Shown here: in pieces, positions 1-64,000 of the stretch
Position numbering within the stretch: the first letter of the stretch is position 1
Layout: each line of letters starts with the position of its first letter
Assembly: GCF_900110945.1 (NCBI RefSeq)
Contig: NZ_FOFL01000001.1
Location: forward strand, 310,001 to 374,000
Source of the DNA: Devosia sp. YR412
GTDB lineage: Bacteria > Pseudomonadota > Alphaproteobacteria > Rhizobiales > Devosiaceae
Length of the DNA stretch: 64,000 bases
Reading direction: 5' to 3'
Notes under the pieces: generated by a model
Seen by the model: only the letters and a program-made list of their open reading frames with translations
Told to the model about the DNA's origin: nothing
Database searches by the model: none
Made by a program: the position numbers and the translations under genes

Positions 1-3000
1 AGCGGCACGCCGGGCGGCACGGTGACCTTTACCGTCGATAGCGTGGCGCAAAGCCCGGTGACCCTTTCGGGCGGCCAGGCCAACCTGCTGGTGCCCGGCC
101 TCGGCGTCGGCAGCCATACGATTTCCGCTGCCTATTCGGGCGCCGACAATTATGCGGTGAGTACCAGCGCCGCGACGACAGGCACGGTCAACAAGGCGGC
201 CTCCAGCGTGGTCGTCTCGTCCTCCGCCAATCCGGCGGTGGCGGGGCAGGCTATTGCCTTGACTGCCACGGTCAGCGCCAGCGCCGCATCGCCGACCGGC
301 ACGGTGGTTTTCACCATCGACACCGTGGACCAGCCGGCCGTCAGCCTCAGCAGCGGCGTGGCGACGCTCAACCTGCCGGGCCTTGCGGTGGGCAGCCACA
401 CCATCACCGCCAGCTATTCCGGCGATGCCAATCTCCTCACCAGTTCCGCCTCCCTCCCGGGCGGACAGACCGTCGCGCGCGCGGCGACAACCACAGCGTT
501 GTCCAGCGATGCCCCCTCGCCAGCCCTGGGCGCGGCGGTCACCTTCACCGCCGTCGTCGCCCCCGTTGCGCCGGGCGCCGGTTCGCCGACAGGCAATGTC
601 ATCTTCAGTATCGACAATGTCGATCAGCCGGGTGTGGCGCTGAATGGCGCCGGCACGGCCAGCATTACGCGTTCGAACCTTGGCGTGGGTTCGCACGTCA
701 TCACCGCGCGCTATGCCGGCGACACCAATTTCGCCCAGTCCAATGGTACATTGTCCGGTGGGCAGACCGTCGTGGCGGCCTCGACCGCAACCGTTGTGAC
801 GTTCACGCCGAGCGCCCCGACCTTCGGCAGTTCGGCGACGGTGAGCGCCACGGTGACCTCCTCCGGCGGTACCCCGGCCGGCAATGTCATCTTTACGGTT
901 AACAGCGTCGATCGGGCGCCGACGAGCCTCGTCAATGGCGTGGCCGACCTGGTGCTGAGCAATCTTGCCGTGGGCAGCTATACGCTCGGCGCGCGCTTTG
1001 TCGCCACCTCCAATTATCTGGCCAGCACGGCCACCGACAAGACCATGGTGGTCGGCGCTGCGCCCACCACGACCACGGTCAGCGCCAGCCCGTCCAGCAT
1101 CAAGCTGGGCGAGAGCACGACGCTGTCGGCCAGCGTCAGCGCCGCCCAGGGCACGCCCTCGGGTTCGGTGGAATTCCGCGATGGCACGACGCTGTTGGGC
1201 ACTGTGGCGCTCAACAACGGCGCGGCCAGTCTTTCGACCACGGCGCTGAGCCGCGGCGACCACACCATCACCGCCAATTATCTCGGCACGACCAATTACC
1301 TCGCCAGCAGCGGCACACTGGCCGGCGTGCTACCGGTGCTGGTCGCCGATACCAATCTGACGCTCTCGGCCGCACCGGCGCCGTCGCGCTATGGCCAGGA
1401 CGTCACGTTGACCGCGACCGCCACGGCGCTGCCGGCAGCCGGAACGCCGCAGGGCAATGTTGTCTTCACCGTGGACGGCGTGGCCAGGCCGGCCAGCGCC
1501 ATGACCAATGGTGTCGCAACGCTCACTCTCTCTGCACTTGAACCGGGCATTCACAGCGCCAGCGTCAGCTATGCCGGCTCGACCGATCATGGCGCGGCCA
1601 GCGCCAGCATTGCCGGTGGCATTGTCGTCACCAAGGCCGATGCAACGCTCTCGGTCGGCACCAGCCCAGCCTCGCCGGTGTTCGGCAACAGCCTCACGGT
1701 CACCGCAACCCTGGGCGGTCCATCTGGCCCGCCAACGGGCGATGTGACCTTTGTGATCGACGGCGTCACCAAGCCTGCGGTCACGCCGACGGCTGGCGTG
1801 GCCAGCATCGTGGTTTCCGGCCTCGAGGCCGGCTCGCATACCGTGGAAGCGCGCTTTGCCGGGGATGCGCATTTCAATGCCATCAACGTCACCGCTCCCA
1901 ATGTGACCTTCGCGGCCGCACCGAGTGCGATGACGTTGGCGGCCAGCCCGAGCACGGCGCAGTTTGGCGATAGCGTCACCCTCACCGCGACGCTGAGCTC
2001 GCCCGCCGGTCCGCCGACCGGCAGCGTGGTCTTTTCCATCGATGGCGTGGCGCAGGCCCCGTCGACCATCACGGCCGGTGTGGCGACGCTTAGCACCTCG
2101 GGTCTCACCATCGGCCCGCATGTCATCACGGCGAACTATGCCGCGCAGGGCAATTTCGGCGCCAGTTCCGCCACGCTCAGTGGCGGTGTCGAGATCGACG
2201 TTGCGACGACGCAGACTGCGGTGGCGGGACCAGCGGGCGCCATCACCGTCGGCGATACGGCGCAGTTCACCGCGACCATTACCGCCGCACATGGCACGCC
2301 GAATGGCACGGTGGTTTTCGCCATCGACGGCGTCAACCAGCCGGCGGCGACGCTTTCGGGCGGGGTCGCGACGTTCAGCAAGCAATTCACGACAGCGGGC
2401 ACCCATACGGTGACTGCGACCTACAATGGCGCGGCCAATTTCGCGCCGAGTTCCGGCACCCTGTCGCCCAGCCTTGTGGTCAACAAGGCAACGAGCCAGC
2501 TGGTGATTTCGGCCCCATCGACCAGTGCGTTCGGCACGGCTCTGGTGGTGACCGCTACGGCCGGCTCTACTGGTGGCACGCCGGGCGGCACGGTGATCTT
2601 TTATGTCGATAACGTGCAGGTCGGCTCGGGCATCCTGAGTGGAGGCGTTGCCACTTTGACCTTGCCGCAGCCGGCGGCCGGCAGCCATACCGTCACCGCC
2701 GCCTATGCCGGCGATCTCAATTTCGGGCCGAGCGTTGCGACGGGCGTCGTCATTTCGGTCACCCCGGCAGCGACCGTGACCACCATTACTGCGGCCCAGG
2801 CCACCGTCGCCTCGGGCGAGCCGGTCAGCCTCAGCGTGACGGTCAAGACCACGCCGGGCAATGTGCCGGCGACGGGCAATGTCACCGTGACGCTGGTCGG
2901 CGATAGCCCCGCCAGCACGGCCAATCATGTCGTGGCGCTGAGCAATGGCGCCGGCACGCTGGTGCTCAACGGTCTCGCGGCCAACACCTATACCGTGACC

Positions 3001-6000
3001 GCTACCTATGCCGCTGGCGGCAATTTCGACGGCAGCAGCGCGACGCTTGCCACTGCGCTGACGGTGGAGCCGCCGCCCAGCGACATCCATGTCACCGCCA
3101 ACCTGCCGCGCAGCGTGTCCGGTACCGCCTTCTCGGGCAGCTTCACCGCCTTCGGCGGCGTGCCCTTTGCCGGCCCCGCCGCGCCATATAATTATGCCGT
3201 CACCGCCGGCGTGCTTCCGCCGGGCCTGACGCTCGACGCCAATACCGGTACACTGACCGGCACGGCCGGGGCTGCCGGCACCTATAATTTCACTATCACG
3301 GCGACCGGCCAGGCTGGCGCGCCGGGCGTGCTGCCAGTGCAGATCCGCGTGCTGCCGCCGACCACCATCACCCTGCCGTCGACGCTCAACAATGGCGTGT
3401 TCGGCGTGGATTTTGCGCAGAGCGTCGCCGCCACGGGTGGCACTGCGCCCATGCTCTATGTCGTGTCGATGGGCGCGCTGCCACAGGGCGTGGTGCTCGA
3501 TAGCGCCACCGGTGCGCTGACCGGCGCGCCGACCCAGCTCGGCAATGCCGGCTTCATCATCACCGCCACCGATGCCAATGACTTCACCGCCAGCCAGTCC
3601 TACGCTGTCTCCGTGGTGGCGCCGACCATCACTGTGACCGGCACATTCCCCAATGGCACGGTGGGCGCGACCTATCCGACCACAACGCCATCGGTTAGCG
3701 GTGGCGCCACGCCACGAAGCTTCAGCTTCGACGGCAGCCTGCCGCCGGGCCTCAGCGTCAATGCGACGAGTGGCGCCCTGTCGGGCACGCCAAGCCAGGA
3801 TGGCACCTTCAACTTTGGCATCATCGCCACCGACGCCAATGGCTTCAGCGGAAGGCTCGATACTTCGATGACCGTGGTCGCCGCGCCGGTCATTGTGCTG
3901 CCGACGACGCTGGCCGTGCCGCGGCAGAACCGGCCCTATTCGCAGAATGTCACGGCCAGCGGTGGCACGCCGGCCTATGCCTATGAAGTGGCGAGCGGCG
4001 CGCTGCCGCCGGGCCTGTCGCTCAATCCGACCACCGGCCGCATCAGCGGTACGCCGACCAGCGCCGGTCCCTATACATTCGAGATCAAGGCGACCGACTC
4101 GACTACGCTGTCCGGCACGCGCAGCTATACGCTCAACGTTCAGGCGGCGGCCGTGCTGGTGGTCGATGCCGATATCGGCCCGATCACTGCCTGGCAGCCC
4201 TTCGACCAGAGCATCACTGTTACCGGCGGCACATCGCCCTATAGCTTTACCATTGTCAGCGGCACGCTGCCGACCGGCATCACGCTCGATCCGGCGACCG
4301 GCCAGGTCTCGGGCACGGCTCCGACGCCGGGCGCGCATAACCTCATTCTCGATATTGCCGATGCCGCTGGCGACACGGTCACCGTGCCGCTCAACCTGCA
4401 GGTGCTGGCCCCTACCATTGCGGTGACGGCTTCCATCAACAACCACAATTTCGGCCAGGCTGCGACGGGCACGATCAGCGCCACGGGTGGTACCGCGCCC
4501 TATACCTATGCCGTGACCAGCGGCGCCTTGCCCAATGGTGTGGCGATCAGTGCGGGAGGCGCCGTCTCCGGCACGGCGACCACGGCCGGCACGTTCAACA
4601 TTGTGCTGACGGCCACCGATGCCAAAAACTTCACCGGCACGGCGCCAGTAGCTTTCACCATCACGCCGCCGACGCTTACGCTCTCGGCGCTGCCGCTCGA
4701 ATATATGCTGACCCGGCCCGTCACCGAGACGGTGATCGCTGGTGGCGGCACCGCGCCCTATACGCTGGCGCTGACCGGCAACCTGCCGGCGGGTCTGAGC
4801 TTCAACGCCGCGACGGGCGCCTTGACCGGCACGCCGACGGCGCTGGGCGCACGCAGCTTCACCATTACGGCGACCGATGATTTCGGCTTCACCGTAGCCC
4901 GCACCTACAACGTGGAAACCGTCACCAATATCGGCACCGCCACGCTGCCCGGTTCGCTGCCTGCGGCCACGGCCGATGTGGCCTATACTGGCACGCTGAC
5001 CGCCACGGGCGGCGCCACGCCGCTGAGCTATGCCATCACCAGCGGCACTTTGCCGGCTGGGCTGACCATGAATGCCAGCGGTGTCATCACCGGCAAGACG
5101 CTCGCCACCGGCAATTTCCCCATCACGCTGACCGTCACCGGCAGCGATACCCGCACCAATACGGCGAGCTATGTGCTGACGGTCAATCCGCCGACCATCG
5201 CCGCCAATGGCACCCTGGCCAGCGGCACCGCGGGCGTGGCTTACAATGCCACGGTGCCGGTCTCGGGCGGCAAGTCGCCCTATGGCGTGGTGCTGAAAAG
5301 CGGCAGCCTGCCGGCAGGCCTCGGCATCAGCGCCGCCGGCGTCATCTCCGGCACACCGACCGAGGACGGCACCTTCAACATTGTGCTGACCGTCACCGAC
5401 GCCAACGGCTTTGCAGCGGACATTCCCTATACGCTGGCGGTCGCGGCCCCTAGTATTACGCTTGCAGGGAGCGTGCCGGCCGGCCGCATCGGCCAGGCTT
5501 ACAACGGCCAGATCACCGTCACCGGTGGCGTCACGCCCTATGGCTTCACGGTTACCACCGGCACCCTGCCGGCGGGCTTGAGCCTCAATCCCACGACCGG
5601 CGCCATCACCGGCACGCCGACGGCGGCGGGCACTTCCACCGTGACCATCACCGCGACCGACGACAATGATTTCACCGGCCTGCGCAGCTATGAATTCGTC
5701 ATCGCCAGCAATATGGGCACGACGACTTTGCCCGCCTCGCTGGCCACGCCGGTCTACAAGGCGCCTTATACCGCCAGTGTCGCGGCCAGCGGCGGCAATG
5801 CGCCCTATGGCTATGCCGTCACTACCGGCGCGCTGCCGGCTGGCCTCAGCCTCAATCCGACGACGGGCGCCATCACCGGCACGCCGACGGCAGCCGGCAA
5901 TTTCAACTTCACCGTCACGGTGACCGACAACCAGGGGCTGATCAACCAGCAGTCCTACCAGTGGACCATCGCTCCGCCGGTCATCACCATCTCCGGCACG

Positions 6001-8560
6001 CCACCGGCCGGCCGCGTCAGCGTCGCCTATCCGGCGACCACCATCACGGCCAGCGGTGGAGCCACGCCCTATGGCTATGTGCTGCAGAATGCCCCGCCGG
6101 GCCTGGTCATCGGCGCCAGCAGCGGCGTGATCTCCGGCACGCCGACCCAGGTGGGCACCTATAGTTTCAATGTGGTCGTCACCGACAATGAAGGCTTCAC
6201 CGGCGCGCGCAGCTTCAGCGTGGTCATCGGCGCAGCGCCCATCGCGCTCAACCTGCCGGCCAGCCTGCCGCAGGGCGTGACGGCAACGCCCTATTCGGTG
6301 TCGCTGGCCCCCGACAATGCCGTCGGCGCGGTGACCTATAGCCTAACCGGCGGCACCTCGCTGCCGCTGGGCCTCTCGCTCAACACCAGCACCGGCGTGA
6401 TTTCCGGCCTGCCGACGCTGCCGGGCACCACGACGGTCAGCGTCCGCGCCCAGGATGCCGATGGCAATGTCGGCACCGCCACCTATGGCCTGACGGTCAG
6501 CCTGACGCCGCCGCTTTTCGTGCCGACCTCGATCAACCTCAGCGCCTCCTCGACCAGCGTCGTGGTCGGCGAACCGCTCACCGTCACTGCCAGGGTGGTG
6601 ACGGCCACCGGCAATGCCAACAACGGCATCGTCACGCTGCAGGACGACCTGTCGGGCGCGATCCTCGGCATTGACGTCGTCGCCGCCGATGGTACGGCAA
6701 ATTTCAACCTGTCGTTCCAGACCGTCGGCAATCGCAAGCTGTCGGCGCATTATGCCGTGAGCCTCGGCTTTGCAGCGTCGGATGTGGTGGGCGATACGAT
6801 CACCGTGACCCCCGCCGCAACGCAGGTCACCCTGTCCGGCACTTCCGGCACCGTACCGCTGCTCGGCACCGTCGTGCTGGTCGCCAATGTCTCGCGCGTC
6901 GTCCCGGCCTCGGGTGCGGCGGGCGCCGGCAACATAATCTTCTCGGTCGATGGCACCGATACGCTGACCGTGCCGGCGATCCTCGGCAGCGGCACTTTCA
7001 TCACGACGCTCCTGCCACCCGGCGAACACCGCATCCGCGCCCGCTTCGTCTCGACCAGCGGCGCCGATCTCGACAGCTTTGCCGAAGAGATCATCACCGT
7101 GACCTCGCCGACGCTGACCCTGCTCACCGCGCCGCTGGGCGATATCCTGTTCGGCGCCAGTCCGACCTTCACCGCCACCGTGGTGCCGGTGCAGCTCGGC
7201 GTGCCGGTCAGCGGCAATGTGGTGTTCCGCGACAATGGCTCGGTGGTTGCCACCGTGCCGGTCGATGGCAATCGCCAGGCCGTGCATACGCTGGTGACGC
7301 CGGCGGTAGGCCTCCATCTCGTCACCGCCGAATATGTCGGCGACGCCTATTACAGCGGCAGCACCGCACTGTCCCTGTCGCTCAATGTGCTGGCTGCGCC
7401 GACGATCCAGCAGGCGACCACCACGACCGTCACCGCCAGCAGCCTGACGCCGCAGATCGGCGAGGCACTGACCATCAGCGCCGCCATCACCGCGCCCGGG
7501 ATCATCATCCCGACCGGCCTCGTGACCTTCCGCAATGACACGACCAATATGACGCTGGGCACGGCGCTGCCGGGTCTCGATGGCGTCGCCCGCATCACGC
7601 TGGCGCTGACCGATGGCAATCCGGTCGATATCGTCGCCGACTATGCCGGTGACCTGCTAACTCTGCCCAGCTCTGGCAGCGTCACCGTGGACCCGGTCAA
7701 TGCCGCGACCGCCGTGGCGCTCTCGGCCTCGTCCCTAAATGTGCTGCCCGGCGAGACGGTGACCCTGACCGCCCAGGTCACGCGGCCATCTGGCGGCCAG
7801 CCCGAGGCCGGCACCATCGCCTTCCTCGCGGATGGCGTAGCCTTTGACCATGTGCCGACCAATGGCGCTGCCACGGTCAGCACCACCAGCGCGCCACTCT
7901 CTGGCCCGACCAGCTTCACCGCCCAATTCATCCCCGGCACCGGCAGCAGTGACGCCGGATCGCTATCCGCGGCTGTCGTGGTCAATGCGGCCAAGGCGAC
8001 GCCGTCGCTGAGCTTCAGCGCTGCGATGACGCCCGATGGCCGCGCTGCGGTGACGGTCACAGTGGTGCCGCCAACCGGCGTAACGGTTGTCCCGACCGGC
8101 AGTGTCGTGCTGCAGTCGGCCGGCAAGCCGGACCAGACCGTGTCGCTGACCGCAGGCGCGGCCAGCTTCACCTATCCGGTCGGCAGCTTTGCCGGTCCGA
8201 CGAGCTTCATCGCCAATTACTCCGGCGATGCGCAGTTCAACACCGCCAGCGATAGCACCAGCGTCATCGCCTCGACCGTATCGACCCAGACCGTGCTCAG
8301 CCTGTCGGACGCCAGCGTGGTCATCAATCGGCCGGTGACGGCGACCGTCACGGTCACCGCCGCCTTCCCGGTCGATGACGGCATGGCCGAAGTGCGCGCC
8401 AATGGCACGCTGGTCGGCACCGTGCCGGTGGTCGCTGGCACCGCCAATATCGCGCTGACCAATCTACAGCCGGGCAGCAACACCATCACTGCCAGCTATC
8501 TCGGCAGCGTCAATTATGCGCCGAGCAGCGCTGCCCCGGCCACGGTCACCGTGCTGCTGG
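1..8560 (+). repeat. Tandem Ig-module coding repeats of two kinds
   Basis: Three blocks of coding repeats. At about 1-3075 and 6525-8560 each module is about 85-100 codons with the pattern GTPxGxVVFxIDGVxQ...GVATLxxxxLxxGxHxxTAxYxGDxNF. At about 3079-6515 each module is about 80-90 codons with GxxPYxYxVxxGxLPxGLxLxxxTGxIxGTPTxxGxxxFxIxATD. The modules differ in sequence, so this is old protein-level duplication, not recent DNA-level tandem copies. The middle block being flanked by the other module type suggests insertion or domain swapping. Confidence 0.8.
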
Positions 8561-9891
8561 CGCCGGTTGGCGATCTCTCCGTCTCGCTCACGGCCGATGC
8601 TCAGGCGCTGTTCTCGATCGGCCAGACCGTGAACCTGCGCCTGTCTGTCGGCGCCAATCAGGCTGCGGCCACCAATATCGCCGTCAATTCCACACTGGCC
8701 TTCAACTGCCCGCGGGCCAATCTCGGCGCTGGTGAAACCATGAGCTGCAGCGGCGCCTATCTGGTGACCGCCGCCGACCTGGCGCGCGGCCGCGTCGATT
8801 TCGCCGCCACCGTCACCGCCGATGGCATGACCCCGGCCCAGGCACAGCTCAGCCTGCGCTCGGCGGTCGATGAAATCGCCAAGACCTTCGAAGACCTCTC
8901 CAATGCCTTCGTTGCCGATCGCTCGCGCGTCATCAGCAATGCCATCCCGCTGCCCAATATCCTGCAGCGCCGCGCCAATATCAGCGGCACACGGGCCGGC
9001 AATGTGCTGGCCACCAGCACCGGTTCGAGCCAGACCCTGGCCTTCACCTCAAGCCTGCAGGATTGGCATAATTATGCCGCCGCCCAGGCTGCCAGCGACC
9101 TGGCGCTGGCCATGGACGACGAGCCTTTGCCGTTCAATATCTGGATCGACGCGCAATATGCCCTGCATGCCTCCACCGAAGGTGACGGCCGCTGGGGCAG
9201 CGTCGGCACGGTTGCCCTTGGTGCCGACTATCTGCTCAGCGACAACATCATGGCTGGCGTGATGATCCAGGGCGATTGGGCGACCCAGACCGAATTGCGG
9301 GGCACGGTCAGCGGCCAGGGTTTCCTTGCCGGGCCCTATGTCTCGGTGGCGCTGGGCGAGAACTTGTCGTTCGACGCGACTGTGCTCTATGGCCGCTCCA
9401 GCAACACGGCGTCGTCGACCCAGTTCGGCGAGACCTTCAGCGGCAATTTCGACACCACGCGGCTCAATGCCAAGGCGGCGCTGAGCGGCTATTTCGAGCT
9501 CGATGCGCTGACCATCCGCCCCAATGCCACCTTCTCGCTGGCCTCGGAAACCATCGATAATTACGTGGTCAGCAATGCGCGCGGCGACATGATCAATGTG
9601 CCGGGCGGCAATCAGCTGCGCTACCAGCTGACCGTCGGCGCCATGTTTGAATATGAGATGCTTCTCGACAATGGCGCCCGGCTGACCCCGTCGGTAGGCT
9701 TCGATGTCGGCGTCAATGGCGGCACGGTCAATGGCGCCGAAGCCAGCCAGACAATGCTGGCGCGGGTCAATGCCGGTGTCGAATACGAAACCGAACAGGG
9801 CCTGATCATCGGGCTCGAAATCGGCGGCGAGATCGACAGCGGCGGTTTCTCGTCGGCAGAGATCCGCGCCTCGATCAAGGGCCGCTTCTAA
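1..9891 (+). CDS. Giant Ig-like repeat autotransporter, 5' partial
   Basis: The frame is open from base 1 and the first residues (SGTPGGTVTF) already match the internal repeat unit, so the true start and signal peptide lie upstream; a GTG at 22 is only the first in-frame start. About 3296 residues are visible. Order: roughly ten Big_3-type Ig modules, about twelve He_PIG-type putative Ig modules (motif GALPAGLSLNPTTGAITGTP), then six or seven more Big_3-type modules, a linker at about nt 8560-9060 containing a CPRAN...MSCSG cysteine pair, and a C-terminal beta-domain ending in GRF. The terminal Phe and alternating barrel strands fit a type V autotransporter that displays the repeats on the cell surface. 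Role is inferred to be adhesion or surface-layer structure. The stop overlaps the convergent DUF6894 gene by 4 bases. Confidence 0.9.
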   Translation, partial: SGTPGGTVTFTVDSVAQSPVTLSGGQANLLVPGLGVGSHTISAAYSGADNYAVSTSAATTGTVNKAASSVVVSSSANPAVAGQAIALTATVSASAASPTGTVVFTIDTVDQPAVSLSSGVATLNLPGLAVGSHTITASYSGDANLLTSSASLPGGQTVARAATTTALSSDAPSPALGAAVTFTAVVAPVAPGAGSPTGNVIFSIDNVDQPGVALNGAGTASITRSNLGVGSHVITARYAGDTNFAQSNGTLSGGQTVVAASTATVVTFTPSAPTFGSSATVSATVTSSGGTPAGNVIFTVNSVDRAPTSLVNGVADLVLSNLAVGSYTLGARFVATSNYLASTATDKTMVVGAAPTTTTVSASPSSIKLGESTTLSASVSAAQGTPSGSVEFRDGTTLLGTVALNNGAASLSTTALSRGDHTITANYLGTTNYLASSGTLAGVLPVLVADTNLTLSAAPAPSRYGQDVTLTATATALPAAGTPQGNVVFTVDGVARPASAMTNGVATLTLSALEPGIHSASVSYAGSTDHGAASASIAGGIVVTKADATLSVGTSPASPVFGNSLTVTATLGGPSGPPTGDVTFVIDGVTKPAVTPTAGVASIVVSGLEAGSHTVEARFAGDAHFNAINVTAPNVTFAAAPSAMTLAASPSTAQFGDSVTLTATLSSPAGPPTGSVVFSIDGVAQAPSTITAGVATLSTSGLTIGPHVITANYAAQGNFGASSATLSGGVEIDVATTQTAVAGPAGAITVGDTAQFTATITAAHGTPNGTVVFAIDGVNQPAATLSGGVATFSKQFTTAGTHTVTATYNGAANFAPSSGTLSPSLVVNKATSQLVISAPSTSAFGTALVVTATAGSTGGTPGGTVIFYVDNVQVGSGILSGGVATLTLPQPAAGSHTVTAAYAGDLNFGPSVATGVVISVTPAATVTTITAAQATVASGEPVSLSVTVKTTPGNVPATGNVTVTLVGDSPASTANHVVALSNGAGTLVLNGLAANTYTVTATYAAGGNFDGSSATLATALTVEPPPSDIHVTANLPRSVSGTAFSGSFTAFGGVPFAGPAAPYNYAVTAGVLPPGLTLDANTGTLTGTAGAAGTYNFTITATGQAGAPGVLPVQIRVLPPTTITLPSTLNNGVFGVDFAQSVAATGGTAPMLYVVSMGALPQGVVLDSATGALTGAPTQLGNAGFIITATDANDFTASQSYAVSVVAPTITVTGTFPNGTVGATYPTTTPSVSGGATPRSFSFDGSLPPGLSVNATSGALSGTPSQDGTFNFGIIATDANGFSGRLDTSMTVVAAPVIVLPTTLAVPRQNRPYSQNVTASGGTPAYAYEVASGALPPGLSLNPTTGRISGTPTSAGPYTFEIKATDSTTLSGTRSYTLNVQAAAVLVVDADIGPITAWQPFDQSITVTGGTSPYSFTIVSGTLPTGITLDPATGQVSGTAPTPGAHNLILDIADAAGDTVTVPLNLQVLAPTIAVTASINNHNFGQAATGTISATGGTAPYTYAVTSGALPNGVAISAGGAVSGTATTAGTFNIVLTATDAKNFTGTAPVAFTITPPTLTLSALPLEYMLTRPVTETVIAGGGTAPYTLALTGNLPAGLSFNAATGALTGTPTALGARSFTITATDDFGFTVARTYNVETVTNIGTATLPGSLPAATADVAYTGTLTATGGATPLSYAITSGTLPAGLTMNASGVITGKTLATGNFPITLTVTGSDTRTNTASYVLTVNPPTIAANGTLASGTAGVAYNATVPVSGGKSPYGVVLKSGSLPAGLGISAAGVISGTPTEDGTFNIVLTVTDANGFAADIPYTLAVAAPSITLAGSVPAGRIGQAYNGQITVTGGVTPYGFTVTTGTLPAGLSLNPTTGAITGTPTAAGTSTVTITATDDNDFTGLRSYEFVIASNMGTTTLPASLATPVYKAPYTASVAASGGNAPYGYAVTTGALPAGLSLNPTTGAITGTPTAAGNFNFTVTVTDNQGLINQQSYQWTIAPPVITISGTPPAGRVSVAYPATTITASGGATPYGYVLQNAPPGLVIGASSGVISGTPTQVGTYSFNVVVTDNEGFTGARSFSVVIGAAPIALNLPASLPQGVTATPYSVSLAPDNAVGAVTYSLTGGTSLPLGLSLNTSTGVISGLPTLPGTTTVSVRAQDADGNVGTATYGLTVSLTPPLFVPTSINLSASSTSVVVGEPLTVTARVVTATGNANNGIVTLQDDLSGAILGIDVVAADGTANFNLSFQTVGNRKLSAHYAVSLGFAASDVVGDTITVTPAATQVTLSGTSGTVPLLGTVVLVANVSRVVPASGAAGAGNIIFSVDGTDTLTVPAILGSGTFITTLLPPGEHRIRARFVSTSGADLDSFAEEIITVTSPTLTLLTAPLGDILFGASPTFTATVVPVQLGVPVSGNVVFRDNGSVVATVPVDGNRQAVHTLVTPAVGLHLVTAEYVGDAYYSGSTALSLSLNVLAAPTIQQATTTTVTASSLTPQIGEALTISAAITAPGIIIPTGLVTFRNDTTNMTLGTALPGLDGVARITLALTDGNPVDIVADYAGDLLTLPSSGSVTVDPVNAATAVALSASSLNVLPGETVTLTAQVTRPSGGQPEAGTIAFLADGVAFDHVPTNGAATVSTTSAPLSGPTSFTAQFIPGTGSSDAGSLSAAVVVNAAKATPSLSFSAAMTPDGRAAVTVTVVPPTGVTVVPTGSVVLQSAGKPDQTVSLTAGAASFTYPVGSFAGPTSFIANYSGDAQFNTASDSTSVIASTVSTQTVLSLSDASVVINRPVTATVTVTAAFPVDDGMAEVRANGTLVGTVPVVAGTANIALTNLQPGSNTITASYLGSVNYAPSSAAPATVTVLLAPVGDLSVSLTADAQALFSIGQTVNLRLSVGANQAAATNIAVNSTLAFNCPRANLGAGETMSCSGAYLVTAADLARGRVDFAATVTADGMTPAQAQLSLRSAVDEIAKTFEDLSNAFVADRSRVISNAIPLPNILQRRANISGTRAGNVLATSTGSSQTLAFTSSLQDWHNYAAAQAASDLALAMDDEPLPFNIWIDAQYALHASTEGDGRWGSVGTVALGADYLLSDNIMAGVMIQGDWATQTELRGTVSGQGFLAGPYVSVALGENLSFDATVLYGRSSNTASSTQFGETFSGNFDTTRLNAKAALSGYFELDALTIRPNATFSLASETIDNYVVSNARGDMINVPGGNQLRYQLTVGAMFEYEMLLDNGARLTPSVGFDVGVNGGTVNGAEASQTMLARVNAGVEYETEQGLIIGLEIGGEIDSGGFSSAEIRASIKGRF

Positions 9892-10121
9892 CTCTGGTCA
9901 TCGGTGGTCATGGTCACGGTGATCAATATCGGCCCGTCGGCACCATCGCGCACGAGGATTGAAATCGCTGGCCCTTCGGCCTCCCGCAGCGCGTCGCGCA
10001 CCATGTCGGCAATCGCCTTGCGGGCTTCTTTCACCGCGGTGTGCATGTCCGGCAGTTCCACGCCGACATCGTCGACAAAGGAACCATCGCCGTCACGCAC
10101 GTCAAAGTAATAGCGAGGCAT
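9888..10121 (-). CDS. DUF6894 family small protein
   Basis: 77 residues beginning MPRYYFDVRDGDG, followed by a VDDVGVELPD stretch and an acidic/alanine helix containing EARKAI; this is the typical DUF6894 pattern seen in many rhizobial small proteins. No signal peptide or membrane segment. It starts 2 bases after the stop of the upstream Crp-family gene, so the two are probably cotranscribed. Its TAG stop overlaps the TAA stop of the convergent autotransporter. Biochemical function of the family is unknown. Confidence 0.8.
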   Translation of the reverse strand: MPRYYFDVRDGDGSFVDDVGVELPDMHTAVKEARKAIADMVRDALREAEGPAISILVRDGADGPILITVTMTTDDQS

Positions 10122-10123
10122 GT

Positions 10124-10873
10124 CTAGCGCGGCTCCTGTACGAGGTGCAGATAGCGGTCATTGAACTGGGCCAGCGCCACAAGGCGGTCCCAGTCCTGGA
10201 TCACCAGTTGGCCGCCATCCCAGCTGATATAGCCGCCCATGCGCAACTCCTGCAGCACGCGGTTGACATGGACGGTCGAAATGCCGACGGCATCGGCAAG
10301 GGCGGCCTGGGTGATTGGCAAGTTGAAGCGATAGTCGCTGGCAAAGCCGATCGATGACAACCGCGCATAGACTTCGCAGAACAGATGCGCCACGCGCTCC
10401 TGCGCCGAAAGCCGGCCCATGCCGACCAGCCATTCGCGATGGGTCGAGCCATCAAGCAGGGTGAGCAGCCAGAGCAGGCGCGTCAGGTGCGGAAAGCGCT
10501 CGGTCAGCTTGACCAGCCGCTCATGCGGAAAGGTGATGATAGTAGTGGGGCTGAGCGCGCCGACCGAATGATCCATCTCTTTCAGCAGGAAGGAATGGAG
10601 ATCGACAAAGTCGCCGGGCAGGTGGATGGCGGTGAGCTGGCGCTGGCCATCGGGAAGGGTGCGGTAGCGGCAGGTAAAGCCGCTGGTCACCAGCATGGAG
10701 CGGGTGGGCCGTTCGCCCTCGACGACCAGATCCTCACCGGCAGCATAAACCAGGCGGTCTTCGGCAGCTTCGGCCAGGGCGCGCTGCTCTTCAGGGCCGA
10801 TCCTGTCGCGCCGGTTCAGCTTTCTGAAGAACGGCTGGAGCAGTTCTTCGGCTTCCACGATCTGGCTGGTCAT
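10124..10873 (-). CDS. Crp/Fnr-family transcriptional regulator
   Basis: About 249 residues. The N-terminal half is a cyclic-nucleotide-binding-like beta barrel (LPDGQRQLTAIHLPGDFVDL), followed by a dimer helix and a winged helix-turn-helix near the C-terminus (LPITQAALADAVGISTVHVN, then RVLQELRMGGYISW). There is no N-terminal cysteine cluster, so it is not an oxygen-sensing Fnr type, and the ligand is unknown. The ATG at 10873 is preferred over a start at 10939 because a GGGAG sits 5 bases upstream and the family usually begins near here. It leads a likely two-gene unit with the DUF6894 gene. Confidence 0.85.
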   Translation of the reverse strand: MTSQIVEAEELLQPFFRKLNRRDRIGPEEQRALAEAAEDRLVYAAGEDLVVEGERPTRSMLVTSGFTCRYRTLPDGQRQLTAIHLPGDFVDLHSFLLKEMDHSVGALSPTTIITFPHERLVKLTERFPHLTRLLWLLTLLDGSTHREWLVGMGRLSAQERVAHLFCEVYARLSSIGFASDYRFNLPITQAALADAVGISTVHVNRVLQELRMGGYISWDGGQLVIQDWDRLVALAQFNDRYLHLVQEPR

Positions 10874-10994
10874 AGGCACTCCCACTGGCGCACGCCTATC
10901 GCAACTGCCAACGCGGCGCTTGGTTGCGCAGAAGCGCAAAGGGACCTCGGATTAACCTGTGTAATAGCGCCGCCGAGGCAGCCCCTCTAGCTGC

Positions 10995-11008
10995 GGACCA
11001 AATGGTCC
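10995..11008. promoter_or_regulatory. Palindrome GGACCAAATGGTCC
   Basis: Perfect 6-base arms GGACCA and TGGTCC around AA, immediately upstream of the AAGGAGGGAG ribosome-binding site of the small gene at 11028. The 12-base core GACCAAATGGTC also occurs in the dppA upstream region at 38358-38369. The form resembles operators of GntR/FadR-type regulators, but the regulator is not identifiable. Confidence 0.45.
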
Positions 11009-11027
11009 AAGGAGGGAGGCTGAACTC

Positions 11028-11261
11028 ATGGCGCACAGCTATCGTGTGATCGACCTGCGGCCGGAAGCCAATGGCGCGGGTGAGGTTGTGGTTGATGGCG
11101 TCAGCTCGCCGGAGGCCGCCGTGAAGAAGGCTTTCGGGCTGGATCTGGTGCGCAGTGGTTCGAAAAAAGACCTGATGGCGCAGGTCTATTGGCAGCTCAG
11201 CCCCGAGGCGACCAATATGGTGCGGCTCTATGCGCGCGTCGAAAGCCCGCGCCGTCGCTAG
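11028..11261 (+). CDS. Small hypothetical protein
   Basis: 77 residues, MAHSYRVIDLRPEANGAGEV and onwards, ending in basic PRRR. Strong ribosome-binding site AAGGAGGGAGG upstream. It has a predicted mixed alpha/beta composition without signal or membrane segment. No family is recognised. A palindromic possible operator sits directly in front of the ribosome-binding site. It converges on the next small gene with a 3-base gap. Confidence 0.7.
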   Translation: MAHSYRVIDLRPEANGAGEVVVDGVSSPEAAVKKAFGLDLVRSGSKKDLMAQVYWQLSPEATNMVRLYARVESPRRR

Positions 11262-11264
11262 CGA

Positions 11265-11456
11265 TTAAAGGCTGGATGGCGGAACGGTCAGGCCGAGCGC
11301 GCTGACGCAGTAGCCGCCCCGCGTCAGAGGTTCGGCGAGCCCCAGATTGGTCAGCTGTTCGCCGAGGTCACGCGGCAATTCGCAAGGGCCATCCTGGCAG
11401 AGGCTGCGCAGGGCATTGCGCTGAATATGGGTGAGGCCGGACCAGCTGAGGTTCAT
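11265..11456 (-). CDS. Small hypothetical protein, helix-turn-helix-like
   Basis: 63 residues from the ATG at 11456 (MNLSWSGLTHIQRNALRSLC). An in-frame ATG at 11465 would add three residues, but GGAG lies 9 bases before the 11456 ATG and directly against the other, so the shorter form is preferred. The alternation of helical stretches (LTHIQRNALRSL, PRDLGEQLTNLGLAEPL) resembles a small winged-helix or marR-like half, but this is weak. Two cysteines (CQDGPC) are close together. Confidence 0.6.
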   Translation of the reverse strand: MNLSWSGLTHIQRNALRSLCQDGPCELPRDLGEQLTNLGLAEPLTRGGYCVSALGLTVPPSSL

Positions 11457-11645
11457 GTGTTTCATCTCCGTGACGTCTTCAAACGTTAATTGCGCCCGCT
11501 GGTTCCCGTTGTTTTTTGAGCGATTGCAGGGGTTTGCCGAAAGGCGGCGTTAACAATCTCCACGCGTACTCTGGTCAACTGCATGAAGCCCGGCCATAAT
11601 CACGACTCGAACAATCGAGTTAGAATGGCATCGAGGGAGCGGGCG

Positions 11646-11684
11646 ATGAGCATTTTTAAGGGTTTGACGGGGTTGTCCGCGTGA
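11646..11684 (+). other. Possible 12-residue leader ORF
   Basis: ATG at 11646 preceded by GAGGGAGCGGGCG encodes MSIFKGLTGLSA and ends in TGA at 11682-11684, which overlaps the GTG start (11681) of the FAD-dependent gene in the arrangement GTGA. The good ribosome-binding site belongs to this short frame, and the large gene has none of its own, so translation may be passed on by termination-reinitiation. Not proven to be expressed. Confidence 0.35.
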
Positions 11685-13021
11685 CGGGCCGTCCATCGGT
11701 CACCATCATCGGCGGTGGCGCCAGCGGGGTCCTGCTTGCGGTGCATCTGCTGCGCGATCCCAACACCGATATTGCGGTGACGCTGATCGAAAAACGCGGC
11801 CAGTTTGGCCAGGGCGTCGCCTATTCGGCCAGCCAGCGCGACCATCGCGTCAATGTGCCGGCGCGTGGCATGAGCGCCTTTTCCGACGATCCGGAACACT
11901 TCTCGCGCTGGCTGCAGACGCGCGGCTATGCGGCAGGCGGCAGCTCCTGGGTCTTCGTGCCGCGCCGGCTCTATGGCGCCTATCTCGAAGATATCTTGCG
12001 CCAGGCCGGGCAGTCCAGGCTCGGCCGGCTTGTCGTGGTCTCCGATGAAGTTACCGCCGTACACGAAGGCAAGACCGGCATCGAGACCGTGCTCGACAAT
12101 GGCACGAGCCTCGTCAGCCATCATGTGGCGCTGGCGGTAGGGCATGAAACCCAGCCGTCGCGCGGTCGCGGCATCGCCGTGCGGCTCGGTTCGGAACGTG
12201 ACACGCCGTTGCCCAGGGATGCCGAGGTGATGATCCTCGGCTCGGGCCTTTCCATGGTCGATGCCTGGGTGTCGCTATCGGAAGCCGAGCATCGCGGGTC
12301 GATTACCGTCGTCTCGCGCAACGGCCTGCTGCCCAAGGGGCACAAGGACGTCAAGCCGCTGAGCATCGATGCCGCCGACGTGCCCTTCGGCACCAATCTG
12401 CCCTATTTCATGGCCTGGTTCCGTGCCCTGGTGCGCGAGACCGAGGCCAATGGCGGCGATTGGCGCAGCGTCGTCGATGGGCTACGCCCTTATAACCAGC
12501 GCATCTGGCAAAGCTGGACCAAGCACGGCAAGCGGCAGTTCCTGCGGCATCTGCGGCCGTGGTGGAATATCCATCGCCATCGTCTGCCGCCCGACCTTTA
12601 TGACCGCATGGTGGCGGCCATCCAGCGTGGGCAGGTGAGCCTGGTGGCCGGCGAATTTGTCGGCGTCGAGCGGCATGGCGAAGGTGCTCGTGCGCAAGTG
12701 CGCCGTCGCGGCACCACTTTCCGTGAGAACATGGATGTGGCCCGCGTCTATGATTGTGGTGGCGTCAGCGTCGATGTGCAGTCCAGCTCCAATCCGGTGA
12801 TCCGCGATCTGGTCGCTACCGGCCGGGCCCGGCCGGACGAGCTGCGGATCGGGCTCGATGTGGACGAGCATTGTGCGGTGGTCGATGCCAGCGGCAAGGC
12901 GACCGATCGGCTGCTGGTCATCGGCCCGCTGACGCGGGGGCGGTTCTTCGAGATCGAGGCGATTCCAGATATCCGGGTGCAAGCGGCCAATCTGGCGGCG
13001 CGGATCCTTGCGAAAAGCTGA
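11681..13021 (+). CDS. FAD/NAD(P)-binding protein (NAD_binding_9 type)
   Basis: 446 residues starting with GTG. The N-terminus carries the dinucleotide-binding glycine motif (VTIIGGGASGVLLAVHLL), then an ERGQFGQGVAYS-like region and NVPARGMSAF typical of the YdhS/HI0933-like FAD-NAD(P)-binding proteins (Pfam NAD_binding_9), and a second nucleotide site near residue 185 (VMILGSGLSMVDAWVSL). C-terminal GPLTRGRFFEIEAIPDIRVQ is also typical. The family probably catalyses a flavin-dependent redox or hydroxylation step, substrate unknown. It is monocistronic in appearance; the start overlaps a short leader ORF. Confidence 0.85.
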   Translation: MTGRPSVTIIGGGASGVLLAVHLLRDPNTDIAVTLIEKRGQFGQGVAYSASQRDHRVNVPARGMSAFSDDPEHFSRWLQTRGYAAGGSSWVFVPRRLYGAYLEDILRQAGQSRLGRLVVVSDEVTAVHEGKTGIETVLDNGTSLVSHHVALAVGHETQPSRGRGIAVRLGSERDTPLPRDAEVMILGSGLSMVDAWVSLSEAEHRGSITVVSRNGLLPKGHKDVKPLSIDAADVPFGTNLPYFMAWFRALVRETEANGGDWRSVVDGLRPYNQRIWQSWTKHGKRQFLRHLRPWWNIHRHRLPPDLYDRMVAAIQRGQVSLVAGEFVGVERHGEGARAQVRRRGTTFRENMDVARVYDCGGVSVDVQSSSNPVIRDLVATGRARPDELRIGLDVDEHCAVVDASGKATDRLLVIGPLTRGRFFEIEAIPDIRVQAANLAARILAKS

Positions 13022-13056
13022 CGCCGGGGAACTATCTAACTGCCACCACAAAAAAT

Positions 13057-13071
13057 GTTCTATTTTTGTTC
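13057..13071. promoter_or_regulatory. LexA SOS box, GTTC-N7-GTTC
   Basis: GTTC at 13057-13060, TATTTTT, GTTC at 13068-13071: an exact match to the direct-repeat LexA site of Alphaproteobacteria (GTTC-N7-GTTC). It lies 58 bases before the ATG of the small gene at 13130, with a T-rich spacer and TATGTG downstream that could be a -10 element, which is where a repressor should bind. Confidence 0.65.
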
Positions 13072-13129
13072 CGGTATGTGCTAGGACCAGCGGATCGGCG
13101 CTTGGCGCTGACAGCGACAAGGATCTGCC

Positions 13130-13363
13130 ATGACGACCGCCTATCTGGTTCAGGGTTTCAAGCTCAAGGGCGCCAAGCTCATCGCCGACGTGGTCAAGCC
13201 CTGCAAGACACATGAGGCGGCGATCGCCACGGCCGAGCGCCTCGGCCCGATGCGCGCCGGCGTCGTCGCCTTCAGCCAGGAAGTCGACGTCGAGACCGAT
13301 ACCTATGACCGTCCGATCGTGCTGCTGGAAATCGGCCGGCTGCCTCCGGGGCTGTTCGACTGA
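13130..13363 (+). CDS. Small hypothetical protein, likely SOS-regulated
   Basis: 77 residues, MTTAYLVQGFKLKGAKLIAD then VVKPCKTHEAAIATAERLG and a C-terminal strand-rich part with TYDRPIVLLEIGRLPPGLFD. It is soluble with no signal. The composition of one helix between strands is like a small single-domain fold. No family is recognised with confidence. It is the first gene of a two-gene unit behind a GTTC-N7-GTTC LexA box; its TGA stop overlaps the next ATG, so translation is coupled. Confidence 0.75.
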   Translation: MTTAYLVQGFKLKGAKLIADVVKPCKTHEAAIATAERLGPMRAGVVAFSQEVDVETDTYDRPIVLLEIGRLPPGLFD

Positions 13364-13641
13364 TGCGCCAGGGCAAGAAACCACGCGCCGTCAGTTTCGA
13401 CGCGCCAGACGAGTTCGAACTGGCCCGCGGCATCTTCTTGCCAGCCGGGCGTTACGACGGCTGGGAACGCTCGTCGGCATCGAGCACCATGCAGGCCGGC
13501 CGCAAGTCGCCGCCCCGCTATGATCTCGAATTTTCCGGCGAGCAATTGCGGGCGCTTGGTGCCTTCGCGGCCCGCGACGAGGACGACACCATGTTCGATG
13601 TCACCGACCAGGTGCGCGAAGGAATGCTGGTGCTGATCTAG
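13363..13641 (+). CDS. Small hypothetical protein, second gene of the SOS-box unit
   Basis: 92 residues, MRQGKKPRAVSFDAPDEFEL then a region with GIFLPAGRYDGWERSS, and an acidic C-terminus (DEDDTMFDVTDQVREGMLVL). Start ATG shares its first base with the previous stop. No membrane or signal segment and no recognised family. The basic N-terminus and acidic C-terminus are notable. Because it is coupled to a gene with a LexA site, a role in the DNA damage response is inferred, not shown. Confidence 0.72.
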   Translation: MRQGKKPRAVSFDAPDEFELARGIFLPAGRYDGWERSSASSTMQAGRKSPPRYDLEFSGEQLRALGAFAARDEDDTMFDVTDQVREGMLVLI

Positions 13642-13864
13642 GCGGCTGATTCGCAATATTTGGCCGCTGCCTTGTTATTGCCGCCAATAGCGCCTATATG
13701 ACCTGCATACGTTTGAGCTCAGATGGCTATCTGAACCCCGGTCTGCCGGTTTTCGCTACCCCCTGTTTTTGAGAGCGTGTTAGGCCCGTTCCACATGTCG
13801 TGGCGCGGCAATGCTGCTTTCTGGCCATCGATTTGGCCCGGGCGCGAAACACAAGGCTATAGCC

Positions 13865-14074
13865 ATGATCACCGGCACCGTAAAATTCTTCAATTCCACC
13901 AAGGGCTTCGGCTTTATCTCGCCAGAAGACGGCAGCAAGGACGCCTTCGTCCACGTGTCGGCCGTCGAGCGTTCGGGCCTTTCGGGCCTCTATGAAGGCG
14001 ACAAGGTCACCTACGAAATGGAAACCGGCCGTGATGGCAAGGCTTCCGCGACCAACCTGACCCTGCTGAAGTAA
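13865..14074 (+). CDS. Cold-shock protein, CspA family
   Basis: 69 residues from MITGTVKFFNSTKGFGFISP, containing both RNA-binding motifs (KGFGFI and DAFVHVSAV) of the five-stranded OB fold. Cold-shock-domain proteins bind single-stranded RNA/DNA and melt structure. A longer in-frame start at 13811 would add 18 residues without family support, so 13865 is chosen; AAGG lies upstream. The 223-base gap upstream could hold a long structured leader, as is usual for csp genes. It is followed by a strong hairpin. Confidence 0.92.
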   Translation: MITGTVKFFNSTKGFGFISPEDGSKDAFVHVSAVERSGLSGLYEGDKVTYEMETGRDGKASATNLTLLK

Positions 14075-14081
14075 TCACTGC

Positions 14082-14103
14082 CGGGCTCGCTCCTGCGAGC
14101 CCG
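14082..14103 (+). terminator. Hairpin terminator after the csp gene
   Basis: Perfect 9-base stem CGGGCTCGC / GCGAGCCCG with loop TCCT, followed by TTTATCC; it starts 7 bases after the cold-shock stop codon. Confidence 0.7.
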
Positions 14104-14170
14104 TTTATCCTGTCCCGACAAAGTCGGGCATAAAATAGATCCGGATCATACCGGACTTCATGAGAAATTA

Positions 14171-14563
14171 ATGACACATCTAGACTTCCACGCTCGTGCC
14201 GAGCTTTACCTCGGCAGCGACTGGTACACTGCATCCGCCCAGGGCGCGCGCCGCTTTGGCACCGCCGCCCAGGCCATCCGCTTTGCCTTCGAAGAAGCGG
14301 CCCCCGTCAGCCTCCGCGGCGCCCGGCTTATCGTTGGCGACAAGGAATTTTCGGGCGACGATCTTCGCGCGCTCTATACGAGCCAGAACTATCCTTTGCC
14401 GCGCAAGCATGAGGTCCCCAAGGACCGCTCGCGCCGGCAGCTCACCGCATCCAAAGGAGATTCCAATGGTCATCGATTACGCCGCCCGGGCCGAACTCTT
14501 CGTCGCCAAGCGCTACGCCAAGAGCGCATCGGCCCAGTACAAGCGGTTCAACTCGGCCTCTGA
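14171..14563 (+). CDS. Small hypothetical protein, upstream paralogue of a tandem pair
   Basis: 130 residues. Residues 1-75 (MTHLDFHARAELYLGSDWYT... to the YTSQNYPL motif) align along their length with the next gene: shared pattern D-[FY]-x-ARAEL-[YF]...SAQ...RF-x-[ST]-A-x-[EQ]-AIR-[FY]...L...E..F.G..I/L.ALY...[NE][YD]YPL. The natural end by comparison would be near nt 14400, but no stop occurs there; the frame continues for about 50 basic residues and runs 98 bases out of frame into the paralogue. The tail is therefore either new or the result of a lost stop. Function unknown. Confidence 0.6.
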   Translation: MTHLDFHARAELYLGSDWYTASAQGARRFGTAAQAIRFAFEEAAPVSLRGARLIVGDKEFSGDDLRALYTSQNYPLPRKHEVPKDRSRRQLTASKGDSNGHRLRRPGRTLRRQALRQERIGPVQAVQLGL

Positions 14564-14705
14564 GGCCATCCGCTATTGCATCGAGGAACTGCCGGAAAAG
14601 GCCCTGATGGGGTCGTTTCTGGAGGTCAACGAAAAGCGCTTCGAAGGCAAGGCCATCCAGGCGCTGTATGCGGCTGAGGATTATCCGCTGGTGCGGGCGG
14701 CTTAG
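14466..14705 (+). CDS. Small hypothetical protein, downstream paralogue
   Basis: 79 residues from the ATG at 14466 (MVIDYAARAELFVAKRYAKS), with AAAGGAGA 6 bases upstream as a strong ribosome-binding site, better than any upstream in-frame start. It matches the first 75 residues of the preceding gene and ends properly in YPLVRAA. Soluble, alpha-helical with a short beta portion. No family recognised. The preceding copy overlaps its first third in another frame. Confidence 0.72.
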   Translation: MVIDYAARAELFVAKRYAKSASAQYKRFNSASEAIRYCIEELPEKALMGSFLEVNEKRFEGKAIQALYAAEDYPLVRAA

Positions 14706-14758
14706 GTAGGGCGCCGTAGCTTAGGACTAGCCTCAAACTGAATGCCTCGGTTCCTGCG

Positions 14759-14886
14759 TACCCTCTCCCCTGGGGGGAGAGGGAAGGGTGAGGGGTTCAG
14801 GGCTGGGTTGCGGCAAAGTGCTTTCGCCGGCCTCCGAACCCCTCACCCGACCCTTCGGGTCGACCTCTCCCCTCAAGGGAGAGGTG
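14759..14886. repeat. G/C palindromic intergenic repeat, convergent gap
   Basis: Left end CCCTCTCCCCTGGGGGGAG continuing into GGGTGAGGGGTTC; right part GAACCCCTCACCCGACCC then a GGGTCGACC turn and CTCTCCCCTCAAGGGAGAGG. The arms are imperfect inverted copies with smaller hairpins inside. It fills the space between a plus-strand and a minus-strand gene end and can serve as a bidirectional terminator. Related elements occur at 28451, 36287, 52240, 53687 and 59735-60253. Confidence 0.75.
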
Positions 14887-14917
14887 GTTGCCACTCCGGC
14901 ATCCAGTTGGCCGGCCG

Positions 14918-15937
14918 TCAGCTCCGCCACATCGGCTGCGGCTCGGCCAGTGACTGCAGATCCGTGATCGCTTCCCCCTCGATCCGCCGCAGCAGCAGCC
15001 GCGTCAGCTCGCCGCCGGCGGCGAACACATCCTCGCGGATGCTGTCGAGCGCCGGGAACAGCGTCGGCAAGATGCCCGAGGTCTGCTTGTAGATCAGCTG
15101 CAGCTCGCGGCCGAGCACCACGCCGCCCTCCTGCAAGCCGCCGACCAGGGCGATGGTGCGCATTTCGCTGTCCGAAATAATGCCATCCGGCCTTCCGTCG
15201 CGGGTGGCGAGGTCCAGCCCCAGCTTGCGCATTTCGGCCGGGGTCAGGCCCTTGGTGCCTTCCAGCACCGTGCCGTCGAGCCCCGCCCGCGCCGCCGCCT
15301 TCATGAAGGCGGTGACGATATTGTGGTAATTGGTGGTGCTGTCATCGCCGATAACCAGCATGACGCTTTTGCAGCCCTTGCCGGCCAGCCGCTCTACCGC
15401 CATGGTCGCGAAATCTTCCGAATGGAAGTCGTGATAGGGGTGCGGTGTATAGAACTCCGTCCGCCCATGGCTGACGAAAGGGAAATCCGCATCCATCATC
15501 ATCTGCACCCGCGCATCGCGCGGCTCGGTATGGGTGATGATGACGCCATCGGCGGTGCGATTGTCGAGGATGTAGCGGATCGTTTCGGCGCTCTGGTTGC
15601 GCTCGAATTCGGGGATCACCGTCAGGTGGTAGCGCGTCCCCTTGATGGCGGCGCCAATGCCCTGGATCATCTGTCGCGCGAAATCGATCGAATCCTCGGC
15701 CCCATCCAGCACCAGGGCCACGACATTGGTCTTGCCGGTGCGCAGGCGTACGCCGGCCCGGTCGGGCACATAGCCCAGCGCCAGGGCGGCTTCCGCCACC
15801 TTGTCGCGGGTCTCTTGCTTGAGCGTGGTGCCGCCGCGCAGCGACAGCGATACGGTGGAAAGGCTGAGCCCCGTCACCTCCGCAATGGTGCGCAGGGTAA
15901 CGCGTCCCTTGGCGGATGCTGTAGTCTTCTGGTTCAT
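14918..15937 (-). CDS. LacI-family repressor, likely controlling the mannoside operon
   Basis: 339 residues from the ATG at 15937 (MNQKTTASAK). N-terminal HTH and hinge at residues 12-65 (VTLRTIAEVTGLSLSTVSLS and the GYVPDRAGVRLRTGKTN linker), followed by a periplasmic-binding-protein-like sugar domain (Peripla_BP_3 type). An in-frame TTG 18 bases earlier is possible but less likely. It is divergent from the binding-protein gene at 16234, with three LacI-type palindromes between them, so it most likely represses that operon until a mannoside or its product binds. C-terminal RRIEGEAITDLQSLAEPQP is shared in form with the second LacI at 28599. Confidence 0.88.
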   Translation of the reverse strand: MNQKTTASAKGRVTLRTIAEVTGLSLSTVSLSLRGGTTLKQETRDKVAEAALALGYVPDRAGVRLRTGKTNVVALVLDGAEDSIDFARQMIQGIGAAIKGTRYHLTVIPEFERNQSAETIRYILDNRTADGVIITHTEPRDARVQMMMDADFPFVSHGRTEFYTPHPYHDFHSEDFATMAVERLAGKGCKSVMLVIGDDSTTNYHNIVTAFMKAAARAGLDGTVLEGTKGLTPAEMRKLGLDLATRDGRPDGIISDSEMRTIALVGGLQEGGVVLGRELQLIYKQTSGILPTLFPALDSIREDVFAAGGELTRLLLRRIEGEAITDLQSLAEPQPMWRS

Positions 15938-16002
15938 GCTGCTGTTCGTCCCCAATAGCTGCTTTTACACCGACCGGGCCGGAAACCAAAATCCCCTAAT
16001 TT

Positions 16003-16076
16003 TGCAACGATGCAGTTTTTGTGACAGTGCCCTGAAACGATTGCATTGACGCTATAGTGCTGAAAATAATCATAAT
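16003..16076 (+). promoter_or_regulatory. Promoter with two LacI-type operators
   Basis: TGCAACGATGCA at 16003-16014 and TGAAACGATTGCA at 16033-16045 share the AACGAT core of LacI-family sites. The second abuts a -35-like TTGACG (16046-16051), with CATAAT at 16071-16076 as a candidate -10. This is where the divergent LacI regulator would block transcription of the transporter genes. Confidence 0.55.
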
Positions 16077-16120
16077 TAGCGCGAATGTGTCACCCATTCT
16101 GACCAAATGCGATTCATGTT

Positions 16121-16132
16121 TACAACGTTGCA
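16121..16132. promoter_or_regulatory. Third LacI-type operator, TACAACGTTGCA
   Basis: Contains the perfect palindrome CAACGTTG and matches the two sites at 16003 and 16033. It lies downstream of the candidate promoter and 102 bases before the binding-protein ATG, so a loop or roadblock arrangement is possible. Confidence 0.5.
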
Positions 16133-16233
16133 ATTCTTGTGGTTACCTCTGTCTGCGCTTGATGAGGGATCCGGCGCACCGCCGCCCAACGAGGCGGCAC
16201 CAGCTTGAACCCAAGCTTGAGGAGGAGGAATCG

Positions 16234-17550
16234 ATGCTCAAAAAGGGCTTTCTGACCACCGTAGCCGCACTATCGCTGATGGCCGCCGCTGCCATTCCCG
16301 CACGTGCCGAAATCTCGATCATGTATATGGAATCCTTTGCCTCGCTGATCGAGTCAGGCATTGCCAATTTCGAGGCGGAGACCGGCGAAACCGTCAAGGC
16401 AATCAAGCTGCCGGGGCAGGGCTATGACCAGCGCATCGCGCTTGATCTGAGCGCCGGCACGGCTGCCGACGTAAACCTGATCGACAGCTTCATGGTCTCC
16501 GAACTGGCGGCGGCTGGTTATCTGGAGCCGCTCGGACCGCAACTCGAAGGCTGGGACCAGTTCAAGACCTATCTGCCGGGCCTGTTGGAAGTCGCTTCCT
16601 ATCAGGGCGAGGTCTATGCCCTGCCCACCGATACCGACGTGCGCATGCTCTGGTACGATCTGTCCAATTTCGAAAAGGCCGGCATTCCGACGCCTTGGGC
16701 GCCCAAGAGCTGGGCTGATATTCTCGATGCCGCGACCAAGCTCAAGGACGCCGGCGTGCAATACCCGTTCCAGCTGCCGGCCGGCACCAAGCAGGCGGAA
16801 GCGGCCACCATGCAGGGTGTCTATATGGCGCTGCTCGGGGCCGATGTGCCGGAAGGCGATCGTAACCGCCTGCTGAACCGCGAGACCAATCAGTGGATCG
16901 GCGACTCGCCCGGCCTGCGGCGTACCTTTGACCTCTATCATCAGGTCTATGTTGCCCAGCAGCTGAACCCGGCCGATCTCAACTATGCCACCGATATTTC
17001 GGCGGCGGTGCGCCAGGCCCTGGCAGACGATCAGCTCGGCATTCTGGCTTCGGGTTCCTGGGAAGATGCTTGCCTGTGGGATTGCAACGCCCCGCCCAGC
17101 CGCGCCGATCGCGACGCCCAGGTCGCCTGGACGCCATGGCCGGGCTCGGGCGAACCCGGCACCAAGGCCACCACCAATATTTCGGGTGGCTGGACGCTGG
17201 GCATCAATGCCAATGCCGCCGACAAGGACAATTCCTTCAAGCTGGTGACGGCGATTTTCGACGAGGCCAATTTCAAGGCCTGGACCCTCGCCAATCACCG
17301 CATGGCGGTGCGTACTGACATTTCGGAAAGCCCGGAATATACGGCTGACCCCTTCCTCGCCGAAGCCACCAAGCTCGCTGCCGATACCACCGGCCGCGAC
17401 ACCATTCCCGGCTATCAGACCGTTTCAGCTCTGATCCAGCAGGCCACATCCGACCTGCTCGATGGGGCCGAAGTGGAAGAGGTCATCCAGACCTATCACG
17501 ACGCCCTGGTCGATGAGTTCGGCGAGGAGAATGTCATAACCTACGAGTAA
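16234..17550 (+). CDS. ABC transporter solute-binding protein, mannoside/sugar type
   Basis: 438 residues. Signal peptide MLKKGFLTTVAALSLMAAAA followed by IPARA and cleavage before EIS; mature SBP_bac_1 fold with the usual features (YNQ-free start, LPTDTDVRMLWYDLSNFEKA, then an AGTKQ loop and SGGWTLGINANA). The ATG at 16234 has GAGGAGGAA upstream; an earlier in-frame start at 16057 would give a nonsense N-terminus. It is the first gene of the mannoside uptake operon and delivers sugar to the two permeases at 17790 and 18680. The neighbouring alpha-mannosidase suggests mannose-containing oligosaccharides as ligand; this is inference from context. Confidence 0.9.
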   Translation: MLKKGFLTTVAALSLMAAAAIPARAEISIMYMESFASLIESGIANFEAETGETVKAIKLPGQGYDQRIALDLSAGTAADVNLIDSFMVSELAAAGYLEPLGPQLEGWDQFKTYLPGLLEVASYQGEVYALPTDTDVRMLWYDLSNFEKAGIPTPWAPKSWADILDAATKLKDAGVQYPFQLPAGTKQAEAATMQGVYMALLGADVPEGDRNRLLNRETNQWIGDSPGLRRTFDLYHQVYVAQQLNPADLNYATDISAAVRQALADDQLGILASGSWEDACLWDCNAPPSRADRDAQVAWTPWPGSGEPGTKATTNISGGWTLGINANAADKDNSFKLVTAIFDEANFKAWTLANHRMAVRTDISESPEYTADPFLAEATKLAADTTGRDTIPGYQTVSALIQQATSDLLDGAEVEEVIQTYHDALVDEFGEENVITYE

Positions 17551-17567
17551 AGCAGTCACCTCCCGAT

Positions 17568-17617
17568 CTGGCGGCATCTGGTGTCCTCCCGGTGCCGCCG
17601 GGTTGGGGTGTTTTTTT
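17568..17617 (+). terminator. Possible attenuator after the binding-protein gene
   Basis: CTGGCGGCA at 17568-17576 can pair with TGCCGCCGG at 17593-17601; an alternative stem CCCGG/CCGGG lies at 17588-17602. A run of seven T follows at 17611-17617, 9 bases after the stem. It may lower expression of the permeases relative to the binding protein. Confidence 0.4.
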
Positions 17618-17640
17618 GGGGCACAATCTGGCCCCACCCA

Positions 17641-17752
17641 CGGTGTCACCCCGGCGTTGAGCCGGGGCCCATCCCGAGATTTCATTACGGCCGCAAGGTG
17701 GTTGGAACAGGCATCTCAGGATGGATCCCGGCTCAAGGCCGGGATGACACCG
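17641..17752. repeat. Inverted-repeat element of a second family, inside an operon
   Basis: Arms CGGTGTCACCCCGGC then TTGAGCCGGGGCCCATCC at the left, and GGATGGATCCCGGCTCAAG then GCCGGGATGACACCG at the right, with nearly perfect complementarity over about 40 bases and a central ATTTCATTACGG-like loop. This is a different family from the CTCCCC-type repeats. It sits between the binding protein and the first permease and could stabilise or process the mRNA, as REP/RIME-like elements do. Confidence 0.8.
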
Positions 17753-17789
17753 AGCTTGTTGAACGCCGAGTGAGCAAGAGGCCAAAACA

Positions 17790-18680
17790 ATGAAAAACCA
17801 GGCCAATCCCTGGCTCACCAGTAATCTCCTCGTCCTCGGTCTCGGCATGTTGCCGGCCGCCGTCCTGATCGGCGCGCTGCTCTATTTCACCGCCTGGGCC
17901 TTTGCCTTTTCCTTCACCGACCTGGCTTTGGTCGGCAAAAAGTCCGTCGAATGGTCCTGGGTCGGGTTGCAGAATTTCGAGCGGCTGTTCACCCGAAAAG
18001 GCTTCCTGGAATCGCTGTGGACCACAGTGATTTTCGTCTTCTTCTCGGCCATCGTCGGCCAGTCGGTGCTGGGTTTCCTGCTGGCAGCCTTGCTGCGCGG
18101 CACGCAGTCGACGCTGCGCAGCGTGGTGGAAGTCTGCATCATGCTGGGCTGGCTGCTGCCCGATATCGTCGCGGCCTTCCTTTGGTCGGCCACCACCAAC
18201 CAGACCGGGCTGATCAACGCGATCTTCGTTGTGCCCTTCGGCTTCAAGCCGATCAACTTCATCAACGAATATGCCCTGCCCATCGTCACCATTGCCAATA
18301 TCTGGAAGGGCACGGCGTGGTCCTACCTGCTGTTTTCGGCGGCACTGGATTCGGTCAGCCGTGAGGTGGTGGAAGCCGCCAAGGTCGATGGCGCGACGCC
18401 GTTTCAGCGCATCTGGCTGGTGCAATTGCCGATCATCCGGCCGCATATCGCCACCAATATGCTGTTTATCACCATCTGGACCTTCACCTATTTCCCGCTG
18501 ATCTACGCGATGACCGGGGGCGGGCCGGGCACCCAGACGCAGACGCTGGCCGTCTTCCTCTACAATCAGAGTTTTTCGCGCGGCAATCTGGGCTTCGGCT
18601 CGGCCATTTCGGTGGCCATGCTGGTCATCGTCGGCCTGTTGTCGCTGGTCTATCTGCGCATGCTGCGGGAGCCGAAATAA
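17790..18680 (+). CDS. ABC sugar transporter permease, MalF type
   Basis: 296 residues with about six membrane helices (first at about residues 12-35) and the cytoplasmic EAA loop near residue 190 (EVVEAAKVDGATPFQRIWLV then LPIIRP), which docks to the ATPase. Start chosen at MKNQANPW with AAGAGG upstream. Its stop shares a base with the ATG of the next permease. It forms the membrane channel with the 18680 protein; substrate inferred as a mannoside from the adjacent GH38 enzyme. Confidence 0.9.
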   Translation: MKNQANPWLTSNLLVLGLGMLPAAVLIGALLYFTAWAFAFSFTDLALVGKKSVEWSWVGLQNFERLFTRKGFLESLWTTVIFVFFSAIVGQSVLGFLLAALLRGTQSTLRSVVEVCIMLGWLLPDIVAAFLWSATTNQTGLINAIFVVPFGFKPINFINEYALPIVTIANIWKGTAWSYLLFSAALDSVSREVVEAAKVDGATPFQRIWLVQLPIIRPHIATNMLFITIWTFTYFPLIYAMTGGGPGTQTQTLAVFLYNQSFSRGNLGFGSAISVAMLVIVGLLSLVYLRMLREPK

Positions 18681-19489
18681 TGGATACCGGTCCTTCCCGC
18701 CTCACCGCCATTGCGCTCTGCTTCATGGCTGTCATCTGGGTCAGCCCCTTCTCCTGGCTGCTGCTCAATGCCTTCAATCCGCTGTCGACCGGGCAATTGG
18801 CCTGGCCTGAGCGCTTCGGGCTCGACAATTTCGGCATGGCCGTTTCGGGCAATGCCGGGCGGCAGTTTCTCAACTCGATGATCATCGCGGCGGGGACGGC
18901 GACGCTCTCTGTGGTGGTCGGCATTTCGGCGGCCTATCCGCTGTCGCGCTTACGCATTCCTGGGCGCAATGCTTTCCTCTGGACGCTGGTGCTGCTGCGC
19001 ATGCTGCCTTCGGCCGGCGTCTTGGTGCCGCTGTATTTTGCGGCGCAGCGCTCGGGCCTGCTCAACCAGCTCGGCGTCATCATCGCGCTGACCGTGCTCA
19101 ACCTTCCCTTCACCCTGCTGCTGCTCAAGAATTTCTTCGACACCGTGCCGATCGAGCTTGAGGAGGCCGCCTATGTGGAGGGCGCGAGCCTGTTCCAGAT
19201 CATCACCAAGATCGTGCTGCCCATGTCGCGGGCCGGCATTGCCGTGGTCTGGTTTTTCTCCTTCACCGGCGCCTGGAACGAGTTCCTGTTGCCGTTGATC
19301 TTTGCCCGCGTGCAGGATGCCTTTCCCATGTCGGTGGGCCTCTACGCGGCATTCGGCCAGCAGGGGGCCATCAACTATGGTTTCCTGACGGCCTTTTCCA
19401 TCATCTACGCAGCGCCGGCGGTCGGCGTCTATTTCTTGTTACGGCGCAACATGAACACAGGTTTCGCCGGTGTCGGAGTCAAAGGATGA
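18680..19489 (+). CDS. ABC sugar transporter permease, MalG type
   Basis: 269 residues, MDTGPSRLTAIALCFMAVIW start with the first membrane helix immediately, about six helices in all, and the EAA motif near residue 160 (ELEEAAYVEGASLFQIITKI then VLPMSRAGI). The start overlaps the previous stop by one base with GGGAG upstream; its stop overlaps the mannosidase ATG by 4 bases (ATGA). It is the second half of the heterodimeric permease. Confidence 0.9.
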   Translation: MDTGPSRLTAIALCFMAVIWVSPFSWLLLNAFNPLSTGQLAWPERFGLDNFGMAVSGNAGRQFLNSMIIAAGTATLSVVVGISAAYPLSRLRIPGRNAFLWTLVLLRMLPSAGVLVPLYFAAQRSGLLNQLGVIIALTVLNLPFTLLLLKNFFDTVPIELEEAAYVEGASLFQIITKIVLPMSRAGIAVVWFFSFTGAWNEFLLPLIFARVQDAFPMSVGLYAAFGQQGAINYGFLTAFSIIYAAPAVGVYFLLRRNMNTGFAGVGVKG

Positions 19490-22400
19490 CCTATTCCAAT
19501 CCCCAATCGTCCAAGCTCGGTTTGCTCGACGATGACCTCAAGATGGAAGGCAAGCTCATCCGGCTCTGCGCCGACCTCGAAAAGAAGATCCTGACCCCGG
19601 TCGGGGGCGTTGATTGGCAATGGCATGTGCTGCGCGACGACGTGAGCACCGAACAGGCGCTGACCGCCGACTGGAGTGGCTGGGAGAAGTTCGGGCCCCA
19701 TTCGGTCTGGGCCAAGAAGCAGGGCCATACCTGGTTTGCTGCCGAGGTCACGGTGCCTGAGGAGGCGAAGGGCAAGACCTTTGTGCTCAAGTTTACCTCG
19801 CAATGGCAGGATCGTCCCGGCTCGACGGACCCGCAGTGTCTCGCCTATCTCGATGGCAAGATCGCCCAGGCGCTGGACGGCAATCACACCGAACTGGTGA
19901 TCGAGCGCAATGCCGTGCCGGGCAGCAAGCATGTGCTGCTGGTCAATGCCTTCACCTTCTTTGAGCGGCCGCTGGTCGGCTTTACCGTGGATTTCTACAC
20001 CCGCAGCGAACGGGCCGAAAAGCTCTATTGGGACCTGCAGACGCCGCTGGATGTCGCAGTGCGCCTCTACCAGAACGACCCGCGCCGCCAGGCTATTCTC
20101 AACATTGTCGATCGTGCCCTGCGCGCGCTGGATCGCCGCGCTGGCTACACGTCGGAATTCGAGGCTTCGCTCGGTGCGGCCGAAGCGATCGCTGCGGAAA
20201 TCTACGCCATCGTCGATACCGAGGTGCAGCCGCAGATCACCGCGGTCGGCTCGACCCATCTCGACGTCGGTTGGCTGTGGCGCGTGATGCACACGCGCGA
20301 CAAGACAGGCCGCTCGTTTGCTACCGTTTTGAATTTGATGGAGGAATATCCAGAATTCATCTTCATGTATAACCAGTCGGTGCTCTTCGACTTCCTCAAG
20401 AAGGACTATCCCGAGCTGTGGGAGCGGATGCTGGCGCGGGTCAAATCCGGCCAGTTCGAGATCGAAGGCGCCATGTGGGTCGAGCCCGACGTCAACATCG
20501 TCTCGGGTGAAAGCCTGGTCCGCCAGATCATGCGCGGCCGCCGTTTCCACCTCGAAAATTTCGGCGTCGACCCCAAGACGGTCTGGCTGCCCGATACCTT
20601 CGGCTATTCCGCCAACCTGCCGCAGGTGATGGACAAGTCGGGGCTGAAATATTTCGTCACCAGCAAGCTCAGCTGGAACGACACCGATCGGCATCCCTAT
20701 GACAGTTTCCACTGGAAAGGCATCGACGGCACAGTGACCAAGGCGCAGCTGATCACCGCCCAGCGCTATGACAGCGAAGAGATTTTCACCACCTATAACG
20801 GCGATCTCTCGGTCAGCGAAACCATGGGCGCCTGGAAGCGCTACGAGCCCAAGGCCGTGCACAATCAAGTCGTCATGTCCTATGGCTATGGCGACGGCGG
20901 CGGCGGCCCGACCCGTGGCATGATCGAGCGCGGCATCCGCATGGAGCGCGGCATTCCCGGCGCACCAAGGGTCAAGCTCGAAGGCATCGTGCCCTTCCTC
21001 GATCGCCTCGGTGCCAAGATGGACGCACCGGGCAATAAGTTCCCGACCTGGAATGGCGAGCTCTACCTGCAATATCACCGCGGCACGCTGACCTCGGTGG
21101 CCAAGAACAAGGCCAATAACCGCAAGGCCGAGCGCCTGCTGCGCGAGCTGGAATTTCTGGGTGCCATGGCGCTGACCCAAAGCGGCGCGGCCTATCCCAC
21201 CGACACGCTGGCCGAGTTCTGGGAGCTGGTGCTGATCAACCAGTTTCACGACATCCTGCCGGGCACGTCCATTCCGGAAGTCTATGTCGACAGCGACAAT
21301 GAATACGGGCAGATCTTTTCGACCCTGGGATCGGAAAACGGTCCCTGGCATTCTGCGGCACAGGCGTTTAGCAAGCCCGGTGAGCAGCTGCGGCTGTTCA
21401 ATTTCACCGGTCAAACCCGTTCAGGCCTGGTTGTTTTCCGTTCAGAATCCGCTCTGGAGGGCGCGTCGCTGGCCACCCACGGCGGTGTCCAGCCGTTCCA
21501 GAAACTGGTCTCGGCCGATGGTTCGACGGCCTTTGCAGCGCCGGTTTCGGACCTTTATCCCCTCGGTTGGACCGGGGGACAAGTCGTGGCCGGTGGCGCG
21601 CAGAATAGTTCCTCCACGGTTTCGGTCTCCGAAAAGCATCTCGAAAACGACCTGTTGAAAATCACCTTCGACGCATCCGGCGAAATCACCTCGGTCTTCG
21701 ACAAGACCCGCAATCGCGAAACGCTGGAGCCCGGCAAGACGGCCAATAGGCTGATCGCCTATGAAGACAAGCCGATGGAATGGGACGCCTGGGACATCGA
21801 TCGCTATTTCGAGGAACAGTTCTGGCCGTTGGCCGATGGCAAGGCCTTGATTTCAGTAGTGGAAACCGGGCCGCATCGCGCGGCGATCCGCGTCGAACGG
21901 ACTTATCAGAAGTCCAGGGTGGTGCAGGTCATTTCGCTGGCTGCCGGAGCGCGGCAGGTCGAGTTCGACACCTTTATCGACTGGCAGGAGCGCCAGACTG
22001 TGCTGAAGGCGCAGTTCCCGTTTGATCTCAATACCTCGGAAATCCGTTCGGAAATCCAGTTCGGCCATGTCCGCCGTCCGACCCATCGCAATACCTCCTG
22101 GGACAAGGCGCGCTTCGAGGCATCGATGCATCGTTGGGTTGATCTGAGCGAAGCCGACTTCGGCGTCGCCCTGCTTAATGACTGCAAGTATGCCTATGAC
22201 TGCCTTGAACAATCCGTGCGTCTGACCCTGGTGCGCGGCTCGACCTTCCCCAGCCCCGACGCCGACCTGTGCGAGCATCACCTGCGCTATGCGCTCTTCG
22301 TGCATGACGGCGTGGCCGACCTAGCCGACGTGCATCGGGCGGCCGAACGCTTCAACAATCCGGTAGCGGTGGTGGGTTCGCTCAGCCATGCAGCCAATCC

Positions 22401-22683
22401 GGCAACGGAGTTCCAAAACTTCAGCTTTGCCAGCGTCAACCAGCCCAATGTCACGCTGGAGACCGTCAAGAAGGCCGAAAAATCCGATGCCGTGGTGCTG
22501 CGCCTGTTCGAGCACGCCAATATCCGGGCCGAGGCGACCATCAGTTTTGGCCTGCCGGTCAAATCGGTGCGGGTCGTAAACCTGATGGAGGATGGCGATA
22601 GCAAACCACTGGAGCTCAAGGACAATGGCGTGACGCTATCGCTACGGCCCTTCGAGATTGCGACGCTGCTGATCGAAACCTGA
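19486..22683 (+). CDS. Alpha-mannosidase, glycoside hydrolase family 38
   Basis: 1065 residues without signal peptide, so cytoplasmic. The catalytic domain has the GH38 zinc and active-site motifs: QITAVGSTHLDVGWLWRV near residue 250 (His and Asp zinc ligands), LPDTFGYSANLPQ near residue 368 (Asp nucleophile and ligand), and the later His in NQFHDILPGTSIPE. The beta-rich GH38 C-terminal domains follow. Retaining exo-hydrolysis of alpha-linked mannose from imported oligosaccharides is the family reaction. Translation is coupled to the permease gene; GGAG lies 7 bases before the ATG. Its place between permease and ATPase implies uptake and breakdown in one unit. Confidence 0.93.
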   Translation: MTYSNPQSSKLGLLDDDLKMEGKLIRLCADLEKKILTPVGGVDWQWHVLRDDVSTEQALTADWSGWEKFGPHSVWAKKQGHTWFAAEVTVPEEAKGKTFVLKFTSQWQDRPGSTDPQCLAYLDGKIAQALDGNHTELVIERNAVPGSKHVLLVNAFTFFERPLVGFTVDFYTRSERAEKLYWDLQTPLDVAVRLYQNDPRRQAILNIVDRALRALDRRAGYTSEFEASLGAAEAIAAEIYAIVDTEVQPQITAVGSTHLDVGWLWRVMHTRDKTGRSFATVLNLMEEYPEFIFMYNQSVLFDFLKKDYPELWERMLARVKSGQFEIEGAMWVEPDVNIVSGESLVRQIMRGRRFHLENFGVDPKTVWLPDTFGYSANLPQVMDKSGLKYFVTSKLSWNDTDRHPYDSFHWKGIDGTVTKAQLITAQRYDSEEIFTTYNGDLSVSETMGAWKRYEPKAVHNQVVMSYGYGDGGGGPTRGMIERGIRMERGIPGAPRVKLEGIVPFLDRLGAKMDAPGNKFPTWNGELYLQYHRGTLTSVAKNKANNRKAERLLRELEFLGAMALTQSGAAYPTDTLAEFWELVLINQFHDILPGTSIPEVYVDSDNEYGQIFSTLGSENGPWHSAAQAFSKPGEQLRLFNFTGQTRSGLVVFRSESALEGASLATHGGVQPFQKLVSADGSTAFAAPVSDLYPLGWTGGQVVAGGAQNSSSTVSVSEKHLENDLLKITFDASGEITSVFDKTRNRETLEPGKTANRLIAYEDKPMEWDAWDIDRYFEEQFWPLADGKALISVVETGPHRAAIRVERTYQKSRVVQVISLAAGARQVEFDTFIDWQERQTVLKAQFPFDLNTSEIRSEIQFGHVRRPTHRNTSWDKARFEASMHRWVDLSEADFGVALLNDCKYAYDCLEQSVRLTLVRGSTFPSPDADLCEHHLRYALFVHDGVADLADVHRAAERFNNPVAVVGSLSHAANPATEFQNFSFASVNQPNVTLETVKKAEKSDAVVLRLFEHANIRAEATISFGLPVKSVRVVNLMEDGDSKPLELKDNGVTLSLRPFEIATLLIET

Positions 22684-22694
22684 GGAGGTTCACC

Positions 22695-23753
22695 ATGGCC
22701 GACGTCTCGCTGCGCGGCGTGCGCAAGTCCTATGGATCGCTCGAAGTGGTGCATGGGGTCGATCTCGAAATCGCCTCGGGCGAATTCGTGGTGTTTGTCG
22801 GGCCCTCGGGCTGCGGAAAATCCACGCTGCTCCGTATGATAGCCGGGCTCGAGCCGATTTCGGGCGGGGATATCTCGATTGGGGGAAAAGTTGTCAACGA
22901 TATCCCCTCGCCCGAGCGGGGCATCGCCATGGTGTTCCAAAGCTATGCGCTCTATCCGCATATGTCGGTCTACGACAACATGGCCTTCGGGCTGAAGCTG
23001 GCCAAGACGCCGAAAGCCGAGGTGGATCAGCGGGTTCGTGAGGCGGCGCGGATCCTCCAGATCGAGGATTACCTCGACCGCATGCCCAAGGCGCTGAGCG
23101 GCGGGCAGCGGCAGCGCGTCGCCATCGGGCGGGCCATCGTGCGCAATCCGCGGGTGTTTTTGTTCGATGAACCGCTGTCAAATCTCGACGCCTCGCTGCG
23201 CGCCCAGACCCGGATCGAGATCGCCAAGCTGCATGATACGCTCGACGCGACAATGATTTACGTGACGCATGACCAGGTGGAGGCGATGACCCTGGCCGAC
23301 CGTATCGTGGTGCTCAATGCGGGGAATATCGAGCAGGTCGGCACGCCGCTGGAGCTCTACTCAAACCCGGTCAACACCTTCGTCGCCGGCTTCATCGCCA
23401 GCCAGCGGATGAACTTCCTGCCGGTTTCACCATCGGTGAACCATCTGACCCTTCCGGGTAACAGACTGTTAACTTTGAGCACAACCAACCTCGAAACGGT
23501 GCGAACGCTGGGCGTGCGCCCGGAGCACCTCGAACTGGCGACGGATGCCAGCACGGCACATCTGTCGGGGATATTGTCCGTTATCGAACAGTTCGGCGAA
23601 TACGCCCTGGCCTATGTCGAACTGCCCGATGGGCAACTGGTCACCATAAAGCTCGATGGAGCGCCCGATCTGACCCTGCATGACACGGTTCACATTACTA
23701 TTCCGCCCGGCGTAGTACATCTGTTCGATGACGCGGGCCGAGCCCTGCGCTAG
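22695..23753 (+). CDS. Sugar ABC transporter ATPase, UgpC/MsmK type
   Basis: 352 residues. Walker A GPSGCGKSTLLRM near residue 38, ABC signature ALSGGQRQRVAIGRAIVRNP, Walker B VFLFDEPLSNLDAS, and H-loop VTHDQVEAMTLADR; a C-terminal TOBE/OB-fold domain of about 110 residues follows. GAGGAGGT gives a very strong ribosome-binding site 11 bases after the mannosidase stop. It powers the MalF/MalG-type permease above and is the last gene of the operon. Confidence 0.93.
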   Translation: MADVSLRGVRKSYGSLEVVHGVDLEIASGEFVVFVGPSGCGKSTLLRMIAGLEPISGGDISIGGKVVNDIPSPERGIAMVFQSYALYPHMSVYDNMAFGLKLAKTPKAEVDQRVREAARILQIEDYLDRMPKALSGGQRQRVAIGRAIVRNPRVFLFDEPLSNLDASLRAQTRIEIAKLHDTLDATMIYVTHDQVEAMTLADRIVVLNAGNIEQVGTPLELYSNPVNTFVAGFIASQRMNFLPVSPSVNHLTLPGNRLLTLSTTNLETVRTLGVRPEHLELATDASTAHLSGILSVIEQFGEYALAYVELPDGQLVTIKLDGAPDLTLHDTVHITIPPGVVHLFDDAGRALR

Positions 23754-24020
23754 ACCGAGAAATCTATATTTGTCGGACATTTAACAAGCCTGTTGAAGAT
23801 AGTTGCTCCTCGGCAAATCTCCCAATAGACAATCACGCCGGTGTTATCGTCCTGTCGGTTCTACGGCTTGGCGGGAGGAGTTTCGTTTGGCATGGTGGCC
23901 CGACGTATCTCCCTCAGACGACGTTCACTGCGTTTGCGACAGGGTGGACAATTCTTTTCACGCAGGCCCGTGTGGATTTCACCACCGGGAAGGCGCCGGT
24001 AGTGCCGGCGGTAGTGGTGT

Positions 24021-25235
24021 ATGACGGTAACTTCCGAGCCGGTGCGGGATGTGTTTGACGCAGGCGGGCGCGGGCTTCAGCACCACGGACTGCGACGGGC
24101 CAATGAACGGGCCGTATTGACCCTGATCGGGTTCAATTCCGGTGTCTCCAATGCCGATATTGCCCGCTTGTCCGGCCTCGCACCGCAGACGGTTTCCGCC
24201 ATTCTCGCCGATATCGAGAGGGCCGGCCTGATTTCGCGCGGCCCGGTGCTGCGCGGCCGTCGCGGCCAGCCGGCGACGCCGATCTTCCTGCGCGCCGAGG
24301 GGGCCTTCTCCATCGGCGTCGAAATCGGCTGGCGCCATGTCGAAGTGTTGCTGCTCGATCTCGCAGCCAATGTCCGCAGCACGCGGCGCTGGCATTTCGA
24401 CTATCCCGATGCCGGCACGCTCGTCGGCGAGATCGCCGTGGTCGTCGCCGAACTGGTGGCAACGCTGCCGGAAGCGCAACGCCTGCTGGTGCGCGGCATT
24501 GGCGTTGCGCTGCCCACCAATATTGCGGCCAACCTGCATCTGGTCGCGGCCCCTGAAGAACAATATGCGCTGTGGACCAATCTGGACCTGGCGGGCGACC
24601 TCGGCCGGCGGACCGGCTTTGAGGTCAGCCTGTTCAACGACGGCAATGCGGCCTGCTGGGCCGAGCTGATCGCCTTCGAGCGGCCGCGCCCGGGCAATTT
24701 CATCTATTTCCTGATCGCTCGCTATGTGGCGGCCGGCATTGTTGGCGAAGGCACCCTGTGGGAAGGCCCGAGTGGCAATTCGGCCAATCTGGGCTCCATG
24801 CTGGTACGCCATGGCGATGGTCCGCTGCAGCCGGCCCATTTCATCGCCTCGGTCTCGGCGCTGGAGCAGCGGCTGGCCGATGCCGGTTTCCTGGTCATCC
24901 CCAGCCAGTTCGAAACCTGGGACTGGGACGCTTTCGAGCCGGTGGTCGCGCAATGGATCGCCGATAGCGGCAATATCCTGGCGCGCGTGGTGTTCAATAC
25001 CAGCACGGTGATCGAGACCGGTCTGGTGGTCATCGATACCATTCTTCCAGCCGACATCGCCACGCGCCTCGTCGCCAAGGTGGAAGAAGAGCTCAAGCGC
25101 CTGCCGGTGCCCTCCTACAGCCCGCCGCAGGTGCTGCTCGGGCATCTTGGCGCGCTGGCGCCAGCCATGGGCGCGGCCGAACTCACGCTCTATCGGCGCT
25201 ACTTCTCACGCACGCTCGCGGATCTTGTCGGCTAG
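24021..25235 (+). CDS. ROK-family transcriptional regulator
   Basis: 404 residues. N-terminal winged HTH (GVSNADIARLSGLAPQTVSA, residues about 42-62) followed by a ROK kinase-like sugar domain (FSIGVEIGWRHVEVLLLDL; VSLFNDGNAACWAELIAFE). The usual zinc-binding CxCGxxGC motif of ROK proteins is missing and the ATP/sugar residues look divergent, so it is a regulator, not a kinase. It follows the mannoside operon on the same strand after 267 bases, so control of sugar genes nearby is plausible. Its last 30 bases overlap the convergent IHF-like gene. Confidence 0.85.
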   Translation: MTVTSEPVRDVFDAGGRGLQHHGLRRANERAVLTLIGFNSGVSNADIARLSGLAPQTVSAILADIERAGLISRGPVLRGRRGQPATPIFLRAEGAFSIGVEIGWRHVEVLLLDLAANVRSTRRWHFDYPDAGTLVGEIAVVVAELVATLPEAQRLLVRGIGVALPTNIAANLHLVAAPEEQYALWTNLDLAGDLGRRTGFEVSLFNDGNAACWAELIAFERPRPGNFIYFLIARYVAAGIVGEGTLWEGPSGNSANLGSMLVRHGDGPLQPAHFIASVSALEQRLADAGFLVIPSQFETWDWDAFEPVVAQWIADSGNILARVVFNTSTVIETGLVVIDTILPADIATRLVAKVEEELKRLPVPSYSPPQVLLGHLGALAPAMGAAELTLYRRYFSRTLADLVG

Positions 25236-25526
25236 CTCTGGCGGGGTCAGCGCCTCGCGCAACTGGGCGCTGGGCGTAAACACCACGGTATGGCGCGGGC
25301 TGATCCGATGCTCTGTGCCGGTGCGCGGATTGCGACCGACCCGTTCGGCGCGTGAGCGCACCTGAAGCGATCCGAAGGCGGTGAGCTTGACCGTTTCGGC
25401 GCGCATCAGCGCTTCTCCGATCAGATCAAACATGGCGTCACAAATGGCGGCGGTATCGGCCGGGCTGATACCTGTACGTCGTGAGGCGGCCTTGCTGAGC
25501 TTGGCGCGCGTAATTGTCTCGTTCAA
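25206..25526 (-). CDS. HU/IHF-family DNA-binding protein, IHF-alpha-like
   Basis: 106 residues: helical N-terminus (TITRAKLSKAASRRTGISPA), the GEALMRAETVKLTAFGSL strand region, and the minor-groove arm with GRNPRTG in place of GRNPKTG. IHF bends DNA as a heterodimer. No ATG is available; a TTG at 25526 with GGGGG 8 bases upstream is the likely start. It resembles ihfA proteins but could be a paralogue. It converges on, and overlaps by 30 bases, the ROK gene. Confidence 0.82.
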   Translation of the reverse strand: MNETITRAKLSKAASRRTGISPADTAAICDAMFDLIGEALMRAETVKLTAFGSLQVRSRAERVGRNPRTGTEHRISPRHTVVFTPSAQLREALTPPELADKIRERA

Positions 25527-25635
25527 AGCAGTGTCCCCCTGCGCTTAAATTCATAGTGCGAAGTTAAATGTCTGTCGAGAGGGAGATGTCAGACAAACGA
25601 AATATGAACCTACATATCAACTTATGTTGACATAT

Positions 25636-25652
25636 TTTAGAATGGTTATAAG
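25636..25652. promoter_or_regulatory. ICE-like (Irr) box upstream of rirA
   Basis: TTTAGAA-TGG-TTATAAG: the left arm is the exact ICE half-site and the right arm matches TTCTAAA at 5 of 7 positions, in the 7-3-7 layout described for Irr sites in Rhizobiales. It lies 79 bases before the chosen rirA start and next to TTGACA at 25627. Irr control of rirA is known in relatives; here it is inferred. Confidence 0.45.
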
Positions 25653-25730
25653 CTAGCAGGCGTTCTATAGAGCATGCACCAACAGGACGGGCGCTTCGGC
25701 CCATCCATGATTCGCCAAAAGAGGTCCGCA

Positions 25731-26207
25731 GTGAGACTGACACGTCAATCCAACTATGCGATCCGCACGCTGGTCTATTGTGCCGTCAACGAGCCGGGCC
25801 TGAGCCGCGTCGCCGATATCGCAAGGGCCTACAATATTTCCGAGCTGTTCCTGTTCAAGCTGATCAAGCCGCTGGTCGAAAATGGCCTGCTGGCCACGGT
25901 TCGCGGCCGCCACGGCGGCATCAAGCTGGGCAAGGCTGCCGATGACATCACGCTGCTCGATACCATCCGCCTGACCGAAGAGAATTTCGCCTTGGCGGAA
26001 TGCTTTGAAGATGGCGCCGATTGCCCGCTGATCGGCGAATGCGATCTGAATGGTGCCTTGCGCGAAGCGCTGGGAGCCTTCTTTGAGGTTCTGGCCAGCT
26101 ATACGATCGCTGACCTCGCCAGCAAGAAGCGCTCGATCCGCGATCGCCTCGGCCTCACCACGGCGCAGGCCGTTAGCGAAGAAAAGATCCTCGCCGCGCT
26201 CCAATAG
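25731..26207 (+). CDS. rirA: Iron-responsive Rrf2 regulator RirA
   Basis: 158 residues from the GTG at 25731 (VRLTRQSNYAIRTLVYCAVN). The winged HTH (ISELFLFKLIKPLVENGLLA, then VRGRHGGIKLGK) is Rrf2 type, and the three cysteines in AECFEDGADCPLIGEC form the cluster-binding loop of RirA, an iron-sulfur sensor that represses iron uptake genes when iron is plentiful. Known RirA proteins start at the equivalent of the GTG, with AAGAGG upstream; an ATG at 25674 would add 19 atypical residues. It is divergent from the IHF-like gene and ends in a strong terminator. Confidence 0.88.
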   Translation: MRLTRQSNYAIRTLVYCAVNEPGLSRVADIARAYNISELFLFKLIKPLVENGLLATVRGRHGGIKLGKAADDITLLDTIRLTEENFALAECFEDGADCPLIGECDLNGALREALGAFFEVLASYTIADLASKKRSIRDRLGLTTAQAVSEEKILAALQ

Positions 26208-26229
26208 CGATGCTTTTGCCGTCATGTGC

Positions 26230-26261
26230 CCCCCGGAGCCCGGCTCCGGGGGTTATTTTTT
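26230..26261 (+). terminator. Terminator of rirA
   Basis: Perfect 10-base stem CCCCCGGAGC / GCTCCGGGGG with a 3-base loop followed by TTATTTTTT; 22 bases after the stop. Confidence 0.88.
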
Positions 26262-26347
26262 GCGTGCCATCCGGCAGATGCTCCCAATTTTAGTCATGCT
26301 GTCCACAGACGCCGGGCCTGGACGACGGCTTTTTGACCTCAAATAAA

Positions 26348-26385
26348 ATTATGAGTTTGACAGTCATAATAGCATGTGGTTTTCT
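26348..26385 (+). promoter_or_regulatory. Promoter-like site inside a TGA-N9-TCA palindrome
   Basis: ATTATGA at 26348-26354 and TCATAAT at 26364-26370 form perfect 7-base arms with 9 bases between, matching the IRO pattern TGA-N9-TCA of RirA. TTGACA (26357-26362) lies within the palindrome as a consensus -35; the -10 with 17-base spacing is weak (TTTTCT). A regulator bound here would block polymerase. Confidence 0.45.
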
Positions 26386-26514
26386 CCCTTCATCGCGACG
26401 GTGACGGGCTCGGGGGAACGCAGCCAGCACCGGCGCTAAAGAGACGACGGGGGCTTGCTGCTACCGTCTCCCCGGGCCGGTCAGGATCCTCAACGTCCTG
26501 ACCGGCCTTTTTTA
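26386..26514 (+). ncRNA. Candidate small RNA or leader RNA upstream of uup
   Basis: The stretch between the palindromic promoter-like site and the strong terminator has no coding frame of note. It holds an internal stem (GAGACG with CGTCTC, loop about 18 bases) and ends in a 12-base-stem terminator. A transcript of about 125 bases would result. It could be a free small RNA, possibly iron-responsive given rirA next door, or an attenuator in the 5' leader of the ABC-F gene. No known RNA family is recognised. Confidence 0.35.
26475..26514 (+). terminator. Strong intrinsic terminator 78 bases before uup
   Basis: Perfect 12-base stem GGCCGGTCAGGA / TCCTGACCGGCC, loop TCCTCAACG, then TTTTTTA. No gene ends just before it on the plus strand (rirA has its own terminator), so it must end a non-coding transcript or attenuate the downstream gene. 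Confidence 0.9.
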
Positions 26515-26591
26515 TGGACTGCGCCGGGCGATTGGCTGCCCATGCGGGCGGCGGTCTTTTCTTTGCCACCCGCTTGTGGTCTATCCGCGCC

Positions 26592-28415
<1,824 letters not shown>

Positions 28416-28450
28416 GACTCAACGCGCGGTGGGACTGGCGAGAAGCAAGA

Positions 28451-28568
28451 ATACCCCCACCTAGCCTCCCCCTGAAAAGGGGGAGGAATCTGGCCGGTGG
28501 CTGTCGCAAATAGTGCCACAAGCTGGATATGCTCCTCCCCTTATCAGGGGAAGGTTGGGTGGGGGTAT
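28451..28568. repeat. Palindromic intergenic repeat, convergent gap
   Basis: Ends ATACCCCCACC and GGTGGGGGTAT in mirror-complement, with inner hairpins CCTCCCCCTGAAAAGGGGGAGG and CTCCCCTTATCAGGGGAAG. It occupies the gap between uup (plus) and the LacI gene (minus) and can terminate both. Very similar in outline to the element at 36287. Confidence 0.82.
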
Positions 28569-28598
28569 CCGGCAAGGACTGTTGCGCCGCAGGCGGCC

Positions 28599-29648
28599 TT
28601 AGTCTTTCCAGCCAAACTTCGGCTTCGCCACATATTGCAATTCCTCCATCGGCTCGCCCGCGATCCGCCGCAAGAGCAGCTGCCCCATCTGGCGGCCGGC
28701 GTCGATGAAGTCCTCGAAGGCCGTTTCGGCGCCGGGCTGGAATTGGGCGAACATTTCCGAGGCTTGCTTGGAGACCACGTGGACGTCGTGGCCAACCTTC
28801 TTGCCGCTTTCGTTGAGCGCGCCGATCACCGCAAGGGCCGAGACTTCCGAGGCGCAGACCCAGCCGTCGGGGCCATCGGGGCGCTTGGTACGCTTCATGA
28901 CATAGCTACGGATGGCGTCGGTGGCGCTGCCGAGGTTGACGTCGGCGGCAAATTCGAAGTCGATCCCGGTCTCCTTGGCGGCGCGGGCCATGCCGGTCTT
29001 GAGATGGTCGGTATAGGTTAGCCCGCTGTCGGGCAGGATGATGGAGACTTTCTTGCAGCCCTTTTCGGCCAGGCGTCTGGTGGCGCCATAGGCATAGGCC
29101 TCATTGTCGAAATCGACGGACGGATGCGCGTCGGGCCAATTGGTGCGGCCGTGGCTGACGAAGGGGAAGTCATTGTCGAGCAAGAGGCGAATGCGCTCGT
29201 CAAAGCTCTCGGCCTTGGAGAACAGCACACCATCGGCCATGCGGTTGCGGATGATGTGCTTGATCGGCTCGATCGGCTGCACGCCGCGGAATAGCGGGGT
29301 GATGACGATGTGATAGGCGGTATTGCGTACCGCTTCGGAAAGGCCGGTGACGATGGACGAGCCGAAGCCGTAGATCTGCTCGTCGGGCTCGAGCACCAGA
29401 GCAATGACATTGGTGCGGCCGGTCTTGAGACGAAGCGCGGCGCGGTCGGGCAGGTAGCCCAGTTCGGCAGCGATCTTCTGCACGCGGTCGCGGGTGTCCT
29501 GGCTCAGTTCGGGCGCATTGTTGAGGGCGCGGGAAATCGTGGTGACGGCAAAGCCGGTCATCTGCGCAATGGTCTTGAGCGTCGGCTTGCCCGATGGCTT
29601 GACGCCGCGCTTGCCCTTGCTGGCAGCCGGCACGTCGTCTTCTGACAC
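28599..29648 (-). CDS. LacI-family transcriptional regulator (orphan)
   Basis: 349 residues from the GTG at 29648, with GAGGGG upstream; an earlier start at 29726 lacks support. N-terminal HTH (PTLKTIAQMTGFAVTTISRA) and LNNAPELSQDTRDRVQKIA hinge, then a sugar-binding domain with HGRTNWPDAHPSVDFDNEAY as in the regulator at 14918. C-terminus RRIAGEPMEELQYVAKPKFG. No sugar genes adjoin it, so its target operon is elsewhere; it may act on a related operator. Both LacI proteins appear to be paralogues. Confidence 0.85.
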   Translation of the reverse strand: MSEDDVPAASKGKRGVKPSGKPTLKTIAQMTGFAVTTISRALNNAPELSQDTRDRVQKIAAELGYLPDRAALRLKTGRTNVIALVLEPDEQIYGFGSSIVTGLSEAVRNTAYHIVITPLFRGVQPIEPIKHIIRNRMADGVLFSKAESFDERIRLLLDNDFPFVSHGRTNWPDAHPSVDFDNEAYAYGATRRLAEKGCKKVSIILPDSGLTYTDHLKTGMARAAKETGIDFEFAADVNLGSATDAIRSYVMKRTKRPDGPDGWVCASEVSALAVIGALNESGKKVGHDVHVVSKQASEMFAQFQPGAETAFEDFIDAGRQMGQLLLRRIAGEPMEELQYVAKPKFGWKD

Positions 29649-30183
29649 TTGGTCTATTCCCCTCGACCCGCCTGTTGCGGCGGTGACGCTTGCTTGAAGG
29701 GCGAACAACACCAGATTGTCCCGCACACTTCAAGCGTCCCATTGCCACGCGGGGCTGGAGCGGCAAAGTCGGAAACATGATAAAGATCATCATATTTTCG
29801 ATCTGCGACCAATGTCGAGCAGTCTTTTCCGAAAATTCTGCATTCTCTGGTCGTTGCCAGCCTAGCAATTGTCGCAAAACGCTCCTATCTTGCCTGCACT
29901 GCATCGGCACATGCCGATGTTTGACCGTTCAACCAGCGGGAAAGGAATCAAGATGACGCCATCTATTACCTTCACCATTCATGCAGGTTGCACGCTCGTA
30001 CGCACTACCAGCCTCCACGCCGCCAATCGCTGGCAAGGGACCTGTCGCTCGAAACGAATGTGATCGCTGTCACCTCTTCGTCTCACTCTTCCGATAGATA
30101 CCCCAGCGTTGCCGGCAAGGATGGTGCAAGCTCCATGAGCTTCCCCCTATTGTCCGTGCAATGCGCAAGTGGAGCACCCACCC
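29649..30183. other. 535-base non-coding gap
   Basis: No convincing gene seen. The first 90 bases are the leader of the LacI gene and contain the inverted repeat GCTTGAAG (29692) / CTTCAAGC (29728) with 28 bases between, which could be a regulator site. The middle (about 29770-29860) is AT-richer and promoter-like. Short frames here lack ribosome-binding sites and typical codon use. Confidence 0.6.
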
Positions 30184-30399
30184 ATGCAGGAACGCAGTCT
30201 CGACCGGGCCAAGGCCCATAAGCCAATCGTCATCGAAGTCGGCGGGGAACCGCAGGGCGTTGTCGTGGCCAGTGCCGAAGGTTTCCGGTTTCTCGCCGTG
30301 AAGCTGCCGGCCTTTGCCATCGACGGCCAGCAGTTCGAAACCGTCGAAAAGGCGCATTTCGCCGTCTCGCAGGCCGTGCGCAACGGCGACGAAGCCTGA
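30184..30399 (+). CDS. Small hypothetical protein
   Basis: 71 residues, MQERSLDRAKAHKPIVIEVG then GEPQGVVVASAEGFRFLAVK and a C-terminal helix (VEKAHFAVSQAVRNGDEA). Start at the ATG 30184 with GGAG 9 bases before it; a GTG at 30169 is possible. Soluble, no signal. No family recognised. A hairpin follows the stop. Confidence 0.6.
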   Translation: MQERSLDRAKAHKPIVIEVGGEPQGVVVASAEGFRFLAVKLPAFAIDGQQFETVEKAHFAVSQAVRNGDEA

Positions 30400-30404
30400 T
30401 CGCA

Positions 30405-30437
30405 CGGCCGCGCCCTGGCGCGGCCGCTCGCATTTTT
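30405..30437 (+). terminator. Hairpin after the 30184 gene
   Basis: GGCCGCGCC (30406-30414) and GGCGCGGCC (30417-30425) make a 9-base stem; TTTTT comes at 30433-30437 after a 7-base gap. It also lies at the end of the minus-strand gene that stops at 30436. Confidence 0.5.
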
Positions 30438-30615
30438 AGCTGATGAAACCCTGGATCCAGTCAATTACCCGGTCGCGCAGTGCCGGGTCTTGCCACAGCA
30501 TATAGGCGCCAAAGGCGACGGCCGCGAGAAACAGCAGGCCGATCACCTTCTTCAGCACCGAAAAGACCAGCCAGACGACGACCACGGCGGCAACGCCGAG
30601 GCCGATCAGTGTCAT
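30436..30615 (-). CDS. Small membrane protein, 59 residues
   Basis: MTLIGLGVAAVVVVWLVFSV then LKKVIGLLFLAAVAFGAYML and a polar tail WQDPALRDRVIDWIQGFIS. Two adjacent hydrophobic segments (residues 3-20 and 24-40) separated by KK suggest one or two membrane helices with a cytoplasmic amphipathic tail. ATG at 30615; ribosome-binding site weak. It lies 29 bases after the 30645 gene in the same direction. Family not recognised. Confidence 0.6.
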   Translation of the reverse strand: MTLIGLGVAAVVVVWLVFSVLKKVIGLLFLAAVAFGAYMLWQDPALRDRVIDWIQGFIS

Positions 30616-30644
30616 TGTATCACTTGGAATTTGGCCGTCCCCGA

Positions 30645-30839
30645 TCAGTCATCATTGGTGGCATTGAGCTCGCCCGGCCGCTTGCCTTCGCTGGCCGGTG
30701 GAGCCGGGTCTAGCGCAAGTTCGACCGCTTCGGCCAGAGCATCGACGTCGATGCCGTGCTTGCCCTGACGTTCAAGCTCGGCGGTGATGGCGGTGGCGAT
30801 AGCCTGGCGGCGGTTGCCGTCCTCGTTAGCCATTGCCAT
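30645..30839 (-). CDS. Small hypothetical protein, 64 residues
   Basis: MAMANEDGNRRQAIATAITA followed by ELERQGKHGIDVDALAEAVE and a proline-rich tail ending ELNATNDD. Soluble helical protein. Start at ATG 30839 (or 30833) with GGAG upstream; it overlaps the end of the preceding membrane gene by 14 bases, so translation may be coupled. No family recognised. Confidence 0.55.
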   Translation of the reverse strand: MAMANEDGNRRQAIATAITAELERQGKHGIDVDALAEAVELALDPAPPASEGKRPGELNATNDD

Positions 30840-30975
30840 CGATCGACACTCCATTGCCATCGACGCGCACTTCGATGCCGGGCTGGGCCTGCTGCTGCTG
30901 ATAGGAATAGATGCCAAAACCTACAATCGCGATCAACAGGATGGCGATGACGGCATAAAGACCATTGCGGCTCAT
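30826..30975 (-). CDS. Small single-pass membrane protein, 49 residues
   Basis: MSRNGLYAVIAILLIAIVGF then GIYSYQQQQAQPGIEVRVDG and NGVSIDGNG. One membrane helix (residues 6-25), and a short polar periplasmic tail of glutamines and a VRVDGNGVSIDGNG beta hairpin. GGAG 6 bases before the ATG. It starts 64 bases after the phnN stop on the same strand and overlaps the next gene. The protein resembles many tiny rhizobial proteins of unknown role. Confidence 0.65.
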   Translation of the reverse strand: MSRNGLYAVIAILLIAIVGFGIYSYQQQQAQPGIEVRVDGNGVSIDGNG

Positions 30976-31039
30976 AGAAAACTCCTGACGCTTTATGCGG
31001 GGAGTAACGCGGCATGGGGCCGAGTGGTTCAAAGGCGAT

Positions 31040-31606
31040 CTATTCCTGCGCTGCAATGGCGCGCAGGGCCATGACAAAGGCGGTAACGCCAATGGCAATC
31101 GAGCCGGAATTGTCGATCATGATCGGATTGACCCCGGCCGGAACCGGGGCGCTTTCACGGGCCAGCCGCGCCGTGATCTGGTCGCCGCTTTCGCGGCCGC
31201 GCGCCACGAGGCGTTCGGCGCGGCGGGAGATTTCGGCGGTGATCAAGACTACCGAACAGGCGGGGTATTTGGCGCAGGCCTCGGCCACCACATGGCGGGA
31301 GACATTGGCGACGACAATGCGGCCCAGGGCGAGATCGGTATCCAAGCTCAGCGGCAGGGCATAGCGCAGGTTATGCGCGTCCCAGGAGAGGGCGAAACGG
31401 CCGGCTGCTTCCATTTCGGCGAAGGCCGCCGGTTCGACGCTGTCATGTTCCTCGCCTGCTGCGCCGGATGGGCGGGTCACGAGGCGGCGGACGAAGGTGA
31501 AGCGCTTGTCATTGTCCAGCGCCTGCCGGGCTCCGTCGATCAGCGTGTCCTTGCCAACGCCCGAGGGGCCAACGACGAGGACAAGAGAACCGAGCGGTCG
31601 CACCAT
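31040..31606 (-). CDS. phnN: Ribose 1,5-bisphosphate phosphokinase
   Basis: 188 residues with the guanylate-kinase-like fold: Walker A GPSGVGKDTLIDG at residues 13-25, RLVTRPSGAAGEEHDSV acceptor region, and DNSGSIAIGV near the end. PhnN phosphorylates ribose 1,5-bisphosphate to PRPP, the last step of C-P lyase phosphonate use. It starts 3 bases after the phnM stop. Confidence 0.9.
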   Translation of the reverse strand: MVRPLGSLVLVVGPSGVGKDTLIDGARQALDNDKRFTFVRRLVTRPSGAAGEEHDSVEPAAFAEMEAAGRFALSWDAHNLRYALPLSLDTDLALGRIVVANVSRHVVAEACAKYPACSVVLITAEISRRAERLVARGRESGDQITARLARESAPVPAGVNPIMIDNSGSIAIGVTAFVMALRAIAAQE

Positions 31607-31609
31607 GTG

Positions 31610-32746
31610 TCAGCTTACCCTTATGCCTTCGCGCCAGACGCTGCGGACCACCGGCCGGTCATCGACCACCTGCACCCGCACCAGATCGGCGCGCTTGCCA
31701 ATGGCGATCTCGCCGCGATCGTCCAGCCCGGCCGCCTTGGCCGGGTTGCGCGTTACGGTAGCCAAGGCCTGCGGCAAAGCAAGCCCGTCGACGCGCTGCG
31801 GCAGCACGAATGCCGCTTGCAGCAAAGCAAAAGGCACATAGTCGGAGCTGAGGATATCGAGCAGGCCGGCCCGCACCAGGTCGGTGGCGGAAATATTGCC
31901 CGAATGCGAACGGCCGCGCACGACGTTTGGCGCGCCCATCAGGATGGCGAGGCCCGCATCATGCGCCGCTGAGGCGGCTTCAAGCGTGGTGGGGAATTCG
32001 GAAATGGCGACGCCGTCGGCCACGCCTTCCTCGATATGGGCCAGCGTCGTGTCGTCATGGCTGGCCAGCGGCAGCTTGAGCTCTTTGGCGCGGGCAACGA
32101 TGTGGGCGCGGTTGGGCGGCGAATAGGTGTCGTGTTCGGCCTGTCGCGCGTCGAGATAGGCATCGAGCTCGGCCTGGTTGCGGCCCATCTTGTCCTTGTA
32201 GAACAGCCGATAGGCCTCCATCGAGCGGAACTGCCGCTGGCCGGGCGTGTGATCCATGATCGAGGCGAGGCGGGTATGCTCGTGGCCGGCATGGGCTTCG
32301 AACTGTTCCACCACGTCGGCGGTCGGCAATTCGCAGCGCAGATGCACGAAATGCTCGGCGCGCAGCCAGCCACCCTTACGGCCGCTGTCGATGGCGCCGG
32401 TCAGCTTTTCGACATGCTGGCCCATGTCGGGCAGGTCGGGATCGGAGCCGATGCGGACGGCATCGAACACCGTGGTAATGCCCGAGCCGGCGATCTGCAC
32501 GTCATGGGCATGCAGAGCCGAGACGGCATCCCAGAACACGCCGGGGCGGGGCCGGTAATGGGTTTCGAGGTGGTCGGTATGCAGTTCGACGAGGCCGGGG
32601 ATCAGGTAATAGCCGCCGAAGTCCTCGCCGATCTGCGATGGGCCTGAGTCGATCGCGGTGATGATGCCGTCGGTGACGGTGACGCTGCCCTCGACGATTT
32701 CATCGGCCAGAACAATGCGGGCATTGCGGAAGACTTGCTGGCTCAT
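31610..32746 (-). CDS. phnM: Ribose methylphosphonate triphosphate diphosphatase
   Basis: 378 residues of the amidohydrolase superfamily, with the metal motif GLVELHTDHLETHYRPRPG near residue 55 and further His/Asp residues in MDHTPGQRQFRS and SHDDTTLAHIEEGV. PhnM removes pyrophosphate from alpha-D-ribose 1-methylphosphonate 5-triphosphate in the C-P lyase pathway. Its ATG overlaps the stop of the DUF1045 gene (ATGA). The core lyase genes phnGHIJ are not in the window. Confidence 0.92.
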   Translation of the reverse strand: MSQQVFRNARIVLADEIVEGSVTVTDGIITAIDSGPSQIGEDFGGYYLIPGLVELHTDHLETHYRPRPGVFWDAVSALHAHDVQIAGSGITTVFDAVRIGSDPDLPDMGQHVEKLTGAIDSGRKGGWLRAEHFVHLRCELPTADVVEQFEAHAGHEHTRLASIMDHTPGQRQFRSMEAYRLFYKDKMGRNQAELDAYLDARQAEHDTYSPPNRAHIVARAKELKLPLASHDDTTLAHIEEGVADGVAISEFPTTLEAASAAHDAGLAILMGAPNVVRGRSHSGNISATDLVRAGLLDILSSDYVPFALLQAAFVLPQRVDGLALPQALATVTRNPAKAAGLDDRGEIAIGKRADLVRVQVVDDRPVVRSVWREGIRVS

Positions 32747-33438
32747 GATGGGCTGCCCAGTTTGAAGTCGGCGAGACGGCGGAACGGCTTGCCGGCCTCG
32801 GGCTCGTGAAACAGCGACAGGCGATCCAACACAATTGCCTCTTCCAGCACCGGGCTGAACCAGGTGGTGGCGGCCTGGAAGATGTCAGCCGCATCGGCCT
32901 CGCCGAGGCGATCGGTCAGCGTCATATGGAACTGAAATTCCTCGAATACGTAAGGGTAGCCATAGGCATCGAGCAGCTCGATCTGGCGCTCGTTGAGCCC
33001 CTTGGCGGCGCGCGCAGCGCGATCCTTGACCGACATCGGCGCGCGGAAGGGTTCGAAATCCTCCACCACATGGGAGGCGAAATCCTGCAGTTGGTCATGC
33101 TGGCCGTCGACGATCAGGGCGAGGAAGCCATGCAGGGAGACGAGCTTGAGGCGGCCGAGGCTGAAGGGCTCGTGCTTTGCCGCAAACTCGGTCATTGCAC
33201 TGCGCAGTTCGGCTTCGTTCGTGTCCTCGAACAGCGCCATCGGCGCCTTGATCGTGGCGTGGAAGCCATAGCGATTGGCCGACTGGGTGAGATTGAGCAG
33301 GCGATCGCGGTCAATGCCGGCCACCGGGCCGTGGAACAGGTCGCCGTCGGCGGCATCGCGGCCGAGCCAGGTGGCGGCGCGCTCCCACAGATTGCTGGTG
33401 GCCGAGGGGGCAAAATAGATCGCGAATCGTTCTGTCAT
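32743..33438 (-). CDS. DUF1045 phosphonate-operon protein, 2H phosphoesterase-like
   Basis: 231 residues from MTERFAIYFAPSA; GGAG is 5 bases before the ATG at 33438, while an upstream start at 33489 has no support. Two H-x-T motifs (FHATIKAP near residue 58 and FHMTLTDR near residue 170) mark a 2H phosphoesterase fold. DUF1045 proteins occur in phn operons and may open cyclic ribose phosphates. It is first in the phn unit and divergent from the glycerate kinase gene. Confidence 0.85.
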   Translation of the reverse strand: MTERFAIYFAPSATSNLWERAATWLGRDAADGDLFHGPVAGIDRDRLLNLTQSANRYGFHATIKAPMALFEDTNEAELRSAMTEFAAKHEPFSLGRLKLVSLHGFLALIVDGQHDQLQDFASHVVEDFEPFRAPMSVKDRAARAAKGLNERQIELLDAYGYPYVFEEFQFHMTLTDRLGEADAADIFQAATTWFSPVLEEAIVLDRLSLFHEPEAGKPFRRLADFKLGSPS

Positions 33439-33551
33439 GGAAACTCCTGGAGCAGCCGCTACGCAGACTCTGTGTCGGTCGTTTGACACCTGTGCATGTC
33501 GCTCCCTGCTGGCTACCCTTGCAGCAACAGAATCGCAAGCCGAGAGAGACG

Positions 33552-34808
33552 ATGACCCGCGCCCTGCTTGAAGCGATGTTCCATGCCGCCGTGGCGCAAG
33601 CCCAGCCCGCGCTGGCGGTGAAGCGCCATCTGCCGGACCGGCCCAGGGGCCGCACCGTGGTGATCGGCGCGGGCAAGGCCTCGGCGCAAATGGCGCGGGC
33701 TTTCGAGGACGCCTGGGATGGTCCGGTCTCGGGGCTGGTGGTGACGCGCTATGGCTATGCCGAGGCCTGCGAGCAGATCGAGATTGTCGAGGCGGCCCAT
33801 CCGGTGCCCGACGAGGCGGGTTTTTTGGCGGCGAGGCGCATCATGGAGACGGTATCGGGCCTGTCGGCCGATGATCTGGTGGTGGCTCTGATTTCGGGCG
33901 GTGGCTCGGCGCTGTTGCCGGCACCGGCCCCCGGCCTGACGCTGGATGACGAACAGGCGATCAACCGGGCGCTCCTGGCCTCGGGCGCGCCGATTTCGGT
34001 GATGAACCTGATCCGCAACCAATTCTCGTCGATCAAGGGCGGACGGCTGGCGCGGCAGGCGTCCCCAGCGCGGGTGGCGACGCTGGTGGTGTCGGATGTG
34101 CCGGGCGATGATCCGGCGCTGGTCGCCTCGGGGCCGACCATTCCCCTTGCCGGGACGCGCGAACTGGCGCGCAAATATGCCAATCTCTATCGGCTCGACC
34201 TGCCGCCGCATGCCCATGCGCTGCTGGCTGGCGAGGATAACCTCGCGCCATTGCCGGAAGACGCGGTGTTTGCCGGCAATAGCGTTACCACCATTGCCTC
34301 GGCGGCGCTGTCGCTGGAAGCGGCGGCAGAGCTGGCGCGGGGGCAGGGGATTGAGGCGGCTATCCTGAGCGACTCCATCGAGGGCGAAAGCCGCGACGTG
34401 GCGCAGGTGCTGGCCGCCATGGCGCGAGAGATCGCCGTGCGGAACCGGCCGTTCAGCAAGCCGGTGGTGCTGCTATCCGGTGGGGAAACCACGGTGACCT
34501 TACGCGGCACGGGCGGGCGCGGCGGGCGCAATGGGGAATTCCTGCTGGCCCTGGCCATTGCCATCGACGGCGTGGAGGGCATTTCGGCCTTGGCGGGTGA
34601 TACCGATGGCATCGACGGCTCGGAAGACAATGCCGGCGCCTATGTCGATGGCCAGACCGCGACGCGGCTGCGCAAGGCGGGGATTGATCCGCTGGTGGCG
34701 CTCGCCAGCAATGACGCCTGGGGGGCGTTCAGCGCCATCGGCGATCTGCTGGTGACCGGGCCGACCGGCACCAATGTGAATGACTTCCGGGCAATCTTGA
34801 TCCGATAG
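33552..34808 (+). CDS. Glycerate 2-kinase, MOFRL family
   Basis: 418 residues from MTRALLEAMF. N-terminal DUF4147 domain with VVIGAGKASAQMARAFEDAW and ISGGGSALLPAPAPGLTLDD, then SSIKGGRLARQASPA, and a C-terminal MOFRL domain (LSGGETTVTLRGTGGRGGRN). This family phosphorylates D-glycerate to 2-phosphoglycerate with ATP, joining tartrate, serine or glyoxylate breakdown to glycolysis (TtuD/GckA type). GAGAGAGAC serves as ribosome-binding site. A VOC gene follows after 11 bases. Confidence 0.9.
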   Translation: MTRALLEAMFHAAVAQAQPALAVKRHLPDRPRGRTVVIGAGKASAQMARAFEDAWDGPVSGLVVTRYGYAEACEQIEIVEAAHPVPDEAGFLAARRIMETVSGLSADDLVVALISGGGSALLPAPAPGLTLDDEQAINRALLASGAPISVMNLIRNQFSSIKGGRLARQASPARVATLVVSDVPGDDPALVASGPTIPLAGTRELARKYANLYRLDLPPHAHALLAGEDNLAPLPEDAVFAGNSVTTIASAALSLEAAAELARGQGIEAAILSDSIEGESRDVAQVLAAMAREIAVRNRPFSKPVVLLSGGETTVTLRGTGGRGGRNGEFLLALAIAIDGVEGISALAGDTDGIDGSEDNAGAYVDGQTATRLRKAGIDPLVALASNDAWGAFSAIGDLLVTGPTGTNVNDFRAILIR

Positions 34809-34819
34809 AGGAGGCTGTG

Positions 34820-35161
34820 ATGGCCAAGGCGACGGGCATAGGCGGGGTGTTTTTCAGGGCGCAGGATATCGAGGCGCTGGGCAAATGGTACGAGACCCAT
34901 CTGAGCGTGCCGGGCTTCTGGACGCAGGAAGCTGGCATGACGGTGTTTGCGCCGTTCAAGCACGACAGCGATTATTTCGCGGCAGGCAAGCAGTGGATGA
35001 TCAACTTTCGCGTCGATGATCTCGCGGCGCTGATCGGGCAATTGCGGGCAGCTGGGATTGCGGTGGAGACGCGGGCGGAGTGGGATACGCCGGAGACTGG
35101 GCAGTTCGCCCGCATCCACGATCCGGAAGGTAATCCGATCGAGCTTTGGCAGCCGGCCTGA
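34820..35161 (+). CDS. VOC/glyoxalase-family protein
   Basis: 113 residues, MAKATGIGGVFFRAQDIEAL, with two beta-alpha-beta-beta-beta modules; the end FARIHDPEGNPIELWQPA is typical of glyoxalase/bleomycin-resistance proteins. GAGGAGG stands before the ATG at 34820 (GTG at 34817 less likely). Probably cotranscribed with the glycerate kinase; substrate unknown. Terminated by the hairpin at 35211. Confidence 0.85.
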   Translation: MAKATGIGGVFFRAQDIEALGKWYETHLSVPGFWTQEAGMTVFAPFKHDSDYFAAGKQWMINFRVDDLAALIGQLRAAGIAVETRAEWDTPETGQFARIHDPEGNPIELWQPA

Positions 35162-35210
35162 GGTCGGCCGGTTCAGCCATTCGGCCATAGGCCTCATGGC
35201 TTTCTTACCT

Positions 35211-35235
35211 AAAATCGCGCCACCGGCGCGATTTT
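35211..35235. terminator. Bidirectional terminator hairpin
   Basis: Perfect 11-base stem AAAATCGCGCC / GGCGCGATTTT with loop ACC; T run follows on both strands. It ends the glycerate kinase-VOC unit. Confidence 0.85.
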
Positions 35236-35270
35236 GCCTTCGGCCGGTTCGAAAAATCATACAAATGCCC

Positions 35271-35299
35271 TTGGCAGACAGGGGCGGCCTCTGTTCTAT
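35271..35299 (+). promoter_or_regulatory. Promoter of the galactose dehydrogenase-like gene
   Basis: TTGGCA at 35271-35276 and TTCTAT at 35294-35299 with 17-base spacing, 30 bases before the ATG at 35329. Confidence 0.5.
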
Positions 35300-35328
35300 A
35301 CGCCTCACTTTTTGAGGGGAGCCGCTTC

Positions 35329-36267
35329 ATGGCCAAGCGCAAGATTGCCGTTATCGGCGTGGGCAAGATCGCACAGGACCAGCACCTGCCGGTGATCGAT
35401 GCGTCGGACGATTTCGAGCTGGCAGCAACGGTTTCGACGCGCGGTGTCGGCCACAACGGCCTGCCGGTGTTCAAGACCCCGGCCGAGCTTTATGCCGCCA
35501 TGCCGGAGATCGACCTGGTGTCGATCTGCACGCCGCCCGGCATTCGCCACCAATATGTCCGCGAGGCGCTCGACGCCGGCAAGGACGTGATGATGGAAAA
35601 GCCGCCGACCACGACGATTTCCGAGCTGGACGATCTGATCGACCATGCCAAACGGCTCGACCGGATCCTCTACCAGACCTGGCATAGCCAGTGGAATCCG
35701 GCCGTGGATCGCGCCAAGGCGATCCTCTCGGCGCAGGGTGTGCGTTCGGTGCGCATCGACTGGCGCGAAAGCGTACGCAAATGGCACCCCGGACAGGACT
35801 GGGTCTGGGAACCGGGCGGGTTCGGCGTCTGCGATCCCGGCATCAACGCCTTTTCGATCTTCACCAAGATCATGCCGTTCCCGGTGTTTGTCGAAAGCGC
35901 CAAGCTGACCTTCCCGGCCAACCGGCAGACGCCGATCGACGTCGAGATCGGTTTCAAGTCGGGGCAACTGCATCAGCCAAAGCTGTCGGCCGGCTTCAAC
36001 TGGCTGGAAGAGAGCGGCGAAATCTGGACGTTTACCATCGAGACCGGCACGGGCGATCAGCTCAAGCTGGAAAGCGGTGGGCGCAAGCTGGTGGCCAACG
36101 GACAGACCGTGCTGGAGCATGGCGATGGCGAATATGCCGCCATGTATGACCATTTCGCCGATTTGCTGGAGCGGGGCGAAACGGATGTGGATGCGGCGCC
36201 GCTGCGGCTGATGAGCGACGTGTTCCTGATGGGCGCCCGGGTCAATGGGCCGGAGTTTGAGTGGTAA
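35329..36267 (+). CDS. Gfo/Idh/MocA oxidoreductase, D-galactose 1-dehydrogenase-like
   Basis: 312 residues. Rossmann NAD(P) site IAVIGVGKIAQDQHLPVI, MMEKPPTTTI in place of the usual EKP catalytic-lysine segment (Lys kept), and TWHSQWNPAVDRAK then VRKWHPGQDWVWEPGGFGVC with DPGINA, which are the hallmarks of the galactose/arabinose 1-dehydrogenase branch. It would oxidise an aldose to its lactone for the De Ley-Doudoroff type pathway. GAGGGGAGCC upstream of ATG. Exact sugar unproven. Confidence 0.85.
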   Translation: MAKRKIAVIGVGKIAQDQHLPVIDASDDFELAATVSTRGVGHNGLPVFKTPAELYAAMPEIDLVSICTPPGIRHQYVREALDAGKDVMMEKPPTTTISELDDLIDHAKRLDRILYQTWHSQWNPAVDRAKAILSAQGVRSVRIDWRESVRKWHPGQDWVWEPGGFGVCDPGINAFSIFTKIMPFPVFVESAKLTFPANRQTPIDVEIGFKSGQLHQPKLSAGFNWLEESGEIWTFTIETGTGDQLKLESGGRKLVANGQTVLEHGDGEYAAMYDHFADLLERGETDVDAAPLRLMSDVFLMGARVNGPEFEW

Positions 36268-36286
36268 GGGCTCTCTAGTTTAGAGG

Positions 36287-36406
36287 ATACCCCCACCTAG
36301 CCTCCCCCTGATAAGGGGAGGAATCTCATCGAGATATTGGCGCTATTTTGCCAAACACACCGGCCGAATTCCTCCCCCTTTTCAGGGGGAGGTTAGGAGG
36401 GGTTAT
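36287..36406. repeat. Palindromic intergenic repeat, convergent gap
   Basis: ATACCCCCACCTAGCCTCCC continuing to TGATAAGGGGAGGAATC at the left; GAATTCCTCCCCCTTTTCAG then GGGGAGGTTAGGAGGGGTTAT at the right. Same plan as the element at 28451 (ATACCCCC outer ends, CTCCCCCT...AGGGGGAG hairpins). It lies between converging genes, ending 2 bases before the aldo/keto reductase stop. Confidence 0.82.
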
Positions 36407-36408
36407 TC

Positions 36409-37347
36409 TTACTTTCCCGCCGCCGTCAGCAGTTCCACATCCTCGTCACTCAACTTCAGCCGCACGCCCTTGGCGAGGCTTTTGACCTGTTCCACCGAGG
36501 TTGCCGAAGCGATTGGCGCCGTCACGCCGGGCTGGGCGACGAGCCACGCCAGCGACACTTCGGCGGGCGTGGCGTCATTGGCCTTGGCGACCTTGTCCAG
36601 TGCTGCGAGGATCTTTTCGCCCTTGGCGTCGAGATATTTCTCGGCCCCGCCGCCGCGCGGGGATTTGCCGAAATCGGCCTTGGAGCGGTATTTGCCGGTG
36701 AGGAAACCGGCGGCCAGACTGTAATAGACCACAGTGCCGATATCGTCCTCGATAACAAGATCGCGCAGGGCGTCGAATTCGGCGCGATCATAGAGATTGT
36801 AGCGCGGCTGCAGCACTTCATAGCGCGGCAGTGACTTGATGACGGCGGTCTCGTTGGCTTCTTTCACCATCTGGGTGGTGTAATTGGAGGCGCCGATGAC
36901 GCGCACCTTGCCGGAGCGCACAAGCGGATCATAGGCGCCGAGGGTTTCCTCGTGCTCGGTGGTCTCGTCCGGCCAATGGCTGAAATAGAGGTCGATATAA
37001 TCGGTCTGCAGGCGCTTCAGCGAGGCGTCGATGGCCTCGCGGATGGAGTCAGCCTTGAGCCCGCCGGGCGTCTTGGCCGAATTGACCTTGGTGAAGATAT
37101 GCACATCGGCGCGATTGCCACGCGCCTTGAGCCACTTGCCAATGATGGTCTCGCTCATGCCGGGCGGATTGCCGGGCACCCAGTTGGGATAGCCCTCGGC
37201 CGTGTCGATGGCGGTAAAGCCGGCCTCGACATAGGCATCGAGAATGTCAAAACCCTGCTGTTCGTCGACGGTCCAGCCGAAGACATTGCCGCCCAGAACC
37301 AGGGGTTCGATGACGAGTTCACTGCGGCCGAGCGGACGACGATCCAT
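36409..37347 (-). CDS. Aldo/keto reductase
   Basis: 312 residues of the (beta/alpha)8 AKR fold: MDRRPLGRSELVIEPLVLGG, FTAIDTAEGYP with catalytic Asp and Tyr, HIFTKVNS with Lys, and IDLYFSHWPDETTEHEETL with the HWPD motif. C-terminal NADPH-binding SATSVEQVKSLAKG. It reduces an aldehyde or ketone with NADPH; substrate unknown. Good ribosome-binding site GGAGAAG. It stands alone on the minus strand between two repeats/genes. Confidence 0.92.
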   Translation of the reverse strand: MDRRPLGRSELVIEPLVLGGNVFGWTVDEQQGFDILDAYVEAGFTAIDTAEGYPNWVPGNPPGMSETIIGKWLKARGNRADVHIFTKVNSAKTPGGLKADSIREAIDASLKRLQTDYIDLYFSHWPDETTEHEETLGAYDPLVRSGKVRVIGASNYTTQMVKEANETAVIKSLPRYEVLQPRYNLYDRAEFDALRDLVIEDDIGTVVYYSLAAGFLTGKYRSKADFGKSPRGGGAEKYLDAKGEKILAALDKVAKANDATPAEVSLAWLVAQPGVTAPIASATSVEQVKSLAKGVRLKLSDEDVELLTAAGK

Positions 37348-37372
37348 GATGCTTCTCCATTGCGTGTGAGGG

Positions 37373-37879
37373 CTAAACGCCCTCGGCGGTGATCGGTTCA
37401 GGCGGCTTCACGCGGGGCGCACAAAAGGCCAGCGCCTGATGGATCGCCTGCAGCGAGCCGCCAAGATCGATATAGGCATAGGCGCCGGTGACATCATCGG
37501 CGTGACGCAAATAGATAAAGGTGCCCTGCTCGATGCGCTCGAGCAGCCAGTCGGCGCGGCTGATGAACTGCCCGCCATAGGGCGCGGCGGAGACTTGGGC
37601 GGTGAAGCTGGCATTCTCGCGGTCGAGCGTCATCTCCCAGCTGCCGAGAACCTTGGGGCGGCTGGTGTGGATATGCACGCTGGTGGAAAAGTCATCCTCG
37701 CAGCGTACGGCGAGGCAGGTGAACTGCTGCGGCGTGGCGTCACGGTCGCAGCCCAGCGCCGCCCGGTCGCCTTCGCCGGGCAGCGGCGAATAATGCCAGC
37801 CGGCTTGCTGGGCCAGAGCTGGCGAGGCGAGCAGGCTCAGCGCCAGGATCAGGGCTTTTTGGGTTCGATAAGGTCCCAT
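37373..37879 (-). CDS. Secreted hypothetical protein
   Basis: 168 residues starting MGPYRTQKALILALSLLASP ALAQQ-like signal peptide cut after ALA, then a mature domain with paired cysteines (LGCDRDATPQQFTCLAVRCE) and beta strands. ATG at 37879 is chosen since an upstream frame runs antisense-like through the VOC gene. It overlaps the end of the VOC gene at 37849-37879 by 31 bases, so it is probably cotranscribed. Periplasmic; function unknown. Confidence 0.7.
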   Translation of the reverse strand: MGPYRTQKALILALSLLASPALAQQAGWHYSPLPGEGDRAALGCDRDATPQQFTCLAVRCEDDFSTSVHIHTSRPKVLGSWEMTLDRENASFTAQVSAAPYGGQFISRADWLLERIEQGTFIYLRHADDVTGAYAYIDLGGSLQAIHQALAFCAPRVKPPEPITAEGV

Positions 37880-38244
37880 TTGTTTCCGTAAAGATCCTGG
37901 AACACCGCGACCGAACCATAGGCCTCGTGGCGCGGCGCTTCGAGGAAGCTGACGCCGCGCGCGAGCATGGCGGCATGGTCCTTGGCAAAGCTCGTGGTGT
38001 TGAGAAAGAACATGACGCGTCCTCCGCCGGGATTGCCGATCGCGGCGACCTGCGCCTCGCCCTCGGCTTTGGCCAGCAGCAATTGCGCGCCGGACTGGCC
38101 GGCCGGGGCCACCACCACCCACCGCTTGCCGCCGCCGAGATCCTCGTCGGAAACCAGGTTGAAGCCGAGCGTGTCGCAGTAAAAGGCAATGGCCTCGTCA
38201 TAGTCGGCGACGAGCAGGGAAACGGTGGCGATGAATTGTGTCAT
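37849..38244 (-). CDS. VOC/glyoxalase-family protein
   Basis: 131 residues from MTQFIATVSLLVADYDEAIA, with the glyoxalase pattern FYCDTLGFNLVSDEDLGGGK and VAVFQDLYGNKWDLIEPKK. GGTGATCC lies 9 bases before the ATG at 38244, while the ATG at 38253 directly abuts it. It is followed in the same direction by an overlapping secreted protein gene. Substrate unknown; these often are glutathione-independent resistance or dioxygenase-like proteins. Confidence 0.85.
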   Translation of the reverse strand: MTQFIATVSLLVADYDEAIAFYCDTLGFNLVSDEDLGGGKRWVVVAPAGQSGAQLLLAKAEGEAQVAAIGNPGGGRVMFFLNTTSFAKDHAAMLARGVSFLEAPRHEAYGSVAVFQDLYGNKWDLIEPKKP

Positions 38245-38355
38245 GCCCAGCATGGATCACCAGCGCGCAGGCCGGGTCAAGCTTCGATCAGGCAGCCGAA
38301 CGGTTCATTTCAAAACCGTCCAATCCTGTGGAAGGATGTTCCGGGTGTCATCAGA

Positions 38356-38371
38356 TTGACCAAATGGTCAA
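38356..38371. promoter_or_regulatory. Palindromic operator TTGACCAAATGGTCAA
   Basis: Arms TTGACCA and TGGTCAA around AA, 97 bases before dppA. The core GACCAAATGGTC is identical to that at 10996-11007. The TTGACC left arm could also be a -35 element, so a bound repressor would block the dpp promoter. Confidence 0.5.
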
Positions 38372-38467
38372 ACTCCCCTGTTGCGCTCCCTTGGAATCTA
38401 CGCTTTGTTGGCGCCCAAGCCCCGGTTGGCAAGCCGGGTGCGTATAAGATATCGGGAGACAACAATC

Positions 38468-40063
38468 ATGAAATTGATGAAAACGCTGCTGCTGGCGACT
38501 GCAATGGTGGCCGTGGCCGCCGGTGCCGCCCAGGCAAAGCAGCTGGTTTACTGCTCGGAAGCTTCGCCTGCCCATTTCGATCCCGGTCCGCTGACCGGTG
38601 GTAACGACTTCGACGCGACCTCCCACACGATCTATAGCCGTCTGGTCGAGTTCGCCCCTGGCGGCACCGAAGTAACCCCGGCTCTCGCCGAGAGCTGGGA
38701 AATCTCGGAAGACGGTCTCGAGATCACCTTCCACCTGCGTCCGGGCACCAAGTTCCAGACCACCGACTATTTCACCCCCACCCGCGACCTGACCGCTGAA
38801 GACGTCGTCTTCTCGTTCGAGCGCCAGTGGAAGGAAGACAATGCCTGGTATGCCTATCTCGAAGGCATGACCTGGGACTACTTCCAGGGCATGGACATGC
38901 CCAAGTACCTCAAGGAAATCGTCGCCGTTGACGACCTGACGGTCAAGTTCGTGCTGAACGAGCCAAACGCTCCGATGCTGGCAAACCTGGCGATGGACTT
39001 CGCGTCGATCGTGTCCAAGGAATATGCCGACAAGCTCGAAGCCGAAGGCAATATGGCCGCCTTCTCGACCCAGCCGGTCGGTAACGGTCCGTTCCAGTTC
39101 GTCGATTACCAGCTCGACACCGTCATCCGCTATGCCGCTTTCCCCGAATACTGGGGCGGCAAGCAGCCGATCGATGACCTGGTCTTCGCCATCACCACCG
39201 ATCCGTCGGTGCGTGCGCAGCGCCTGATCGCCGGCGAATGCGATATCATGCCTTATCCGGCCCCTGCCGATATCGCCACGCTCCAGGCCGATCCCAACCT
39301 GACCGTCATGGAACAGGAAGGCCTCAACATCGGCTACATGTCCTATAACGTGACCGAAGCTCCGTTCGACAACGTCAAGGTCCGCAAGGCCCTGACCATG
39401 GCGATCGACAAGGCTGCGATCATCGAGGCCGTGTACCAGGGTGCTGGCCAGGACGCCAAGAACCTGATCCCGCCGACCATGTGGTCCTATGACAATGAGA
39501 CCGCTGCCGACGTCTATGATCCGGAAGGCGCCAAGGCCCTTTTGGCTGAAGCCGGCGTGACCGAGCTGACCACCGACCTCTGGGCCATGCCCGTGTCGCG
39601 TCCCTATAACCCCAACGCCCAGCGCGTTGCCGAACTGATCCAGGCTGACTGGGCCGCTGTCGGCGTCACCGCCAACATCGTCACCTACGAATGGACTGAA
39701 TACCGCGAGCGCGGCAAGCAGACCGATCGCAAGGGTCCGTTCCAGATCGGCTGGACCGGCGACAATGGTGATCCGGACAACTTCTTCGCCACCCTGTTCT
39801 CCTGCGCCGCTATCGGCGTGTCGAACTATTCGATGTGGTGCAATGACGAGTTCGAAGCCCTGATCCAGGAAGCCAAGACCACTCCGGACCAGGCCAAGCG
39901 CACCGAGCTCTACACCAAGGCCCAGGAAATCTTCAAAGCTGAAGAACCCGCAATGACCCTTGCTCATTCGCGCGTCTTCATGCCGATGAAGAAGACCATC
40001 ACCGGCTATGCCATGAGCCCGCTGGGCAACCACAGCTTCAAGGGCGTCGACATCGCCGAGTAA
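38468..40063 (+). CDS. dppA: Dipeptide ABC transporter substrate-binding protein
   Basis: 531 residues. Signal peptide MKLMKTLLLATAMVAVAAGA then AQA with cleavage before KQLVYCSEASPAHFDP; SBP_bac_5 domain, including LVYCSEASPAHFDPG..., GGKQPIDDLVFAITTDPSVR and YNVTEAPFDNVKVRKALTMA, as in DppA. It captures dipeptides (or haem/delta-aminolevulinate in some relatives) in the periplasm. GGGAG lies 9 bases before the ATG; a TTG at 38381 is unlikely. Codon usage looks highly biased, fitting high expression. A hairpin follows before dppB. Confidence 0.93.
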   Translation: MKLMKTLLLATAMVAVAAGAAQAKQLVYCSEASPAHFDPGPLTGGNDFDATSHTIYSRLVEFAPGGTEVTPALAESWEISEDGLEITFHLRPGTKFQTTDYFTPTRDLTAEDVVFSFERQWKEDNAWYAYLEGMTWDYFQGMDMPKYLKEIVAVDDLTVKFVLNEPNAPMLANLAMDFASIVSKEYADKLEAEGNMAAFSTQPVGNGPFQFVDYQLDTVIRYAAFPEYWGGKQPIDDLVFAITTDPSVRAQRLIAGECDIMPYPAPADIATLQADPNLTVMEQEGLNIGYMSYNVTEAPFDNVKVRKALTMAIDKAAIIEAVYQGAGQDAKNLIPPTMWSYDNETAADVYDPEGAKALLAEAGVTELTTDLWAMPVSRPYNPNAQRVAELIQADWAAVGVTANIVTYEWTEYRERGKQTDRKGPFQIGWTGDNGDPDNFFATLFSCAAIGVSNYSMWCNDEFEALIQEAKTTPDQAKRTELYTKAQEIFKAEEPAMTLAHSRVFMPMKKTITGYAMSPLGNHSFKGVDIAE

Positions 40064-40086
40064 GGCGGTGCGATAGCACTCAAACC

Positions 40087-40129
40087 GGAGCCTCGATCCG
40101 CACCAGCGCGGAACGGGGCTCCATTTATT
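40087..40129 (+). terminator. Attenuator hairpin between dppA and dppB
   Basis: GGAGCC (40087-40092) with GGCTCC (40117-40122), and inside it TCCGC (40097-40101) with GCGGA (40108-40112); then ATTTATT. Partial termination here would leave DppA in excess of the membrane parts. Confidence 0.6.
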
Positions 40130-40246
40130 AGAGCAAGGCCCCGAGGCGCCAGCAAATGGCACCCGTCAACGGCCTCGCCGCAACAGGAAAGCCAGCGACG
40201 ACGGGAGCCATCAGGTGATCCGTCCGCTCAAGGGTAAGACCCGCTC

Positions 40247-41254
40247 ATGCTGAATTACATCCTGCGCCGCGTTGCGCTGATCGTGCCGACCATCATCGGC
40301 ATTTCCCTTTGTGCCTTCTTTTTCGTCCGCGTGCTGCCGGGCGACCCCATCCTGGCCATGGCTGGCCAGCATGGCGTGACGCCGGAGCGCTACGAAATCC
40401 TGCGCGAGCAGTTTGGCTACAACCTGCCGATCTGGCAGCAATATTTCAATTATCTGGGCTCCGTGCTGCAGGGCAATTTCGGCATTTCGCTGGCCACCAA
40501 GCGGCCCGTGCTGACCGAGTTCATGACGCTGTTCCCAGCCACCATCGAACTGGCGCTGGTCGCTATGATCTTTGCCGTGGTCGTCGGCATTCCGGCCGGC
40601 ATCTTTGCCGCCGTCAAGCGCGGCTCCTGGTTCGACCAGGTGACCATGGGCATCGCCCTGACCGGCTATTCCATGCCGATCTTCTGGTGGGGCTTGCTGC
40701 TGATCATCTTCTTTTCCGGCTATCTCGGCTGGACGCCTGTCTCTGGCCGCATTGCACTGACCTTTTTCCTGCGGCCGATCACCGGCTTCATGCTGATTGA
40801 CACGCTGCTCTATGGCAATTGGGCGGCCTTCGTTTCGGCGCTGCGCCACCTGATCCTGCCGGCGGTGGTGCTGGGTACGATTCCCTTGGCCGTCATCGCC
40901 CGGCAAACCCGCTCGGCCATGCTCGAAGTGCTGGGCGAGGACTATGTCCGCACCGCACGGGCCAAGGGGCTGTCGCCGCGCCGCGTGGTCAATGTGCATG
41001 CCCTGCGCAATGCGCTGATCCCGGTGATCACCACCATCGGCCTGCAGGTCGGCCTGCTGCTGGGCGGCGCCATCCTCACCGAAACCATCTTCTCCTGGCC
41101 GGGCATCGGCAAGTGGATGATCGATTCCATCTCCAAGCGCGACTATGTCGTGGTGCAGTCCGGGCTCTTGCTCATTGCGCTGATCGTCATGGCCGTGAAC
41201 CTGCTCGTCGATGTGCTCTATGCCGTCATCAATCCGCGCATCAGGGTGAAGTAA
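40247..41254 (+). CDS. dppB: Dipeptide ABC transporter permease DppB
   Basis: 335 residues, about six membrane helices, beginning MLNYILRRVALIVPTIIGIS. The cytoplasmic EAA-like loop is EDYVRTARAKGLSPRRVVNV. It forms the channel with DppC. Stop is directly followed by the dppC ATG. Confidence 0.93.
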   Translation: MLNYILRRVALIVPTIIGISLCAFFFVRVLPGDPILAMAGQHGVTPERYEILREQFGYNLPIWQQYFNYLGSVLQGNFGISLATKRPVLTEFMTLFPATIELALVAMIFAVVVGIPAGIFAAVKRGSWFDQVTMGIALTGYSMPIFWWGLLLIIFFSGYLGWTPVSGRIALTFFLRPITGFMLIDTLLYGNWAAFVSALRHLILPAVVLGTIPLAVIARQTRSAMLEVLGEDYVRTARAKGLSPRRVVNVHALRNALIPVITTIGLQVGLLLGGAILTETIFSWPGIGKWMIDSISKRDYVVVQSGLLLIALIVMAVNLLVDVLYAVINPRIRVK

Positions 41255-42160
41255 ATGAGCCAGATCCAAGCCACCCCCACGCCCATCAAAGCCAGCACCG
41301 GCGCCGGGTTCCGCGAATTCTGGCATTACTTCGCCGTCAACCGCGGTGCGGTCATCGGGCTGGTGGTGTTTACCCTCCTGGTGCTGATCGCCATCTTCGC
41401 GCCGCTGCTCGCGCCGCACTCGCCGGACCAGCAATATCGTGACGCCATCCTGACGCCACCGATCTGGGACGCCATGGGCGATCCGCGCTTCCTGCTCGGC
41501 ACTGATCCGGTCGGTCGCGACATGTTGAGCCGGCTGATCCACGGCGCCCGCTATTCGCTGTTCATCGGCCTCTTCGTCGTGGTCGGCGCGCTGTTCGTCG
41601 GCGTGATCCTCGGCGTCCTCGCCGGCTATTTCGGTGGCTGGGTCGATGCCATGGTCATGCGCGTCATGGACATCATCCTGGCCTTCCCGTCCCTGCTGCT
41701 GGCCCTGGTGCTGGTGGCGATCCTCGGGCCGGGCCTGTTCAACGCCATGGTGGCCATCGCCATTGTCTTGCAACCGCACTTTGCACGACTGGTTCGAGCG
41801 GCGGTGATGGCCGAGAAGAACCGCGAATATGTCATGGCAGCAAAACTCTCCGGCGCCAGCCATATCCGGTTGATGCTGGTGACCATCCTGCCCAATTGCC
41901 TTGGTCCGCTGATCGTCCAGGCGACGCTGAGCTTTTCCAATGCCATTCTCGACGCGGCAGCGCTCGGCTTCCTCGGCATGGGGGCACAGCCGCCGACGCC
42001 CGAATGGGGCACCATGCTGGCCACGGCCCGCGAATTCATCCTGCGCGCGCCCTGGGTGGTGACCTTTCCGGGTCTCGCCATCCTGATCACCGTGCTAGCC
42101 ATCAACCTCATCGGCGACGGATTGCGCGATGCACTCGACCCCAAGCTCAAGCGGAGCTGA
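41255..42160 (+). CDS. dppC: Dipeptide ABC transporter permease DppC
   Basis: 301 residues, with N-terminal OppC-N segment (FREFWHYFAVNRGAVIGLVV) and the EAA-like loop REYVMAAKLSGASHIRLMLV then TILPNCLGPLIV. Several membrane helices. AGGGTGA before the ATG. Partner of DppB; substrate spectrum set by DppA. Confidence 0.93.
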   Translation: MSQIQATPTPIKASTGAGFREFWHYFAVNRGAVIGLVVFTLLVLIAIFAPLLAPHSPDQQYRDAILTPPIWDAMGDPRFLLGTDPVGRDMLSRLIHGARYSLFIGLFVVVGALFVGVILGVLAGYFGGWVDAMVMRVMDIILAFPSLLLALVLVAILGPGLFNAMVAIAIVLQPHFARLVRAAVMAEKNREYVMAAKLSGASHIRLMLVTILPNCLGPLIVQATLSFSNAILDAAALGFLGMGAQPPTPEWGTMLATAREFILRAPWVVTFPGLAILITVLAINLIGDGLRDALDPKLKRS

Positions 42161-42164
42161 GCCA

Positions 42165-42776
42165 ATGGACCTGTGGATCGGTCCGGCCATCGTTGCAGCG
42201 CTGGTGTCAGCGCTTGTCAGCGCCGCCGGCTGGTTCGTCACGTCCTGGCAGGCGCAAGCGCTTGAACAGCATCGGCGCGACGAGAAGGTGCATGACTATC
42301 AGGTAGCGCTACGGGCAGAGATTGCCAGTGACCTGCTCAGCCTGCAGGTCGGCAGTCGCGATGAAATGCTGGGGAGTTTCCAGGCGGTCCTGGAGCTTGA
42401 GCCAAGCCATCGGCCGATCTTGCCGCGGCTGGCGCGCAACATGGTTTTCGAACAGGTCGTTCGGGAGATCCATCTGCTGCCCAGTCGGGTGATCTCGGCG
42501 GTGATTGGCTACCAGAGCCTGCGGCAGTCGATCGACCTGTTTATCGAAGACATTAGAGCCGCGCAGAATGTGAATTCCGAGCGGCTGCTGCTGATGGTCT
42601 CGGACTACGTCGACATGCTGGATCGCCTGGAAATCCTGGCGTCCAATGCCGTCGCGGCGCTGGAGTTTTCGCTGATGCTCAGTAAATCGGACGCGGTCCC
42701 ACCGAGCCAAGGGTCGGCTTGGGGACGGGCCGGGGCTGAACAGTCGGCTTCGGCTGAGCGGTCGGTTTCGCCATGA
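42165..42776 (+). CDS. Membrane-anchored hypothetical protein inside the dpp operon
   Basis: 203 residues: one N-terminal membrane helix (DLWIGPAIVAALVSALVSAA), then a long soluble, mainly helical part (AQALEQHRRDEKVHDYQVAL, LRQSIDLFIEDIRAAQNVNS) with coiled-coil character and a Ser/Ala-rich tail. It starts 4 bases after dppC with GGAG 9 bases upstream and precedes dppD, so it is cotranscribed with the transporter. No family recognised. It could be an accessory or regulator of the transporter, but nothing in the sequence proves this. Confidence 0.75.
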   Translation: MDLWIGPAIVAALVSALVSAAGWFVTSWQAQALEQHRRDEKVHDYQVALRAEIASDLLSLQVGSRDEMLGSFQAVLELEPSHRPILPRLARNMVFEQVVREIHLLPSRVISAVIGYQSLRQSIDLFIEDIRAAQNVNSERLLLMVSDYVDMLDRLEILASNAVAALEFSLMLSKSDAVPPSQGSAWGRAGAEQSASAERSVSP

Positions 42777-42852
42777 TGTCCACTCCTCTAACTGCTCATG
42801 AATATAGCGCCTCCCACGGCGCATTACAACAAACCCAAGGGAGCGCAGCGTA

Positions 42853-43695
42853 ATGCCCCTGCTCGATATCAAGAACCTCACCGTCTCCTTCGATACTTCG
42901 GTTGGCCTGTTCAAGGCCGTGGACGGTATCGACGTCTCGGTGGATAGCCGCGAAGTGTTGGCCATCGTTGGCGAAAGTGGCTCCGGCAAGTCGGTGGCCA
43001 TGCTGGCGGTGATGGGGCTATTGCCCGGTACCGCCACGGTCACTGCCGACAAGATGGAATTCGAAGGCCTCGACCTGCTCAAGATGAGCCCGCAGGAAAA
43101 GCGGCAGATCATCGGGCGCGACATCGCCATGATCTTCCAGGAGCCTGTGGCGAGCCTCAACCCCTGCTTCACCGTCGGCTTCCAGCTCGAGGAAGTGCTG
43201 GGCAAGCATCTCGGCCTCAAGGGCCGCGCGGCGCGCGATCGGGCCATTGAACTGCTCAAGCTCGTCGGCATCAAGGATGGCGCCGAACGGCTTGGCGCCT
43301 TCCCGCATCAGATGTCGGGCGGCCAGTGCCAGCGCGTCATGATCGCCATGGCGATTTCCTGCAATCCGAAGCTTCTCATTGCCGACGAGCCGACCACGGC
43401 GCTCGACGTGACCATCCAGAAGCAGATCCTCGACCTGCTGGTGCGGCTGCAGGCCGAGCATGGCATGGCGCTGATCATGATCACCCATGACATGGGCGTG
43501 GTGGCCGAAACGGCCGACCGGGTCATCGTGCAATACAAGGGACACAAGATGGAGGAGGCCGACGTGCTGACCCTGTTCGAAAATCCCAAGTCCAACTATA
43601 CGCGGGCTTTGCTGTCGGCGCTGCCGGAAAATGCGGTGGGCGATCGCCTGCCGACGGTGTCCGACTTCGTCTTCGAACCGGCGCCGGGGGTATAG
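42853..43695 (+). CDS. dppD: Dipeptide ABC transporter ATPase DppD
   Basis: 280 residues. Walker [15 protein letters not shown] near residue 40, signature [16 protein letters not shown] (with C where R/Q is usual), Walker [16 protein letters not shown]-loop ITHDMG. It lacks most of the 40-50-residue C-terminal oligo_HPY tail found in many DppD proteins, ending at [18 protein letters not shown] stands before the ATG. Confidence 0.92.
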
Positions 43696-43697
43696 AA

Positions 43698-44528
43698 ATG
43701 ACCACACCCGTTCTCGAAGTCAAAAACCTCACCCGCGACTATGTCACCTCCGGCGGCTTCCTGCGGCCGGCCAAGATGGTGCATGCCGTCAAGGGCGTGA
43801 ACTTTACGCTCAATAAGGGCAAGACGCTGGCCGTGGTCGGCGAAAGCGGCTGCGGCAAGTCGACCTTGGCGCGCATGATCACGCTGATCGACCCGCCGAC
43901 CTCGGGCGAAATCCTGATCGACGGGCTCAAGGCCGATGCGGCGCATGTGACCCGCGAAGCGCGCCAGAAAGTGCAGATCGTCTTCCAGAACCCCTATGGC
44001 TCGCTCAATCCGCGCCAGAAGATCGGCGACGTGCTGGCCGAGCCTTTGCTGCTCAATACCGACATGAAGGCCGACGAGCGGCGCGAAAAGGCCATGGCCA
44101 TGCTGCTCAAGGTCGGCCTCGGCCCCGAGCATTTCAACCGCTATCCGCATATGTTCTCGGGCGGCCAGCGCCAGCGCGTTGCGATCGCAAGGGCGCTGAT
44201 GCTCAATCCGAGCTTTTTGGTGCTCGACGAGCCGGTCTCGGCGCTGGACCTGTCGGTGCAGGCGCAGATCCTCAATCTGCTGAAGGACCTGCAGGACGAG
44301 TTCGGGCTGACCTATGTGTTTATCAGCCATGACCTGAGCGTCGTGCGTTACATCGCCGACGAGGTGATGGTGATGTATTTCGGCGATGTGGTGGAGCACG
44401 GCACGCGCGACGAAGTGTTCGGCAATCCGCAGCACGAATATACGCGCACGCTGTTTGCGGCGACGCCCAATTCCAGCGTTGAGAGCATCAAGGCGAGACT
44501 GGCAAAGAAGGCGGCGCTGGCCAGCTAG
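43698..44528 (+). CDS. dppF: Dipeptide ABC transporter ATPase DppF
   Basis: 276 residues. Walker A GESGCGKSTLARMI, the Opp/DppF-type IVFQNPYGSLNPRQKIG, signature MFSGGQRQRVAIARAL, Walker B FLVLDEPVSALDLS, H-loop FISHDLSVV. It starts 2 bases after dppD. Its stop overlaps the stop of the convergent Imm45-like gene by 4 bases. Confidence 0.93.
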   Translation: MTTPVLEVKNLTRDYVTSGGFLRPAKMVHAVKGVNFTLNKGKTLAVVGESGCGKSTLARMITLIDPPTSGEILIDGLKADAAHVTREARQKVQIVFQNPYGSLNPRQKIGDVLAEPLLLNTDMKADERREKAMAMLLKVGLGPEHFNRYPHMFSGGQRQRVAIARALMLNPSFLVLDEPVSALDLSVQAQILNLLKDLQDEFGLTYVFISHDLSVVRYIADEVMVMYFGDVVEHGTRDEVFGNPQHEYTRTLFAATPNSSVESIKARLAKKAALAS

Positions 44529-44842
44529 GCCAGCGTCGGCACATCATAGCCGGGGAGCACGCGGACTTCGGCCGCATCCCCGGCCGGCCAGACCCAGCGG
44601 GTCCAGTTCTGCGCCAGCCAGGCGGCCGACAGGGCAATCTGTCCTTCGGGCACGGCGTCGCCGGGCAGGATGACGACAATTAGCCCAGCTTTATAGCCGG
44701 TGGCGACGACGAGGCCGCAGCCATCGGGAAATGCCACCACGATCAAATCGACGACGTCCTCATAGGGCCATGCCGCCGGAAAGCGCAGCACAGTGCCCGG
44801 CGGCAGCGGGCGGTCGCCGATGGCGTCGAGGCGCTCGATCAT
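44525..44842 (-). CDS. Imm45-like immunity-type protein
   Basis: 105 residues from the ATG at 44842. LPPGTVLRFPAAWPYEDVVD, VVATGYKAGLIVVILPGDA and AWLAQNWTRWVWP match the pattern I recall for the Imm45 family of polymorphic-toxin immunity proteins (G-x-V-x-RFPxxWP..., TGYKAG, W-x-x-NW-x-x-W). No toxin gene is next to it. The ATG overlaps the stop of the upstream oxidoreductase (ATGA), so the two are translated together. Family placement rests on motifs only. Confidence 0.55.
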   Translation of the reverse strand: MIERLDAIGDRPLPPGTVLRFPAAWPYEDVVDLIVVAFPDGCGLVVATGYKAGLIVVILPGDAVPEGQIALSAAWLAQNWTRWVWPAGDAAEVRVLPGYDVPTLA

Positions 44843-45876
44843 GGCGTGAGTACCACCCGCTTCCCCTCCGCACTCGACCGCGTCATCGCGTCGATCAGCC
44901 GGTGCACCCGCAGTGCGGTATGGCCGGTGCTGACCGGCTGGCGTCCCTGCTTTACCGCATCGGCAAATTCCGCGATCTGTGCCGCGTGCCAGTCGAAGGG
45001 GAAGGCCATGGGGTCGGCGCCGCCGCCGCCCTGGGTGGCGTCGCCTTCGGTGATGGTTTCGCCGGACATGGTGTGAATGGTCAGATTGCCGGCGGTGAGG
45101 GTGGCGCTGGCCTGGGCGAAGTTCAGCGTCAGGCTCTCCGGGCCGCCGGGGAAGCTGGCGGTGGTAGCCATGACCGCGCCCACGGCGCCGTTGGTGAATT
45201 CGAGACCGGCCGAGACGAAGTCCTCGGTTTCCATTTGGTGCAGGCGGGTGGTTCTCGCCATGGCGGTGACGGCAGTGACGTCGCCGCAAAGGCTGAGCAT
45301 CAGGTCGAGTGAATGGATCGCCTGGGTGAGCAGCACGCCGCCGCCGTCCTGGGCGAAAGTGCCGCGGCCGGGTTGGTCGTAGTAGCTCTGCGGGCGCCAC
45401 CAGGGCACGGTGAGATGCACGGCCTCCAATGGGCCGTAGCGGTTTTCAGCAACGGCCTGGGCGAGATAGCGCGAGGCGCGGCGGAAGCGGTGCTGGAAGA
45501 TGACGCCGAGGGTAACCCCCGCGGCGTCGGCCGTGGCGACGATCTGCTCGGCGGCCTGCAGGGTGCGTTCCACTGGTTTTTCGAGCAGCACCGGCTTGCC
45601 GGCTTTGGCGGCGGCTTCGACCACGGATTGCCGCGCATTGGGCGGCGTCAGCACCAGTAGTGCATCGAGTCTTGGGTCGGCGAGGAGGGTTTCGAGGCTT
45701 TCGGCTTCGGGAAAGCCATAGGTCGCACAGAACGCTGCGCGCTGGGCGGCATCGCGGCGGTAGACGCCGAGTACGGCGATATCCCTGGCCAGCGACTGCA
45801 GTGCCAGGGCATGCGGTTTGGCGCCCATGCCGGCGCCGATCACCCCAATGCCGAACCGTCCTTGTGCATCACTCAT
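44839..45876 (-). CDS. Gfo/Idh/MocA-family oxidoreductase
   Basis: 345 residues. Rossmann motif IGVIGAGMGAKPHALALQSL at the N-terminus, VLLEKPVERTLQAAEQ (catalytic Lys in EKP), and the C-terminal beta-sheet domain with GGGVLLTQAIHSLDLMLSLC. NAD(P)-dependent oxidation of a sugar or inositol derivative is likely. AGGAGGAG before the ATG gives strong translation. It is followed by the Imm45-like gene in the same transcript. Confidence 0.88.
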   Translation of the reverse strand: MSDAQGRFGIGVIGAGMGAKPHALALQSLARDIAVLGVYRRDAAQRAAFCATYGFPEAESLETLLADPRLDALLVLTPPNARQSVVEAAAKAGKPVLLEKPVERTLQAAEQIVATADAAGVTLGVIFQHRFRRASRYLAQAVAENRYGPLEAVHLTVPWWRPQSYYDQPGRGTFAQDGGGVLLTQAIHSLDLMLSLCGDVTAVTAMARTTRLHQMETEDFVSAGLEFTNGAVGAVMATTASFPGGPESLTLNFAQASATLTAGNLTIHTMSGETITEGDATQGGGGADPMAFPFDWHAAQIAEFADAVKQGRQPVSTGHTALRVHRLIDAMTRSSAEGKRVVLTP

Positions 45877-45931
45877 CGCAGTCTCCTCCTGTTGGAGGCA
45901 GCATGCACGGTGGGGGCGATTTGAGAAGGGC

Positions 45932-48610
45932 TCAGGAGGCCTTGATCCAGGCGCGCGTCGTCAGGAACGTTTCGAGGTCCTGGGCGCTGAGCGGGCGCGA
46001 GAAGGCAAAGCCCTGCAGGATATCGACGCCGAGGTCGCGCAGGATGGCGGCATGTTCCATGGTCTCGACGCCCTCGGCGATGACTTCGATGCCCATGGCC
46101 TTGCCGATTTCGACGATCGAGGCCAGCAACTGCCGCTGGCCGAGATCGACAATGATCGGTTCGACCAGCTGGCGGTCGATCTTGAGGCGTTTGGGGCGCA
46201 GCTTCTGGAGCGAGACGATGGAGGCATAACCGGTGCCAAAGTCGTCGATTTCGACATCTATGCCGAGTTCCTTGATCTGGTCGATGTTCCAGCCGATCAC
46301 GGCATCGCCCTCGTCCAGATAGATGGATTCGACCAGCTCGAAGCTGATGCGGCCGGGCTCGATATCGAGTTCGAGCAGGCCCTTGATCAGGTCCTCGTCA
46401 TGCAGGCGGCGATGGGAAACATTGACCGAGGCGCGCGGCACGTTGAGACCGAGTTCGTCCCAACGATCCAGCGCTTCAAGCGCCCGGGCCAGCACGATCC
46501 GGTCGATGGTGGCGACGACATTGAGTTCTTCGGCAATCGGCAGGAAGGCGGCGGGGGGCTTGATACCATCGATCGGATGCTGCCAGCGGGCCAGGGCCTC
46601 GACGCCGACCACTTCGAGCGTATGGGCGTCGAACTGCGGCTGGAACCAGGCGACGAATTCGTCGCGCTCGAGGCCATTGAGGATTTCGTCGGCGACGCGC
46701 TTGGTGGTGACCACCTCGGCCTGTAGCGCTTCGGAGAAGAATTCATAGCGATTGCGACCGCGGCCCTTGGCGCGATAGAGCGCGATATCGGCATTGATCA
46801 ACAGGCGCTGCACGTCGAGCGTCTCGCCGCGATCGGCGGCAATGCCGATGCTGACGCCGAAGCGGCACTCATGGCCTTCGTATTTGACCGGCTGGCGCAT
46901 CTGCCGGACGATCCGCTCGGCCAGGGCGCCGAGATAGAAGTCGCCATCTTCGGCGCTGGTCAACACGACAAATTCGTCGCCGCCGATGCGGGCGACGAAG
47001 TCGTTGTAGCTGCAATTGTCGCGCAGCACGGCGCTGGCATGGATCAGCATGGCATCGCCGGCCGCGTGGCCCAGCGTATCGTTGATCTGCTTGAAGCGGT
47101 CGAGATCGACATGCAGCATGGCCATGCTGCCGCTGCCATGATAGCCGCCGGCCGCCTGTTGCTTGAGCATATCGTCGAGGTAACGGCGATTGGGCAGGCC
47201 GGTCAGGCTGTCATGGAGGGAATTGTGCTCGATGCGCACGCGGGCCGCTTCGAGCTCGCGATTGCGCGCCTCGGTGAGGAGCGTGGCGTGGCGCAGTTCC
47301 TCGTTGAGCAGCACGTCGGCCGTAACGTCCCAATTGACGCCGACGACACGTTCCGGCTCGCCCGGCTCGTTGAACAGCGCGCCCATCGAGCGGATGTGGC
47401 GAATGCTATTGTCCGAAAGCTGAACCCGATATTTCGACTCATAGCGGCCGGTAGCGATCATGCGGCGGAAATCGGCCTCGGCGCGCTGCTGATCCTCGGG
47501 ATGCACGGCCGCCTTCCAATGGTCGTGGCTGCGCGCGCCGCCATTGGGATCGAGGCCATAGAGCTCGTTGGTGCGGGCGTCCCAGGTTTCGTCGCCAGTG
47601 GAAAGATCCATCTCCCAGACGCCGATCTTGGAGACGTCGAGCGCCAGTTCCAGCCGGCGCGAAATCTGCTCGAGCTCGGCTTCACGCGATTTGAGTTCGC
47701 GGAAATGGCTCTGCCGTTCACCCAAGAGGCGCCCGGTGATGGCAATGGGCAGAAGGATCAGCGCGCCGGCGATCACCATGGCCAGGCGCAGCAACAGGGT
47801 ATTGCTCGGAGCGCTCTCCCAGCCGCCCTTGGGCGTAGCGGCGATTTCCCAAGTGCCGGAAGGTAGTGTGATCGATGAGCGAACCGGGCTTTGCGCTTCG
47901 AGATCGGGGCCAAAGAAGCGGGTCGCGGGCAGGCCGACCGTGTCCTGGCTGGAAATCGAAATGTCGACACCCAGCCCGCTGTCGAGCAGACCGCTATCGG
48001 CATAAAGCCGGCCGACATCGACCACGGCCGAGACGACGCCCCAGAAATGGCGGCCATAGAGTGTTTCGGTATAGACCGGGAAGCGGCCGATGAAGCCGCG
48101 TCCGCCCTGCACCAGCTCGACCGGCCCGGCCAGCACCAGCCGGCCGCTGTCGCGGGCCCGCAGCACCGATGGGCGCTGGGCGGTATTGGTACGGTAATCG
48201 AGGCCAATGGCCTTTTCATTGCCGGCCAGCGGATAGATCATCGAGACCTTGAGGTCCGGCGCTGCCGCGATCAGGCGCAGCTGGCTGTGTTCCTTGAAGA
48301 GATTGGCGACCAGCGCCGAAAAATGCCGCTGGTCCATGTCGGGCTGGGTCGACAGCGTCGAGATCAGGCCGCGCACCAGCTGGAAATTGCCGTTGATATT
48401 GCCTTCGAGCTTGGCGCGGATCAGCGAGACTTCGGCGACAACGCCGGCCCGGGCGCGCTCCTGGTTGAGCACGCTGTTCTGCTTGTCGAGGAAGACCCCG
48501 CCAATGACCAAAACGACAAGCGCCACCAGCGCTGGCACCAGCGTCGGCCGCAGCCAGCTCAGTCGATGATCGTGCGAAGGTTTGGTTTTCTGACCCACGA
48601 GAACTGCCAT
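45932..48610 (-). CDS. CHASE-PAS-GGDEF-EAL cyclic-di-GMP protein
   Basis: 892 residues from the ATG at 48610 (GGGGG 6 bases upstream). Membrane helix at about 24-42, periplasmic CHASE-type sensor to about 250, second helix at about 275-295, PAS around 315-440, GGDEF with intact RIGGDEFVVL near 550, then EAL with EALARWQHP, ELVESIYLDE and DDFGTGYASIVSLQKLRPKR. Both active sites appear intact, so it may make or break c-di-GMP. The inhibitory RxxD site before GGDEF is replaced by SYND, so product inhibition is probably lost. Same strand as the DeoR gene after 95 bases. Confidence 0.9.
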   Translation of the reverse strand: MAVLVGQKTKPSHDHRLSWLRPTLVPALVALVVLVIGGVFLDKQNSVLNQERARAGVVAEVSLIRAKLEGNINGNFQLVRGLISTLSTQPDMDQRHFSALVANLFKEHSQLRLIAAAPDLKVSMIYPLAGNEKAIGLDYRTNTAQRPSVLRARDSGRLVLAGPVELVQGGRGFIGRFPVYTETLYGRHFWGVVSAVVDVGRLYADSGLLDSGLGVDISISSQDTVGLPATRFFGPDLEAQSPVRSSITLPSGTWEIAATPKGGWESAPSNTLLLRLAMVIAGALILLPIAITGRLLGERQSHFRELKSREAELEQISRRLELALDVSKIGVWEMDLSTGDETWDARTNELYGLDPNGGARSHDHWKAAVHPEDQQRAEADFRRMIATGRYESKYRVQLSDNSIRHIRSMGALFNEPGEPERVVGVNWDVTADVLLNEELRHATLLTEARNRELEAARVRIEHNSLHDSLTGLPNRRYLDDMLKQQAAGGYHGSGSMAMLHVDLDRFKQINDTLGHAAGDAMLIHASAVLRDNCSYNDFVARIGGDEFVVLTSAEDGDFYLGALAERIVRQMRQPVKYEGHECRFGVSIGIAADRGETLDVQRLLINADIALYRAKGRGRNRYEFFSEALQAEVVTTKRVADEILNGLERDEFVAWFQPQFDAHTLEVVGVEALARWQHPIDGIKPPAAFLPIAEELNVVATIDRIVLARALEALDRWDELGLNVPRASVNVSHRRLHDEDLIKGLLELDIEPGRISFELVESIYLDEGDAVIGWNIDQIKELGIDVEIDDFGTGYASIVSLQKLRPKRLKIDRQLVEPIIVDLGQRQLLASIVEIGKAMGIEVIAEGVETMEHAAILRDLGVDILQGFAFSRPLSAQDLETFLTTRAWIKAS

Positions 48611-48705
48611 CGTCAGCCCCCAATGACCGACCGGCCAATACTGCACGGATGGAGTTTATGTTTGGCTTATCAAAGCAGTGACTTCGCCGCGTGGTTAGCG
48701 CTTGG

Positions 48706-49485
48706 CTAATCTACGGGGTTTTCCGTAGTCTCGATCAAGTCGACGCCGGCGGCTCTACAATGAGCGCGAAAGGTCTCGGATGGACAGGCGTCGGTGACGA
48801 AGGTCGTGACCTGATCCACGCGAGCGATGCGCACTGGGGCTGAGCGGGCGAACTTGCCCTGATCAGCGACGAGGATGACATGGCGCGCATTGGCGATGAT
48901 GGCCTGGGCGACCTTGACCTCGCGATAGTCATAGTCGAGCAGGGTGCCCTCTTCATCCAGCGCCGAGGCGCCGATCACCGCATAATCGACCTTGAACTGG
49001 CTGAAGAACCCGGCCGCCGCCTCGCCGACAATGCCGCCATCGGAGGGACGGACCACGCCGCCGGCGATCACCACTTCAAAGCGCGGGTAGACCCGCATGC
49101 GATTGGCGACATTGATATTATTGGTGATGACCAAAAGACCCGAATGATCGAGCAGCGCCTGGCTGACCGCTTCGGTGGTGGTGCCGATATTGATGAACAG
49201 CGACGCATCATTGGGGATCAGGGCGGCGGCTGCCTTGCCGATGGCATCCTTGGCCTCGGCGGCAATGCGGCGGCGGGCTTCATATTCGAGGTTTTCGACG
49301 CCGGAAGGCAAGGTGGCGCCGCCATGCACGCGGCTGAGCAGGCGCTGGTCGCAGAGCGTGTTGAGATCCTTGCGGATGGTCTGCACCGAAACGGCAAAAT
49401 GAGCCGCCAGCGCATCGACGGTGACGCGGCTCTGCTGGCGGGCCAGTTCGAGAATGGCATGCTGCCGCTCAGAAGTGTCGCTCAT
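48706..49485 (-). CDS. DeoR/GlpR-family transcriptional regulator
   Basis: 259 residues. N-terminal HTH (RQHAILELARQQSRVTVDAL, then HFAVSVQTIRKDLNTL and RVHGGATLPSG), and the C-terminal DeoR sensor domain (FINIGTTTEAVSQALLDHSG) that binds a sugar phosphate. Start ATG overlaps the stop of the gamma-carbonic anhydrase gene. Likely represses a carbon-source operon elsewhere; the closest relative by motif is GlpR, for glycerol-3-phosphate, though no glp genes are here. Confidence 0.9.
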   Translation of the reverse strand: MSDTSERQHAILELARQQSRVTVDALAAHFAVSVQTIRKDLNTLCDQRLLSRVHGGATLPSGVENLEYEARRRIAAEAKDAIGKAAAALIPNDASLFINIGTTTEAVSQALLDHSGLLVITNNINVANRMRVYPRFEVVIAGGVVRPSDGGIVGEAAAGFFSQFKVDYAVIGASALDEEGTLLDYDYREVKVAQAIIANARHVILVADQGKFARSAPVRIARVDQVTTFVTDACPSETFRAHCRAAGVDLIETTENPVD

Positions 49486-50030
49486 GCCGGCTCGAAGTCT
49501 CCGGGGGTGACGGTGGTGAGGCCCATGGCAAAGCGGCGGGCATTGCGCACATAGCGTTCGGCCGAGGCGGCCAGCGCCTTGACGCCCTCGGCGTCGATCT
49601 CGCGCACCACCTTGCCGGGCGCACCCAGCACCATGGAATTGTCGGGGATGACCTTGTTTTCGGTGATCAACGCATTGGCGCCGATCAGGCAGTTTTTTCC
49701 GATTTTGGCACCATTGAGCACGGTGGCGCCCATGCCGATCAGCGTGTTGTCGCCGATGCTGCAGCCATGGACCACGGCGCCATGGCCGATGGTGACATTG
49801 TCGCCGATGGTGAGCGGATAGCCGCTATCGGTGTGCAGCACGCAGTTTTCCTGCACATTGGTGCGGGCGCCGATGGAGATGCGCTCGATATCGCCGCGGG
49901 CCACGACGCCGAACCAGATGCCGGCGTCGGCACCGACCACAATATCGCCGATCAGTACCGCTGTCGGGGCGACCCAGCCCACGTCAGGGTCGATCTGTGG
50001 GGCGAGGCCATCGAGGGCGTAAATCGGCAT
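49482..50030 (-). CDS. Gamma-carbonic anhydrase-like protein
   Basis: 182 residues with left-handed beta-helix hexapeptide repeats; His ligands are seen in ENCVLHTDSGYP, and in IGHGAVVHGCSIGDNTLIGM, with RGD/ISIGA turns. This is the YrdA/PaaY/CaiE-like group, which binds zinc and may hydrate CO2. GAGGAAACC is the ribosome-binding site; a longer frame to 50126 has no support. It begins 10 bases after the selO stop and overlaps the DeoR gene, forming an operon. Confidence 0.9.
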   Translation of the reverse strand: MPIYALDGLAPQIDPDVGWVAPTAVLIGDIVVGADAGIWFGVVARGDIERISIGARTNVQENCVLHTDSGYPLTIGDNVTIGHGAVVHGCSIGDNTLIGMGATVLNGAKIGKNCLIGANALITENKVIPDNSMVLGAPGKVVREIDAEGVKALAASAERYVRNARRFAMGLTTVTPGDFEPA

Positions 50031-50040
50031 GGTTTCCTCC

Positions 50041-51450
50041 TCAGGGCGTGACGGAATAGGCTTGCCGCATCTGGGCGATTTCCGCCAGCGCGGCGTGAAA
50101 CAGACCCCAGTCATCATGCTCGGCAATTGGCGCCCAGATGGCTTCGACCTCGTCGATCAGCATGGTGCGCGGCGTTTCGCGGGTGAAATAGGCGTGGTCG
50201 AGATTGAGATCATCGGCGGGGCCATAGCGTTCGAGCCCATTGGCGACCGGGCGGAAGGCCTCGCTGGCATAGTGCTGGGCCGAAGGGCTGTGCGCCGCGC
50301 GTTCGGCGCTCAACCCGCCGCCGCGCCAGTCGAAGAAGAACTGCTCATAGGGCGCCTGGCCGGCGGAGAGGAAGCCGAACAGCGCGGTGACGAAGGCGCC
50401 ATCCGTCTCGACATCCAGCGGCTTGAGGCCGAGGCGGCGCAGCATCTGGCGCGGCAGTTCGGCGCGGAAGATTGGCCAGACCGTGTTGAGGGCGGGTTCG
50501 AGCGCTTCAATGCTGGACAGGGGCAGCAGGCACTCCGCAAGACGCGTCAGGTTCCAGGCCAGGGCGTCGGGTTGGTTGCCGAAGCTATAGAGGCCGGTTT
50601 CGTCGAAATAGGCGGCGGTGAACTTTGGGTCATAGGCCGGCAGGAAGCGCCAGGGGCCATAGTCGAAGCTCTCGCCGGTGATGTTGATATTATCGGTGTT
50701 CAGCACCCCGTGGATAAAGCCCGCGGCAATCCATTGCGCGCCGAGCTTTGCCACCTTGGCGACGACGGCTTCGAGGAAGGCCACGGCCTTGTCCGGCGCG
50801 TCGCCGAGCTCTGGATAATAGGTGGCCACGGCGTAATCCAGCAGCTGTGCCAGGCTCTCGTGGTCTTCGAGATAGGCGAGGCGCTGGAAGGTGCCGATGC
50901 GGATATGGCTGTGGCTGAGCCGGGTCAAAACTGAGGAGCGGGTGGGCGAGGGCTCGTCTCCGCGATCGAGCTCCTCGCCGGTTTCGACCAGCGAAAAGCT
51001 CTTGGAGGTGTAGACGCCCAGCGCTTCCAGCATTTCTGTCGCCAGCACTTCGCGCACCCCGCCCTTAAGCGTCAGGCGGCCATCGCCGCCACGCGACCAG
51101 GGAGTGCGGCCCGAGCCCTTGGTGCCGAAATCGAGCAGGCGATTGTCGGCCAAGTCATGTGCCTGGGCAAAGAGGAAGCCGCGACCATCGCCGAGGTCGG
51201 GATTGTAGCTGCGGAACTGATGGCCGTGATAGCGCAGCGCCAGGGGCTCGGGCAGCGAGCCGGGCAGGGGCTCGAAACGGCCGAAATGGGCAAGCCACTG
51301 ATCGTCCGTCAGATCATCAAGGCCGAGGCGCTTGGCCCAGCGCTGGTCGCGGTGGCGCAGCACGGTTTTGGGGAAGTCGGCCGGCTTGACGCGATCGAAG
51401 AAGGCGTCGCCGAGCGACAGGTGGTTCTGGGCGGGTTTGAAATCGGACAT
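50041..51450 (-). CDS. selO: Protein adenylyltransferase SelO (YdiU)
   Basis: 469 residues with a pseudokinase fold: RYHGHQFRSYNPDLGDGRGF, LDFGTKGSGRTPWSRGGDGR, LKGGVREVLATEMLEALGV, and the metal/nucleotide site GVLNTDNINITGESFDYGPW. SelO flips ATP and transfers AMP to Ser, Thr or Tyr of redox proteins. The usual C-terminal part is altered: no Cys-rich end is seen and only a single Cys occurs. First gene of the selO-gammaCA-deoR unit. Confidence 0.92.
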   Translation of the reverse strand: MSDFKPAQNHLSLGDAFFDRVKPADFPKTVLRHRDQRWAKRLGLDDLTDDQWLAHFGRFEPLPGSLPEPLALRYHGHQFRSYNPDLGDGRGFLFAQAHDLADNRLLDFGTKGSGRTPWSRGGDGRLTLKGGVREVLATEMLEALGVYTSKSFSLVETGEELDRGDEPSPTRSSVLTRLSHSHIRIGTFQRLAYLEDHESLAQLLDYAVATYYPELGDAPDKAVAFLEAVVAKVAKLGAQWIAAGFIHGVLNTDNINITGESFDYGPWRFLPAYDPKFTAAYFDETGLYSFGNQPDALAWNLTRLAECLLPLSSIEALEPALNTVWPIFRAELPRQMLRRLGLKPLDVETDGAFVTALFGFLSAGQAPYEQFFFDWRGGGLSAERAAHSPSAQHYASEAFRPVANGLERYGPADDLNLDHAYFTRETPRTMLIDEVEAIWAPIAEHDDWGLFHAALAEIAQMRQAYSVTP

Positions 51451-51543
51451 GACGCTTCAACGCTTACCTTGATCTGCTGTTGCAACCCAGCCTTTCGACA
51501 GCTCTCCTAGCAAGTCGCGCCAAATCGCCCTATATCGAGCGGG

Positions 51544-52227
51544 ATGAAATCCCAGAGCGACATCCTGCGCCTTGCGCCCTTCGAGGCCGTCATTTTCGAC
51601 ATGGACGGCACCCTGCTCGATACGGAGAGCGTGTTCAAAACCATCGTCTTCGAGGTCTGCACCGAGCTGGGCTTCGAAATGACCGACGCCGTGCATATGT
51701 CGATGGTCGGCGGCAGCCACGAAAACACCAATCGGCTGCTGCTCGAATCCTATGGTGTGAGCTTTCCCTATACTTTGTTCGACGAGCGCTGCCGCGTCAT
51801 CATGCGCGAACGCAGCCATGGCGGCGTGCCGGTCAAGCCCGGGGCACTGGAACTGGTCCGGGAACTCAACGAGCGCAAGATCCCGACGGCGGTGGCGACC
51901 TCGTCGCGCAATCCGCATGCCCAGCATCACCTGACGGCGGCGGGCCTGTTCGACCTGTTCGAAACCATTGTCACCCGCGACGATGTGGTCAATCCCAAGC
52001 CGCATCCCGAGCCTTACCTCACGGCGGCGCGCCGGCTGGGCGTCGATCCGCTGAAATGCCTGGCGCTGGAAGACAGCCATGCCGGCGTGCGGGCGGCCCA
52101 TGCCGCCGGCATGCAGACGGTGATGGTGCCGGACCTGGTGCATCCGAGCGAAGAAATTCGCGCGCTGGGCATTGCCGTGATGGAAAGCCTCGATCACGTG
52201 CGGCTGGCGGCGTTCGATCGGCACTGA
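51544..52227 (+). CDS. HAD-superfamily hydrolase (beta-phosphoglucomutase type)
   Basis: 227 residues. DxDGT motif FDMDGTLLDTES (residues 19-30), a capping helix region, TSSRNPHAQHHL (motif II Thr/Ser) and KPHPEPYLTAAR with ALEDSHAGVRAAHAAGM (motifs III/IV). It dephosphorylates small sugar phosphates or acts as a phosphoglucomutase; substrate not evident. Divergent from selO; ATG after a short GGG. Confidence 0.9.
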   Translation: MKSQSDILRLAPFEAVIFDMDGTLLDTESVFKTIVFEVCTELGFEMTDAVHMSMVGGSHENTNRLLLESYGVSFPYTLFDERCRVIMRERSHGGVPVKPGALELVRELNERKIPTAVATSSRNPHAQHHLTAAGLFDLFETIVTRDDVVNPKPHPEPYLTAARRLGVDPLKCLALEDSHAGVRAAHAAGMQTVMVPDLVHPSEEIRALGIAVMESLDHVRLAAFDRH

Positions 52228-52239
52228 GGCTGCTGCGCC

Positions 52240-52353
52240 ATCCCCACCCGACCCTTCGGGGCCACCCTCCCCACAAGGGGAGGGATAAGAAGCATCGAGT
52301 TCGCTGGACGCGGACTTCCCTCTCCTTGATGGGGAGGGATTGAGGGTGGGGTG
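52240..52353. repeat. G/C palindromic intergenic repeat
   Basis: Left part CATCCCCACCCGACCCTTCG then GGGCCACCCTCCCCACAAGG with its own GGGGAGGGAT closing; right part TCCCTCTCCTTGATGGGGAG followed by GGATTGAGGGTGGGGTG. Outer ends CCCCACCC / GGGTGGGG are complementary. Closest relative is the element at 60130-60253. It follows the HAD gene; the next gene runs in the same direction. Confidence 0.8.
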
Positions 52354-52513
52354 AAGCCCCAAGCACCAGACATCGCGTCTTGCCAACACCTCTCCACAAC
52401 AATCCCAACCAACCCCCGCGTTAATCCATAAACTTTTAGCGTCGCGCTGAAGGCTTGCTTCACTACGCCTCAAGTCCATAAAATTATTGGGTTTTCTTCC
52501 GGCACTACGTAGA

Positions 52514-52529
52514 TTAACCCTAACTTAAC
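52514..52529. promoter_or_regulatory. CtrA box TTAA-N7-TTAAC
   Basis: TTAA (52514-52517), CCCTAAC, TTAA (52525-52528): the exact spacing of the CtrA site of Alphaproteobacteria, with another GTTAAG at 52545. It stands 97 bases before the cell-wall hydrolase start. Confidence 0.6.
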
Positions 52530-52624
52530 AAGCTAACGGCTATGGTTAAGTAGTCGTAAATTCCGGCTTCCCACGTTGCGCTCCCTTGGATAGGGTGCAG
52601 CCGGAAGTGACGAAGGACCTGGGC

Positions 52625-53587
52625 ATGCAGGTCCGGACGAAGACCCGCCGGATATGGCCGGACGGGTTCAGGGGTAAGGACGGGGCATTGGGGCAGAGCT
52701 GGCGGAATAGTGCTGTGCGTGCGGTTTCGCATGTGCTTGCCTTCGGAGCGCTCGCGCTCGTTTTGTTCATCACGCTCGTTCCTGCCCACGCCCAGACGCT
52801 TCGCGTCGCCGATGTCACCCCGCTTCAGGTTCCCGCCGATCTCGCTACCCTGCGCGCCCAGCCGGCCATTGGCCCGACCGTGGTCGGTGTTGCCCCCGGC
52901 CAGCAGCCGCTGACCCCCGCTCTGCTTGCTAATTATGTCGCGCGCCAGAACGAGCTGCGCGCCGTCGACGTGCTGGGCCTGCAGGTGCCAGACGAGCTGA
53001 CCTCGGACGTGCTGATGGGCTACATCGCCCGCGGCTCGATCAACGACAACAGCGCCGTCTCGGCCATTGCCAGCTTCACCAGCCCGACCCGTCGCCCCGA
53101 GCCGGCGCTCAATACCTCGATGCTCGCTGCTTACGTCGAAACCAGCTACCAGCCGCTCGAACAGCGCCTGCAGCATGCCGATGCCGAGCGCGATTGCCTG
53201 GCACAGGCCATCTATCACGAGGCCCGCGGCGAGAGCGAAGCCGGCCAGCTGGCGGTGGCCAATGTCATTGTCAACCGCGCCCGTTCCGGCAAATTCCCGG
53301 CAACGCTCTGCGGCGTGATCTACCAGAATGCCGACAAGGGCTTCCACCGCTGCCAGTTCACCTTCGCCTGCGACGGCCGTACCGACGCACCGGGCGAACG
53401 CCGCGCCTGGGCCCGCTCGGCTGACCTGGCGCAGTCGGTCTATGCCGAATTCGCCCTGGGCGAACAGGTTGGCGCCGTGCCGGGCTCGGCGCTCTACTAC
53501 CACACGACCAATGTGAGCCCCTCCTGGTCGAACACCTACAATGCCGTGGCCGAAATCGGCTCGCATATCTTCTACGCGCCGAACTGA
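52625..53587 (+). CDS. Cell wall hydrolase (Hydrolase_2 / SleB type)
   Basis: 320 residues from the ATG at 52625 (AGGA upstream). N-terminal membrane anchor or signal (VRAVSHVLAFGALALVLFIT, then LVPAHAQ), a variable region to about residue 170, then the Hydrolase_2 domain: ERDCLAQAIYHEARGESEAG (catalytic Glu), NVIVNRARS, GVIYQNADKGFHRCQFTFAC, and GSALYYHTT. It cleaves peptidoglycan glycan strands. A CtrA site upstream suggests cell-cycle timing. The leader also has an 8-base stem TTCCGGCT (52561) / AGCCGGAA (52599). Confidence 0.88.
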   Translation: MQVRTKTRRIWPDGFRGKDGALGQSWRNSAVRAVSHVLAFGALALVLFITLVPAHAQTLRVADVTPLQVPADLATLRAQPAIGPTVVGVAPGQQPLTPALLANYVARQNELRAVDVLGLQVPDELTSDVLMGYIARGSINDNSAVSAIASFTSPTRRPEPALNTSMLAAYVETSYQPLEQRLQHADAERDCLAQAIYHEARGESEAGQLAVANVIVNRARSGKFPATLCGVIYQNADKGFHRCQFTFACDGRTDAPGERRAWARSADLAQSVYAEFALGEQVGAVPGSALYYHTTNVSPSWSNTYNAVAEIGSHIFYAPN

Positions 53588-53686
53588 GGCGCTGAACTTT
53601 CCGACATTGTGATGTGATGAGGCGCCTGGGGTTTGCTTCGGGTTGCAGGGGCGTGTGTGCGGGGTAGTGACAGCTTCGGTGCAAGC

Positions 53687-53825
53687 GGCTCCCCCTCCAC
53701 CGCCCTATGGGCGGTCCCCCTCCCCCGCAAGCGGGAGAGGATTCCTGACTGCGGGCACAGATGATTGGGGTGGCTTCCTCTCCCGTTACGGGAGAGGGGG
53801 ACCAAGCATAGCGTGGTGGAGAGCG
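53687..53825. repeat. G/C palindromic intergenic repeat, convergent gap
   Basis: GCGGCTCCCCCTCCACCGCC then CTATGGGCGGTCCCCCTCCC at left; CCTCTCCCGTTACGGGAGAG then GGGGACC and GTGGTGGAGAGC at right; arms are partly complementary, with small hairpins inside. It separates the cell-wall hydrolase from pckA. Confidence 0.7.
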
Positions 53826-53859
53826 GCGCCACGCGTGCTGTTCTTGCCGAGGCTCAAAT

Positions 53860-53884
53860 GAAAAAGGGCGCCTCGCAGCGCCCC
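53860..53884 (-). terminator. Terminator of pckA
   Basis: On the minus strand GGGCGC, loop TGCGAG, GCGCCC, then TTTTT; starts 5 bases after the pckA stop. Confidence 0.85.
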
Positions 53885-53888
53885 TTCG

Positions 53889-55481
53889 TTATTCCGCGGC
53901 CTGCGCCATCCTTGGCCCGGGCGCCGCGTTCGCCGCATCGCCGAATTTCTCGAAATTGGCGCGGAACAGGCCGGCGAGGTGCAGGGCCTGCCTGTCATAG
54001 GCTTCGGCATCGGCCCAGGTCTGGCGCGGCGTCAGCAGCTTGCTATCGACGCCGGGGACGGCGAGCGGCACTTCGAAACCGAACAGCTCGTCCACCCGCA
54101 TTTCGGCATTGTCGAGCGAGCCATCCAGCGCTGCGGTGAGCAGGCGGCGGGTGGAGGCGATGTCGATGCGCTTGCCGACGCCATAGCCGCCGCCGGTCCA
54201 GCCGGTGTTGATCAGCCAGGCGGTAGCGCCGCTGGTTTGCAGCTTGTCGGCCAGCATGTCGCCATAGACCGTGGGGTGCAGCGGCATGAAGGGGGCGCCG
54301 AAGCAGGCCGAGAAGGTGGCCTGCGGTTCGGTGACGCCGCGTTCGGTGCCGGCCACCTTGGCGGTATAGCCGGAAAGGAAGTGATAGACGGCTTGTTCGG
54401 GTGTCAGGCGCGCGACCGGCGGCAGGACGCCGAAGGCATCGGCGGTGAGGAAGACCACAGTTTTGGGCGTGCCGCCGACGCTGCCCTTGGCAATGGCCGG
54501 CAGCACATGGATCGGGTAAGCCGCGCGGGTATTTTCGGTCAGTGAGACGTCGTCGAACTCGGGCACGCGCGCGCCATCGAGCACGACATTCTCCAAGACC
54601 GTGCCGAAGCGCTTGGTGGCGGCAAAGATTTCGGGCTCGGCTTCCGGGCTGAGCTTGATGGTCTTGGCATAGCAACCGCCTTCGAGATTGAAGACGCCAT
54701 CCGCGCTCCAGCCATGTTCGTCATCGCCGATCAGTGGGCGATCGGGATCGTTGGAGAGAGTGGTCTTGCCGGTCCCCGAGAGGCCAAAGAACAGGGCGGC
54801 TTCGCCATCCTTCCCAAGATTGGCCGAGCAATGCATCGGCAGCACGCCCTGGCGTGGGGCGTGGAAATTGAAAAGCGAGAACACCGACTTCTTGATTTCA
54901 CCGGCATAGAGCGTGCCGGCGACGACGACGATGTTGCGGCTCATGTCGAGCGCGATCAGCGTCTCGCTGCGGCCGCCGTGGCGGGCCGGGTCGGCCTTGA
55001 AGCGCGGGGCATGGACGATGGTGACGGGCGTCGCGCCGCTACCGGCCTCTATGCCTTCGCCGGGACGAATAAGCAGGTTGCGGATGAACAGGGCATGCCA
55101 GGCGCTGGGGGTCAGGACGGTGACGCCATACTGGTGGCGCGGATCGGCGCCCGCGAGCAGGTCCTGCCGGAAGGCGGCGACGCCACCAAAGGAGGCCACG
55201 GCATCCTCGAGCAGCAGGTCGAACTGGGCCGGGCTGATGGCGCCCGCATTATCCCACCAGACGCTGTTTTCGGTCAGCCCGTCACGGACGATGAACTTGT
55301 CTTTCGGCGAGCGGCCGGTGAACTGTCCGGTGCGCACGCTGACGGCGCCATCGACGGTCAGCTCTGCTTCCTCACCCTGCACGGAGCGTGCAACCAGCAC
55401 GGGCGCGATGTCGTTGAGCGACAGCGAGCCGGCCCGGGCGGCAATCTGGCTCCTGAGGGTCTCATGGTCGAACTGGGTCAT
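53889..55481 (-). CDS. pckA: Phosphoenolpyruvate carboxykinase (ATP)
   Basis: 530 residues from the ATG at 55481 (GGAG 8 bases upstream). [41 protein letters not shown]-loop [18 protein letters not shown], and [20 protein letters not shown] are the ATP-type PEPCK signatures. It converts oxaloacetate and ATP into PEP and CO2, the entry step of gluconeogenesis. Divergent from chvI over 235 bases, the classic Rhizobiales order, so ChvI control of pckA is possible. Confidence 0.95.
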
Positions 55482-55716
55482 CGCAATCACTCCGTCGCAT
55501 GCGCGGCCAAGGTGCCGCCTGCTGTGGAGTTGAAAATAGAGTGCGAATTCGTGCCTCAACCATCCCGAAATCGGTCGTAAGACTGAAGTCGCATCGCGTC
55601 GCAACAGCGCACCGCCCTTGGCCGCGCCTTATTTAATGCGTATTTGTCCCCTGCAAGCGTAGTTCACGGCCAATAGTGCCGCCTGTTTGCAAGCGTCCGA
55701 ACAAGAAAGGCAGCCC

Positions 55717-56433
55717 ATGCCAAAAATCGCTCTGGTCGATGACGACCGTAATATTCTCACTTCCGTGTCGCTGACGCTGGAGGCCGAAGGATATCAGGTC
55801 GCCACCTATACCGATGGTGCCTCGGGCCTTGAGGGCCTGACCACGGACAAGCCCGACCTGGCTATTCTCGACATCAAGATGCCCCGCATGGACGGCATGG
55901 AACTGCTGCGCCGCCTGCGCCAGAAGTCCGATGTGCCGGTGATTTTCCTGACGTCCAAGGACGAGGAAATCGACGAGCTGTTCGGCCTCAAGATGGGCGC
56001 CGATGATTTCATCACCAAGCCGTTCAGCCAGCGCCTGCTGGTTGAGCGCGTCAAGGCGATCCTGCGCCGCTCCGCCCCGCGCGATCCTTCGGCTCCCGCT
56101 GGTGCGCCGGGCGAACCCGGCACGGGCAAGGCGCTGATCGAGCGCGGCTCGCTGGTGATGGACGAAGAGCGCCATACCTGCACCTGGAAGGGCCAGCGCG
56201 TCACGCTGACCGTCACCGAATTTCTGATCCTCCAGGCGCTGGCTTTGCGGCCCGGCGTGGTCAAGTCGCGCAATGCCCTGATGGATGCGGCCTATGACGA
56301 TCAGGTCTATGTCGACGATCGCACCATCGACAGCCACATCAAGCGGCTGCGCAAGAAGTTCAAGGCGACCGACGACGACTTCGAGATGATCGAGACGCTG
56401 TATGGCGTCGGCTATCGCTTCAAGGAGCAATAG
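55717..56433 (+). CDS. chvI: Two-component response regulator ChvI
   Basis: 238 residues. Receiver domain with [20 protein letters not shown], phospho-acceptor Asp in [13 protein letters not shown] (near residue 52), [12 protein letters not shown], and an OmpR-type winged HTH C-terminus ([20 protein letters not shown]). AAAGG before the ATG at 55717. It answers to ChvG and controls envelope, acid and carbon genes. The next gene is 8 bases away. Confidence 0.94.
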
Positions 56434-56441
56434 GCGCGAAA

Positions 56442-58253
56442 GTGGCCATTCTCGATCCGGATCAGGCATCCCAGCCCGACGCAGACCAGCAATGGCGCGC
56501 GCCGGGGGCGGACACGGCCGTCCCTGAGCCGGAGACCCTGAGCAAAGCCAATCGCTGGCGGCTTCTCTTGGCGCCCTTCTACAAGCTGTCCAATGCCGTG
56601 GTGCGGTTCCTCAACTTCACCATTTTCTCCAGCCTGACCCAGCGCATCATCGTGCTCAATCTGGCGGGTCTCCTGGTGCTGGTGGTGGGCATCCTCTACC
56701 TCAACCAGTGGCGCGCCGGTCTGATCGATGCCCGCGTGCAATCACTGCGCGTGCAGGGCGAAATCATCGCCGCCGCCATCGCCGCTTCGGCGACGGTGGA
56801 TAGCGACGTCATTTCGATCAACCCTGACCGCCTGCTGCAGTTGCAGGGCGATGGCACGGTGTCGTCGTTGAGCTATTTCGATCCGACGCTGGAATTTCCG
56901 ATCAATCCGGAGCGGGTGGCGCCCCTCTTGCGCAACCTGATCACCCCGACCCGTACCCGCGCCCGCATCTATGATCAGGGTGGGCTGATGATCCTCGATA
57001 GCGACAATATCTATGCGCGCGGCGAGGTGATGCGGACCATTATCGAGACCAAGCGCGACGACTTCTTCCTGTGGAACTGGTGGAACGCCGTGCTGAGCTG
57101 GGTGCCTGGCGATAATTTCCCGAAATACCAGGAATATGGTGTCGACGAAGGCGCCCGCTATCCTGAGGTGGCGTCGGCGCTGAGCGGCGCGCCGGCGGAT
57201 TTCGTGCGCGTCGATGCGCAGAACCAATTGGTGGTGTCGGTGGCCGTGCCGGTGCAGCGGCTTCGGGCCGTGGTAGGCGCCATCCTGCTGTCGACCGCGC
57301 CGGGCGATATCGATTCCGTGGTGGCGCAGGAGCGCTGGAGCATTCTGCGCATCGCCATGATCGCGGCGGGCGTGCAGATCGCGCTGTCGCTTTTGATGGC
57401 CGGCACCATTGCCGGACCGATGCGGCGCCTGTCGGAAGCCGCCGAACGGGTGCAGACCGCCGGCAATGCGCGCGCCGAAATTCCCGACTTCACCGATCGG
57501 CCCGACGAGATCGGTCATCTGAGCGGCGCTTTGCGGCGCATGACCGACGCGCTCTACAACCGCATCGAGGCCATCGAGCGCTTTGCCGCCGACGTGGCGC
57601 ATGAGCTGAAAAACCCGCTGACCTCGCTGCGCAGCGCGGTGGAGACTTTGCCGTTGGCCAAGCGCCAGGAGGACAAGGACCGGCTCAACGACATTATCCA
57701 GCACGACGTCAAACGCCTCGACCGGCTGATCACCGATATTTCCAGCGCCAGCCGGCTCGATGCCGAACTGGCGCGAGAGGGTTCGGAGCGTGTAGATGTG
57801 GAGAAGCTGGCCGAGGCAATGGTGTCGATCCAGAAGGACATGGCGCTGGGGCGCGGCGTGACCGTCGTCATGGACAAGCGCGCCGGCAAGGGCGCTGCGG
57901 TAATCAATGGCCACGAAAGCCGGCTGGCCCAGGTGTTCGCCAATCTAATCGACAATGCGGTGAGCTTTTCGCCCGAGGGCGGCGTGGTGCGCGTGGCGCT
58001 ATCGACCGACCCTGAGCAGATCGTCGTTACAGTGACCGACGAGGGCCCCGGCATTACCGGCGATTTCGGCAAGATTTTCCAGCGCTTCTACACCGACCGT
58101 CCCGACAGCGAGAGCTTTGGCGACCACTCGGGGCTGGGGCTCTCCATCTCCAAGCAAATTGTTGATGCGCATAAGGGAACCATCAAGGGTGGTAACCGTA
58201 CAGACCGCTCCGGCGCGGTGTTTACGATTGTCTTGCCGCGCGCCCGCAAATAG
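56442..58253 (+). CDS. chvG: Sensor histidine kinase ChvG
   Basis: 603 residues, GTG start. Cytoplasmic N-terminus, membrane helix around 70-95, large periplasmic sensor, second helix around 300-325, HAMP, H-box FAADVAHELKNPLTSLRSAV (His phospho-site), and the ATPase domain with NLIDNAVSFSP, DEGPGITGDFGKIFQRFYTD and HSGLGLSISK. Partner of ChvI; known in relatives to sense acid and envelope stress together with ExoR. Confidence 0.94.
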   Translation: MAILDPDQASQPDADQQWRAPGADTAVPEPETLSKANRWRLLLAPFYKLSNAVVRFLNFTIFSSLTQRIIVLNLAGLLVLVVGILYLNQWRAGLIDARVQSLRVQGEIIAAAIAASATVDSDVISINPDRLLQLQGDGTVSSLSYFDPTLEFPINPERVAPLLRNLITPTRTRARIYDQGGLMILDSDNIYARGEVMRTIIETKRDDFFLWNWWNAVLSWVPGDNFPKYQEYGVDEGARYPEVASALSGAPADFVRVDAQNQLVVSVAVPVQRLRAVVGAILLSTAPGDIDSVVAQERWSILRIAMIAAGVQIALSLLMAGTIAGPMRRLSEAAERVQTAGNARAEIPDFTDRPDEIGHLSGALRRMTDALYNRIEAIERFAADVAHELKNPLTSLRSAVETLPLAKRQEDKDRLNDIIQHDVKRLDRLITDISSASRLDAELAREGSERVDVEKLAEAMVSIQKDMALGRGVTVVMDKRAGKGAAVINGHESRLAQVFANLIDNAVSFSPEGGVVRVALSTDPEQIVVTVTDEGPGITGDFGKIFQRFYTDRPDSESFGDHSGLGLSISKQIVDAHKGTIKGGNRTDRSGAVFTIVLPRARK

Positions 58254-58262
58254 ATTGGCGGC

Positions 58263-58733
58263 ATGAGCAAGCCAATCAACGTGCATGGAACGGGGCTTCT
58301 TCTGGGCGACACCGGAATTTTGCTGCGTGGGCCTTCGGGTGCGGGCAAATCGGTTCTGGCCATGACTTTGCTGGATCGCTGGGAGGGCAGGGGCCTGCCG
58401 GCCTTCCTCGTTTCCGACGATCGGGTCGATCTGCAGCTCGCTGGCGGTCAACTCACCATGCTGGCGCCGGATCGCCTGGCCGGGCTGATCGAATTGCGCG
58501 GGCGCGGGATCGTCAGCCGGCCACATAGAAGTCCGGTCCCGCTGCATCTCGTCATCGATCTGGTGCCCGATTTGGTGCGCATGCTGGAGGAAGACCAGAT
58601 GGTGACGGAACTGGCTGGAACCAGCGTGGCGCGGGCGCCGGTGCCCTATGGCGACGTCATCAGCCTGGGTCACCAGATGCTGCTGGTGATCGAGGCGATT
58701 TCGGCATTGTCGCGCTCTTCCACGGTACCGTGA
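58263..58733 (+). CDS. hprK: HPr kinase/phosphorylase, short alphaproteobacterial form
   Basis: 156 residues, much shorter than the Firmicute enzyme (~310) because the N-terminal domain is missing. P-loop LRGPSGAGKSVLAMTLLDRW, VSDDRVDLQLAGGQLTM, and ELRGRGIVSRPHRSPVP are intact. It phosphorylates HPr on Ser. It is 9 bases after chvG, so carbon and envelope control are transcriptionally linked. Confidence 0.92.
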   Translation: MSKPINVHGTGLLLGDTGILLRGPSGAGKSVLAMTLLDRWEGRGLPAFLVSDDRVDLQLAGGQLTMLAPDRLAGLIELRGRGIVSRPHRSPVPLHLVIDLVPDLVRMLEEDQMVTELAGTSVARAPVPYGDVISLGHQMLLVIEAISALSRSSTVP

Positions 58734-58911
58734 CAAAAAACCACTTGAATCCCAGCGGCTACGAGCCGAAAATGGCCCATGCTCGTCCTTCTGGGCCGGG
58801 TTCGGGTTCACTTTGCTGGCGCTTCGCCGGCCGGGTGGACAGGGGGCAGAATTTGCTGGAATGCCGTGGGCGCCGCTGTGGTGGCGTGGCTCGGCAGGCT
58901 GGGGACGTTGC

Positions 58912-59313
58912 ATGATTGGTCTGGTTCTGGTGACGCATGGTGCGCTTGCCAATGAATTCAAGTCGGCTCTCGAGCATGTCGTGGGGCCGCAGGATTTCTG
59001 CGAAACCATCGCCATCGGTCCCGATGACAATATGGAAAACCGCCGCAACGACATCCTGGCTGCTGTCGACCGCGCCGACGACGGCGCCGGCGTCATCATC
59101 CTGACCGACATGTTCGGTGGCACCCCCTCCAATCTCGCCATTTCCGTGATGCAGAACCGCGAGGTTGAAGTCATCGCCGGGGTGAACCTGCCGATGCTGG
59201 TCAAGCTCGGCCGGGTGCGCAGCGACATGGCGATCAAGGATGCGGTGAACCTGGCACAGGAAGCGGGGCGGAAGTACATCACCGTCGCCAATTCCATCCT
59301 GGGTGCGGGTTAA
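58912..59313 (+). CDS. PTS EIIA, mannose family
   Basis: 133 residues from MIGLVLVTHGALANEFKSAL; the His in THG is the phospho-site. IILTDMFGGTPSNLAISVMQ is typical of the EIIA-Man fold. No EIIB/EIIC is near, so it serves in regulation, receiving phosphate from HPr. GGGGA before the ATG; an upstream in-frame start at 58813 is improbable. Confidence 0.92.
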   Translation: MIGLVLVTHGALANEFKSALEHVVGPQDFCETIAIGPDDNMENRRNDILAAVDRADDGAGVIILTDMFGGTPSNLAISVMQNREVEVIAGVNLPMLVKLGRVRSDMAIKDAVNLAQEAGRKYITVANSILGAG

Positions 59314-59371
59314 GCATGGCTCCGAAAAGTGCGACGCGGTTTTCGGTTAAAGCCATGCGGGGTTCTGTTTG

Positions 59372-59680
59372 ATGGACGGGACCGGCGCCGGCCGGGCAGT
59401 TGCCCAGCAACTGACCATCGTCAACCGCAAGGGCCTGCACGCCCGCGCCTCGGCCCGCTTCGTGCGCACGGCCGAATGCTTTGACGCCACTGTTTCCGTC
59501 ATCAAGGACGGCTCGTCGGTCAATGGCAATTCCATCATGGGTCTGATGATGCTCGGCGCCGGCCCCGGCTCGACCATCCTGGTACAAGCCAGCGGCAAGC
59601 AGGCCCGCGAGGCGCTGGAAGCGATCGTCGAGCTGGTGAACAACGGCTTTGACGAGGATAGCGACGGGGTTGCGGGGTAG
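59372..59680 (+). CDS. ptsH: Phosphocarrier protein HPr
   Basis: 102 residues with about 10 extra residues before LTIVNRKGLHARASARFVRT, where His is the EI phospho-site; NGNSIMGLMMLGAGPGS contains the Ser target of HprK. It belongs to the incomplete PTS phosphorelay. ATG at 59372 is preferred over TTG at 59369. Confidence 0.92.
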   Translation: MDGTGAGRAVAQQLTIVNRKGLHARASARFVRTAECFDATVSVIKDGSSVNGNSIMGLMMLGAGPGSTILVQASGKQAREALEAIVELVNNGFDEDSDGVAG

Positions 59681-59734
59681 GGCCTCGTAACCTGAAACGC
59701 CTTGGTGACTGGATGTATTCCGTGCACAGGGCGG

Positions 59735-59773
59735 CCTCCCCTCCCCCTTGTGGGGAGGGATTGAGGTTGGGGT
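59735..59773. repeat. Half repeat leading into the DUF559 gene
   Basis: GCCTCCCCTCCCCCTTGTGG followed by GGAGGGATTGAGGTTGGGGT corresponds to the right half of the 52240 element (GATTGAGGGTGGGGT). Its last base abuts the ATG of the DUF559 gene, and GAGGTT lies 7 bases before it as a possible ribosome-binding site. Confidence 0.75.
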
Positions 59774-60124
59774 ATGAGCGTCGAACGGGCACGCCAGCTT
59801 CGCAAGATCATGCCAGCGCCAGAAGCAAAACTCTGGAATGCATTGCGCGCCCTCAAGCCGCTTCATCACCACTTTCGTCGGCAAGTTCCGTTTGGGCATT
59901 ACATTGCCGACTTCGCCTGTCATCGCGCCAGGCTCATCATCGAAGTGGATGGCGATACGCATTTCTCCGACGCTGGGCAAAAGCACGACAGGGTTCGTGA
60001 TGCCTTTCTATCGGCCGAAGGTTATCGAGTGCTGCGCGTCACCAATCTGGATGTTATGCGGAATATCGATGGGGTGATTGAAGTCGTTCTTGCGGCGCTC
60101 GAACAAGCGTCATCCCCGAGATAG
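59774..60124 (+). CDS. DUF559 endonuclease-like protein
   Basis: 116 residues. MSVERARQLRKIMPAPEAKL WNALR-type start, HHFRRQVPFGHYIADFACHR, LIIEVDGDTHFSDAGQKHDR and LSAEGYRVLRVTNLDVMRNI: the D...E-x-D-G core is typical of the Vsr/PD-(D/E)XK-like DUF559 fold. Catalytic role is inferred to be a nuclease. It lies exactly between a half repeat and a full palindromic repeat of the CTCCCC family, separate from the PTS genes before it. Confidence 0.88.
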   Translation: MSVERARQLRKIMPAPEAKLWNALRALKPLHHHFRRQVPFGHYIADFACHRARLIIEVDGDTHFSDAGQKHDRVRDAFLSAEGYRVLRVTNLDVMRNIDGVIEVVLAALEQASSPR

Positions 60125-60129
60125 TGCGC

Positions 60130-60253
60130 AACCCTCCCCCCACCCGCCCCCTTCGGGGCCACCCTCCCCACAAGAAGGAGGGATGAGCAAGAGCCGAGGC
60201 ACCGAGCGTCGGCTTCCCTCCCCTTAATGGGGAGCGATTAGGGGTGGGGGGAT
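60130..60253. repeat. Full palindromic repeat after the DUF559 gene
   Basis: Begins 6 bases after the DUF559 stop. AACCCTCCCCCCACCCGCCC then CTTCGGGGCCACCCTCCCCA at left, and TTCCCTCCCCTTAATGGGGA then GCGATTAGGGGTGGGGGG at right; aligned over its length with the element at 52240, including CTTCGGGGCCACCCTCCCCACAAG. Confidence 0.82.
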
Positions 60254-60480
60254 GGCTAGGCGCCGGGCCGAAAGTAAACAAACCCTTTCCACAAACGCCT
60301 CGACCATCCCCCTCAGCTCATGGCTCCCTTGAACCGCTGGGGGTGGATCATGACAGGGATCGGCGCGACCATGGCGCCATTCCTTAGGGGATGAGCGGGG
60401 AGCCAGCGTCAGTCCTGGGGCTCCCTTGATGGCCGGTCGCGTGCTTTGCCGCGGCCGTGCGGGCCGTGACAGGGACGATT

Positions 60481-61494
60481 ATGGCGAAATGGTTTGGAGC
60501 AAGGCGCGGCCGCGGGCGGTCGTTGCTGCTAGGTGTTGTCGGCTTTTTGCTGTGCGGTCCCGTCGGCATGGCGCAGGGCCTGCCAGACCTGAGCGATGCG
60601 CTGGCGCGCAACCAGCAGATACTCGCCAACCTGCCGACGGCAGCAGATCGCAGCGATCGGCTGCGCGGGGTGATCGAGGTTCCCAAAACGCCAGAGCGCT
60701 TCATGAAGGCGCTGCCGGGCATTATGTCGGGCACGCCGATCCCGGTGGCGGCGTCGCTGGCTGCCTATGACAAGCTGGGTGGCAACCAAAAACCGCGGCT
60801 CTATGACCTGTGGCTCAAGGGTCGGTCGACGCTGTTGGCCGAGCTGGGCGGTGGCGAGCGGCGCGACGTGGTCAGCACCGGCGGAGATTATCTGGTCAAT
60901 GACAGCCTGCTGCTGGGCGGCTTCGCCCAGACCGATACGCGGGCGGCGTCGCAACTGGCCGGTTGGAGCCTTGGCGGTTTCGGCACGGCGCGGCTGTCGG
61001 AGAATTTCTATCTCGACCTGCTGGGCGCCCGTGGTGGTGCCGGTTCGTGGAGCGAGGACGAGCGTGAGACTGCCAATTGGCTGATGACCACGGCCTTTTC
61101 CGGCAAATGGCAGTTCGATGAGTGGAGCTTTAGGCCGCAGGCGCGGGTGAGCTATTTTGCTGCCCATGCCCCGGCTTTGCAGGATTTGGATGGCGCCCTG
61201 GTCGAAGCGCAGCGCCGGGCGACCGGCGAGCTAGCCCTAGGCCCCAGCGTCACCTATCGGCTGGCCACGGTGGACAATGTGGTGTTCACCACCGGGCTCA
61301 AGCTCGACACGGTGACCAAGCTGTCGCTGGATGATGCGCTGGCGGTGGATGGCCTGCGCAGCGGGCTGGAGGGCACGCTCAATGTGGAACTGCCCAGCGG
61401 CACGCGCTGGAAATCCTCGTTTGGCTATCAGGGCATTGGCGGGGAGAACCGGCGCTTCGATGCCAAGGGCACGCTGACCGTGCCGCTGCGCTAG
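60481..61494 (+). CDS. Outer-membrane beta-barrel protein with signal peptide
   Basis: 337 residues from the ATG at 60481. Signal peptide: MAKWFGARRGRGRSLLLGVV then GFLLCGPVGMAQG. After a short helical stretch, the C-terminal two thirds has alternating amphipathic strands (VSTGGDYLVNDSLLLGGFAQ, GTARLSENFYLDLLGARGGA) like an autotransporter beta-domain, ending in VPLR instead of F. It may be an isolated barrel of the autotransporter type. Function unknown. Confidence 0.72.
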   Translation: MAKWFGARRGRGRSLLLGVVGFLLCGPVGMAQGLPDLSDALARNQQILANLPTAADRSDRLRGVIEVPKTPERFMKALPGIMSGTPIPVAASLAAYDKLGGNQKPRLYDLWLKGRSTLLAELGGGERRDVVSTGGDYLVNDSLLLGGFAQTDTRAASQLAGWSLGGFGTARLSENFYLDLLGARGGAGSWSEDERETANWLMTTAFSGKWQFDEWSFRPQARVSYFAAHAPALQDLDGALVEAQRRATGELALGPSVTYRLATVDNVVFTTGLKLDTVTKLSLDDALAVDGLRSGLEGTLNVELPSGTRWKSSFGYQGIGGENRRFDAKGTLTVPLR

Positions 61495-61555
61495 AGCCTC
61501 TTCATGCAACCGTAACCGCCAGCGGCTCATTCTCCCTGCACAGCAGGAGCAAATC

Positions 61556-62071
61556 ATGCGGCGAGCGATTGCGGGAATTGGCGGGCTGGGACTGGCCGTG
61601 GCGCTCAGCCAGTTTCCCGAATATGCCCAGCAATATACCCAGCGCCTCGGCGGCGCGGTGGACGAGCTGCGCATCATCACCCAGCGCTTCGACAGCGAAG
61701 CGGCCGATGCCGGGCTTGATCGGCAGCAGGCTTTGCAGCGCTATGACAGTGCGACCGACGGCTTCATCGTCGGCCGTGGGGTGAGCGAGGCGGCCAATTT
61801 TGTGCGGCTCGAACAGCTCAGCGCCATATTGACCGAGATCCAGGGCGCCGGGCCGGTGGAGCGCTTCCAGTCGCTGCCGGCCTATCTCGATACCGATATC
61901 GGCCAGCGCACGCTGGAAAATTACAAGCCAGCAGTGCCGGTCACCATGGAGGGTATTCTCTACGCCGGCGGCGGCTTTATCCTCGGCTATCTGATCCTCT
62001 CGGGCCTGTGGCGCTTCGGCGCCATGCCGTTCAAGAGCCTGGCAAAGCGCCGCTACGCGGCTTATCGCTAG
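61556..62071 (+). CDS. DUF2937 family membrane protein
   Basis: 171 residues. N-terminal membrane helix in MRRAIAGIGGLGLAVALSQF, PEYAQQYTQRLGGAVDEL and RFDSEAADAGLDRQQALQRY in a coiled-coil-like loop, and a second helix (GGGFILGYLILSGLW) near the end followed by a basic tail. This fits DUF2937, whose function is unknown. AGGAG 7 bases before the ATG; the barrel gene lies 61 bases upstream. Confidence 0.85.
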   Translation: MRRAIAGIGGLGLAVALSQFPEYAQQYTQRLGGAVDELRIITQRFDSEAADAGLDRQQALQRYDSATDGFIVGRGVSEAANFVRLEQLSAILTEIQGAGPVERFQSLPAYLDTDIGQRTLENYKPAVPVTMEGILYAGGGFILGYLILSGLWRFGAMPFKSLAKRRYAAYR

Positions 62072-62073
62072 CT

Positions 62074-62097
62074 AGATATAAACATTTCTTTATGTCT
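62074..62097. promoter_or_regulatory. AT-rich palindromic operator before ahcY
   Basis: AGATATAAACATTTCTTTAT then GTCT: 9 of 12 base pairs are complementary, core ATAAA...TTTAT. It lies right before the ahcY promoter and resembles ATAAAG-type sites of ArsR-family SAH/SAM regulators proposed for methionine-cycle genes in Proteobacteria; the assignment is inference. Confidence 0.45.
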
Positions 62098-62101
62098 CCG
62101 G

Positions 62102-62130
62102 TTGATCCGGACCCGGGCCTTGCGTATAGC
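62102..62130 (+). promoter_or_regulatory. Promoter of ahcY
   Basis: TTGATC at 62102-62107 and TATAGC at 62125-62130 with 17-base spacing, giving a leader of about 30 bases; no space for a riboswitch. Confidence 0.6.
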
Positions 62131-62168
62131 AAGGGTAACGTCCCTCGTCTGCGCTCCGGAGCCATCAC

Positions 62169-63569
62169 ATGACCACCCATTCGACCGACTTTGCGGTCAA
62201 GGACATTTCCCTCGCCGCCTTTGGCCGCAAGGAACTCGACATCGCCGAAATCGAAATGCCCGGCCTGATGTCCATCCGCGCCGAATATGCCGCTGCCCAG
62301 CCGCTCAAGGGTGCCCGCATTGCCGGCTCGCTGCACATGACCATCCAGACCGCCGTGCTGATCGAGACGCTGGTCGCGCTTGGTGCCGAAGTGCGCTGGG
62401 TCTCGTGCAACATTTTCTCGACCCAGGACCATGCTGCTGCGGCCATTGCTGCCGCCGGCATCCCAGTGTTTGCCCACAAGGGCGAGACGCTGGAAGAATA
62501 CTGGGATTTCACCGACCGCATGATGGACTGGCCGGGTTCGACGCCGAACATGATCCTCGACGATGGCGGCGATGCCACCATGTACATCCTGACCGGCGCC
62601 AAGGCCGAGAAGGACATTTCCATCCTCGACAAGCCGGGCAATGAGGAAGAGGAAATCTTCTTCGCCACCATCAAGCGCCGCCTGGCCAAGAACCCGACCT
62701 TCTTCTCGACCATCCGTGCCGCCATCCGCGGCGTCTCGGAAGAAACCACCACGGGCGTGATGCGCCTCTACCAGCTGCATGCCAAGGGCGAGCTGCCTTT
62801 CCCCGCCATCAACGTCAACGACTCGGTTACCAAGTCCAAGTTCGACAACAAGTACGGCACCCGTGAATCGCTGGTTGACGCCATTCGTCGCGGCACCGAC
62901 GTCATGCTGGCCGGCAAGGTCGCCATCGTCTGCGGCTATGGCGACGTGGGCAAGGGTTCGGCTGAATCGCTGCGCGGCGCCGGCGCCCGCGTGCTGGTCA
63001 CCGAAGTCGACCCGATCTGCGCCCTGCAGGCCGCCATGGAAGGCTTTGAGGTCGTGACACTCGAAGACGCCGCCGAGCGTGCCGACATCGTCGTTACCGC
63101 CACCGGCAACCGCGACGTGCTGATGGTCGATGACATGCGCAAGCTCAAGGACATGGCCATCGTCTGCAATATCGGTCACTTCGACAACGAGATCGACGTG
63201 CTCGGCCTGCGCAACTTCAAGTGGACCAATGTGAAGCCACAGGTCGACCTGATCGAAAAGCCCGATGGCAAGCGCCTGATCCTGCTCTCCGAAGGCCGCC
63301 TGGTGAACCTGGGCAATGCCACCGGTCACCCGAGCTTTGTCATGTCGGCCTCATTCGCCAACCAGACCCTGGCCCAGATCGAACTCTGGACCAATGGCGA
63401 GACGCTTGAGAAGAAGGTGCATGTGCTGCCCAAGCATCTCGACGAAAAGGTCGCCGAACTGCACCTGGCCAAGCTGGGCGCCAAGCTCACCAAGCTGACC
63501 AAGGACCAGGCCGACTATATCGGCGTGACCGTCGAAGGCCCGTTCAAGAGCGGCGAATACCGCTACTAG
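62169..63569 (+). CDS. ahcY: Adenosylhomocysteinase
   Basis: 466 residues. Substrate domain with [20 protein letters not shown] and [14 protein letters not shown] site [40 protein letters not shown] (catalytic Lys/Asp); typical C-terminal [10 protein letters not shown]. It splits S-adenosylhomocysteine to adenosine and homocysteine, so methylation and the methionine cycle depend on it. Preceded by its own promoter and an AT-rich palindrome; ends in a strong terminator. Confidence 0.96.
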
Positions 63570-63590
63570 GATCGGCTTCATTGATGATGG

Positions 63591-63619
63591 CGCCCGCGGT
63601 TTTGGCCGCGGGCGTTTTT
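63591..63619 (+). terminator. Terminator of ahcY
   Basis: Stem CGCCCGCGG / CCGCGGGCG, loop TTTTGG, then TTTTT; 21 bases after the stop. Confidence 0.9.
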
Positions 63620-63981
63620 GTTTGGGGATAACTCGGCGCCGACCGGGCGACCCTCCCGGGCGCGGCCCTGATGGCCTTCGTGGCGCAAATCGCGGCGCGG
63701 ACTCAATTTGTCCGGCAGGGCGTTTCGAAGCGTTGCTGCTTCGTTCTCCGGTCAATCCCAGTTATGTATCCTTTGCCCGCAATGCACATCCATTAAGACT
63801 CTTTTAGCGGATTCATCGTGCCGGTATGGTCAGGGTGATTCGGTTGCCGGGGGCGCGCAACTGTTTCGGAGATGGCTGGATTCCCTAGGGACTCCGCGTT
63901 TGGCCATCTCGTTTGAACACCGCGTATCGGTTCTTTTTGGAACCGGGCTGGCAACCAGATTTTTGACCTAGAGGGCAGCGC
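63620..63981. other. 362-base gap after ahcY
   Basis: No frame with convincing codon use. GAGGG at 63971-63975 stands 6 bases before the ATG of what looks like the next gene. It probably holds that gene's promoter. Confidence 0.5.
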
Positions 63982-64000
63982 ATGGCGCCGGATCACTTCC
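63982..64000 (+). CDS. Start of a further gene, truncated by the window end
   Basis: ATG with GAGGGCAGCGC upstream encodes MAPDHF to the last base. In related genomes a PAS-type sensor histidine kinase follows ahcY; only six codons are visible, so this is a position-based guess. Confidence 0.3.

Follow-up and report, generated by a model that had tools for sequence, protein, structure and literature searches.

The window, the whole stretch of 64,000 nucleotides analyzed here, contains a short gene of the DUF559 family (PF04480) whose neighbours are HPr and ahcY. Palindromic repeats lie on both sides of this gene, and one more copy of the same repeat is found elsewhere in the window. The features are as follows:

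59774 to 60124, plus strand: DUF559 gene, a CDS of 116 aa (Pfam E=1.6e-31)
59731 to 59773, no strand assigned: upstream half repeat, a hairpin (59739-59759) followed by ATTGAGG and a G-rich head, stopping one base before the ATG
about 60132 to 60250, no strand assigned: downstream full repeat, two hairpins with heads at either end
about 52240 to 52353, no strand assigned: gene-less copy of the full repeat, a REPIN-like inverted pair

In each repeat unit of this family, a short linker connects a hairpin (CCCTCCCC-loop-GGGGAGGG) to a G-rich head, and a full repeat is made of two units in inverted order. The hairpin upstream of the gene reads CCCTCCCC-CTTGT-GGGGAGGG, and a GAGG located at 59763-59766, 7 bases before the ATG, is a putative ribosome-binding site. 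The downstream full repeat runs from a C-rich head through a GC hairpin, the main hairpin (60162-60182), a spacer and a second hairpin (60215-60237) to a G-rich head. The hairpins of the gene-less copy are at 52265-52284 and 52317-52339, with the heads pointing outward. The three right-hand halves form one direct-repeat family (D15), with 79-84% identity to the reference copy. An earlier inspection of the bare DNA (hereafter the sequence-only reading) had described a half repeat reaching the base before the ATG, a full repeat starting 6 bases after the stop and a gene-less copy elsewhere. The half repeat and the gene-less copy were found as described; the full repeat is also present, with a gap of about 7 bases instead of 6. 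The neighbourhood of the gene showed no intron, intein or methylase. Among 56 predicted ORFs of the window, a set that excludes the DUF559 ORF itself because a longer antisense ORF took its place, one has hairpins on both sides and eight have them on at least one side.

The window carries four more pairs of C-rich hairpins, which belong to other subfamilies and have no DUF559 gene (14761-14885, 28465-28553, 36300-36392 and 53717-53797). The pairs at 28465 and 36300 are among the matches to the repeat family found around the second short DUF559 gene of the genome. Diverged tandem repeats spaced by about 260-290 bases occupy approximately the first 8,400 positions and probably belong to a large repeat-rich protein. 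Assignment of the palindromic repeats to a known RNA family was rejected, since 52100-60600 has no match in Rfam at gathering score.

The core hairpin of the window family is present in 202 copies in the genome (3.83 Mb), against 12 for a reversed control pattern, so the repeat is not a product of chance. Many of the hairpins listed are paired 54 bp apart; together with the gene-less inverted pair at 52240-52353, they have the form of the non-autonomous pairs of REPIN- or MITE-like elements. Three PF04480 matches were detected in this genome. The second short DUF559 gene (L001) has palindromes on both sides, from a different family, CCTCCCCCTnnnAGGGGGAGG, counted in 52 copies against 0 for the control. 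The two short DUF559 genes of this genome are thus accompanied by one genome-wide family each, of 202 and 52 hairpins. The third match (L003) is a 1042-aa open frame with no adjoining repeats.

The flanking repeats display a C-rich arm, a loop, a G-rich arm, a short linker and a mirrored G-rich third block. This is the arrangement of the BoxC/PIT "intrastrand triplex" motifs, with which their sequence would class them by layout. According to the accessible text of the study describing them, triplex motifs were surveyed in more than 260 genomes, mark unstable sites, occur as inverted pairs and vary strongly in their loci among E. coli strains, by a mechanism that was left open (PMC4666352). The three-block layout and the inverted pairs are shared with the repeats studied here, which differ from the motif as described there in being tied to DUF559.

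C-rich hairpins flank DUF559 genes in many phyla

A search with a 15-sequence alignment yielded at least 581 relatives, of which the 80 with the highest protein similarity, the sole ranking criterion, were retained. They come from Alphaproteobacteria, Xanthomonadales, betaproteobacteria, Chloroflexi, Clostridia, Mollicutes, Patescibacteria, Binatia and others. Nine loci with less than 260 bp on one side were dropped, and the remaining 71 were scored for a C-rich hairpin within 200 bp, along with 783 control ORFs of at least 80 aa from the same loci. A hairpin was found upstream of 60 DUF559 genes and downstream of 58, on both sides of 50 and on neither side of 3; the corresponding numbers for the controls were 43, 35, 10 and 715. 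At least one hairpin thus accompanies 68/71 DUF559 genes and 68/783 controls, and the enrichment for both sides (50/71 versus 10/783) gives an odds ratio of 184 (p=1e-53). These values describe the closest relatives of a repeat-flanked gene, and more distant DUF559 proteins may differ. When loci were sorted on record titles, at least one hairpin was present in 47/50 Alphaproteobacteria and 21/21 others. Over the 1.24 Mb of loci, 164 of the 282 C-rich hairpins lie within 260 bp of a DUF559 gene. The three genes counted as misses (L069, L100 and L122) have, by eye, long-loop or interrupted repeats. The C-rich definition replaced an earlier generic hairpin scan that was too permissive, with both sides positive in 178/783 controls. 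The location of the gene between repeats, as noted in the sequence-only reading, is confirmed and general; a lack of such repeats at DUF559 genes elsewhere would have refuted the idea put forward there, and the association found does not do so. One match, in Patescibacteria (L114:10001-10300), has an in-frame stop under table 11, consistent with a pseudogene or a different genetic code.

The two flanks of a gene are mostly inverted copies of each other. Among the 50 genes with both flanks, the best similarity was 0.89 in inverted and 0.84 in direct orientation, the inverted comparison being higher in 29 and the direct one in 11; with shuffled flank partners the inverted value was 0.63, and the maximum of 300 was 0.67. 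The loops nearest to the gene on the two flanks were reverse-complementary in 25/50 cases and matched in direct orientation in 4/50. Of the 118 nearest hairpins, 102 have a third-strand-like head (at least 7 of 8 positions) facing the gene and 34 have one on the side away from it.

The only domains returned by a Pfam scan of the window protein were DUF559 and MTES_1575; no transposase domain, including Y1 (PF01797), was detected. Its AlphaFold2 model (pLDDT 80.9, pTM 0.75) and its profile point to nucleases. The profile matched 3hrl, an endonuclease-like protein of Neisseria (E=4.7e-36), and the homing endonuclease I-Bth0305I (3r3p), which was recovered both by profile (E=6.8e-5) and by structure with Foldseek (E=2.5e-4). 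Foldseek also retrieved Vsr (E=2.6e-2; 1cw0, 1vsr), and PvuRts1I was among the relatives. Ten positions are invariant in 78 aligned sequences, among them E17, D46, D59, H63 and D72, all present in the window protein and presumed to be catalytic. The fold and the conserved acidic and histidine residues are those of the Vsr / EDxHD PD-(D/E)XK nuclease superfamily, 3r3p being a homing endonuclease of the EDxHD kind. The E. coli DUF559 protein YcjD was assigned long ago to the PD-(D/E)XK superfamily, close to Vsr (PMC1189080). Besides the fold, 3r3p, annotated as "Mobile intron protein", shares with the gene studied here the behaviour of a mobile gene, whereas neither I-Bth0305I nor Vsr resembles it in being bounded by family-specific, genome-wide hairpin repeats. 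A role as an anti-phage defence gene was considered and rejected, the PADLOC matches being weak (best E=3.5e-5, to part of DpdF).

Repeat type, nuclease clade and copy number in Devosiaceae and beyond

The census in Devosiaceae covered 91 unique places with a short-frame DUF559 gene in 61 genomes, drawn from the 30 best loci, 60 further regions and L001-L003 after removal of three duplicates. None of the 91 lacks a C-rich hairpin within 200 bp; one lies upstream in 83 places, downstream in 63 and on both sides in 55. The C-terminus is itself a translated repeat (PSPDLRFAPATLSPRGRG and similar) in 22 of 32 DUF559 proteins.

Nuclease clade and repeat type are linked. When at least two DUF559 genes were sampled from one genome, the listed repeat types differed in stem or loop in every case (21/21 genomes). 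Protein identity predicted repeat similarity in Devosiaceae with a rho of 0.52, a value reached in 0/1000 permutations. Shuffling of repeat labels within a genome never reached it either (0/2000; mean 0.21, maximum 0.40); the repeat thus follows the nuclease and not the host. The match between clade and repeat also holds across phyla (67 loci, rho 0.32, 0/1000). In six genomes (L213, L217, L219, L226, L267 and L268), a pair of DUF559 genes recurs at a spacing of about 1.8 kb, and the repeat types of the two genes differ.

Copy numbers of individual families were compared between genomes with and without a matching sampled gene; only part of the DUF559 genes was sampled for these tests. The CCTTCTCC family has a median of 29 copies with such a gene versus 8.5 without (n=23 and 38, p=3.5e-4), and the difference persists after subtraction of the four copies at the gene (p=0.002). 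For the ACCTCTCC family, whose pattern has a fixed loop length and misses six-base loops, the medians are 7 and 6 (n=18 and 43), with p=0.06 before and 0.51 after subtraction. A separate genome-wide family for each gene copy, a RAYT-like trait, was found for the two genes of the YR412 genome and failed for one of two other families.

DUF559 was found in 99 of the 136 genomes searched, and the number of genes correlates with the excess of hairpins (rho 0.68), the median excess being 132 in the 99 genomes with the gene and 10 in the 37 without. Expressed per Mb for the 120 genomes at least 90% complete, the correlation is 0.64 and was reached by 0/2000 within-genus permutations. Hairpin excess is correlated with genome size as well (rho 0.58), and the contrast between genomes with and without DUF559 is not significant among the 60 genus genomes at least 95% complete, 6 of which lack the gene (p=0.15). 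Five hairpin-rich genomes (G021, G060, G053, G062 and G024, excess 408 to 60) had no DUF559 at E≤1 with profile A1, an outcome that carries little weight unless the same set includes a positive. The expectation of the sequence-only reading that repeat copies would be tied to the presence of the gene was thus borne out by a strong family-wide correlation, and went unmet in genomes of the G021 type and in one of the two family tests. As a separate observation, neither DUF559 nor a Y1 transposase was detectable in G021, G060 and G053, three genomes of the genus where the excess is 408, 207 and 156; recent loss, assembly gaps or another mover may each account for this.

Genomes of this kind would suit a model in which DUF559 is a passive passenger between repeats moved by another enzyme, or in which the hairpins are local terminators or control elements. 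We regard this as very improbable. Local elements would not be expected in 202 and 52 copies over a genome, and passengers would leave unexplained the association across phyla (both sides in 10/783 controls), the clade matching and the invariant residues of the protein. The known mover of REPs could hardly be that other enzyme: the Y1_Tnp domain is absent from the YR412 genome and from 72/75 genus genomes (present in 3/75), and RAYT or another Y1 transposase was rejected as the mover.

Empty sites, cobN cassettes and a proposed mobile element

Alleles with and without the gene were compared at several sites. G035 (L137) has HPr next to the ORF at 60457, with neither gene nor repeat between them, and the distance from the HPr stop to a conserved GTAAACAAA motif is 18 bases there versus 593 in the window. 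The sequence-only reading had suggested looking for strains lacking the gene at this site with one intact repeat left; G035 is such a strain as regards the gene, and has no repeat at that place. At the same position, G026 (L149) carries a related, broken DUF559 gene in two pieces (67 and 75% identity) bracketed by repeat units. A second empty-site pair is provided by Shinella and S. meliloti: Sinorhizobium has a unit-DUF559-unit arrangement between two adjacent operon genes, where Shinella has about ten bases (L166, L208 and L209). The Ak57 copy has an ISRm16 inside its downstream repeat unit. No target-site duplication was apparent by eye at the junctions of the Shinella/S. meliloti or G035/window pairs, whose alleles have diverged. 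In Azospirillum, all seven records with 99-100% coverage of the query have the gene, at a single shared site, and none of them provides an empty site.

The cassette was also found in frame in cobN (TIGR02257), where the repeats and the nuclease are part of one open frame. A survey of 60 CobN-bearing genus genomes returned 30 loci, 28 of them readable. Five of these 28 alleles contain repeat and DUF559 (G083, G075, G047, G050 and G023) and nine are empty. The other 14 have a shorter insert, also in frame and mostly repeat-like in appearance; a sixth cassette was seen outside the survey, in G037. The cassette copies examined outside cobN lie at various intergenic sites. The heads point outward in the cobN copies of G083 and G075, where the gene sits in the spacer of one pair, and inward in the window, which indicates that both kinds of spacer in an alternating array can house the gene. 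Large-frame DUF559 genes failed as a negative control, five of six being repeat-flanked and all five in frame in cobN (L271-L274; G075 L280); the sole one without repeats is the 1042-aa protein of L003. Palindromic repeats in frame in protein genes are also described for the Rickettsia palindromic elements (PMC10969869), to which the cobN case is likened by description, not sequence; the accessible text mentions no nuclease partner for them. Another in-frame repeat, translated HGEPVEPRGRA, occupies the same cobN loop in L278 and L298 and lies elsewhere in cobN in L272 and L274, so that in this genus cobN receives insertions of several repeat families.

DUF559 could, on the strength of its fold, be a resident Vsr-like repair enzyme that trims or resolves hairpins and limits instability rather than driving spread. 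Caulobacter VsrA, which has a DUF559 domain and a Vsr-like predicted structure, acts in a DNA-damage context, and the BoxC loci of E. coli are unstable (PMC12907096, PMC4666352). VsrA was studied, in contrast to the gene in the window, as an enzyme of the repair type, with links to cytosine methylation and to the SOS response; the accessible text of that study contains neither "palindrom" nor "hairpin", and "repeat" occurs in it twice, for the LexA box and in the growth protocol (PMC12907096). This explanation seems improbable to us: the gene is patchy (99/136 genomes), several copies with different repeats occur in one genome and a cassette lies in cobN, which is the behaviour of a selfish element rather than of a housekeeping gene.

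The main rival is a homing-type nuclease riding on repeats that something else moves. DUF559 would then be a selfish gene similar to homing endonucleases, with the repeats as landing pads: it would cut gene-less alleles or copies and be copied in by repair, while the repeats spread otherwise. A homing endonuclease catalytic domain is among the nearest relatives of known structure, the gene is found in either spacer of an array of units (inward in the window, outward in the G083 and G075 cobN), repeats also exist without the gene, and empty, repeat-only and repeat-plus-gene alleles coexist at one cobN site. Homing alone, however, leaves unexplained both the dispersal of the cassette to many non-homologous sites and the match of clades with separate genome-wide families, and we hold this possibility to be unlikely, if less so than a repair role.

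We favour a different explanation, in which a widespread selfish element is represented here by the gene together with its flanking repeats and the stand-alone DUF559 protein mobilises its own hairpin family; this is probably the case, and DUF559 is the leading candidate for what moves the repeat. Such an element would consist of a stand-alone DUF559 gene bounded by "hp-head" units, each made of a C-rich stem, a short loop, a G-rich stem and a G-rich head mirroring the stem. Gene-less pairs of units, REPIN-like as at 52240, would be non-autonomous offspring of the DUF559 cassette, and each nuclease clade would be bound to its own repeat family. The nuclease may recognize the extruded hairpin of its family, or the hairpin plus third strand, and nick or cut there; the unit might subsequently be copied or re-inserted by host replication and repair at other places, both in gaps between genes and in tolerant protein loops. 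The sequence-only reading had put forward DUF559 as the mobilising or processing nuclease of the repeats. The association, its specificity and the insertion of cassettes agree with that proposal, while for its catalytic part we infer that the protein would bind the hairpin, cut it and by this cut drive the spread. The strongest facts against a mobilising role are the repeat-rich genomes without the gene, the failed ACCTCTCC test and the fact that no cut or target duplication was observed.

The parallel with RAYT and REP, also drawn in that reading, is supported by the clade-tied repeat types, the empty sites and the in-frame cobN cassette. REP/REPIN and RAYT systems are likewise described as numerous short hairpin repeats in a genome, arranged as inverted pairs, with a small gene beside some copies, with different gene copies of one genome associated with different repeat groups, and with gene-less pairs far commoner than the gene (PMC3116915). 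The present system differs from RAYT in its enzyme, a Vsr-fold nuclease and not an HUH/Y1 protein, and in a gene that can take either spacer. REPs carry a GTAG- or CGTC-type tag, whereas the repeats here have a G-rich third-strand-like head. Read most parsimoniously, the data describe a partnership of the REPIN/RAYT kind that involves an unrelated enzyme, and in which cassettes are autonomous and gene-less pairs non-autonomous. If true, this type of partnership arose with a nuclease without a strand-joining domain, and the element sometimes inserts in frame in metabolic genes such as cobN. The chances seem to us evenly balanced that it represents a new class of mobile element, with a Vsr-fold nuclease that alone, without transposase, integrase or reverse transcriptase, moves hairpin-triplex units across many phyla and is the missing mover of BoxC/PIT. 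No paper linking DUF559 to these repeats came up in searches of the open-licence literature; the available text of the RepRanger paper has neither "RAYT" nor "transpos", and "nuclease" only within "exoribonucleases" (PMC12306157). The link offers a testable mover for a widespread class of bacterial repeats and a biological context for DUF559, a family of unknown function.

The E. coli ycjD locus

E. coli K-12 has both a DUF559 gene, ycjD, and copies of the motif, so the link is testable in this species, and ycjD would, if the proposal is true, be the laboratory-strain representative of the element class. K-12 contains 23 motif copies, no remnants of transposases or integrases are described near the motif, and the main text of that study, as far as accessible, mentions none of ycjD, sapF, DUF559, Vsr or "nuclease" (PMC4666352). 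The ycjD gene lies between sapF and fabI and is followed by BoxC motifs, two at pattern level in L206 and one plus a degraded partner in K-12 (L205). A sapF-ycjD-BoxC-fabI query was at least 80% covered in 3363 of 5426 genomes. Two alleles among the rest, without an annotated ycjD, have an efflux operon next to fabI and no motif in the fetched stretches, which for L204 comprise the fabI side only.

Two other sites were rejected as exact insertion sites. At sstT-alx (L178 versus L306 and L307), the one E. coli BoxC polymorphism with a clean alignment, loss of the sequence between two 9-bp direct repeats has reduced a BoxC pair to one hairpin, an event that needs no enzyme. At gcvP-ygfF, the BoxC-less allele lacks a larger stretch and aligns poorly. 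The sapF-fabI site itself (L169, L205 and L207) is occupied, depending on the strain, by ycjD with BoxC or by the efflux operon, the latter also described for a ycjD-less allele (PMC12817139).
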